This document shows, piece after piece, positions 1 through 35,838 of a stretch of 35,838 nucleotides of DNA (within the stretch, counting starts at the first letter, position 1; every line of letters starts with the position of its first letter). The notes beneath the pieces are model-generated. The model was not told the origin of the DNA and ran no database searches. It saw only the letters and a list, made by a program, of their open reading frames with translations. This stretch comes from an uncultured Verrucomicrobia subdivision 3 bacterium (GTDB lineage Bacteria > Verrucomicrobiota > Verrucomicrobiia > Limisphaerales > UBA11358). The translations under genes were made by a program, and so were the position numbers. Where the stretch lies: NCBI GenBank assembly GCA_903875465.1, contig CAIQWB010000068.1:1-35838 (forward strand). Reading direction: 5' to 3'.

Positions 1-50
1 CCGCCTTAAAATAGTGAAAAAATGATTAAACAGGCCGGAATTGGAAACTT

Positions 51-2186
51 ATGAATGTGGAAACCTTTAAATACGACAACCGGATCGTGCGCGCGTTTGC
101 GATTGCCACGGTGATTTGGGGGATTGTGGGGATGCTGGTGGGCATGCTGGCGGCGGTGGAACTGTTCTACCCCGGGGCGAATTTAAACCTGCAATTCATT
201 ACTTTTGGCCGCATCCGGCCACTGCACACGAACGCGGTGATTTTCGCGTTTGTGGGGAACGGGATGTTCATGGGCATTTATTACTCACTGCAACGGCTGT
301 GCAAGGCGCGGATGTTCAGTGACAAGCTGAGCTGGCTTAATTTCTGGGGCTGGCAAACCATCATTGTCAGTGCCGCCCTGACGCTCCCGCTCGGCTTTAC
401 CACCAGCAAGGAGTATGCGGAACTGGAATGGCCGATCAAGATCGCCATTGCCCTGATCTGGGTGGTCTTTACGATCAATTTGATCGGCACCATCCTGAAA
501 CGCCGCGAGAAGCACATGTATGTGGCGATCTGGTTTTACCTGGCCACCGCCATCACCGTGGCGGTGTTGCACATCACCAATTCAATGACCATGCCGGCGG
601 GCCTGTTCAAGAGCTATTCCATGTATGCCGGTGTGCAGGATGCACTGGTGCAATGGTGGTATGGCCACAATGCCGTGGCGTTCTTTTTGACGACCCCGTA
701 CCTGGGCCTGATGTATTATTTCCTGCCGAAAGCCGCGAATCGACCCGTGTTTTCCTACCGGCTCTCGATCATTCATTTTTGGGCGTTGATTTTTCTATAT
801 ATTTGGGCGGGGCCACATCATTTGCTGTACACGGCGCTGCCCGACTGGGCCCAGTCGCTGGGCATGGTTTTTTCGCTGATGTTAATCGCGCCCTCCTGGG
901 GCGGCATGTTAAATGGATTGCTGACCCTGCGCGGGGTGTGGGACAAGGTGCGCCAGGATCCGGTGTTGAAGTTCATGGTGGTGGCGGTGACAGCGTATGG
1001 CATGTCCACGCTGGAAGGTCCGTTGATGGCCATCAAGTCGGTCAATTCGCTTTCGCATTACACCGACTGGACGATTGCGCACGCGCACTCGGGGGCACTG
1101 GGCTGGAATGGGTTCCTGACCTTCTCCATGCTCTATTATTTGTTCCCGAAACTATACCGCACTAACCTCTGGTCCACCAAGCTGGCGAACTACCATTTCT
1201 GGCTCGGGTTGCTGGGCATGATGTTCTATATCATTCCGATTTACGTGGCTGGCATCACCGAAGGGCTGATGTGGAAGCAGTTCAACAAGGAAGGGTTTCT
1301 GCAATACCCCAACTTTCTCGAAACTATTCTGCAGGTGGTGCCGATGTTCCGGCTCCGGTCGGTGGGCGGCCTGATGTACCTGACGGGCACGTTTTTGATG
1401 GCGTACAATTTGTATCGCACGGCCAGGGCCGGCTCGTTCGAGCCGGACACCGAAGCCCAGGCGGTACCGTGGCAAAGCACCGTGGAAAAACACGGTAAGA
1501 CCGCATTTCACCGCATGCTGGAGGGCAAGCCGCTCATTTTCACCGGCTTGGCCGTAGTCTCCATTCTGATTGGCGGCTTGGTGGAAATTGTCCCGATGTT
1601 CCTGATCAAGGAAAACGTGCCGACCATTGCCAGTGTGAAACCCTACACCCCGTTGGAAGTTCTGGGCCGAGATTTGTACATCCGCGAGGGTTGCCTGGGT
1701 TGCCATTCGCAAATGATCCGCCCGTTCCGTTCGGAAACGGAACGTTACGGCGAGTATTCCAAGGCCGGCGAATTTGTGTATGACCATCCGTTCCTGTGGG
1801 GCTCCGAACGCAAGGGACCGGACCTCGCACGCGAAGGTGGGAAGTATCCGGATGCCTGGCATTTCAACCACATGGATGATCCACGCTCCACCTCGCCGGG
1901 TTCCATCATGCCACGGTATTCGTGGTTGTTAACCCAGAAATTGGAGACGGATTCCCTCCCCGCCCGGCTGAAAGCGCTGCGCCGCATCGGGGTGCCATAT
2001 CCGGAAGGTTTTGAGAACGGGCCCGCACAAAAGGATTTGCAGGCGCAGGCAGACCGGGTTGTCGCCAACCTCAAGCAAGGCGCGGTAAATGCCGATGCCG
2101 ACAAGGAAATCATCGCGCTCATTGCCTACCTGCAACGGCTGGGCACGGACATCAAGGCGGCACCCACCACCACCGCAGCCAAATAA
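51..2186 (+). CDS. ccoNO: cbb3-type cytochrome c oxidase, fused subunits I and II (CcoN-CcoO)
   Basis: Catalytic core of a cbb3 oxidase, a high-affinity terminal oxidase of the inner membrane that reduces oxygen to water. The 711-residue protein joins two subunits. Residues 1 to about 480 are a many-helix CcoN, with WWYGHNAV (H206) and HAHSGALGWN (H344, H346) matching conserved haem/CuB ligand regions. Residues about 490-520 are the CcoO membrane anchor, followed by a mono-haem cytochrome c domain with CLGCH at 548-552 and a downstream IMPRYSWL that offers the axial methionine. CcoN/CcoO fusions are known in several phyla; the single open frame here shows no frameshift. The start has a GGAAA just upstream. 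It heads a co-directional cco cluster. Only 50 bases lie upstream in the window, so its promoter cannot be judged. Confidence 0.96.
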   Translation: MNVETFKYDNRIVRAFAIATVIWGIVGMLVGMLAAVELFYPGANLNLQFITFGRIRPLHTNAVIFAFVGNGMFMGIYYSLQRLCKARMFSDKLSWLNFWGWQTIIVSAALTLPLGFTTSKEYAELEWPIKIAIALIWVVFTINLIGTILKRREKHMYVAIWFYLATAITVAVLHITNSMTMPAGLFKSYSMYAGVQDALVQWWYGHNAVAFFLTTPYLGLMYYFLPKAANRPVFSYRLSIIHFWALIFLYIWAGPHHLLYTALPDWAQSLGMVFSLMLIAPSWGGMLNGLLTLRGVWDKVRQDPVLKFMVVAVTAYGMSTLEGPLMAIKSVNSLSHYTDWTIAHAHSGALGWNGFLTFSMLYYLFPKLYRTNLWSTKLANYHFWLGLLGMMFYIIPIYVAGITEGLMWKQFNKEGFLQYPNFLETILQVVPMFRLRSVGGLMYLTGTFLMAYNLYRTARAGSFEPDTEAQAVPWQSTVEKHGKTAFHRMLEGKPLIFTGLAVVSILIGGLVEIVPMFLIKENVPTIASVKPYTPLEVLGRDLYIREGCLGCHSQMIRPFRSETERYGEYSKAGEFVYDHPFLWGSERKGPDLAREGGKYPDAWHFNHMDDPRSTSPGSIMPRYSWLLTQKLETDSLPARLKALRRIGVPYPEGFENGPAQKDLQAQADRVVANLKQGAVNADADKEIIALIAYLQRLGTDIKAAPTTTAAK

Positions 2187-2200
2187 CCACCGGAGACATT

Positions 2201-2398
2201 ATGTATAAAGAAGTACTGGATAAAATCGATGGCATCGGCCTGTACGGAGCCGTTTCCATCCTCATTTTCTTCGTGTTTTTCAGCGGCATGCTGGTGTGGT
2301 CACTGGCCTTGAAAAAAAATTATCTGCACAAAATGGGCAGCCTGCCACTGGACGGCGGGGAACGCCCGGGAACCCAACATCAAACCATTGAATCCTGA
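2201..2398 (+). CDS. ccoQ: CcoQ/FixQ-like small membrane subunit
   Basis: A 65-residue protein with one membrane helix (about residues 17-37, rich in I, F, V) followed by a short basic, then polar tail. It starts 14 bases after ccoNO behind a good GGAGA ribosome site, and ends 5 bases before ccoP, whose GAGG site overlaps this stop. Size, single helix and position between CcoO and CcoP match CcoQ, the small stabilising subunit of cbb3 oxidases. The sequence itself has little diagnostic signal, so the name rests mainly on position. Confidence 0.8.
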   Translation: MYKEVLDKIDGIGLYGAVSILIFFVFFSGMLVWSLALKKNYLHKMGSLPLDGGERPGTQHQTIES

Positions 2399-2403
2399 GG
2401 TAT

Positions 2404-2994
2404 ATGAGTAACCATTCCCAAGACCCCTTGTTGCTGGATCATGAATATGACGGCATTCGCGAATTGGACAACAAACTGCCCCGCTGGTGGGTGTGGTTGT
2501 TTTACATCACGATCATCTTCTCGGCGATTTACCTGGCTTACTATCATGTGGTCAAAGCCGGACCGCTGTCAGCCGGTGAATACACTGCGGAGATGAAGCT
2601 CGGCAACGAACTCAAATCGGCCGCCATGGGCAAGTTTGAGGCGGGCATTCCGGCTCTCCAGCCGGCCGCGGACCCGGTGGTGCTGGAGGGCGGGCGGCAG
2701 ATTTACACGAAGTTCTGCGCTCCGTGCCATCGGGCGGACGGTGGCGGTCTGGTGGGTCCAAACCTGACGGATGATTACTGGATCCACGGCAGCAAGTATG
2801 CCGACACTGTAACTGTCATCTGGAACGGCGTGCCCGCCAAAGGGATGATTACGTGGAAGTCCACCCTCAAGCCGGACGAAATCCAGGCGGTGGCCAGCTA
2901 CCTCTACACCTTGCGCGGGGCGAAACTCGCCACGCCCGGCAAACCTCCGGAAAATCAGACCCCGGTGAAGACGGCTCCCTCAGGCTTTGAGTGA
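2404..2994 (+). CDS. ccoP: cbb3 oxidase subunit III (CcoP), mono-haem form
   Basis: Membrane-anchored cytochrome c that passes electrons to the CcoNO core. Residues 10-26 (HEYDGIRELDNKLPRWW) are the typical FixP N-terminal motif, followed by a helix at about 27-47. The soluble part has a single haem-binding motif, CAPCH at 105-109, then GGGLVGPNLTDDYW and a GMITWK region that can supply the methionine ligand. Typical CcoP is about 300 residues with two haem motifs. This one is 196 residues with one, and the reading frame is intact, so it appears to be a naturally short form. The last residues are Pro/Lys rich. It belongs to the cco operon. Confidence 0.93.
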   Translation: MSNHSQDPLLLDHEYDGIRELDNKLPRWWVWLFYITIIFSAIYLAYYHVVKAGPLSAGEYTAEMKLGNELKSAAMGKFEAGIPALQPAADPVVLEGGRQIYTKFCAPCHRADGGGLVGPNLTDDYWIHGSKYADTVTVIWNGVPAKGMITWKSTLKPDEIQAVASYLYTLRGAKLATPGKPPENQTPVKTAPSGFE

Positions 2995-3002
2995 TCCTAG
3001 CG

Positions 3003-3028
3003 GGTGGGCGGAACCAACTCCGCCCACC
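3003..3028 (+). other. Perfect 10-bp hairpin between ccoP and ccoG
   Basis: GGTGGGCGGA (3003-3012) pairs perfectly with TCCGCCCACC (3019-3028) around a 6-base loop, directly after the ccoP stop. It is followed by TTAATAATAT rather than a T-run, so it is a weak terminator at best. It may be an attenuator, an RNA-processing site or an mRNA stabiliser that lowers ccoG expression relative to the structural subunits. An in-frame GTG at 3004 lies inside the stem, which is one reason to place the ccoG start at the ATG at 3040. Confidence 0.75.
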
Positions 3029-3039
3029 TTAATAATATC

Positions 3040-4482
3040 ATGCCCGCACCCAAACCCAATAACCCCAAATCGCCAGCGCCGCCCACCGACGATTTTCGTG
3101 ACCACATCGCCACGGCCGAGGCAGATGGTCGACGGCGGTGGCTGTTTCCACGCCAGGTCAGTGGCAAGTATTACCGCTGGCGGACCTGGTTGAGTTGGTT
3201 GCTGCTGGTGATCATGTTTTCCGGCCCGTTTATCACCATCAACGGCAATCCCCTGCTGCTGATGAACATCCCCGAGCGCAAGTTTGTGGTGCTGGGGCAG
3301 ATTTTCTGGCCCCAGGACATGATCATCTTTGCTTTTGCGATCCTGTTGTTTTTCACGGGCGTGGTAATTTTCACCACGGCTTTTGGGCGGCTGTGGTGCG
3401 GCTGGGCCTGCCCGCAAACGGTCATGATGGAAATGGTGTTTCGCAAAATTGAGTATCTCATCGAAGGTGACGCCCCGGAACAAAAAGCCCTGGCGCGAGC
3501 CCCGTGGACTGGTAAAAAAATCACCAAACGCGCCCTCAAGCACACGATTTTCCTGGCCTTGTCCTTCCTGGTGGGCAACGTGCTGCTGAGTTACATCATC
3601 GGCTGGCGGGAACTGTATCAGATCGTGATCGATCCCCCGGCCCTCCATGTGACCGGGCTGACGTTCATGATTTTATTTTCCCTCCTGTTCTACGGCATTT
3701 TTGCCCGGTTCCGGGAGCAAGCCTGCACGTTCATTTGTCCCTATGGCAGATTTCAATCGGCCTTGCTGGATGAAAACTCCATTGTGGTGGCCTATGACTA
3801 CAAACGCGGGGAAAAGCGGGGGCCTTTGCGGCATGAACAAAAATTTGGCGAACGGCGGTTCGCGGGCTTTGGCGATTGCGTGGCCTGCCATCAGTGCGTG
3901 GCGGTTTGTCCCACGGGCATTGACATCCGAAACGGCACACAGATGGAATGCGTGCATTGCACGGCGTGCATGGATGCGTGTGACCACGTCATGCAGCGGA
4001 CTGGCGCGGCCCCGGGATTGATTCGCTATGCTTCACTGAATGGCATCGAACGGGGAGAGAGCTTGCGCGTGACCCCACGGTTGGTGGGCTATTCAGTGGT
4101 GCTGGTGGTGCTGGCCATCATTCTGGGAGTGCTGTTGTTCAACCGTTCGGACGCCGAGGCCACCCTGCTGCGTGCGCCGGGCTCGCTCTTCCAACAAATG
4201 CCGGATGGCCGCTTTAGTAATTTGTACACCGTGCAACTCATTAATAAAACCTCGCGAGATTTGCCGGTGGAATTGAAGTTGGAAAGTCCCGCGGGATCAC
4301 TGGAAATCATGGGTGCGGGTACGATTCTGGTGCCGGCCCAAAAGTTGTCGGAAAATTCGGTCATCCTTGAGCTCGATACCAATGCCATGCGCTCCGGCAC
4401 CACCCCGGTGGTCATCGGGGTGTATTCCAACGGCAAGAAAATACAAACCTTGAAGACCGCCTTTGTTGGTCCGCGCAATTAA
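3040..4482 (+). CDS. ccoG: CcoG/FixG-type cytochrome c oxidase accessory protein
   Basis: A membrane ferredoxin-like protein needed for cbb3 oxidase assembly; the family is linked to Cu(II) reduction for CuB insertion. From the ATG at 3040 it has 480 residues, with an N-terminal soluble stretch, several membrane helices and two 4Fe-4S motifs: C280xxC283xxC286xxxC290P and C304xxC307xxC310xxxC314. CGWACPQT and CTFICPYGRFQ in the membrane part are also typical of FixG. The C-terminal third is an Ig-like FixG domain after another helix (about residues 350-370). A GTG at 3004 would add 12 residues but lies in a hairpin. It follows ccoP by 45 bases and precedes fixH by 9. Confidence 0.95.
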   Translation: MPAPKPNNPKSPAPPTDDFRDHIATAEADGRRRWLFPRQVSGKYYRWRTWLSWLLLVIMFSGPFITINGNPLLLMNIPERKFVVLGQIFWPQDMIIFAFAILLFFTGVVIFTTAFGRLWCGWACPQTVMMEMVFRKIEYLIEGDAPEQKALARAPWTGKKITKRALKHTIFLALSFLVGNVLLSYIIGWRELYQIVIDPPALHVTGLTFMILFSLLFYGIFARFREQACTFICPYGRFQSALLDENSIVVAYDYKRGEKRGPLRHEQKFGERRFAGFGDCVACHQCVAVCPTGIDIRNGTQMECVHCTACMDACDHVMQRTGAAPGLIRYASLNGIERGESLRVTPRLVGYSVVLVVLAIILGVLLFNRSDAEATLLRAPGSLFQQMPDGRFSNLYTVQLINKTSRDLPVELKLESPAGSLEIMGAGTILVPAQKLSENSVILELDTNAMRSGTTPVVIGVYSNGKKIQTLKTAFVGPRN

Positions 4483-4491
4483 CCAATAAAC

Positions 4492-4950
4492 ATGAAAACC
4501 TCACGTAATCTCTGGCCCTATGGTCTGTTTGCCGCCTTTGGGCTGTTCTTCGCCGGCATGGCCACGGTCGTAACCATTGCGGCAACCCACCAAGAAAACC
4601 TGATTTGCGCCAACTATTATGAAAATGAACTGAATTACCAGAGCCAACTGGATGGCGCCGTCCGGGCCAAAACCGCCGGGGCGGGAATTCACTATGATGC
4701 CCGGGCAAGGTCATTAGTAATTGCACTGCCAGCCGGTCAGGTGACCTCCAAATTATCCGGCTCCATCCAGCTCTATCGGGCGGATGCACCGGAAAAGGAC
4801 CGCACCCTGGCCTTTCAACCGGGCAAGGACGGCCGGCAAATCCTGGACGTCGGGAAATTTGCCACCGGCCCCTGGCAGCTGCGAGTAACCTGGGAAGCGG
4901 CTGGCGCGGGGTATTATTTGGAACAGAAATTTGTGGTGCCCGCTACCTGA
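4492..4950 (+). CDS. ccoH: FixH/CcoH-like protein
   Basis: A 152-residue protein with one N-terminal membrane helix (about residues 10-30) and a periplasmic beta-rich domain. The segment after the helix (ENLICANYYENELNYQSQLD) matches the 'xYYxxxLxYQxxID' pattern of FixH, and the C-terminus has the typical GPWQLRVTWE...YYLEQKF ending. FixH/CcoH helps assemble or stabilise cbb3 oxidase. It starts 9 bases after ccoG, and its stop lies 1 base before the next ATG, so co-translation is likely. No CcoI copper ATPase or CcoS gene follows inside this cluster. Confidence 0.88.
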   Translation: MKTSRNLWPYGLFAAFGLFFAGMATVVTIAATHQENLICANYYENELNYQSQLDGAVRAKTAGAGIHYDARARSLVIALPAGQVTSKLSGSIQLYRADAPEKDRTLAFQPGKDGRQILDVGKFATGPWQLRVTWEAAGAGYYLEQKFVVPAT

Positions 4951-4951
4951 C

Positions 4952-5641
4952 ATGGATTTCATATTAGCCATGGCCTTGGGGTTGCTGGGCAGCTTGCACT
5001 GCGCGGCAATGTGCGGACCCTTGCAGCTGGCGTTGCCCGTGCCGCCGGGCGGGCCGGGCCGGTTGGTAATGGGCCGACTCCTTTACCAACTCGGACGGAT
5101 CTGCACTTATGCCCTGCTGGGAGTATTGGCCGGACTGGCCGGCAAATCATTAGTGCTGGCCGGCGTGCAGCGCTGGCTCTCCTTGGCCCTGGGCCTGGCC
5201 ATCCTGGCGGGATTTTTCCTGTCCCAAAAAGCCGCCTTGTCCGCTCCTGTTGTGCAGGGTGTGGGGCACTTGAAAGCAGCCATGGGCCGGCAGTTGCGGC
5301 AGCGCCATTGGCGTTCGCTGCTATTATTGGGTGCCTTGAATGGCCTGTTGCCTTGCGGATTGGTTTATGTGGCCATGGCGGGCGCGGTGGCGCAGGGAAC
5401 CCTGCTTTCCGGCGTCTGGTTCATGGGGGCTTTTGGACTGGGAACGACCCCCACCATGCTGGCGATTAGCTTGTCGGGACGCCTCCTGCCTTTGGGAGTG
5501 CGGGTAAAATTGCGCTCGGCCATTCCGGTGGGAGTATGCTTGCTGGCGGGCCTGTTGATTTTGCGCGGCATGTCGCTGGGCATACCTTACGTGAGCCCCA
5601 ATTTGGCCGGCGCTCAGACAGGTTGTTGCCCTGCGCCTTAA
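4952..5641 (+). CDS. SafE/DsbD-like membrane protein of cbb3 clusters
   Basis: A 229-residue, very hydrophobic protein with about six membrane helices. The start, with GLLGSLHCAAMCGPLQLAL, carries the GSxHCxxMCG motif of the sulfite-exporter TauE/SafE-like (DsbD_2) family that commonly follows ccoGH. A second conserved motif, NGLLPCGLVYVAM, lies near the middle. The paired Cys motifs in membrane segments suggest thiol/disulfide or copper handling during oxidase maturation; true sulfite export is unlikely. The ATG at 4952 is chosen because it directly abuts the ccoH stop; a TTG at 4931 would overlap ccoH. The last residues (TGCCPAP) add a Cys pair. The gene ends the cco cluster. Confidence 0.87.
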   Translation: MDFILAMALGLLGSLHCAAMCGPLQLALPVPPGGPGRLVMGRLLYQLGRICTYALLGVLAGLAGKSLVLAGVQRWLSLALGLAILAGFFLSQKAALSAPVVQGVGHLKAAMGRQLRQRHWRSLLLLGALNGLLPCGLVYVAMAGAVAQGTLLSGVWFMGAFGLGTTPTMLAISLSGRLLPLGVRVKLRSAIPVGVCLLAGLLILRGMSLGIPYVSPNLAGAQTGCCPAP

Positions 5642-5671
5642 GCGGACCGGCCAGTCACTCAATCGTTTCCA

Positions 5672-6124
5672 TTATGCCTCGCCGGGCTGGCTTGCGGTCG
5701 GCGTATCACTCTGCCCACCGGCTTTGCCCATGGTTAGCTCACCAAACCGCCGGTATTTAACCGGCTGGCCATCCGCCACCGGCCAGACCTTGCCGGCCGC
5801 ATTGAATTTGGGATGGAGGGTTACAATCAGCAATTCCTCTCGATGCCGGGCGGCGGCTTCAGTGGGACATTCGTCCCATTCAATCCGGGTAACCTGGTAT
5901 AACAAACGAATGATCCGGCGGGACATCCTCTCCGGATTTGCCACGCGGTAACTCCCCAACCGCCGGCGCAAGCTTTTAGCCTTGCCCACGTAGAGCACCC
6001 CCTCCTGCGGGCCACAGAGAAAATATACTCCCGGACGGTCGGGCAACTGGCGGAAAAAGTCCTCTCCCAGCCGGTCCACCAAAGGCCGGGGCGGGGGCAG
6101 CAGCCAGAGTTGACCGGCACTCAT
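5672..6124 (-). CDS. Single-domain GIY-YIG nuclease, UvrC-N-like
   Basis: A 150-residue protein with a complete GIY-YIG core: PGVYFL (about 30-35), VLYVGKAKSLRRRL (about 43-56) and a later conserved Glu in HREELLIVTLHPKFN (about 92-106). The core is closest in pattern to the N-terminal nuclease domain of UvrC and the Pol III epsilon-associated Cho nuclease, but there is no UvrBC or C-terminal RNase H-like part. The C-terminal 30 residues are polar and probably disordered. It may cut DNA at lesions or branched structures; the exact substrate is unknown. It is convergent with the preceding cco cluster (30 bases between stops) and divergent from a pseudopilin gene. Confidence 0.85.
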   Translation of the reverse strand: MSAGQLWLLPPPRPLVDRLGEDFFRQLPDRPGVYFLCGPQEGVLYVGKAKSLRRRLGSYRVANPERMSRRIIRLLYQVTRIEWDECPTEAAARHREELLIVTLHPKFNAAGKVWPVADGQPVKYRRFGELTMGKAGGQSDTPTASQPGEA

Positions 6125-6243
6125 CGCGCCTCCGGCAACAATTGTTTAGCCATACCCGCTTACTATCACCAGTCTGCGGAAAAAATCCAGCCAATCCCAT
6201 GGTGCCTGCCGTTCAGGCCGCATCCGCAGCAGTGAATCACCGG

Positions 6244-6271
6244 TTGACAGAATAAAATCTTTGGATAATCT
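6244..6271 (+). promoter_or_regulatory. Possible promoter for the pseudopilin gene
   Basis: TTGACA at 6244-6249, a perfect -35 box, is followed by GGATAATCT. The best -10 choices are TAATCT with a 16-base gap or GATAAT with a short 14-base gap, so neither is ideal. The rest of the 219-base divergent gap (6125-6343) shows no other clear signal. Confidence 0.3.
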
Positions 6272-6343
6272 TTTGATACAGCCTTGTAACACAATTAAGT
6301 CCAGATGCGCGCACACATTTTCACCTGTAAATCGAATCAACCC

Positions 6344-7171
6344 ATGAAAAAATCCAGCATTCTACCATCCTCGGTTCGCCATTCGTCTGGCCGGGTCCAG
6401 CATGTTGGCTTCACCCTCATTGAATTGCTCGTGGTCATAGCCATTATCGCGATTCTCGCGGCGATGCTTTTACCGGCACTCGCCAGCGCCAAAAACCGCG
6501 CCCAACGCACGGTCGATCTCAACAATAACCGCCAAATCTTGATTTCCGCCAACATTTATACCACCGATAACAAGGATATTTTACCGGGCTGCGGGTGGGG
6601 CACGACCGATAATTGCTGGGCTTATGGGGCTAATATTCCCGCCGGCTCGGCCACGTCACCAACTACTTTTGCCTTGCAACTGGCCCAGCAATTAACCTTT
6701 TGGCAAAAAAGCGAGCTCTATCCGGTGCTTAAAAACCCGACCATTTTAATGTGTCCGGCGGATGTGGTGAACACGCTTTATTATCAACGTTCCATTTACA
6801 TCACCAGCTATGTGTGGAATGGTTCCATTTGCGGCTTTGGCTCCCCGGGCGGCCCACGGGCAGGTATTGCCCCGCGCAGTTATAAGGTCACCGCCTTCAA
6901 GCCCATGAGCATTATTCAATGGGAGACGGATGAAAGAACGCCCTTTTATTTCAATGATTGCTCCAGCTTTCCCGATGAAGGCATTTCCGCCCGCCACGGC
7001 AAGGGAGCCACGGTTGGGTTGGTTTCGGGCTCCACCTCAAGCATCATCCTGGCAGAATATTACGGGAATACCTACGCTGGCGCTGCCGGCGCACGGGGGG
7101 CCAACATTCCCGCCAATATGCTGCCCAACGTCATTTGGAATAATCCGGGAACTGCGAATGGCCTCCCTTGA
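6344..7171 (+). CDS. Type II secretion-like pseudopilin (prepilin N-methylation motif)
   Basis: A 275-residue secreted protein. After a 22-residue leader ending in Gly, it has the type IV prepilin cleavage site G|FTLIE (F23 to E27, with the +5 Glu), then a hydrophobic helix with [17 protein letters not shown] and ASAKNRAQ. This form is greatly expanded in Verrucomicrobiota, Lentisphaerota and Planctomycetota, where many lone copies occur. The C-terminal half is a small globular domain with [18 protein letters not shown], resembling the RHGGGAN-type ending of that family. The ATG at 6344 (MKKSS) gives a normal leader; an upstream ATG at 6305 would lengthen it by 13 residues. No other secretion genes are nearby, so its filament is unknown. 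Confidence 0.85.
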
Positions 7172-7188
7172 ATTTTAAAAATACCACC

Positions 7189-7608
7189 ATGTACTCGATT
7201 AATCATTCCCGCAAATTGCCCCTGACTGTTTTCGGGCTCACCCTCGTTTTGGCCTTGTCTGCCTGTTCAAAAAAGGCAACCGTGGCGGCCACCCCGCCTC
7301 CTCCCGCCGATGCGTCGGCGGCGACGCCCCCGCCGACCGCACCGGTCAATGTTCCGGCCTCCAGCGACGTTAATCAATCCATGGCGGCCTTTGACAAGGC
7401 CATGCAGCAACGGGCTTATGACCAGGCCGTGGCCAATCTGTTGGCCGTGCAAAATCAAAAAAACCTGAGCGATCAGCAAGCCCGCGAAGCGCGCAACCGC
7501 ATGGCCGCGCTGCAAAAGAACCTGGCTAACGGGGTCGCCGCCGGGGATCCCAATGCCATTGCCGCCGCCAACCAACTGCGCGCGGCCGCCCGCAGCCAGC
7601 ATCAGTAA
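7189..7608 (+). CDS. Small lipoprotein of unknown function
   Basis: A 139-residue protein with a lipoprotein signal peptide: basic start, hydrophobic core and lipobox LSAC with Cys26. Next is a Pro/Ala/Thr-rich, probably flexible linker (about residues 30-60), then an Ala/Gln-rich helical region (about 65-135) with AFDKAMQQRAYDQAVANLLAVQ, resembling a single TPR-like helical pair. It is likely an outer-membrane or periplasm-facing lipoprotein. It starts 17 bases after the pseudopilin and may be co-transcribed. An alternative TTG start at 7168 overlaps the previous stop but adds residues before the signal peptide, so the ATG at 7189 is preferred. It is convergent with the lyase gene 6 bases away. 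Confidence 0.7.
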   Translation: MYSINHSRKLPLTVFGLTLVLALSACSKKATVAATPPPPADASAATPPPTAPVNVPASSDVNQSMAAFDKAMQQRAYDQAVANLLAVQNQKNLSDQQAREARNRMAALQKNLANGVAAGDPNAIAAANQLRAAARSQHQ

Positions 7609-7614
7609 ATCCCT

Positions 7615-9804
7615 TTAATTGGCGGATAAGGTTGCCGGCGGTGCCGCCTGTTCATCCAGTTCCAATCGTAAATAGTCGTAAATAATCCCGCTGGTGAGGC
7701 CACCGGCGGGAATACTTAGTTGGAGCCTGTTGGTGCCGGCAACTAGCTTGGCCGCATCAAAGTCCAAGTCATGCTCTTCCCAATACCCGCCAATCCCGTC
7801 CCGGTTAATCGTGCCGTTATAAACCAGATCTGTCACCCGCCCAATCAACTGACTATTCAGGGAGACCACTATACTGCGCGCCCCCACCCCACAAATGGCC
7901 AGCCGCAAGGTCGCCTTGCCGCGCACCGTCGCAGGCAGGGTAAAATTCACCGTCCACGTGGTGGCCCGCCCCGATCCCGCGCCGTTGGTATTGGTGGGAT
8001 TTTCTGAGTGCGGCACCTGCTCAAAGAACCAGTCCCGGCGGTAATCGCTTTGCCCCACAACAAAGTTCACGTCGTTGGGAAATAACTTGGGATATTGGAC
8101 ATACCAGCCCCAGTGATAATAATCGTCACCTTTGAAAAACTCGGAGGCGTCCCGATTAGGAACCCCAATATCCCAGAGCTGCCGGCCATGCCGGACCGGC
8201 TGCCAATTGACCTTGCCCAGGGCAAGCCGTTCACCCGCCGCGACCACGACATTGGTTAACGACAAATCCCCAAGCACACCATCCGCAAGCGCATGCAGGG
8301 TATAAGTGCCCGGCCGTACGTTGGGAATATCGAAATTCCCGTATGGGTCCGCTGCCACCCAAAACTCATAATTTTTGGCATCATTCTGCCAGTTTACCAC
8401 CCGGGCAGGCCCGCCGCTGCCAACACCACCGCCACCCCGCCCAAAGCGTCCCCGACCAAAGCCATTCGTTGCCAATCGTCCAAAGTCATTTCCCCCCAGC
8501 CGATTGGTGCCGCGCGGATAACCCGGCCCGCCATTCAAAGTATCCGGGCCGATTAAGCGACCCAAGAAACCATTGGTCCCCGAACCATTCGATTCATCTT
8601 CCCCACCGCCTCCCGGACCAAAGCCTCCCCGGTTTCGCGGCGGCATGGGCGGCGTATAATCTGGCACGGAAAGCCCCACCAAAATATTGCTCATGCGCGC
8701 ACCGGGAGCAAAGGAATCATTTAAAACCAGCCGGCCGGTCACCGTGGCACGTCCGCTTTTATGCGGGTAATCCACGCCGCCCACCCACTCAAAGGGCCAG
8801 GCCTTGGCCTCCGTCCGGGCCTTGGCCAGGGCATCGTGCCAGAGGCCGTCATGATCCGATCCGGCATTGCAATAAATCAGAAATGGCCCGATGACTTTGG
8901 TCCAGTTATCCGTCGCCGCGATATTACAAAGGCTGCCCCCATAGTGACTGCCGCGCCAATAGTTTAGCAGCGTGGGCGGCGCCGGGGCGTTCAAATTGTT
9001 GATGTTAAAGGTTGCGTCGCGATGCGACGATAACTCGTACTTCGTGGGGCCACCGCTTAAGTATTCCACCGAGGGATTCACCAACCAGAGTCCGACGCGA
9101 TGCGCTGTACTGGACCATCCCCAGGCACGCACGCTAAACTGATTGGCAGCATAATCGTATTTATGCTCCACCTGACCCTGGTACAGGCCACTGTTCATGC
9201 GCCGCACTTCTTTCATGTTAAGCTGGGTGCCATGGTTCCAGTCATAGGTGGTGATCATCGCCATATTGCGGCGCGCATCCACGGTCATCCAGTCAAACAC
9301 ATCATCATTGAGTTTGGCACAGAAACGCGCCTCGCCCACGGAGGTGGTGGCATAATTGGTGGGGTGGCTGAAAATGGCGTAGGTGTAAACCCCCGAATCG
9401 CCACGGCCAAGTGCATAACGAATTTCCACATCCGCAATCACGCTGCCGCCCGGTCCACCCCCCAGACGATTACCGCCCGAAATGCCCTTGATGGACACCT
9501 CCGCCCGCTCGCCGCCGTTGGCTTGCGGATCGATCGTCACCCGGATGACTTTCTGACTGCCCAACGCATTATGGGACCAGTAGGCGGCCGGGTGGCCTGA
9601 GGCGGTATCCAGCATTTCCAGTCCCGCATAGCGCAGGGAGATCAAATCTCCCGAACGCTTGGCGACGGTCACTGCCACCAGGCGGTTGGAGAGGAGGTAG
9701 CTGGTGTCATTTTGCTGCAGTGTCACCACCTCCCTGGCGGGGGCACACACCATTGCGGACCAAAGCAGCAGCAAGCTGGCAAACCGGTGGACAGGTAATT
9801 TCAT
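7615..9804 (-). CDS. Secreted rhamnogalacturonan lyase, polysaccharide lyase family 4-like
   Basis: A 729-residue exported protein (signal peptide about 1-23) likely to cleave the rhamnogalacturonan-I backbone of pectin by beta-elimination. Residues about 25-360 form the catalytic beta-sandwich; GEARFCAKLNDDVFDWM (K164) and QVEHKYDYAAN (H214) match conserved PL4 regions and are the best candidates for catalytic Lys/His, by inference. A fibronectin-like domain (about 370-560) contains YGNFDIPNVRPGTYTLHAL, typical of the family, but is interrupted by a Gly/Asn/Arg-rich insert of about 90 residues (about 383-475). The C-terminal carbohydrate-binding-like domain (about 560-720) has YYHWGWYVQYPKLFPNDV and IIYDYLRLEL. 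It lies 70 bases downstream of the AttH-like gene and could be the last gene of that operon. Confidence 0.9.
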   Translation of the reverse strand: MKLPVHRFASLLLLWSAMVCAPAREVVTLQQNDTSYLLSNRLVAVTVAKRSGDLISLRYAGLEMLDTASGHPAAYWSHNALGSQKVIRVTIDPQANGGERAEVSIKGISGGNRLGGGPGGSVIADVEIRYALGRGDSGVYTYAIFSHPTNYATTSVGEARFCAKLNDDVFDWMTVDARRNMAMITTYDWNHGTQLNMKEVRRMNSGLYQGQVEHKYDYAANQFSVRAWGWSSTAHRVGLWLVNPSVEYLSGGPTKYELSSHRDATFNINNLNAPAPPTLLNYWRGSHYGGSLCNIAATDNWTKVIGPFLIYCNAGSDHDGLWHDALAKARTEAKAWPFEWVGGVDYPHKSGRATVTGRLVLNDSFAPGARMSNILVGLSVPDYTPPMPPRNRGGFGPGGGGEDESNGSGTNGFLGRLIGPDTLNGGPGYPRGTNRLGGNDFGRLATNGFGRGRFGRGGGGVGSGGPARVVNWQNDAKNYEFWVAADPYGNFDIPNVRPGTYTLHALADGVLGDLSLTNVVVAAGERLALGKVNWQPVRHGRQLWDIGVPNRDASEFFKGDDYYHWGWYVQYPKLFPNDVNFVVGQSDYRRDWFFEQVPHSENPTNTNGAGSGRATTWTVNFTLPATVRGKATLRLAICGVGARSIVVSLNSQLIGRVTDLVYNGTINRDGIGGYWEEHDLDFDAAKLVAGTNRLQLSIPAGGLTSGIIYDYLRLELDEQAAPPATLSAN

Positions 9805-9874
9805 TTAATTGGATCATCCACTTGGATCAAGGGGATTAACCAGCCAGACGCTCGGGACCACCGCCGGGTGACAC

Positions 9875-11047
9875 TTAAAACTTCCCTTTGAGACTTTGAC
9901 CGTACCCCGTGAGTTCCATGTAGGCCCGGCCGATTTCATGTTGCGCAGCATCCCGCACCCGGCAGGCCCCTTCCCAATAACCCACTCCGCCAATTTTGCC
10001 CGCCAATTCCTGATCGGGCACCAAGGGTTCCACCACGAAGGTTTCCCAATTGCCGCTGGCGGGATTAAAGGCCTCCAATTGCATTTTTGCCGGATAATCC
10101 GTGCCCGTTTTGCGGCTGTGCCAGTGCTCCAACACGGTCCATTTAAACTGCCTGGGGCCCACCTGGCGCACAGCACTCTGACGGTCCACCCAAGCCAGGG
10201 TTGAAAAAGGATCGGTGGTACCATCCGCCCGGCGCATCCGGTAAGCCATGATTTCGCGCCCGTCAAACAATTGCAGGCTCAGCCAGTCCCAGCCCACTTG
10301 GTCGGTCCCGACCTGGCTGCTGCTAAATTCGTGATCCATCCATGCCTCGCCCGTGACCGCCAGATGGTTGTCGTTGAGGGTGAGGTCACCAGTGGCCGCC
10401 AGCCGGGTGTAGGTCAGGTAGTGGCTCGCTGCCGTGGGATCCTGGGCTTTACGGGAAACGCCATTGGTACCGAACACCACCAGCGGCTTTTGCGGAGTGA
10501 AATCCAGGGTAAAGGCCACGGCATCCCCAATGGTGGCTTGCAAGGCAAAGGTTTCCCTCCCGGCCGACCCAACCGCGGCTGGCAGCAATCGGTAGGTCCA
10601 GTTGCCGTTACGCACGTCCAGGGTGTTGGTGGCCGCAGCCGCATCCCACCCCGCCCGGTTGATGCGTTCTTGAAAGCGAAATTCACCGCTGGTTTTGTCC
10701 ACCAAGGCCATGTGGGCCAGGTAAATCTGATCATTGCCAAAATCGTCAGAGGCGGAGCGGTTGGTGCTGGTGGGCGGCAACAGCGCGCGCCGGAAGAAAG
10801 TGGCTTGAAACCCGTAAGTCGACCGATTAGTCGCCACTAAATGGCCGGTGACATACCACCATTCGATGGCAAATTCCGGGTGACTGCCATGGTCGCGGGG
10901 AAACGCAAAGTGCCGACCCGGCTGCGGCAGGGCATAACCATCGGCGGTCTGGGAGGGTAATTGCGCCGCCGCCGGCAGCCCCTGCCCTGCCAGCCAGAGC
11001 AGGCTGCCGAAACCCAACCATTGCTTAAAAATATGCATGGGATTCAT
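9875..11047 (-). CDS. AttH/CrtC-like secreted lipocalin-type protein ('predicted secreted hydrolase')
   Basis: A 390-residue protein with a signal peptide (about 1-28) and the two lipocalin-like halves of the AttH/carotenoid 1,2-hydratase superfamily. FPRDHGSHPEFAIEWWYVTGHL (about residues 45-68) is the family hallmark, followed by YGFQATFFRR, YLAHMALVDKTSGEFRF and GEAWMDHEFSSSQVGTDQVGWDW (about 235-260). Related genes sit next to an ATPase and FtsX permeases in attEFGH-type clusters, as here. The start ATG (11045-11047) overlaps the permease stop as ATGA, which rules out a longer upstream start. The true substrate is unknown; a lipid or cell-envelope ligand is more plausible than a carotenoid, since no carotenoid genes are present. 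Confidence 0.9.
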   Translation of the reverse strand: MNPMHIFKQWLGFGSLLWLAGQGLPAAAQLPSQTADGYALPQPGRHFAFPRDHGSHPEFAIEWWYVTGHLVATNRSTYGFQATFFRRALLPPTSTNRSASDDFGNDQIYLAHMALVDKTSGEFRFQERINRAGWDAAAATNTLDVRNGNWTYRLLPAAVGSAGRETFALQATIGDAVAFTLDFTPQKPLVVFGTNGVSRKAQDPTAASHYLTYTRLAATGDLTLNDNHLAVTGEAWMDHEFSSSQVGTDQVGWDWLSLQLFDGREIMAYRMRRADGTTDPFSTLAWVDRQSAVRQVGPRQFKWTVLEHWHSRKTGTDYPAKMQLEAFNPASGNWETFVVEPLVPDQELAGKIGGVGYWEGACRVRDAAQHEIGRAYMELTGYGQSLKGKF

Positions 11048-13695
11048 TCCTCGCGCTCCGCCGGTAAACGCGTGGACCACCGGCCGGCAAACCAGCCGGC
11101 CAGGGTGGCGCTGGCCAGCACCAGCAGGGCCAGGATAATTAATTGGCCCCACGGATGGTCCGTTTGCAAGGTCCAGCCGAAGGTTTGTTTGTTGATCCGG
11201 AAAATCAGCAGCCAGCCCAGGGCCAGACTGACCAGCAAACCAGCGCTGAGTCCGGCCACGGCCAGCAGGCCACCTTCCAGCGCCGCCGCCCAGGACAACT
11301 CCCGGCGGCGCAACCCCAGCGCCCGCAGGGTGGCCAGATCATTCCGGCGTTCCCAAAGCAAACTGGTCATGGTAAATGCCAGCCCCACCACCGCCACCAG
11401 AATGCCGATTAACTCCAGCGCATAGGTGACCGCAAAGGTCTGGCGGAAAATCCGCAGCGCTTCGCCACGCAAAAATCCACTCGTAAACACCCCCAGGCCT
11501 GGATGTGCCGCCCGCAATTTGGCCCGCAACGCTTCCGGATCACTCCCCGGCTGAAGGGCAAGGATCACACTGGCCGCCATTTCGGTGCCAAACCATTTGG
11601 CAAATTGCCCACGCTCAAGCAGCATCGCCCCGCGCTCGTTGCCATAGTCGGCATAAATCCCCGCAATCGTAACGGGCTGAAAGCCGCCGGGCACGGGCAC
11701 TTGCACCACCTCCCCTTGGGCAACATGAAAGCGCTCGGAAAAGCTTTCGCTGGCCAGCACCAAATGGTCATTGCGGGCGGCGTCAAAAACCGTGTCATCC
11801 TGCGGTGCGCTCACCCAGGCGGGTTTGGAATAATCCCGAAAGAAGCGCGGGTCATGCCCCACGAGCAGCGTGGAAACGCCATTCAGGATCAGTTCCCGGC
11901 CCTGAATCACGTTGGCCTGTTTGACACTGGGATCCTTCGCGATGCTTTCCCAAGTTGCTGGCGCAATGCGGTTGATGGAGGAGGCGGTTTGATCCCCATC
12001 ACTGGAGAGGTAGACGTCCGCTTGAAAGGTGCGCGCAATCCAGCCGCGCATGGTCGTGTCAAAGCTGCCAACCAGAATGGCCATACCCGCCGTCATGCCC
12101 ACGGCACACACCAACCCGGCAGCGGCCAGCCGGTGACGGCCGCTCGGTTTGCGCAAATGACTGCACGCCAGCCCCAGGGGAACCGAATCCCATTTAAGCC
12201 ATTGGAAAAACCGGGCGAAGCCCGCCAGAATTTGTCCGGCAAACACACCCGCCCCAAAAATCCAGCACAGCGCCGTGGCATAGGAAGCCAGCGGCAGGCG
12301 CGCGCCCCCTTCCATCCGCAAGGGCGGCAGGAACGTGAGCAGCAGGCCCAACCCAAGCAGCCCCAGTCCCAAATCCATTCGTTGCAGCCAGCGACCACCA
12401 GGATCACTGGCCGTACCCGTGCGACTGGCAATTTGCGCCGGCGGGGTGTTGGCCGCCAGCCGCGCAGGCCGCCAGCCGGCCACCGTGCTCGCGGCAACCG
12501 CCACTATCAGGGCAATCAGGGCTTCCTGGAAATCAAACGGCGCCGAATCGACATTTCGACCAAAATACAGGGCGTGCATGGTGCGCCCCACTGTTTGGAC
12601 GGCCAATTGGGCCCCCAGCCAACCCAAAGCAAGACCGAGTAATCCGCCCACCAAGCCAATCACCGCCGCCTCCACCAGCCAGGCTTGTTGAATTTGACGG
12701 GCGGTGACGCCGAGTGAGCGCAAAATGGCAATCTCATTGCGCCGGCGCACCACCGCGCCGTTTAAGCCTTGAAACACCAAATAAAGGCCAACGAGCAGCG
12801 CGAGCAACGACAGAATGGTCAGGTTCAGACGAAAGGCCCGGGTCATGGTCACCCCTGCCTCGCGGCGCTCCGCCGAGGAACTCACCACCCAGCGGGGTGC
12901 CGCCGGCAGGTTGGCCCCCTCCAATGTTTGTTTGATCGCCGCCCAGCGTTCCGCCCGGAGCGCGCCGGGCTCCAGCACGAATTCAATCCGGTCCAGCCGC
13001 CCCACTTTATCGGTCAATCTCTGCAAATCCGGCAGATCCATGATCAGGAGTCCCGCCGGCGCGGCCGGTTGATTGGGGCGGTTGGGGATCAGCCCGGCAA
13101 CCTCCAGCGCCGCCAGGCGATCGTTGATCACGAGGGAAAGCCGGGATCCGTTGGTCAGTTGATCCCGCCGGGCCAGGGCGGCACTTATGTAAACTGCATT
13201 GGTCCTTAGCCCCCCCCCTGGCTGGTTGGGAGCCGACGGACTGGCTTCCGCACTGGCCGTGGCTGGCAAACCACCCCCATAAGCCGGACTGGATAAATTG
13301 ACCAGGGCCGGCAGATCGAGCCCGAGAATCTGATACGTGGGACGGGCACCGATGCCTTCCGTTTCAGCCCGTCGGGGCGGCACCGCGCTGGTTTCCAATA
13401 CCGGCACCAAGTTCACGGGCGTGTTGCCCAGCAGTTGCCGCAGGTCCTTCAGCACCGCCGTTGGTAACGGACCAACCGGCGCGGTGATCAGACCATCGCT
13501 TTCCGAAGTGATCAGGTCGGTGAAATTTGCAAATCCGGCCACGGCCGCCTCATTGGCCAGGCGGATGGAAAAAAACGCTGCCACGCCCAAGGCGAGGATC
13601 AAAAGTAATAACCAGGAAGATACTGGAGCCAGCCGCCAATGCCGCCAGGCAAAGCGTGTCCACAATATCCGTAATACATGAGGTTGATCGGGCAT
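11044..13695 (-). CDS. FtsX-family ABC transporter permease (double FtsX module)
   Basis: An 883-residue inner-membrane permease with two MacB/FtsX-type halves. The N-terminal helix (about 25-45, LLLLILALGVAAFFSIRL) is followed by a periplasmic domain (about 46-290). A helical FtsX module comes next (about 295-420, with RRRNEIAILRSLGVTARQIQ), then a central membrane region, a second periplasmic domain (about 500-740) and a final FtsX module (about 745-875, with ERRNDLATLRALGLRRREL). This layout matches large lipoprotein/lipid-handling permeases of the LolCE/AttFG/YbbP type, which usually pull substrates from the membrane and do not import small molecules. The ATG at 13695 is 13 bases after the ATPase stop; a GTG at 13734 would overlap the ATPase gene. 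Its stop overlaps the AttH-like start. Confidence 0.92.
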   Translation of the reverse strand: MPDQPHVLRILWTRFAWRHWRLAPVSSWLLLLILALGVAAFFSIRLANEAAVAGFANFTDLITSESDGLITAPVGPLPTAVLKDLRQLLGNTPVNLVPVLETSAVPPRRAETEGIGARPTYQILGLDLPALVNLSSPAYGGGLPATASAEASPSAPNQPGGGLRTNAVYISAALARRDQLTNGSRLSLVINDRLAALEVAGLIPNRPNQPAAPAGLLIMDLPDLQRLTDKVGRLDRIEFVLEPGALRAERWAAIKQTLEGANLPAAPRWVVSSSAERREAGVTMTRAFRLNLTILSLLALLVGLYLVFQGLNGAVVRRRNEIAILRSLGVTARQIQQAWLVEAAVIGLVGGLLGLALGWLGAQLAVQTVGRTMHALYFGRNVDSAPFDFQEALIALIVAVAASTVAGWRPARLAANTPPAQIASRTGTASDPGGRWLQRMDLGLGLLGLGLLLTFLPPLRMEGGARLPLASYATALCWIFGAGVFAGQILAGFARFFQWLKWDSVPLGLACSHLRKPSGRHRLAAAGLVCAVGMTAGMAILVGSFDTTMRGWIARTFQADVYLSSDGDQTASSINRIAPATWESIAKDPSVKQANVIQGRELILNGVSTLLVGHDPRFFRDYSKPAWVSAPQDDTVFDAARNDHLVLASESFSERFHVAQGEVVQVPVPGGFQPVTIAGIYADYGNERGAMLLERGQFAKWFGTEMAASVILALQPGSDPEALRAKLRAAHPGLGVFTSGFLRGEALRIFRQTFAVTYALELIGILVAVVGLAFTMTSLLWERRNDLATLRALGLRRRELSWAAALEGGLLAVAGLSAGLLVSLALGWLLIFRINKQTFGWTLQTDHPWGQLIILALLVLASATLAGWFAGRWSTRLPAEREE

Positions 13696-13708
13696 GGCCA
13701 GCGGGGGG

Positions 13709-14440
13709 CTAATCAGTATCTGCCTTGCGCACACCGCTAATCAAGCCGTCGCGCAGATGAATTTCCCGATGGCAAATATGCGTGGCCGCACCGCTGTGGG
13801 TCACCAGCAAGAGCGCCGTGCCGGTTTCATCAGACAACTCCTGGAGCAGGTCCAAAATAATGGCCCCATTGCGGGAATCCAAATTGCCGGTTGGCTCATC
13901 CGCCAGCAGCACCGCCGGCGCATGCGCGAGGGCGCGGGCGATGGCCACGCGTTGCATTTCCCCGCCGGAGAGCTCGCCGGGCAGGGCCTGCGACCGCCCG
14001 GCGACTCCCACCCGCTCTAAGAGCGAGCGGACCCGGTCGGTCCGCTCGGCACGGGCCACCCCGTTCAATTGCAAAGGCAGTTCCACATTCTCCGCTGCCG
14101 TGAGGGTGGGCAATAGATGAAAGAATTGAAAAATGGTGCCAATATCCCGCCGCCGGACTTCCGTAAGCCCATCCGCATCCATTAACTCCAACGCCTGGTT
14201 CTTGAAGCAAATACTGCCACTATCTGGCCGGTCCACGCCGCCCAGACAATTCAGCAAGGTGGATTTGCCACTGCCCGAAGGCCCGGTCAAGGCCAGCCTT
14301 TCACCGGCCCGGAGTTCCAGTGAAACCCCGCGCAACACCGGCCGCCCGGCATAGGCCTTCGCCACATCTTTGGCCGTCAAGACCAGCCCCCGGCCCGCAG
14401 TTGGGGGTTCCGCCATCGGCGCGTTTATCAAAGGTTGCAT
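13709..14440 (-). CDS. ABC transporter ATPase, LolD/MacB type
   Basis: A 243-residue ATP-binding subunit that powers the adjacent FtsX permease. It has Walker A GPSGSGKSTLLN, a Q-loop IFQFFHLLPTLTAAENVELPL, signature LSGGEMQRVAIARAL, Walker B VLLADEPTGNLDS and the switch His in LLLVTHS. The TAAENVELPL segment after the Q-loop and DEPTGNLDS are typical of the LolD/MacB/FtsE branch. Starts are possible at ATG 14440, ATG 14416 and TTG 14446; 14440 is chosen. It is the first gene of a minus-strand operon (ATPase, permease, AttH-like, then probably the lyase) and is separated from a family A repeat by about 115 bases that include an AT-rich stretch (TATATTTATATCC on its strand) that may serve as a -10 region. 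Confidence 0.93.
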   Translation of the reverse strand: MQPLINAPMAEPPTAGRGLVLTAKDVAKAYAGRPVLRGVSLELRAGERLALTGPSGSGKSTLLNCLGGVDRPDSGSICFKNQALELMDADGLTEVRRRDIGTIFQFFHLLPTLTAAENVELPLQLNGVARAERTDRVRSLLERVGVAGRSQALPGELSGGEMQRVAIARALAHAPAVLLADEPTGNLDSRNGAIILDLLQELSDETGTALLLVTHSGAATHICHREIHLRDGLISGVRKADTD

Positions 14441-14554
14441 TTTCAACAGTTCCAGTATCCGTCAGATTTGCCGCAATACAATGGCTGCAGGATATAAATA
14501 TAATCGCAACTTGGCGAGCTAAGCCGCAACCATTTTGTAGTAAGCCAGAATTAG

Positions 14555-14779
14555 CCCAAACTCCGAAATTAAAATGGCTGGGATGTGTCAAGATGTTGGA
14601 GCAGAAACCCTTTGGTAAAATCGCCGGCCTACCCGCATTGGTCTGGTGAGACTGCCTCGGCGCGCAGCGCGCATCCTTAAATGGGCAACTGCTTGGCAGC
14701 GGCTTGGGAAGCCCATGTTCCCAAGCGCTTAGGCCCAAGAGATGGATGCAGACCGGCCGTTTTAATTTCGGAGTTCGGG
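14555..14779 (+). repeat. Family A interspersed repeat, copy 1 (MITE-like, 225 bp)
   Basis: Non-coding element whose left end is CCCAAACTCCGAAATTAAAA (14555-14574). Its right end reads, on the other strand, CCCGAACTCCGAAATTAAAA: one mismatch in 20. It is flanked by a direct repeat ATTAG (14550-14554 and 14780-14784), a likely 5-bp target duplication. It sits in the divergent gap between the ABC operon and a secreted-protein gene. The same sequence, with small changes, recurs at 24190, 33891 and 35507. A recurring minus-strand frame beginning MG.xAWE...PKPLPSSCPF is a by-product of the repeat, not a gene. Confidence 0.9.
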
Positions 14780-14784
14780 ATTAG

Positions 14785-15084
14785 CCTGGTCTTTTCATCA
14801 CGCGGCGCACCCAATGGCCTTTCCAATACATGGCCAAGCCCAGGCAATTGAGGCCCCCATTCTGTCGCAAGACCTCCATGGGCGATTTACCTCCCAGCTA
14901 AATCTCATCACCCGCCAGGCGACTTGGCAAAATTGATAAAAAGCTTGGTTTTTTTTGCTTAACTGTTAAAAAAATGGATAATAAGTATTGAATTCGTTCA
15001 TTCGGCAGTGGTTAATAAATGATTGAGCGTGAATGGCTGTCCCGGGCCGGGCTGGTCAGAATTATTGAATGCGATAAAAATAAT
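14785..15084 (+). other. Intergenic stretch upstream of the secreted-protein gene
   Basis: 300 bases without a gene. The first half is unremarkable; from about 14930 it is AT-rich (TTGGTTTTTTTTGCTTAAC, then TAATAAGTATTG) and probably holds the promoter of the gene starting at 15085. No pair of boxes is good enough to name. Confidence 0.5.
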
Positions 15085-15525
15085 ATGAATAAATTTTTAC
15101 TTCCCCTGATGTTTCTCCTGCCAGGCTTGGCTTCTGCCCAGACTTATTCCATCGACTGGCACAAAATTGCCGGTGGTGGTGGAACCAGCAGCGGCGGAAA
15201 CTACACCCTGAGCGGCACCATTGGCCAACCGGACGCAGGCGTGGCCATGACCGGCGGCAGCTATTCCCTGACGGGCGGTTTTTGGAGTCTGGTTTCCGTC
15301 GTGCAAAGCGCCGGCCTGCCCAATCTTAGCATTGCCCATGCCGGCAACTCGGTGATCGTCTTCTGGCCCAATACCGGCAGCTATACCTTGCAACAGAATG
15401 GCAATCTCGCCACGCCGGGCGGCTGGGCAGCCACCGCTTATACCATCTCCAGCGCGAATGGAACAAACAGCGTCACCATTGCTGCTCCTTCGGGCCAGTT
15501 GTTTTTCCGTTTGTCCAACCCCTAA
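15085..15525 (+). CDS. Small secreted protein with WP...FFRL C-terminal module
   Basis: A 146-residue exported protein: signal peptide about 1-19 (ending ASAQ), then a compact motif block with WHKIAGGGGTSSGGNYTLSG, TIGQPDAG and GGSYSLTGGFWS (about 24-72). By my recollection this block recurs in many secreted verrucomicrobial proteins. The rest (about 80-146) is a beta-rich module with VFWPNTGSYTLQQNGNL ... NGTNSVTIAAPSGQLFFRLSNP, the same type that ends the neighbouring large protein. The ATG at 15085 is chosen because it gives a normal signal peptide; an upstream in-frame ATG at 15019 adds 22 residues that do not look like part of an export signal. No enzymatic motif is seen. Probably displayed on or released from the cell surface. 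Confidence 0.75.
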   Translation: MNKFLLPLMFLLPGLASAQTYSIDWHKIAGGGGTSSGGNYTLSGTIGQPDAGVAMTGGSYSLTGGFWSLVSVVQSAGLPNLSIAHAGNSVIVFWPNTGSYTLQQNGNLATPGGWAATAYTISSANGTNSVTIAAPSGQLFFRLSNP

Positions 15526-15802
15526 AACGCAGGAGTTCGGCCGCATCATGTGCGGTTGCTGGCCTTCGCCGCGGATTGGTTCAGCTGGCCACCGCTGCTT
15601 TACCCCCAACCTCACCAAGATCCGCCAAGGGAAAAACTGGTTCTGGGAGGCAACGCATTTAGTTATCGTGCGGGAACAGTGTTTCAAATGTGTCATTTTG
15701 GCCAACCCTCTTACCAAAATCAGTGTGCCAAGTGATTGTGGCCAATTTATGCCTCTGGAAAAAGCGGGGCAGTTGGGGCACTTTAGGCTGAACTCATCCC
15801 GC
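15526..15802 (+). other. Intergenic gap between the two secreted-protein genes
   Basis: 277 bases. An open frame runs through it in phase with the large protein, but it starts inside the upstream gene and has no export signal before 15803, so it is read as non-coding. No terminator hairpin or promoter is clear. Confidence 0.5.
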
Positions 15803-18800
15803 ATGCATTCATACTTCCGTCAACGTAGTTGGGCCGCTTCGAGGCTGGCCCTGGTCCTCGCCTGGGGGACCACCGCCTGGGCGGATTCCGGTTGGACGAC
15901 GGCCTTGCCCTACACCACCGGTACCATCCTCACCCCCAACTCCACCGTGGTGGGCGGCACGCGCTATGGCCGGGTCATTCGCTTGCAAAACAGTGGCACT
16001 GCTAATGGGACGCTGATCGCCACGTTTGAGGCCTGGCCCTATGACATGGGGATTTACCAGAGCACGGATGACGGGTTTACCTGGACGCAAATTGCCACGA
16101 CTACGGAAACGCAGTTTCCCGGATGGGCCTTCAAAGTGGAACCGGATCTGTTTGAATTGCCGGTCGCCATGGGTGGTTTGCCGGCGGGAACAATCCTGCT
16201 GGCCGGCAATGCGGAAAAGGGCAACGGCCATCAGTTGGAGATTTATTGCAGTCTGGACCATGGCTACACCTGGTATTACCGGGGCATGGCGGACAACAAC
16301 AGTGCCACCATGAAAGGGTTATGGGAGCCGCGTCTGGGGGCTTCGAGTTCCGGTCAGTTGGTGTGTTATTATTCGGACGAGCGGTTTTCCCCCACTTACA
16401 ACCAGTTGCTTGGGGAACGAGTTTCCCCGGACGGCGGGTTGACGTGGGGGGCCGAGCAGTATGTCTGCGCCATTCCGGACGGGGTGCAGCGCCCGGGCAT
16501 GGCGGTGACCACCAAGTTACCCAACGGCCAGTATGTCCTGAGTTTCGAGGCGGTGGGCACCCCCACCCTGAGCCAGGTCCATATCAAATTCTCCCCGGAT
16601 GGCACCAATTGGGGCACCGGGCCGACGGATTATGGCACCCCGGTGCAAACCGCCAGCGGGGCGTATGTCGGGGCCTGTCCGTACATCACCTGGTGTCCGG
16701 CAGGAGGTTCGAACGGCACGCTGGTGGTCAATGCGCAGTTTCTGTTGAACAGCCCAAATACCGACCGGGAAATCCTGATCAATACCAACCTTGGCCAGGG
16801 CAACTGGACCATGATGCCGGCGCCGGTGCAATGGCAGGGCGGCGGAAATATTCTGGCCGGCTGGAGTCAGGGGATGATCCCAACTGCCGATGGCCAGGGC
16901 ATCATCCAACTGGCCAGTTCGGTGAGTAGCAATACCAACAACAACCAGATGCTGTTTGGCCGGGCACAACTGGTGCTGCCGGGAAATGCTTATACTTATT
17001 TCAATCAAAACAGCGGCCTGGCACTGGGCATTCCTGGTAATTCAAGCGTGCCAGGCACCGGGTTGCAGCAGGCGGTGGGCAATGGCGGTCCCGCCCAGCA
17101 ATGGACGTTGAGCGACCAGGGTAACAATGTCTGGACTGTGACTAATCCCGGGAACCAACTCGCCTGGGATGATTTAGCCTGGAACACCGCGCCCGGCACC
17201 ACGGTGGATGAATTCACGTATAACGGTCTGCCTGTGCAACAATGGCGGCTCCGGCCTGTGGGCAATGGGGGATGGAAATTCATCAGCGTCAATGCCGGAC
17301 TACCACTCTCCGTCACCAATGCCTCGACCAGTCCAGGCGCGGCCATTGTGCTGGCGACCAGCCCGTCCAAGGCCGAGCAAAACTGGTTTCCCGGACAACC
17401 CGTCACCGCCCCGGCGGCGGTTTATGCGTTCGACGGGACCATTCTGGACAGCAGCGGCAATGGTTATCAGGGCACCTCCGTGCCGAATGTGCCCACGTAC
17501 GTGGCCGGCCGGATCGGCCCGCAGGCGTTGCCATTAAACGGGGTCAATAGCTACCTCCAAATTCCCCGCTCCATCGGGGCGGGCAGCGGCTTTGCCATTG
17601 CCTTCTGGCTGAAGACCACGGCCACCGGCGGCACCGGCACCAACTGGTACAACGGGGCCGGTTTGGTGGATGGCAATGTCACGGCGGTTACCAACGATTT
17701 TGGGGTGGCGCTGCTCAACGGCAAAATTGCCTTCGGGGTCGGCAACCCCGACACCACCCTGCCCTCTTCCGTCACGGTGAATGACGGCCTGTGGCATCAC
17801 GTCCTTGCCACGCGCAACGCCCTGAACGGGCTCATGAGCTTGTATATAGATGGCAACCTAAATACGAATGCCTTCGGTCCATTGGGCGGGCGCCTGTCCC
17901 CACCGTATTTACGCATCGGGAGTCTGCAAACGGGGAGCGCCGGGGGATTTTTCAACGGGGCCATGGATGAAGTTCGGCTTTATAATGGCTGGCTGGCCAC
18001 CAACCAAATAATGGCGCTCGCCCAGGTCAATTCGGGGAACTGGGCGGCGGACGCCGCCGATAATTGGAGCGCCGCCAGCCGGTGGACGTCCTATCCACTG
18101 GTGCCCGGTAACCATGCCGGCGACTATGCGGGCCTCCCATTCGATCTGTCCGCGCCGCGCACTGTCACGCTTGACACCAACTCTCGCACGTTGGGCCGGT
18201 TGAGTCTGGGCGATCCCACCGCGCCGTATTTTGGCTACACTCTCGCCGCCAGTGGCGGGGCGCAATTAACCTTCAATAACAGTGGGGCCGGTGCCAGTCT
18301 GGTGCAAAACAGCACCCAGGCCACGGATGTCATTACGGCCCCCCTCATCCTGGCCGATACTTTGAACATCAGCAATACCGCCACCCTCACCCTGGCCGGC
18401 CCCCTGACCGGCAGCGGTGGTGCGTTAAATAAATATGGCAGTGGCACCGTGCGCCTTACCGGGGTGGATACCAGCCCCGGTAACACGTTCGTCAAGGCGG
18501 GCACCCTGGTGGTGGATACTGGAGGAGCCATCACGAATACAACCTTTGATGACGTGGGCCAAACCACGGGGGACAATGCCACGGTCGTATTGCAAGGCAG
18601 CGGCACCTGGAGCACGGCCAGTGATTTCAATGCGGGCGACATTGGCAATAGCCTTGGCACGGTTAATATCACCGACTCCGCCACGCTGACGGTGAATGCC
18701 CTGTTCATCGGGTCCGCCAATGCCACCGCTTCCAGCGCGAACGGCACTATCAATCAAACCAATGGCACGGTAACCACGCTCAGCCCATACGATGGGGCTT

Positions 18801-20137
18801 TGGTGATTGGCGGGCGCAATGGCAGCAGTGCGCTGGGCACCGGCAATTACAACCTTTATGGCGGCACCTTAAACGTTAATAACGGGGGCAATGTTTGGAT
18901 TGGCGGTTATGGCACGGGGGCCTTAACTGTTACCGGAGGCCAGGCCACCTTGTCTGGCTATGTTTCCATCGGTCGATGGCCAGGTGCCACCGGTAGTTTG
19001 AATATTTCCGGTGGCAGTGTGGCTCAGACGAATACCAGCCGTTTTACCCTGATTGGCGAGGCGGGGACCGGCAGCTTAAACCTCTCCGGCACCGGGCAGT
19101 TCACGGTGGCGGGCCCGCCATTACTGCTCGGAAATATCGCGGGTACGGGTGCCGGCACGGTGAACCTGAATGGCGGTGCGCTGGTGGCCCCCAAAATTGT
19201 GTCGGGCGCCGGCACGAGTACGGTTAATTTCAATGGCGGCACCCTGACCGCCAGTGGCCCGGCCGCCAGCTTCCTGACCGGCCTGACCGCGGCGAATGTC
19301 CTGGCCGGTGGCGCCAGTCTCAACGACGGCGGCTTCGCCATCACCATTGGCCAGCCACTATTAAACGGCGGTGGCAGTGGTGGCCTGACCAAGCTCGGCC
19401 CCGGCACGACGACGCTGAACGGCATCAATACGTATACCGGAAACACAGTGATCACGGCGGGCACCCTCGCCTTGGGCCCGGGAGGCTCGCTGCCCGGCAC
19501 CGCGCTCATCAGCCTGGCGGGCGGAGCCAGTTTCGACGTCACTGGCCTGGCCTCACCGTTCACCCTGGGTGCTGGTCAGGTATTGTCCAACAACGCTGCT
19601 ACCACGGGCACCCTTAAAGGCAGCTTGAAGACTGGCTCCGGGGTGCTTTCCATGAGCTATGCCGCCGGCACCCCGGCCTTCATCATCAGTGCGGGCACAC
19701 TGAGCCTGTCGGCTGCGACCACCGTGGTGGTGAACAACGACGGACCAGTGCTGGGGGCCGGCAGTTACGAACTCATCGCGCCGGGTAATGGCGGAGCGGT
19801 CAGTGGTCCCCTGCCAGCCGTCACGGCCCATGGCATCGGGGCCGCAACCGCGTCCCTCGCGGCCTACAGTGGCGGGCTATGGTTGGTGGTGAATGGCAAT
19901 GCCGCACCCGGCATTACCAATTTCATTCATTCTGTTAACGGCACCAATTTGAACCTGGCCTGGCCTGCGAACCTTACCGGCTGGCGTTTGGTGGTGCAAA
20001 CCAACCGCCTTTCCCAAGGGGTCAGCGTCAACCTTGCGGATTACAGCACCGTGCCCGGCTCGGTCGCGACAAATCGGCTGACGGTGCCGATCAACCCAGC
20101 CCTGCCGGCGGAATTTTATCGGCTGGTGTACCCGTGA
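15803..20137 (+). CDS. Large secreted multidomain protein: sialidase-like, ricin-like, LamG and autotransporter-type beta repeats
   Basis: A 1444-residue exported protein; the ATG at 15803 is chosen because a signal peptide follows (about 1-27, ending TTAWA). Residues about 30-390 form a BNR/sialidase-like beta-propeller (QSTDDGFTWTQIA, CSLDHGYTWYYRGM, VSPDGGLTWG, FSPDGTNWG). About 392-533 is a ricin-type trefoil with repeated QQW-like motifs (AQQWTL, VQQWRL). About 536-744 is a LamG/concanavalin-like domain (DGLWHHVLATRN, MDEVRLYNGWL). About 745-1350 holds autotransporter-associated beta-strand repeats (LNKYGSGTVRLTG..., LTKLGPGTTTLNGINTYTGNTVITAGTLALG). The end is a WP...EFYRLVYP module. 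No C-terminal beta-barrel is present, so it is not a classical autotransporter. It probably binds and cuts a plant or algal glycan; an arabinan-type substrate is possible but unproven. Confidence 0.85.
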   Translation: MHSYFRQRSWAASRLALVLAWGTTAWADSGWTTALPYTTGTILTPNSTVVGGTRYGRVIRLQNSGTANGTLIATFEAWPYDMGIYQSTDDGFTWTQIATTTETQFPGWAFKVEPDLFELPVAMGGLPAGTILLAGNAEKGNGHQLEIYCSLDHGYTWYYRGMADNNSATMKGLWEPRLGASSSGQLVCYYSDERFSPTYNQLLGERVSPDGGLTWGAEQYVCAIPDGVQRPGMAVTTKLPNGQYVLSFEAVGTPTLSQVHIKFSPDGTNWGTGPTDYGTPVQTASGAYVGACPYITWCPAGGSNGTLVVNAQFLLNSPNTDREILINTNLGQGNWTMMPAPVQWQGGGNILAGWSQGMIPTADGQGIIQLASSVSSNTNNNQMLFGRAQLVLPGNAYTYFNQNSGLALGIPGNSSVPGTGLQQAVGNGGPAQQWTLSDQGNNVWTVTNPGNQLAWDDLAWNTAPGTTVDEFTYNGLPVQQWRLRPVGNGGWKFISVNAGLPLSVTNASTSPGAAIVLATSPSKAEQNWFPGQPVTAPAAVYAFDGTILDSSGNGYQGTSVPNVPTYVAGRIGPQALPLNGVNSYLQIPRSIGAGSGFAIAFWLKTTATGGTGTNWYNGAGLVDGNVTAVTNDFGVALLNGKIAFGVGNPDTTLPSSVTVNDGLWHHVLATRNALNGLMSLYIDGNLNTNAFGPLGGRLSPPYLRIGSLQTGSAGGFFNGAMDEVRLYNGWLATNQIMALAQVNSGNWAADAADNWSAASRWTSYPLVPGNHAGDYAGLPFDLSAPRTVTLDTNSRTLGRLSLGDPTAPYFGYTLAASGGAQLTFNNSGAGASLVQNSTQATDVITAPLILADTLNISNTATLTLAGPLTGSGGALNKYGSGTVRLTGVDTSPGNTFVKAGTLVVDTGGAITNTTFDDVGQTTGDNATVVLQGSGTWSTASDFNAGDIGNSLGTVNITDSATLTVNALFIGSANATASSANGTINQTNGTVTTLSPYDGALVIGGRNGSSALGTGNYNLYGGTLNVNNGGNVWIGGYGTGALTVTGGQATLSGYVSIGRWPGATGSLNISGGSVAQTNTSRFTLIGEAGTGSLNLSGTGQFTVAGPPLLLGNIAGTGAGTVNLNGGALVAPKIVSGAGTSTVNFNGGTLTASGPAASFLTGLTAANVLAGGASLNDGGFAITIGQPLLNGGGSGGLTKLGPGTTTLNGINTYTGNTVITAGTLALGPGGSLPGTALISLAGGASFDVTGLASPFTLGAGQVLSNNAATTGTLKGSLKTGSGVLSMSYAAGTPAFIISAGTLSLSAATTVVVNNDGPVLGAGSYELIAPGNGGAVSGPLPAVTAHGIGAATASLAAYSGGLWLVVNGNAAPGITNFIHSVNGTNLNLAWPANLTGWRLVVQTNRLSQGVSVNLADYSTVPGSVATNRLTVPINPALPAEFYRLVYP

Positions 20138-20199
20138 TTGCCTCGGCCGGGGCAGTAAAACCAACCAGAGGACGCCCCTGCCATCGATTGAAGCTAGCC

Positions 20200-21294
20200 C
20201 TACCAGGGGATCAGGTGCACCTGCGGCGTCTTAACCAGGGCAATTAAGAAATCCCCCGGGTGCAGGGCCAGTTCCGCACACGCCGCCTGGGTTAGCAACG
20301 CGGTCAGCGGAAAGGCACCCTCCAAATTTACCCGGACTTGCGGACCTTCCCGCTGGAGGCCTTGCACGGTCACCGCCAGCCGGTTGCGAGCGCTGGCGGT
20401 TGCCGCCCCTGGGCCACCTCGGGTCAGGATGACATCTTCCGCCCGGATGCAAACGTAGACCTCACCGGAAACCGATAATCCCGCCCCGGGCAAGGCCAAT
20501 AATTGCTGGCCACCCACTGCCACCACGGCCAGACCATCCCGGAGTTCCACCAATCGGCCGGGCTGGATGGTTTCGACCGCCGTCAATTCCGCCACGGCGC
20601 GGTTCACCGGCCGGCTGAACACCTCATGCACCACCCCCTGCTGGACATTGCGGCCAGCCTGCATCACCACCACGGTATCACCCAAAGCCAGGGCTTCAAA
20701 CCGGTCGTGCGTGACCAGCACCGTGGGGATGGCGAGGTGCCTTAGCCACTGGCGCAATTCAGCGCGCAAGTGCAACCGGGTGGGCGTGTCCAGGGCCGCC
20801 AGGGGTTCATCCAGCAAGAGCAACTGGGGTCGCCGCACCACCGCCCGCGCCAACGCCACGCGCTGCTGCTGTCCGCCGGAAAGCATGTGGGGCAGGCGTG
20901 CTCCCAGATCGGTGAGGCCCAACCAGTCCAGGGTTTCCGCCACCCGGGCCGTCTTTTCCGCCGCCGGCAGGGCAAACAAGCCATAGCCCACATTGCCTGC
21001 CACCGTAAGATGGGGAAACAAGGCATAATCCTGCGGCACATACCCCACGTCCCGCCGCGGGGCAGGTAGCGAGAACCGGCGGGCACCATCAAACCACGCT
21101 GAACCGGCGAACTGAATCTGGCCTTGATCGGGCCGATCCAAGCCGGCCAGACAGCGGAGAATGGTGGTCTTGCCCGAACCAGACGCCCCGAACAGCACTG
21201 TCACACCATCGCCCAGGCAAAGGTTGTCCACCCCAATTTCCGGTCCACCGGGAAATGTCCGGACAAAAGTGGCGATGAGCCGGGTGGCATTCAT
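20200..21294 (-). CDS. modC: Molybdate ABC transporter ATPase ModC
   Basis: A 364-residue ATPase that drives molybdate (or tungstate) import. It has Walker A GASGSGKTTILR, the Q-loop region VGYVPQDYALFPHLTVAGNV, signature LSGGQQQRVALARA, Walker B LLLLDEPLAALD and the switch HD in VLVTHD. The C-terminal part (about 290-360, with VRAED-like CIRAEDVIL and VRVNLEGAFPLTALLT) is a TOBE/Mop-type domain that senses oxyanion, as in ModC. The ATG overlaps the modB stop as ATGA (21291-21294). It is the last gene of the modABC operon and is convergent with the large secreted-protein gene. Confidence 0.95.
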   Translation of the reverse strand: MNATRLIATFVRTFPGGPEIGVDNLCLGDGVTVLFGASGSGKTTILRCLAGLDRPDQGQIQFAGSAWFDGARRFSLPAPRRDVGYVPQDYALFPHLTVAGNVGYGLFALPAAEKTARVAETLDWLGLTDLGARLPHMLSGGQQQRVALARAVVRRPQLLLLDEPLAALDTPTRLHLRAELRQWLRHLAIPTVLVTHDRFEALALGDTVVVMQAGRNVQQGVVHEVFSRPVNRAVAELTAVETIQPGRLVELRDGLAVVAVGGQQLLALPGAGLSVSGEVYVCIRAEDVILTRGGPGAATASARNRLAVTVQGLQREGPQVRVNLEGAFPLTALLTQAACAELALHPGDFLIALVKTPQVHLIPW

Positions 21295-21956
21295 GCGCGG
21301 CGTCCTTGCAACTGTTCACTGGCAAACACCGCCGTGAAGGCGATGATGGCCGACACCCCCGCGAGCAGCCAGGCATGGGCCTCGTCATCTGCCTGCACCG
21401 CCTGGTAAATCGCCAGCGGCAGCGTCATGGTCTGGCCAGGAATATTACCAGCAACCATGATCGTGGCCCCGAACTCGCCCAGGGAACGGGCGAAAGCCAG
21501 CAAAATACCCGCAACCACTCCGCGCCGGGCCAGCGGCAGGGTAATGGTGAAAAAGATGCGCCATTCCCCCGCGCCGAGCGTGCGGGCTAGTTGCTCGTAT
21601 CGCGCATCCACTTCCGCAAAGGCGGTGCGGGCCGCACGCACCAGCAACGGCAGCGACATCGCCGCCAAGGCCAGCACCACGGCGCGCCAGGTGAACACCA
21701 CCTCCAGCCCAAAGGCCCGGTGCAGCCAGCCACCGATCGGCCCATGCCGTCCAAATAATTCCAGCAGCACGAGTCCCGTGACCACCGGCGGCAGCACCAG
21801 GGGCAGCGTCACCAGGGTTTCGATAATGCTTTTGCCGCGCCAGTTATATTTTGCCAGCCACCAGGCCAGCGCCAGCCCCGGCGGCAGCACCAGCAAAAGA
21901 CTGGCCAGCGCCATGCGCAACGAAAACCCGATCAGCTGCCATTCCGCGACACTCAT
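21291..21956 (-). CDS. modB: Molybdate ABC transporter permease ModB
   Basis: A 221-residue inner-membrane permease with about five to six helices. The EAA-type loop contacting ModC is ARTLGAGEWRIFFTITLPLARRG, and GEFGATIMVAGNIPGQT is the strongly conserved ModB segment. Both ends overlap neighbours by four bases: its ATG with the modA stop (21953-21956) and its stop with the modC ATG. This implies translational coupling and balanced subunit production. Confidence 0.96.
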   Translation of the reverse strand: MSVAEWQLIGFSLRMALASLLLVLPPGLALAWWLAKYNWRGKSIIETLVTLPLVLPPVVTGLVLLELFGRHGPIGGWLHRAFGLEVVFTWRAVVLALAAMSLPLLVRAARTAFAEVDARYEQLARTLGAGEWRIFFTITLPLARRGVVAGILLAFARSLGEFGATIMVAGNIPGQTMTLPLAIYQAVQADDEAHAWLLAGVSAIIAFTAVFASEQLQGRRA

Positions 21957-22717
21957 GGGGGATTGGCGGCGGGAATGAGAAAACCGTATTGCTTAAAAAC
22001 GGCCGCGGCCGCCGCAGATTCCAAAAAACTCGCAAATTTTTGGGCCGCCACCGGCTGGGGGGCATCCTTGAGCAAAGCGAGGGGATAAACAATCCTCGGG
22101 CCCTCCGCCATGGGTATGGCATAAGCCACTTTCACATTGTGGGCCAGCCGGGCGTCAGTTCGATATACTATTCCGGCCTCCACATTGCCCGTTTCCACGG
22201 CGGCCAGTACCGCGCGCACATTGTCGCAGGGGATGACTTTTGGTTCGATGCTGGTCCAGAGACCCTGCTGTTGCAGGTAAATTTTGGCGTAGGTGCCAAC
22301 GGGCACGGTTTTCACGTCGCCCAGTGCCACGTGGGGGAAGTCAGCATTGGTCAATTCGGCAGACGAGGCCAGCGCGGCGTGCTCCGGCGTGGTAATGATG
22401 ACCAGCGAATTGCCCAAAACATCCTGCCGCGAACCGCTCACTAACAGCCCCTTCTGCGCCAGGGCATCCGCCCGGGATTCATCCGCGGAGAAAAAGAGAT
22501 CGGCCGGCGCACCCGCCTCAATTTGGCGCGCCAGCATGCCGGAAGCGGCGAAATTGAACACGATTTTATCGCTGGACTGCGCCTCATACCTGGCTGCCAG
22601 CGCCTGCAATGAATCCTTCAGGCTGGCGGCCGCAAAGACCGTGACAAGGGCGGCGGTCGCCCGGCTCGCCGTCATCCCCAAAATCAAGCATAAGGTGAGT
22701 GTTCGGAACTGGTTCAT
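21953..22717 (-). CDS. modA: Molybdate-binding periplasmic protein ModA
   Basis: A 254-residue substrate-binding protein. The signal peptide (about 1-22, ending SRATA) starts at the ATG at 22717; an ATG at 22732 adds five residues and is also possible. The mature N-terminus VTVFAAASLKDSLQALAARYE, then FNFAASGMLARQIEAGAPADLFFSAD and the later GIVYRTDA, are classic ModA motifs that bind the oxyanion through Ser, Tyr and main-chain groups. It delivers molybdate to ModBC. First gene of the operon, divergent from the phosphofructokinase gene. Confidence 0.95.
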   Translation of the reverse strand: MNQFRTLTLCLILGMTASRATAALVTVFAAASLKDSLQALAARYEAQSSDKIVFNFAASGMLARQIEAGAPADLFFSADESRADALAQKGLLVSGSRQDVLGNSLVIITTPEHAALASSAELTNADFPHVALGDVKTVPVGTYAKIYLQQQGLWTSIEPKVIPCDNVRAVLAAVETGNVEAGIVYRTDARLAHNVKVAYAIPMAEGPRIVYPLALLKDAPQPVAAQKFASFLESAAAAAVFKQYGFLIPAANPP

Positions 22718-22732
22718 GGCCGGAATAATCAT

Positions 22733-23049
22733 TTGCTTCACCCCTGAGCCGGGGCATTGGTCGCACAGTTCATGGGCCGAATCGTATCGCTCCCCGACTA
22801 CCTGCGGCAATGGTTATTTGTACCTGTGGCCCGGCCGGTCGAGGACCGCTCCAGGGCGCAAGGGAAAGGGGGGTGAAATCCTGCCGGCATTGCCTCCCGG
22901 CCCCGCCGTAAGATTTTGTTTGTAAGTTCTGCTGGACAAAAAAAAACGCGCGGCCTAGTTTCGAGACCAACACAGTGGCTGGACGATCCAGCCTGAAGCA
23001 GCAGCGGAAATGTGCTTTGTTTGACCCACAAAAACCCTAATAAATCATC
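22733..23049 (+). other. Divergent control region between modA and the phosphofructokinase gene
   Basis: 317 bases without a gene. It contains a GC-rich structured-looking block (about 22853-22912) with AAGGGAAAGG, GGTGAAATCC and CGGCCCCGCCGTAAG in order. These resemble pieces of a cobalamin riboswitch read on the plus strand, but the ACTGT segment and 3-prime B12 box are not evident. A hairpin GGCTGG/CCAGCC (22977-22993) lies 56 bases before the phosphofructokinase start. An A9 run is at 22938-22946. No firm promoter pair is visible on either strand. Confidence 0.4.
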
Positions 23050-24180
23050 ATGCCACCCAAACCGAAACGGATTGGAATTTTAACCGCCGGCGGCGACAGC
23101 CCGGGCCTCAACGCCGCCATTCGTGGCGTGGGCAAAGCGGCAATCGGCTTTTACAACATGGAAATCATCGGCTTCCGCGATGGTTTTCGCGGGCTGGTGG
23201 AGGATCGCCGACTCAAACTTGACAAATCCACGCTGGCCGGAATTTTGACCGTGGGCGGCACCATCCTCGGCACCAGCCGGGACAAGCCGCATCGGATGAT
23301 GATTGACGGGCGCATGCATAACATGACGGAGACGATTGTGAAGAATTACAAGCGTTTCGGCCTGGACGCTCTGGTTTGCCTGGGCGGCGGCGGCACCCAA
23401 AAAAATGCCCTGCGGCTCCATCAGGCTGGACTAAATGTGGTAACGCTGCCCAAAACCATCGACAACGATGTTTCGATGACCGACGCCACCTTCGGCTTTG
23501 CCACCGCCATGGACATTGCCACGGAAATGATTGACCGCTTGCACAGCACCGCCCACAGCCATCATCGCATCATCGTGGCCGAGGTCATGGGGCATCGCGC
23601 CGGCTGGCTGACCCTCGGTGCGGGCATTGCCGGTGGGGCCGATGTCATTTTAATCCCGGAAATCCCCTACGACATCAACAAAATTGCCGACGCCATTCGG
23701 CGCCGGAGCAAAAACGGCACAAATTTCAGCATTGTGGCCGTGGCCGAAGGTGCCATGGCCAAAGAAGAGGCCCGGGCCTATGCCGCCGCCGAAGCTCGCA
23801 AAGAGCGCGCCAAAAGCCAGAAGGAAAAATACGCCGCCAAAGTGGAACTCGCCACCCTCGAAAGCCGGCATGTCGGCAATACCACCCGCCTGGCCAAACA
23901 TCTCGAGGAACTCACTCATTTGGAATCGCGCCTCACCATTCTCGGATATGTACAGCGCGGCGGCACGCCTTCCGCCGCCGACCGGCTGCTCGCCACCCGG
24001 CTGGGCTGCGGTGCGGCGGATGCCATTGAAAAAGGCATTTTTGGCGTGATGATCGCCGCCAAGGGGGACGGCACAGAGGCGGTGCCGCTGGAGAAAGTAG
24101 CTGGCAAACGCAAAATCGTCCCGGTCGATCACTCTTGGGTGCAGACCGCCCGGCGCGTGGGGACCTGCATGGGCGATTGA
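23050..24180 (+). CDS. pfkA: 6-phosphofructokinase, probably ATP-dependent
   Basis: A 376-residue glycolytic kinase that phosphorylates fructose 6-phosphate. Motifs: [13 protein letters not shown] (14-26), [10 protein letters not shown] (111-120), catalytic PKTIDND (134-140, D138 as base), [10 protein letters not shown] (180-189) for sugar binding and [15 protein letters not shown] (298-312). G115 matches E. coli G104, which favours ATP, while K135 (Gly in E. coli) is more usual in PPi-using and trypanosome-like enzymes. G114 replaces the E. coli Mg-ATP Asp103. A highly charged Ala/Lys/Glu segment of about 40 residues (236-277) is inserted before the C-terminal sugar-binding part. The donor therefore needs an assay. 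A family A repeat begins 9 bases after the stop. Confidence 0.93.
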
Positions 24181-24189
24181 TCCCTTTAA

Positions 24190-24416
24190 CCCGCACTCCG
24201 AAATTAAAATGGCTGGGATGTGTCCAGATGTTGGAGCAGAAACCCTTTGGAAAAATCGCCGGCCTACCCGCAGTGGTCTGGTGAGACTGCCGCTGCGCGA
24301 AGCACGCATCCTTAAAAATGGGCAACTGCTTGGCAGCGGCTTGGGAAGCCAATTTTCCCAAGCGTTTATGCCCAAGCGATGGATGCCGACCGGCCGTTTT
24401 AATTTCGGAGTTCGGG
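24190..24416 (+). repeat. Family A interspersed repeat, copy 2 (227 bp)
   Basis: Left end CCCGCACTCCGAAATTAAAA (24190-24209) mirrors the right end ending at 24416 with one mismatch in 20. Flanked by TTTAA on both sides (24185-24189 and 24417-24421), a perfect 5-bp duplication. It contains a 9-bp hairpin, GCTTGGGAA (24339-24347) with TTCCCAAGC (24355-24363). It fills the convergent gap after pfkA and may act as its transcription stop. The 45 bases from 24422 to 24466 hold nothing further. Confidence 0.93.
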
Positions 24417-24466
24417 TTTAAAACAAGGTCACCGTCCCGCATCCAAGCGGACCACCAAGCCGCAGA

Positions 24467-24925
24467 TCAATTCTGGTTTGGCCGGGCAGATCGTGACAAA
24501 AACAGGATGCCGCCGCCGCCAATAAAGCAGGCTGCCGTGTCCCCATAAAAGGGCAACGGCGGCAGCGACAAGCGCACGCCATGCACGAGTAAAATGACGC
24601 CCTCAATCACCATGAGCCAGCCAAACCAAGGTATGGCCAAATAATACTTTTGCGGCCATAACATCAAAACCAAATACCATCCGCCAACCAAGGCAAAGGC
24701 TCCCGCCGCCATGCGTAGCCAGTAATCCAGCATCCGGTCGTACGCGACCGGTTGGGCTCCCAATCCCTGTAAAGCTTCGATCGCTGCCGACCAGCTAAGA
24801 AAAACTCCCACCACGGAGACTCCCCAGGCAATTGCGGCAAAACCAAGAAACCATCGTAACAATCGCAATTGCCTGCCTGGCTGAAGTGCCTTGAGCCGGG
24901 CCGGCGGTTGGAAGCGTGTCGCCAT
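24467..24925 (-). CDS. Hypothetical four-helix membrane protein
   Basis: A 152-residue protein with a short basic N-terminus and about four membrane helices (roughly 22-44, 70-90, 97-115, 125-145). The loop after the first helix contains AIEALQGLGAQPVAYDRMLDYWLRMAAG, and the third begins PQKYYLAIPWFGWLMVIEG. The pattern resembles small, unassigned DUF-type membrane proteins; I do not recognise a named family or any catalytic motif. It is monocistronic by position: a hairpin and about 190 bases separate it from the hydrolase gene upstream on the same strand, and a family A repeat follows it. The single ATG at 24925 gives a sensible N-terminus. Confidence 0.65.
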   Translation of the reverse strand: MATRFQPPARLKALQPGRQLRLLRWFLGFAAIAWGVSVVGVFLSWSAAIEALQGLGAQPVAYDRMLDYWLRMAAGAFALVGGWYLVLMLWPQKYYLAIPWFGWLMVIEGVILLVHGVRLSLPPLPFYGDTAACFIGGGGILFLSRSARPNQN

Positions 24926-24962
24926 GCAGCAAGCGTGTTTTAGGTTTTCACTGTTGTCAACC

Positions 24963-25003
24963 GTGGTTTATGCCGGGTTGGCGTCTCAGCCGGAATAAAC
25001 CAC
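24963..25003 (-). terminator. Long hairpin after the galactose operon, possible terminator
   Basis: GTGGTTTAT (24963-24971) and CCGG (24973-24976) pair with CCGG (24990-24993) and ATAAACCAC (24995-25003): 13 pairs with one 1x1 mismatch and a 13-base loop. It lies 110 bases downstream of the hydrolase stop and 38 bases before the next minus-strand gene. No T-run follows on the minus strand, so it would be an atypical terminator or an mRNA 3-prime stabiliser. Confidence 0.5.
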
Positions 25004-25113
25004 AAATTGGTGTCCAGAGGTTGTGCCCAACGGTGATCGCCGTGCAAATATCCAGCGCCCAACCCAGGCTTTCACTTAAAAAACTTCAAGACCTCGCCCG
25101 CCGGTCACCACCA

Positions 25114-26595
25114 TCACTTTGTGCTGCCCGCCACCGGCGTCAGATTTTTCTTGGCAAAGCTTGGGCCAGACCAGGCAAGGTTCAGGCGAGGGTTGCCGCT
25201 GGCGTGACTGTATTCCACTCTGACCGACACCGGCTTCCCCGCCGAAAGTTTGATTTTTTGGACGTCGTCCCCTGCCCCGCCGGCGGTTTGGGCGATGACC
25301 AACTTGTCATTCAACCAGAGTTGCGTCCGGCCATCGCCGGCCACATAAAAGGTATATGCACCTTTGGCGGGCGGCAGGAGGGTGCCCGTCCAGCGAATGG
25401 AAAAGTTATCCTCCGGAACACCCGCCGAGGCATCAGGGGAGCCCGTGCCGCGTTCCGTGCCAAGGTCGAAATCAATCAAGGGAGTGACCGATTGCTTGGC
25501 CAGCTTGGTGAAGGTCACATCCTTGTAATATTCGACCTTAAACAGCGGCGCTTTTGCAAAGGCCTCGGCTCCGAGCATGGCCTGGGCATCGGCGATGGAC
25601 CAAGGATGACCGTCGGGATAAATCATGCCATGAAATGGCTTGGGCGTTTCCTCGGTACGGGGATGATCACGATTTTCCTCCCAGGCAAAGCGGCAGTTGT
25701 CCCGCCCAATGCCGAGTTCCCAAAAAATGAATCCGGTTTGGTCACGGAAATGCTGCACGATTCCGGGAATGGTCTGCCCCTGGCGGTTCATGCATTCGGT
25801 GTTCAGCTCCTCAGTGGCCCCGGTGTATTTGTAATCCCCATATTCGTGCCAGGACTTGAAATCGGAATAGGGTTCGCCCGCAAATTCCCGGCCGGTCGCG
25901 GTGAGTGGAATCGTGGTGCCCGTTTCATGGACCCAATGGTATGCATCTTGCAATAGGCGCACCGTTTCGGCAGAGTGGTTGGGCTCGTTATAGGTTTCCC
26001 AGAAGGCAATGCGCGGGTCGGACTTGTGCGCGTTAACGATGTCCTGCACGTAACTCTTCAGGCGCCCTTGGTAATCCGCATAATGTTGACGCACGTTTTC
26101 CCCGGGGGACACAATCCAGCGGCTGTTGTGCACGCCAAAGATGGGGGCGGGATAATGGTAATCGGGCGAAAGAATGTCCGCGTCCGGCTGGTTCCAGCAA
26201 TCGTCAAAGAAAACGAATTCCGTTTTGATGCCGTATTTATTGGCTCTTGTCAGAAAGTCCTCGATCTCGGCGAGCAACGCGTCTTTCTTCTTGAGGTAGA
26301 TGTCAAAATGCAGGTAAACGCGGACGCAATTGATGCCGTAGACCGAGGCGTAGTAAAGCTCCCGGTCGTTGCCGGCGGGATCATATTCGTCCCATTCCTG
26401 GGCTTCGTTGACAGCCTTGGTGGGGACGAACACCGCCCCGCGCACCCAGCGCCAGTCGGCATGATAACTGAGTGAAGCGGGCGTGACTGCCGCTTGGGCG
26501 TCGCTGCCCGGAACGGCCAGAATTCCGGCTGCCAGAACCGCCAGGGTGATGGCCAGTCGCCGGCCCCCTGTTTGCAGGGTTGATTTGATTTGCAT
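25114..26595 (-). CDS. Secreted clan GH-A glycoside hydrolase with C-terminal PA14 domain
   Basis: A 493-residue exported enzyme (signal peptide about 1-36, ending AQAA). Residues about 45-345 form a TIM barrel of the GH-A clan: DPRIAFWETYNEPN with E204 as likely acid/base, and LNTECMNR with E267 as likely nucleophile, in the position of the 'TEYMAR' motif of related putative cellulases/xylanases. GFIFWELGIG and FHGMIYPDGHPW follow as in those proteins. Residues about 352-480 match a PA14 domain (FSIRWTGTLLPPAKGAYTFYVAGDGRTQLWLND), a carbohydrate-binding module. Its ATG overlaps the galK stop (TAATG), so it is translated with galactokinase; a galactose-releasing role, for example on galactan or galactosides, is therefore the best inference. 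Exact substrate unknown. Confidence 0.85.
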   Translation of the reverse strand: MQIKSTLQTGGRRLAITLAVLAAGILAVPGSDAQAAVTPASLSYHADWRWVRGAVFVPTKAVNEAQEWDEYDPAGNDRELYYASVYGINCVRVYLHFDIYLKKKDALLAEIEDFLTRANKYGIKTEFVFFDDCWNQPDADILSPDYHYPAPIFGVHNSRWIVSPGENVRQHYADYQGRLKSYVQDIVNAHKSDPRIAFWETYNEPNHSAETVRLLQDAYHWVHETGTTIPLTATGREFAGEPYSDFKSWHEYGDYKYTGATEELNTECMNRQGQTIPGIVQHFRDQTGFIFWELGIGRDNCRFAWEENRDHPRTEETPKPFHGMIYPDGHPWSIADAQAMLGAEAFAKAPLFKVEYYKDVTFTKLAKQSVTPLIDFDLGTERGTGSPDASAGVPEDNFSIRWTGTLLPPAKGAYTFYVAGDGRTQLWLNDKLVIAQTAGGAGDDVQKIKLSAGKPVSVRVEYSHASGNPRLNLAWSGPSFAKKNLTPVAGSTK

Positions 26596-27767
26596 TAGTC
26601 AGCTTTGATAATAGTGGCCCCGGCGGCGGGGCGGGAACTGAAGATCGTGGCCTCAATGCCGGTTTTGACATGGTACACCGAGGCAATTTTCTCCGTGATG
26701 GCGGCCACGTGGTCCGCTTTCACCAGTGCCACGGCACAACCACCAAAGCCGCCGCCCGTCATCCGGCAACCATAGACCCCGCCGGCCAGGCCGATGCTCT
26801 CCGCAATTTCCACCACCGCGTCCAGTTCCTTGCAACTAACCTCGTAATCATCACGCAGCGAGGCGTGGCTGGCGTGCATCAACTGGCCCACCCCGGTCCA
26901 ATTCGAGGCGCGAATCCCAGCGGCGGCGTGTACCGTGCGCTCGATTTCCCCAATGACATGGCGGGCGCGACGAAAGGCCACCGCGTCAAGCCGGCCTTGG
27001 TTTGCCTCGAGTTGACCGGCGGTCGCATCGCGCAGGGAGGTTACGCCCAGCGTGTGGGCGGCACTTTCACATTCGGCGCGGCGCTTCGCATACTCACCGC
27101 TGCCCAATTCGTGCTTCACATTGGTATTCACGATGAGCAGCGCCACTGCGGGATCGCTCATCGGCACCAGCTCCGTTTTGCGCGTACGGCAATCGAGGAG
27201 CAGCAAATGCCCCTCCCGTCCCAGCGCGGAAATAAACTGGTCCATGATGCCGCAGGGCACCCCGGCAAATTCATGCTCAGCCTTCTGCGCCAGCAAGGCC
27301 TTTTCCACCGGATCCAACATCTTGCCCGTCGCCGCTTCCAACAAAGTGGCCGTGCACACCTCCAGGGCGGCGCTGCTGCTCAAACCACCGCCCAGCGGCA
27401 CCGTGGAAATCATGGCCACATCCAGGGCGGGTACCGCCAGTCCATGCTGCTGAAAGCCGGCGATCACCCCCCGGAGGTAATTGGACCACTTCGGCTGCCC
27501 TTTGGTCACCGGCTGGGAAATATCCACCTCCGCGGTTTCCTTGAATTGCGTGTCGTAAATCGAAATAACCCCCAGCGTGGCGGCATTGTCCGCCGCCATG
27601 ACGGCATAGCGTTCAATGGCCATCGGCAGCACAAACCCGTCATTATAGTCGGTGTGTTCGCCAATGACATTCACCCGGCCCGGCGCGGCCACAATCCAGC
27701 GCGGCGGCCGACCGTAGTGGGATTGAAATTGAGCGGCAACGTGCGCCGCAAGATCAGCAAGATTCAT
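26595..27767 (-). CDS. galK: Galactokinase
   Basis: A 390-residue cytoplasmic GHMP kinase that makes galactose 1-phosphate, the first step of the Leloir pathway. All three GHMP motifs are present: the galactokinase signature GRVNVIGEHTDYNDG (30-44), the phosphate loop VPLGGGLSSSAALEV (about 119-133) and GCRMTGGGFGGCAVAL (about 328-343). Length is normal. An AGGAAGAG ribosome site lies upstream. The gene lies between a 71-residue membrane protein and the secreted hydrolase, whose ATG overlaps this stop. galT and galE are not in the window, so the rest of the pathway must be elsewhere. Confidence 0.97.
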   Translation of the reverse strand: MNLADLAAHVAAQFQSHYGRPPRWIVAAPGRVNVIGEHTDYNDGFVLPMAIERYAVMAADNAATLGVISIYDTQFKETAEVDISQPVTKGQPKWSNYLRGVIAGFQQHGLAVPALDVAMISTVPLGGGLSSSAALEVCTATLLEAATGKMLDPVEKALLAQKAEHEFAGVPCGIMDQFISALGREGHLLLLDCRTRKTELVPMSDPAVALLIVNTNVKHELGSGEYAKRRAECESAAHTLGVTSLRDATAGQLEANQGRLDAVAFRRARHVIGEIERTVHAAAGIRASNWTGVGQLMHASHASLRDDYEVSCKELDAVVEIAESIGLAGGVYGCRMTGGGFGGCAVALVKADHVAAITEKIASVYHVKTGIEATIFSSRPAAGATIIKAD

Positions 27768-27843
27768 GGTGTTAAGCTCTTCCTAAATTGGTAAAAAGGC
27801 GTCGCCATTGAAATGACGACGCCCGGTTAAAGATCGTTGAATA

Positions 27844-28059
27844 TTATTTACCCGGCGGTTTCTTCGCCCCGGTGATGGCTCCCAGCAACATGCCTGCACC
27901 GAAGACCAGGAGCACCGCGCCCCAGATCAGATTAATATTAATCCCCAGCGAGCTTTGGTAGAGCGCCGTGTTGGAGCCGGTAACCAGGCCATAAATGGCC
28001 AGCAAAGCGCCGATGAGCGTGAACATGAGGCCAATCGGCCAGCGAATATCGAGTCCCAT
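27844..28059 (-). CDS. Small two-helix membrane protein between symporter and galK
   Basis: A 71-residue protein with two membrane helices (about 8-28 and 43-64), a short polar link (TGSNTALYQSSLGININ) and a basic C-terminal tail (KKPPGK). It starts 19 bases after the symporter stop behind a good AAAGGAAA site and is followed by galK after 76 bases, so it is clearly part of the operon. I know of no assigned function. Small membrane partners are known for other sodium/solute symporters (for example YjcH with ActP, YhdT with PanF), so an accessory subunit of the sugar symporter is a reasonable but unproven idea. Confidence 0.75.
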   Translation of the reverse strand: MGLDIRWPIGLMFTLIGALLAIYGLVTGSNTALYQSSLGININLIWGAVLLVFGAGMLLGAITGAKKPPGK

Positions 28060-28078
28060 AATAGTTTCCTTTGTTGGT

Positions 28079-30034
28079 TTACCAGAAAATGACGTTCAAA
28101 ATAATACAGCAGATCAACAGGATGGTGCCCACCACGCCCGGCTGTTGATACCAGACGAGACTGTCGCTCTTAATCTTGGGCGTAAGCGAATAAACCAAAC
28201 CTTTCAAATCGGCATCGGTCTTGGTCCGGGCGGTGGCCAGTGAAATCGCCAGGGTCAGCACGAAACAGGCGGTGAAGGCAAAGGCCGCCAGCCAGAAGTT
28301 CTGCGCCATCTCACTCGGAAATTGGGACAGCACATTCAGGTAGCCGCCCTTCATGCCATTGACCACATGGCCCGTCGCATCCACATTGGAATGCGTGGTG
28401 GTAAGCGCATGGAATAAGGCCGAGGCACCAATCCCACCAAACAGGCCGAAAAAGGCCCCCGTCGAGGTGGTGCGCTTCCAGAACATTCCCAGCAGGAACG
28501 TGGCGAAGAGCGGGGCATTCACAAAACCGAACACCAGTTGAATGATGTCCATCGCATTGTTATACATGGAGGCAAAGTAAGCCGCCAAAATACTCAGCAA
28601 GATGCCGACCACGGTGATGAACTTACCCATCCACATGTAGTGCGCGTCGCTCTTGTTCGGGGCGAAATACGCCTGATAAATATCGTAGGTCCAGACCGTG
28701 TTGAAGGCCGTCACATTGCCCGCCATGCCGGACATGAAAGACGCCAGCAACGCCGTGAGGGCCAGACCCAGCAAACCCGGGGGACAGTACTTCTTCACCA
28801 GCGAGAGGATCACCCCGTCGTAGTCGTTTTCCGCGATGCTATAATACAAACGGTTCTGAATTTGCTCATCGGACAGCTTCGTGGCCGCGTTCTCCGCCAC
28901 CAGCGCGGTAACTTTGTCCGCGTAGACTTTTGTGCCCAGTGCCTCACCCACGGACTTCACCGCGGCGGGCGCATCGGCCGGACTCGCACTTTTCACCGCG
29001 TCCACCGCCTTGGCATACACTGCAGCGGAAAGGATCGGCGGCGGAATGCGGTAATTTTTGCTCGGAATCGAGGTCAGGGCCACGGCAATCATGCCGGGCA
29101 CAATGACGAGGAAGGGAAAGAACATTTTCGGCACCGATGCAACCAGCGGAGTATTGCGGGCGGCAGCCATGTTTTTGGCCGCCATCGCGCGTTGGACCAC
29201 TAGGAAGTTGGTGCACCAGTAACCGAAAGACAGCACGAAACCAAGGCCGAACACCATCGCGAACATGTCCACGCCCATCGGATTGCTGGAGGGCCCGCCG
29301 ATCAGCGGCTGCCAGGCACTCGTCCAGGCATTGGCCGCAAACGGCTTGTCATTCAGCGCCAGCGCCGCGGGGTTCACCGCCACTTGCTGCAGGGAACTGT
29401 TCATCGCATGCCAGCCGCCCACGTCTTTCAAACCGAGATAAACCACCGGGGCGAACCCCAGCACAATCATGAAAAACTGGAGCACTTCGGTGTAAATGGC
29501 CGAGGTCAAACCACCTTTGAGCACATAAATGAGCACCACCCCGGAGCAAACCCACAGTGCCGCATTATAATCCCAGCCGAGCAGCTGGTTCAACAGCTTG
29601 GCCAGGGCATTCATCGAGATGCCGGAGGCGAAAATCGTCATCACCGCAAACGCCACGGAATTCAGCCCGCGCACCCGCTGGTCAAACCGCATGTTCAAAT
29701 ATTCCGGCACCGAACGCGCCTTGGAACCGTAGTAAAAAGGCATCATGAACACCGCCAGAAAGATCATCGCCGGAATCGCCCCCACCCAGTAAAAATGCGC
29801 CGTGCCAATGCCGTACTTGGCGCCGCTCGCCGCCATGCCCACCAGCTCCAACGCCCCCAGGTTGGCCGAAATAAAGGCCAGGCCGGTAACCCACGTGGGG
29901 ATCGAGCGCGCCGAAGTCAGAAAGTCCGAAGAACTTTTCATGTACTTCCCCAACGTCAAGCCAATGCCAACGACAAAGACTACGTAGGCAATCAGAATGG
30001 TGTAATCGATCAAATCGAGGTGGATTGCTTGCAT
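28079..30034 (-). CDS. Sodium/sugar symporter of the SSS family, probably galactose
   Basis: A 651-residue inner-membrane carrier with about 14 helices. The N-terminal part, ISANLGALELVGMAASGAKYGIGTAHFYWVGAIP, then FYYGSKARSVPEYLNMRFDQRVR, is the SSS signature region and resembles the Vibrio sodium/galactose carrier vSGLT. A long hydrophilic loop (about residues 320-400) holds Ala/Lys-rich sequence. Galactose is inferred as substrate from galK in the same operon. The protein may be slightly longer than usual because of this loop. First gene of the operon; its promoter appears to lie just upstream, with a very short leader. Confidence 0.93.
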   Translation of the reverse strand: MQAIHLDLIDYTILIAYVVFVVGIGLTLGKYMKSSSDFLTSARSIPTWVTGLAFISANLGALELVGMAASGAKYGIGTAHFYWVGAIPAMIFLAVFMMPFYYGSKARSVPEYLNMRFDQRVRGLNSVAFAVMTIFASGISMNALAKLLNQLLGWDYNAALWVCSGVVLIYVLKGGLTSAIYTEVLQFFMIVLGFAPVVYLGLKDVGGWHAMNSSLQQVAVNPAALALNDKPFAANAWTSAWQPLIGGPSSNPMGVDMFAMVFGLGFVLSFGYWCTNFLVVQRAMAAKNMAAARNTPLVASVPKMFFPFLVIVPGMIAVALTSIPSKNYRIPPPILSAAVYAKAVDAVKSASPADAPAAVKSVGEALGTKVYADKVTALVAENAATKLSDEQIQNRLYYSIAENDYDGVILSLVKKYCPPGLLGLALTALLASFMSGMAGNVTAFNTVWTYDIYQAYFAPNKSDAHYMWMGKFITVVGILLSILAAYFASMYNNAMDIIQLVFGFVNAPLFATFLLGMFWKRTTSTGAFFGLFGGIGASALFHALTTTHSNVDATGHVVNGMKGGYLNVLSQFPSEMAQNFWLAAFAFTACFVLTLAISLATARTKTDADLKGLVYSLTPKIKSDSLVWYQQPGVVGTILLICCIILNVIFW

Positions 30035-30046
30035 AAGTATTTTGCA

Positions 30047-30076
30047 ATAATTATCCGTTCACCTTTGCGATGTCAA
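30047..30076 (-). promoter_or_regulatory. Probable promoter of the galactose operon
   Basis: On the minus strand, a perfect TTGACA (30076-30071) is 18 bases from AATTAT (30052-30047, four of six matches to the -10 consensus). Transcription would start about 6 bases before the symporter ATG, giving a nearly leaderless mRNA. Further upstream, GCACTTGTGC and GCGTTAATAAC (30096-30113) share words with the repeats over the nearby regulator promoter. Confidence 0.4.
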
Positions 30077-30158
30077 ACTGTTTGCTTTTGAATTGCACTT
30101 GTGCGTTAATAACTGAGTGCCTCTTCCGGACATGAAGCCCGGTTGCGGTAGATAATTT

Positions 30159-30572
30159 ATGTCCACTGAAATTGCTGAAACCATTGTCACTCAAAAAACT
30201 CGTGAACTGTGCCAGGCCCTTCTCGATGAGCCCGGTCTGCGTGCCGCGCGCCTGAGCATTGATGCTTTCATGGCCGACAACAAGGCCCAATCCCAATACG
30301 AGCAATTGATGGCCAAAGGCCAGGCCCTGCAAGACAAGCAACGCAAATCCGAGTCCCTGAGTGCCCAGGAAATCGCGGATTTTGAATCCGATCGCGATGC
30401 CCTGCTCGCCAATGCCGTGGCGAAAAACTTTCTGCAAGCCCAAGAGACCCTGCACGAAGCCCAGCAAGCCATCACCAAGCAAGTCCACAAGACCTTGGAA
30501 CTCGGCCGCCTCCCGGTCGCCGAGGATCTCGAGGAAGGTTCCTGCGGCGAGGGCTGCGGCTGCCACCACTAA
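30159..30572 (+). CDS. YlbF/YmcA-family protein with Cys-rich tail
   Basis: A 137-residue, mostly helical protein of the Com_YlbF (YlbF/YmcA) type: a heptad-like helix with ETIVTQKTRELCQALLDEPG, then SQYEQLMAKGQALQDKQRKSE and a long C-terminal helix with NFLQAQETLHEAQQAI. In Bacillus, YlbF, YmcA and YaaT form a complex that affects RNase Y and development and binds iron-sulfur clusters. Here the last residues, C129, C133, C135, H136 and H137, form a short Cys/His tail that could hold a metal or cluster. It stands alone between the galactose operon and the XylR-type regulator and ends with a strong terminator. Confidence 0.82.
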   Translation: MSTEIAETIVTQKTRELCQALLDEPGLRAARLSIDAFMADNKAQSQYEQLMAKGQALQDKQRKSESLSAQEIADFESDRDALLANAVAKNFLQAQETLHEAQQAITKQVHKTLELGRLPVAEDLEEGSCGEGCGCHH

Positions 30573-30593
30573 AAGCTGAAACTGTTAATTCCC

Positions 30594-30631
30594 ATCCCGG
30601 GCGGTGCGCCAGCACTGCCCGGGATTTTTTT
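30594..30631 (+). terminator. Rho-independent terminator after the YlbF-like gene
   Basis: ATCCCGGGC (30594-30602) pairs perfectly with GCCCGGGAT (30617-30625); inside, GTGC/GCAC add four pairs. The stem is followed by a run of seven T (30625-30631). It lies 22 bases after the stop codon and is the clearest terminator in the window. Confidence 0.93.
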
Positions 30632-30681
30632 GTGCCCGCCTCCCGGGTGCCGGTTTGAAAAAACAGCACCGAGATTTAAAT

Positions 30682-30719
30682 CACTTGAAATAAGTGGCCT
30701 TTGGCGTATTAATACCAAA
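30682..30719 (+). promoter_or_regulatory. Promoter of the XylR-type regulator overlapped by two inverted repeats
   Basis: TTGAAA (30685-30690), a 16-base gap and TATTAA (30707-30712) make a good promoter with a start about 16 bases before the ATG at 30735. The -35 box lies in CACTTgaaatAAGTG (30682-30696). The -10 box lies in GTATTAATAC (30706-30715), a perfect 10-bp palindrome within TTTGG...CCAAA (30700-30719). These are good candidates for operator sites used for self-regulation. Confidence 0.55.
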
Positions 30720-30734
30720 CATCACTGATACCCC

Positions 30735-31880
30735 ATGCCCAAAAAACAAAAACGCGTGCTGCTCGCTCTCGGCTGGTATGACTACCGCCTCCACCAGGGC
30801 ATTGAAAAATACGCCCAGGAGCATGGCTGGAATTTGTACGCCGATTTCGCCCGCGAAAAAGTAATCCCTTGGGGCTGGGAGGGCGATGGCATTCTCGCCT
30901 GGCTTGGCGCCGGCGATGACCTCGCGGAATTTGTCAAAGCCTGTCACAAACCAACCGTGGACTTCAGCCTGCGCCGCGCACAAATGAAGTATTCCCGCGT
31001 CCTCGAAGACCATGAGCATGCCGCCCGCCTCGTGACCGAGCATTTCCTCACCCGCGGCTTCACTAATTTCATGTTTTATAGTGATGCCGACAACTGGTCC
31101 TATGAGGAACGCGGCCAGGGCTTCGTCAAGGCTCTGGAAAAAACCGGCCACGCCTGCACCTGGTTGCGCTGGCTCCAATCCACCTCATTCGCCGCCGGCC
31201 GTGGGGAATGGAAACGCAAACGAAAATGGCTGGCCGACCAGATGAAAAAGGCGGCCAAACCCCTCGCCGTCTTTGCCGCCAATGACCAGCAGGCCCTCGA
31301 CGTTTTGGAATCGTGCGAAAGCATTGGCGTCGCCGTGCCCGAAGAGGTCGCCATTGTCGGCACCGAAAATTATCTCCTCGCCCCCGATGCGATGGAAACC
31401 CCCATCTCCAGCGTGGATACAAACCTCGAGGTGCTCGGCTATCGCGGTGCGGAATTGCTCGATCGCTTGATGGCGGGCCAGCCCGTTCCCGGCCAGCCCA
31501 TCCGGGTGCCCGCCGCGGGCGTCATCGCCCGCCGCAGCAGTGACATTCTGACCATCAAGCATCAAGGTGTGGCCAAAAGCCTGCGGTTCATCTGGGAACA
31601 CGGCCACGAACCCATTTGCATCAAAGATTTGGTCGGCGTCTCCGGCATGTCGCGCCGCGGTATGCACAAGGCTTTTCTCGAACATCTCAAACGCACCCCG
31701 GGCCAGGAGTTGCAGCGCATCCGGATTGAACGGGCCAAAAAGTTACTGGCCGAATCCAACCAGAAAATCGAACCCCTGGCCCGCTTGTGCGGCTATCAAA
31801 GCATCAATAGCTTTTGCGTGGCCTTCAAGCGCACCACCGGCATGTCCGCCAAAAACTACCGCGAAAGCTTGCAACGCTAA
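30735..31880 (+). CDS. XylR-type transcription regulator: LacI-like sensor plus AraC DNA-binding domain
   Basis: A 381-residue regulator. Residues about 6-275 form a periplasmic-binding-protein-like sugar sensor as in LacI/XylR (RVLLALGWYDYRLHQGIEKYA at the start, PLAVFAANDQQALDVLE and VPEEVAIVGTENY later). Residues about 285-380 are a double helix-turn-helix AraC domain (ICIKDLVGVSGMSRRGMHKAFLEHLKRTPGQELQRIRIERAKKLL, then the AraC signature region IEPLARLCGYQSINSFCVAFKRTTGMSAKNYRES). E. coli XylR has this arrangement. A galactoside or other sugar may be the ligand; the neighbouring galactose operon is the most likely target, and its own promoter carries two inverted repeats. Confidence 0.93.
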   Translation: MPKKQKRVLLALGWYDYRLHQGIEKYAQEHGWNLYADFAREKVIPWGWEGDGILAWLGAGDDLAEFVKACHKPTVDFSLRRAQMKYSRVLEDHEHAARLVTEHFLTRGFTNFMFYSDADNWSYEERGQGFVKALEKTGHACTWLRWLQSTSFAAGRGEWKRKRKWLADQMKKAAKPLAVFAANDQQALDVLESCESIGVAVPEEVAIVGTENYLLAPDAMETPISSVDTNLEVLGYRGAELLDRLMAGQPVPGQPIRVPAAGVIARRSSDILTIKHQGVAKSLRFIWEHGHEPICIKDLVGVSGMSRRGMHKAFLEHLKRTPGQELQRIRIERAKKLLAESNQKIEPLARLCGYQSINSFCVAFKRTTGMSAKNYRESLQR

Positions 31881-31937
31881 ACCGCTTTTCAACTCGCCCT
31901 TGCCCTGCTGCGGAGCTTGCGCTAACTTGCGCCAGTT

Positions 31938-33143
31938 ATGGATACATCACCATTGCCGGAAAATCCTGCGACCCCTCCGACCCCTCCGCCCGTGCCGCCG
32001 GTAATTTCCGCCGCTCCGGCCGCCCCGCCCCCCCCGCCACCGGTCGTCGGGCGCGCCCGCGCCAGCCGCGGCTGGGTGTTCGCCACCCTCATTTTAGTCC
32101 TGCTCCTGGGCTTTAGCCTGCTCGGCAACTTGACCCAGTTCTTCGTCCATGAACTAAAATGGCCCCGCAACTCAAAGACCAGTTCCCCGCGCGAGGTTGG
32201 CCCCAAACTCGAAGAGGCCACTTTGGAAGACAACAGTTCGCATAATAAAATTGCCGTCATCACCGTGAATGGCCTCATCACCGACCACGCGGATGACGCC
32301 AGTGGCAACAACATGGTGGATGTCATCAAAGCCCAACTCGACCGCGCCGACGACGATGATCAGGTCAAGGCCGTCATTCTGAAAGTCGACTCCCCTGGCG
32401 GCGAGGTCATGGCCTCGGACGAAATTTACAAGGCCATTCTCAATTTCGAAACCGATGAGTCCCCCGCCAATGGCGTCCCCGGCCGCAAAGGCAAGCCGGT
32501 CATTTGCAGCATGGGCAGCCTGGCAGCGTCCGGCGGCTATTATATTTCCGCGCCCTGCCGCTGGATTGTGGCCAATGAACTCACCCTCACCGGCAGCATC
32601 GGGGTCATCATGCATGGCTACAATTACCGCGGCCTCATGGATAAAGTCGGCGTGGCCCCCATGACCTTCAAAAGCGGCAAATTCAAAGACATGCTCAGTC
32701 CCGACCGCCGCCCCAGTGAAATTCCCGCCGAAGAACCTGCCATGGTCCAGTCTCTGATTGATGAAACCTATGGCAAATTCAAAGGCATTGTGGAAGACGG
32801 CCGGTCCGCCGCGCATTCCCAGAACAAGAAAGAAGGCCGCCCCCTCGCCGATGACTGGGCCAATTATGCCGATGGCCGCGTGCTCTCCGGCTCCCAGGCC
32901 CTCAAACTCGGCTTCGTCGATGAACTCGGTGACTTCGATGACGCCGTCGACCGGGCGGAAAAAATCGTGGGCATCAAAAGCGCCAACCTCGTCGAGTACC
33001 AGGAACATTACGACATTTCCGACTTCCTCTCCCTCTTCGGCCAGAGTGGCAGGGCCAAAGACATCAAACTGGACCTCGGCCTGGACATCCCGAAATTACG
33101 TTCCGGCTGTTGTTATTTCCTTTGGCAAACGCCGGAAAATTAA
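31938..33143 (+). CDS. sppA: Signal peptide peptidase SppA (short form)
   Basis: A 401-residue membrane-bound serine protease that degrades cleaved signal peptides. It has a Pro-rich cytoplasmic N-terminus (about 1-40), one membrane helix (about 46-65), and an S49 catalytic domain with VKAVILKVDSPGGEV (oxyanion-related region), SMGSLAASGGYYISAP (S198 as likely nucleophile) and FKSGKFKDMLSP (K248 or K250 as likely catalytic Lys). A single S49 domain makes this the short, Bacillus-like form. A C-terminal tail follows to SGCCYFLWQTPEN. The upp gene starts 7 bases later on the same strand. Confidence 0.93.
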   Translation: MDTSPLPENPATPPTPPPVPPVISAAPAAPPPPPPVVGRARASRGWVFATLILVLLLGFSLLGNLTQFFVHELKWPRNSKTSSPREVGPKLEEATLEDNSSHNKIAVITVNGLITDHADDASGNNMVDVIKAQLDRADDDDQVKAVILKVDSPGGEVMASDEIYKAILNFETDESPANGVPGRKGKPVICSMGSLAASGGYYISAPCRWIVANELTLTGSIGVIMHGYNYRGLMDKVGVAPMTFKSGKFKDMLSPDRRPSEIPAEEPAMVQSLIDETYGKFKGIVEDGRSAAHSQNKKEGRPLADDWANYADGRVLSGSQALKLGFVDELGDFDDAVDRAEKIVGIKSANLVEYQEHYDISDFLSLFGQSGRAKDIKLDLGLDIPKLRSGCCYFLWQTPEN

Positions 33144-33149
33144 ACCCTC

Positions 33150-33773
33150 ATGAACCCGGTCAATGTCATCGCCCATCCGCTGGTCCAACATCATCTGACC
33201 CGGTTGCGCGACCGGCGGACCGAACCGGCGGAATTTCGCCGGGTCATGAACGAGCTGACCTCGCTCATGGTCTACGAGGCCACCCGCTCCCTGCCCACGC
33301 AGGATTGCCCCATTGAAACCCCGTTGGAATCCATGGTGGGCCGCCGGCTGGAATCGGGTGTGGCACTCATCCCCATCCTGCGGGCCGGCTTGGGCATGCT
33401 CGGTTCCGTGTTGGACATGGTCCCTGATTGCCGCGTGGGTTTTATCGGCCTGAAGCGCGATGAAACCACGCTGCAGCCCACCTGCTACCACCTCAGCCTC
33501 CCGCCCGAACTCAGCCAGTATGAAGTGATCCTGATTGACCCCATGCTCGCCACCGGCGGCAGTGCCGTGGCCGCCTTGGATATTTTGGTAAAATCGGGTG
33601 CCCGGAAGATCCGCCAAGTCAACCTCCTCGCCACCCGCCAGGGGATCGACCTCGTGCAAAAACATCATCCCAACGTAAGCCTCTACACCGCTGCCATTGA
33701 CCGCCAGCTCGACCCCCGCGGTTACATCCTGCCCGGTCTCGGCGACGCCGGCGACCGCCTCTTCGGCACGTAA
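33150..33773 (+). CDS. upp: Uracil phosphoribosyltransferase
   Basis: A 207-residue cytoplasmic enzyme of pyrimidine salvage making UMP from uracil and PRPP. The PRPP loop is VILIDPMLATGGSAVAALD (about 125-143). IPILRAGLGMLGSVLDMVP and the C-terminal YTAAIDRQLDPRGYILPGLGDAGDRLFGT (uracil-binding segment) are characteristic, and length is normal. It begins 7 bases after sppA and is probably co-transcribed with it. The 117 bases after its stop, before a family A repeat, hold a Pro-codon-like C-rich stretch and a weak hairpin (CCAAGCC with GGCTTTGG). Confidence 0.96.
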   Translation: MNPVNVIAHPLVQHHLTRLRDRRTEPAEFRRVMNELTSLMVYEATRSLPTQDCPIETPLESMVGRRLESGVALIPILRAGLGMLGSVLDMVPDCRVGFIGLKRDETTLQPTCYHLSLPPELSQYEVILIDPMLATGGSAVAALDILVKSGARKIRQVNLLATRQGIDLVQKHHPNVSLYTAAIDRQLDPRGYILPGLGDAGDRLFGT

Positions 33774-33890
33774 CCGAAACAGCCACCGCCCCCCTCCCCC
33801 GCCTCTTCCGCGCCAACGCCCTGCCCTGGGGGCAACCAGCCGCCCAAGCCGGCCTGGCTTTGGCACGAATATTAGCCTTTGGCGCTTAAA

Positions 33891-34410
33891 CCCGAACTCC
33901 GAAATTATAATGGCTGGGAGGTTCCTCGCTGTTTTCGGTGGCATGTGAATCGAGCTGACCCTTTAAGCGGTTGGGGAATTGCTGCTTCAATCCCAACGGG
34001 ATTGCGCCCGCTCGCCCAAGGTTGCGCGGCACGAGCTACCTTGGGTATTCCCCCCAACGACCGCCAACCCCAACGGGGTTGTGCCCGTTGGCCGGCCGAG
34101 CCCCATGACACAACCCCGTTGGGGTTGCATAAAAATGCGTCAGCCTCCCCAGGGTAGTCCCGCTGCCGGGACCACCCTGGCCTGGCGGACGGAATCCCGT
34201 GGGGATTCTGCAATCCAGCAGCCAACGGCCCAAGCCGACCCGAATTTCACCGAAAACAGCGAGGAACCGGCTGGGATGTGTCAAGATGTTGGAGCAGAAA
34301 CACTTTGGAAAAATCGCCGGCATACCCGCAGTGGTCTGGTGAGATTTTTCCAAAGCGTTTATGCTCCAAGAGATTGATGCAGACCGGCCGTTTTAATTTC
34401 GGAGTTAGGG
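33891..34410 (+). repeat. Family A interspersed repeat, copy 3, split by a family B element
   Basis: Left end CCCGAACTCCGAAATTATAA (33891-33910) and a right end that ends at 34410 belong to family A. After removing 33920-34268 and one copy of an 8-bp duplication, the element is about 163 bp, about 62 bp shorter than the other copies; the missing part lies between GGTGAGA and TTTTCCAAAGCG. Flanks TTAAA and CTAAG are not identical, so its own duplication has decayed or was never perfect. The right end is 47 bases before a pseudopilin start, so that gene's promoter may include repeat sequence. Confidence 0.9.
33920..34268. mobile_element. Family B palindromic element (349 bp) inserted in family A copy 3
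   Basis: Terminal inverted repeats of 21 bp, perfect (33920-33940 and 34248-34268, starting GGTTCCTCGCTGTTTTCGGT). The 8-bp word GGCTGGGA occurs at 33912-33919 and 34269-34276, a clean target duplication inside family A. Between the ends, four 17-bp palindromes lie symmetrically around position ~34096: 33988-34004, 34065-34081, 34111-34127 and 34192-34208 (7-bp arms, 3-base centre). Two larger hairpins, 34015-34045 and 34149-34180, also mirror each other. No open frame is believable as a protein. It looks like a non-autonomous element carrying REP-like inverted units. Confidence 0.9.
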
Positions 34411-34457
34411 CTAAGCTCAAATCCGCTGGCACGGGGTATGCTTTTAATCGGGCAGCT

Positions 34458-35105
34458 ATGAAAATCCCCTTAACTTATCGCGAACGCGCATTTACCGTCT
34501 TGGAAGGATTGGTGGTGGTAGTGGTGCTCCTCTTACTACTGGCCATCATCTTGCCCACATTGAACCCTCCGCGCCGTCACGCCAAACAATTCAATTGCGT
34601 GAACAACCTCAAACAAGTCGGCATCGCCTGCCGCATTTGGGAGGGAGATAATGGCGATAATTACCCCATGAATGTCCCGGTGGCCCAAGGCGGAGCCCGG
34701 GAACTCATCGCCACCGGGAATGTCGCCGCTTGTTTCCAAGTCATGTCCAACGAACTGATGACGCCTAAGTTGTTAGTTTGCCCGGCGGACACACGGCACG
34801 TGGCGGCCACCAATTTTGCAACGGTGTTGCAAGCGACCAACCTCAGTTATTTTATTGGGTTCAGTGTTACGGAAAATGACCCGCAAGCCTCACTGTGTGG
34901 GGATGCCAACCTAATGCAAAACGGTCATTCCATTTCTGCCGGTATCCTTGATTTATGGACCAATACCGCCAGCTGGACCCGCGATCGCCATGGCGAGGTG
35001 GGTTACGTATTGTTTACCGATGGTTCGGTTCAGCCTGTCCGACAAATCGGTTTCACCTCCGCCGCCGGAACGTATTACGCCACCAACCGCCTCGTTGTGC
35101 CCTGA
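34458..35105 (+). CDS. Second pseudopilin with AFTVLE cleavage motif
   Basis: A 215-residue secreted protein with a short basic leader (MKIPLTYRER) and prepilin site A|FTVLE (F12, E16 at +5), then a hydrophobic helix VVVVVLLLLLAIILPTL. Ala replaces the usual Gly at -1, which prepilin peptidases can accept. Then comes RRHAKQFNCVNNLKQVGIACRIWEGDNGDNYP, the typical second block of verrucomicrobial type II pseudopilins, and near the end HGEVGYVLFTDGSVQPV. The upstream in-frame ATG at 34278 lies in a repeat element and is rejected; 34458 gives a proper leader. No pilus or secretion genes are adjacent. Its 5-prime region is family A copy 3 with family B inside. Confidence 0.85.
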   Translation: MKIPLTYRERAFTVLEGLVVVVVLLLLLAIILPTLNPPRRHAKQFNCVNNLKQVGIACRIWEGDNGDNYPMNVPVAQGGARELIATGNVAACFQVMSNELMTPKLLVCPADTRHVAATNFATVLQATNLSYFIGFSVTENDPQASLCGDANLMQNGHSISAGILDLWTNTASWTRDRHGEVGYVLFTDGSVQPVRQIGFTSAAGTYYATNRLVVP

Positions 35106-35243
35106 AGCGCCCCTGTCCTTGAGCCGGTCGTGGCGCATCTGCCAACCGGCCTGGCTTGCAGTTTGCCTATTGGGCCTTCTCTGAATTTTGGCGTTTGAAG
35201 TTTCCCCTCTCCTCGTGCTTTTTCTCCTCCCATGTGCGAGCTT

Positions 35244-35459
35244 ATGGACGTGAAACTCTTCTACACCGGCCCGGTCATCAACACCGAAATGCTGGTGGTG
35301 ATGCTCGATCAGCACGGCATCCCCGCCACGCAGGCCTTTGTCGATCCCACCGCTCCGGATGATGGCGACCTGAGCCGTCCCGCCCAGGTCTTCGTGCCCG
35401 CCGCCAACTATGATCACGCCCACCGTTTGTTTTATACCGAGCGCGAAGATGAACTATAG
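35244..35459 (+). CDS. DUF2007-like small protein
   Basis: A 71-residue cytoplasmic protein (75 if the ATG at 35232 is used). MDVKLFYTGPVINTEMLVVMLDQHGIPATQAFVD fits the ferredoxin-like DUF2007 'putative signal transducing' fold, which compares an early beta strand, a helix that picks adjacent residues and a late strand (QVFVPAANYDHAHRLF). The function is unknown; the domain often occurs alone or next to zinc ribbons. It is followed by tandem hairpins and a family A repeat. Confidence 0.72.
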   Translation: MDVKLFYTGPVINTEMLVVMLDQHGIPATQAFVDPTAPDDGDLSRPAQVFVPAANYDHAHRLFYTEREDEL

Positions 35460-35462
35460 CAT

Positions 35463-35504
35463 GGCGTGAACGTCACGCCTTCATGCGTGAAATCCACGCA
35501 TTTT
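35463..35504 (+). terminator. Tandem hairpins after the DUF2007-like gene, terminator
   Basis: First hairpin: GGCGTGA (35463-35469), 3-base loop, TCACGCC (35473-35479). Second: ATGCGTG (35483-35489), 5-base loop, CACGCAT (35495-35501), followed by TTTT. The second stem and T-run form a plausible rho-independent terminator. The T-run itself is part of the TTTAA duplicated by family A copy 4. Confidence 0.75.
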
Positions 35505-35506
35505 AA

Positions 35507-35730
35507 CCCGAACTCCGAAATTAAAATGGCTGGGATGCGTCCAGATATTGGAGCCGAAACGCTGTGGAAAAATCGCCGCATACTCGCAGATGTCGGGTAA
35601 GACTGCCTCGGCGCGAAGCGCGCATCTTTAAGTGGGCAACTGCTTGGCAGCGGCTTGGGAGGCCAATGTTCCAAACCGTTTATGCCCAATAGATGGACGC
35701 CGACCGGGCGTTTTCATTGCGGAGTTCGGG
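35507..35730 (+). repeat. Family A interspersed repeat, copy 4 (224 bp)
   Basis: Left end CCCGAACTCCGAAATTAAAA (35507-35526); the right end, ending at 35730, matches its complement with two mismatches in 20. Flanked by TTTAA at 35502-35506 and 35731-35735, a perfect 5-bp duplication and the same target word as copy 2. It is inserted directly after a terminator stem. Confidence 0.93.
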
Positions 35731-35735
35731 TTTAA

Positions 35736-35838
35736 GAGACTGTTTTAAAATTCAAAGCGGGCCAGCGGCGAGGGATTTTGGCGCTGACCAAGGCGGCGAG
35801 GTCCGCGCATCCCCGCAGCGGGCTGTAAGGACCGAGCC
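35736..35838. other. Unassigned sequence at the window end
   Basis: About 100 bases beginning GAGACTGTTTTAAAATTC and becoming GC-rich, with no usable open frame. It could be the start of another interspersed repeat or a gene cut by the window edge; nothing supports either firmly. Confidence 0.25.

Follow-up and report, generated by a model that had tools for sequence, protein, structure and literature searches.

Probable recurrent insertion of an ISL3-family miniature element at one site of another mobile repeat in an uncultured Verrucomicrobia bacterium

To our knowledge, few cut-and-paste insertion sequences (IS) show real selectivity for their target. Among the closest described systems are the IS that target repetitive extragenic palindromes (REP), such as ISPsy8, ISPa11, ISPpu9 and ISRm22, which insert at a defined position in a dispersed palindromic repeat (Tobes and Pareja 2006, PMC1525189). 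The elements named in the portion of that survey available to us belong to the IS3, IS110, IS4, IS256 and IS5 families; the term ISL3 has 0 occurrences in this text. The ISL3 element ISCg1 of Corynebacterium glutamicum has been described at 3,207 sites; its 8-bp target is AT-rich at the centre and follows no distinct consensus (PMC8715038, in excerpt). The SMR-A elements of Haloquadratum walsbyi home into other repeats, the PATEs, and occupy 9 of 19 and 12 of 23 copies of one PATE (PMC3119063, in excerpt). MITEPsy1 is a short element that has its inverted ends in common with the autonomous ISPsy2 (PMC3189936, in excerpt). A further paper, PMC10266640, concerns IS256 in the part available to us. 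No ISL3 element that homes on a repeat was found in the portions of the ISL3, MITE and IS-targeting literature covered here.

The locus described here consists of a small element (family B) inside a copy of another repeat (family A), and the genome holds one IS with the same ends as B. This partner IS is like ISCg1 in its transposase family and its 8-bp target; unlike ISCg1, it is associated with a repeat in which a GC-rich site of 8 bp appears to have been hit repeatedly, and with a dyad outside the duplication. B and the REP-targeting IS have in common that the point of insertion within a dispersed palindromic repeat is fixed; here, however, the target is a miniature transposon of 162-227 bp, the motif lies off-centre and the inserts are mostly miniature elements. 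B also resembles SMR-A as a small element homing into another mobile repeat, but SMR-A makes no duplication and has ends unlike the transposons of those strains, whereas B duplicates 8 bp of its target and an ISL3 partner is present in its genome. In the case of MITEPsy1 the likeness lies in a short element with the inverted ends of an autonomous IS; the available text on MITEPsy1 makes no mention of homing into another MITE, unlike what we see for B. Judged from these partial sources, small elements that home into mobile repeats are already known from Haloquadratum, and the apparent recurrent homing of an ISL3 MITE is a new variant.

The window, by which we mean the whole stretch of DNA that was analysed (35,838 nucleotides), contains the following features. 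Copy 3 of family A, including B, covers positions 33891-34410.

33891..33919, + strand: family A copy 3, left part, from its terminal inverted repeat CCCGAACTCCGAAATT... up to the first GGCTGGGA
33912..33919, + strand: left copy of the 8-bp target duplication, GGCTGGGA, from reading of the sequence
33920..34268, no strand assigned: family B, 349-bp miniature element, non-coding by its ORFs and Pfam search and placed in the ISL3 family by its ends and its IS partner
33920..33940, + strand: left terminal inverted repeat of B, GGTTCCTCGCTGTTTTCGGTG
33990..34208, no strand assigned: interior of B (about B positions 71-289), palindromic modules similar to repeats found elsewhere in the order, with no match there to the ends of B
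34248..34268, - strand: right terminal inverted repeat of B, a perfect match to the left one
34269..34276, + strand: right copy of the 8-bp target duplication, GGCTGGGA
34277..34410, + strand: family A copy 3, right part (short subfamily), with the inverted repeat ...AATTTCGGAGTTAGGG at its end
34282..34291, no strand assigned: CAA-N4-TTG dyad CAAGATGTTG, candidate target-recognition motif, 5 bp past the duplication
14555..14779, + strand: family A copy 1, B-free, 5-bp duplication ATTAG
24190..24416, + strand: family A copy 2, B-free, 5-bp duplication TTTAA
35507..35730, + strand: family A copy 4, B-free, 5-bp duplication TTTAA

The nested insertion as such is ordinary. The left end of B and the reverse complement of the right one both read GGTTCCTCGCTGTTTTCGGTG over 21 bp without a mismatch. 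The first-pass annotation had reported an 8-bp duplication and perfect 21-bp inverted ends around a 349-bp block, and its coordinates proved exact. It had also proposed that B was inserted in an older A copy, which is borne out by the excised sequence: after removal of B and one GGCTGGGA, copy 3 agrees with the B-free copy L096, the closest of those compared, at 167 of 173 aligned bases. The corresponding values are 165 of 173 for the copy L106 and 155 of 172 for window copy 1. An internal loss of about 62 bp, noted at the same time, is real, and alignment with window copy 1 opens a gap of 63 bp. It is, however, not specific to this copy. The same short form of 162 bp occurs in 5 of 39 B-free copies for which both ends were located, and the shortening is therefore a trait of an A subfamily. 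Most likely it was inherited before B arrived, i.e. B would have entered an A copy that was already shortened.

B-type ends of 21 bp occur 66 times with ≤3 mismatches in the 5.3-Mb genome (153 contigs), while a reversed control pattern has 0 occurrences in the same genome; chance can hence be ruled out. Since the assembly is in fragments and B copies are often found where a contig ends, these counts refer to ends more than to insertions. Many contigs (C14, C19, C49, C62, C67, C77, C104, C137 and C138) start inside or at B, and the copy number and structure of B are probably underestimated.

The genome has a single match to an ISL3 transposase. It is located inside a 1,328-bp element (C1:36484-37811), which has B-type ends (0 mismatches; 2 in the right end) and is bounded on both sides by TTATTAAG, an 8-bp duplication. 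The transposase of 419 aa scores 268.3 bits with NF033550 (cut-off 180), 200.3 with PF01610 (cut-off 23) and 34.9 with PF13542 (cut-off 27.4); the score for the zinc ribbon PF14690, 24.6, is slightly below the cut-off of 25.5. Inverted ends of ISL3 elements start with GGYTCTT or similar, and the ends of this partner (GGTTCCTCGCTGTTTTCGGTG and GGTTCCTCGCTGTTTCCAGTG) and of its close relatives (GGTTCYYCGCTGTTTTCGGTGG) may be of this kind. Relatives of the transposase with 53-80% identity were found at 22 loci in other MAGs, 15 of them labelled as Verrucomicrobia or a group within. Where their ends could be placed, these are mostly similar. A perfect 8-bp repeat is present at 3 of the 22 loci (L190, L193 and L195); at the others there is none or an end is missing. 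One related ISL3 element (L196, JADLHS010000026.1) has nearly identical CATGYGACTACCCCAGTGATGGTTGCA on both sides and may sit in a repeat too.

Three ORFs (105-132 aa) overlap B; none of them has a Pfam match at E 0.01. Since B has the ends of the ISL3 partner and no transposase gene it is, by its sequence, a miniature element, or MITE, of the ISL3 family. When a complete insertion is defined by both ends being on one contig, 12 are available (11 B, 1 IS). The 8-bp duplication is found in 8 of these with ≤1 mismatch, perfect in 5, and is absent from the remaining 4; for B alone, 7 of 11 complete insertions keep it with ≤1 mismatch. A diverged mini form of B with only 121 bp (C108:85403-85523, L132) has a duplication with 1 mismatch.

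More than half of the B-type ends (36/66) lie in A, if an end is counted as such when its flank fits A with ≤4 mismatches in 30. The site that is occupied in the window (site 1) alone holds 27 of the 66 ends, 16 as left-side and 11 as right-side junctions; one of the 27, on C139, fits the other end of A slightly better. One more end is shifted by 2 bp from site 1 and 8 ends are at a second site of A, 43 bp further in. A search for A-B junctions gave 16 in this genome and none in 58 relatives. Among the left-side junctions at site 1, B has one orientation in 13 cases and the opposite one in 2 cases, and the last is an IS fragment. The piece at site 1 of C78 is the right end of the full IS and was judged by eye to be truncated. 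Two subtypes of B are present at site 1.

The flanks contain a candidate motif. In A the dyad CAAGATGTTG lies 5 bp past GGCTGGGA, and this spacing is the same as in several contexts outside A. Of 27 ends there, 6 have an exact CAA-N4-TTG that ends 13 nt from the junction, and 8 have it with ≤1 mismatch; 5,000 shuffles gave 4 at most, whichever the offset. The 27 ends are what is left of 30 after removal of C62:332 (weak fit to A), C62:5 (a flank of 4 nt) and C138:6481 (a probable chance match). The other 19 ends have at least 2 mismatches to the motif; some of these motif-less ends belong to insertions that have the motif on the opposite, near side, and for some the other flank is unseen.

Because some of the flanks belong to a dispersed repeat, D, the motif test was repeated with thinned flanks and with any gapped 3+3 word allowed to win. 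Of the 24 flanks, 5 had the word CAA-N3-CTT, again at this offset, compared with a maximum of 3 in 1,000 shuffles. These 24 flanks were chosen by hand: A, D and a repeat E were each thinned to a single motif-side flank, both sides of some insertions were included, and C72:1745, C38:78339, C115:28929, C121, C38:78015, C108:85503 and C105:82051 were left out. The word is shared by site 1 of A, by D and E, and by C122 and C149. Several contexts outside A are themselves repeats (D, E) and perhaps distantly related, so that fewer of them are independent than the count suggests.

Repeat D (TTGACGGGGCTTGACGGGATTTTT...TTTTCAATGACTTGC) is dispersed and diverged (L226, L228, L230-L240, L210 and L223; 11 matches were found). 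In four copies, on C1, C38, C108 and C121, the same position is taken by B or the IS, and others are empty; the assignment of C1 and C121 to D was made by eye. An Rfam scan of 5 D loci gave no match at D. About 1.2 kb from a B/D locus there is a TPP riboswitch (L222:125-253, - strand) with 57 bits and a gathering score of 54.3. Two B insertions, at C105:82051 and C138:139 (L127 and L129), have a similar GTGCAACCACTTGC-like flank, also seen by eye, which is perhaps a third target repeat; this is the repeat referred to as E.

The motif is not sufficient for insertion, since 13 of the 19 CAA-N4-TTG sites in the window are outside A and empty. Nor is it strictly needed, as 6 of 11 B-bearing A copies have CCA instead of CAA; in the B-free copies CCA occurs in 7 of 38 and TAA in 2 more. 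The expectation that a perfect dyad is more common in B-bearing A copies was not borne out, because CAA is found in 5 of 11 of these versus 29 of 38 B-free copies, a slight difference in the opposite direction (Fisher p 0.07). The dyad at A site 2 is weaker (GAAACCCTTT). In the related ISL3 elements, none of 28 flank ends has CAA-N4-TTG at ≤1 mismatch (18 of 22 loci, where the ends could be placed). The 8-mer GGCTGGGA alone was also considered as the target and rejected; counted on both strands, the window has 5 such 8-mers outside A, and none of them carries B.

We propose that B is a trans-mobilised MITE of the ISL3 family with motif-guided insertion and that A serves as its landing pad; we give this reading a probability of roughly three in four. 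The ISL3 transposase of the 1,328-bp element would recognise the ends of B and mobilise B in trans. The transposase itself, or a host protein that recruits it, would prefer sites with CAA-N4-TTG 5 bp outside the 8-bp target. A could be such a landing pad, since it offers this dyad next to GGCTGGGA. A wider version of this proposal, for which we see about even odds, is that this ISL3 lineage has gained a target selection which reads the dyad, and that its MITEs are largely hyperparasites docked in A, D and E. An ISL3 element with such selectivity would be a case of mobile DNA whose harm falls largely on other mobile DNA. Its candidate motif and its dozens of natural insertion ends would in addition provide a direct handle on how a DDE transposase can read DNA outside the cut site.

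Other explanations for the pattern fare less well. The near-random insertion of ISCg1, also an ISL3 element (PMC8715038, in excerpt), would be in line with B inserting anywhere and A being simply a safe intergenic place. However, the A copies (122 x about 225 bp) account by arithmetic for about 0.5% of the genome, and the concentration of 27 of 66 ends at one exact position of A refutes random insertion as a full account; we consider it very improbable. The same low rating applies to the idea that A-B-A is one element with B as a fixed module of A. The first-pass annotation had named the recurrence of A-B-A as one unit as the result that would speak for this idea. The A-B junction indeed recurs 16 times in the genome, yet the orientations and subtypes of B differ, a piece of the full IS occupies the same site, and the tree of A copies rejects a single clade of B-bearing copies (p-AU 0.0013). 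There are, furthermore, 122 matches to the A site versus 16 A-B junctions, B copies outside A exist (e.g. C122, C105 and C114), and L096 is a nearly identical A copy without B. Taken together, both orientations, the IS fragment and the absence of a single clade of A or B copies indicate that B is no fixed module of A.

It is less easy to dismiss, though still unlikely, that one or a few original insertions of B into A were then multiplied by homologous recombination (gene conversion) between A copies, or in A-B-A composites moved by the A transposase. Identity to window copy 1 is 90-95% among the best-scoring A copies, most B copies at site 1 share one orientation, and C46, one of four complete A-B-A composites, keeps the outer 5-bp duplication of A, CTAAA. 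The B left-end tree, built from 28 rows with a minimum length of 95 bases, has 3 starred branches and a bootstrap that had not settled; it only marginally disfavours a clade of the 14 same-orientation copies at site 1 (p 0.054). The same tree speaks against one clade of all site-1 copies (p 1.8e-8): the 16 copies from site 1 are intermixed with 12 others, and the label changes 9 times, compared with 9.3 after shuffling. In the A tree, which is weak (2 starred branches) and contains 49 right halves of A, 11 of them B-bearing, from 75 extracted rows (the rest were judged to be reads from the other end of A), the label for bearing B changes 10 times versus a shuffled mean of 10.1. A spread from few insertions is also hard to reconcile with a single site that holds B in opposite orientations and in two subtypes as well as an IS fragment, and with the motif and its spacing at sites outside A. 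Repeated insertion of B at site 1 thus seems the best account of the sequences, while some spread within one orientation, via recombination or the own movement of A, may have contributed. Slightly less probable again is a preference for DNA structure, such as an extruded hairpin or a bend of the A palindrome, in place of the dyad sequence. A does fold far better than shuffled sequence (z -6.6), and other IS are described to insert at the symmetry axis of palindromic repeats (PMC1525189, in excerpt). The predicted fold of A, however, places the site in the inner part of the terminal stem and not at the hairpin tip, its final two bases falling within a small internal loop, and what the different contexts have in common is a sequence with constant spacing. 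From the shared motif we infer that it guides insertion, through either the transposase or a host factor.

Family A has inverted ends CCCGAACTCCGAAATTAAAA. The flanks could be read for 39 B-free copies, of which 26 show a perfect 5-bp duplication, 3 one of 4 bp and 10 none; the duplications are often TTTAA, TTGAA or TTAAA. With inverted ends and 5-bp duplications A is itself a miniature transposon. The A site has 122 matches with ≤3 mismatches in its own genome, a number that may include some from the similar other end of A. Only 3 of 59 genomes searched contain A, namely its own and two of the same genus; in the latter two the matches listed cover only the end regions of A, with 74-85%. An assignment of A as a MITE of the IS1380 family was rejected, because PF13701 has 0 matches in the genome, as was a DDE_Tnp_1-type origin (3 matches to PF01609, none beside a pair of A ends). 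A is also no repetitive extragenic palindrome, which would measure 20-40 bp (PMC3733652, in excerpt); its length of 162-227 bp and its 5-bp duplications are at odds with this. The window has 0 matches to Rfam families at gathering scores. A-like elements exist at L154-L165 (genomes G033 and G008), and a partner there might identify the family of A.

Sequence resembling B was found in 37 of the 58 other genomes searched, or 38 of 59 when its own is counted, and in 11 of 24 genera. The matches listed cover B positions 39-295, mostly 71-289, and 44 alignments to 19 loci in other genomes span positions 62-294; the outer ends of B are neither among the matches listed nor in these alignments. B looks like a pair of ISL3 ends around a captured piece of a widespread repeat. 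Its interior (33990-34208) resembles CAACCCCAACGGGGTTG-type palindromic repeats of other genomes (L166-L184), and these palindromic modules may form a repeat class of their own.
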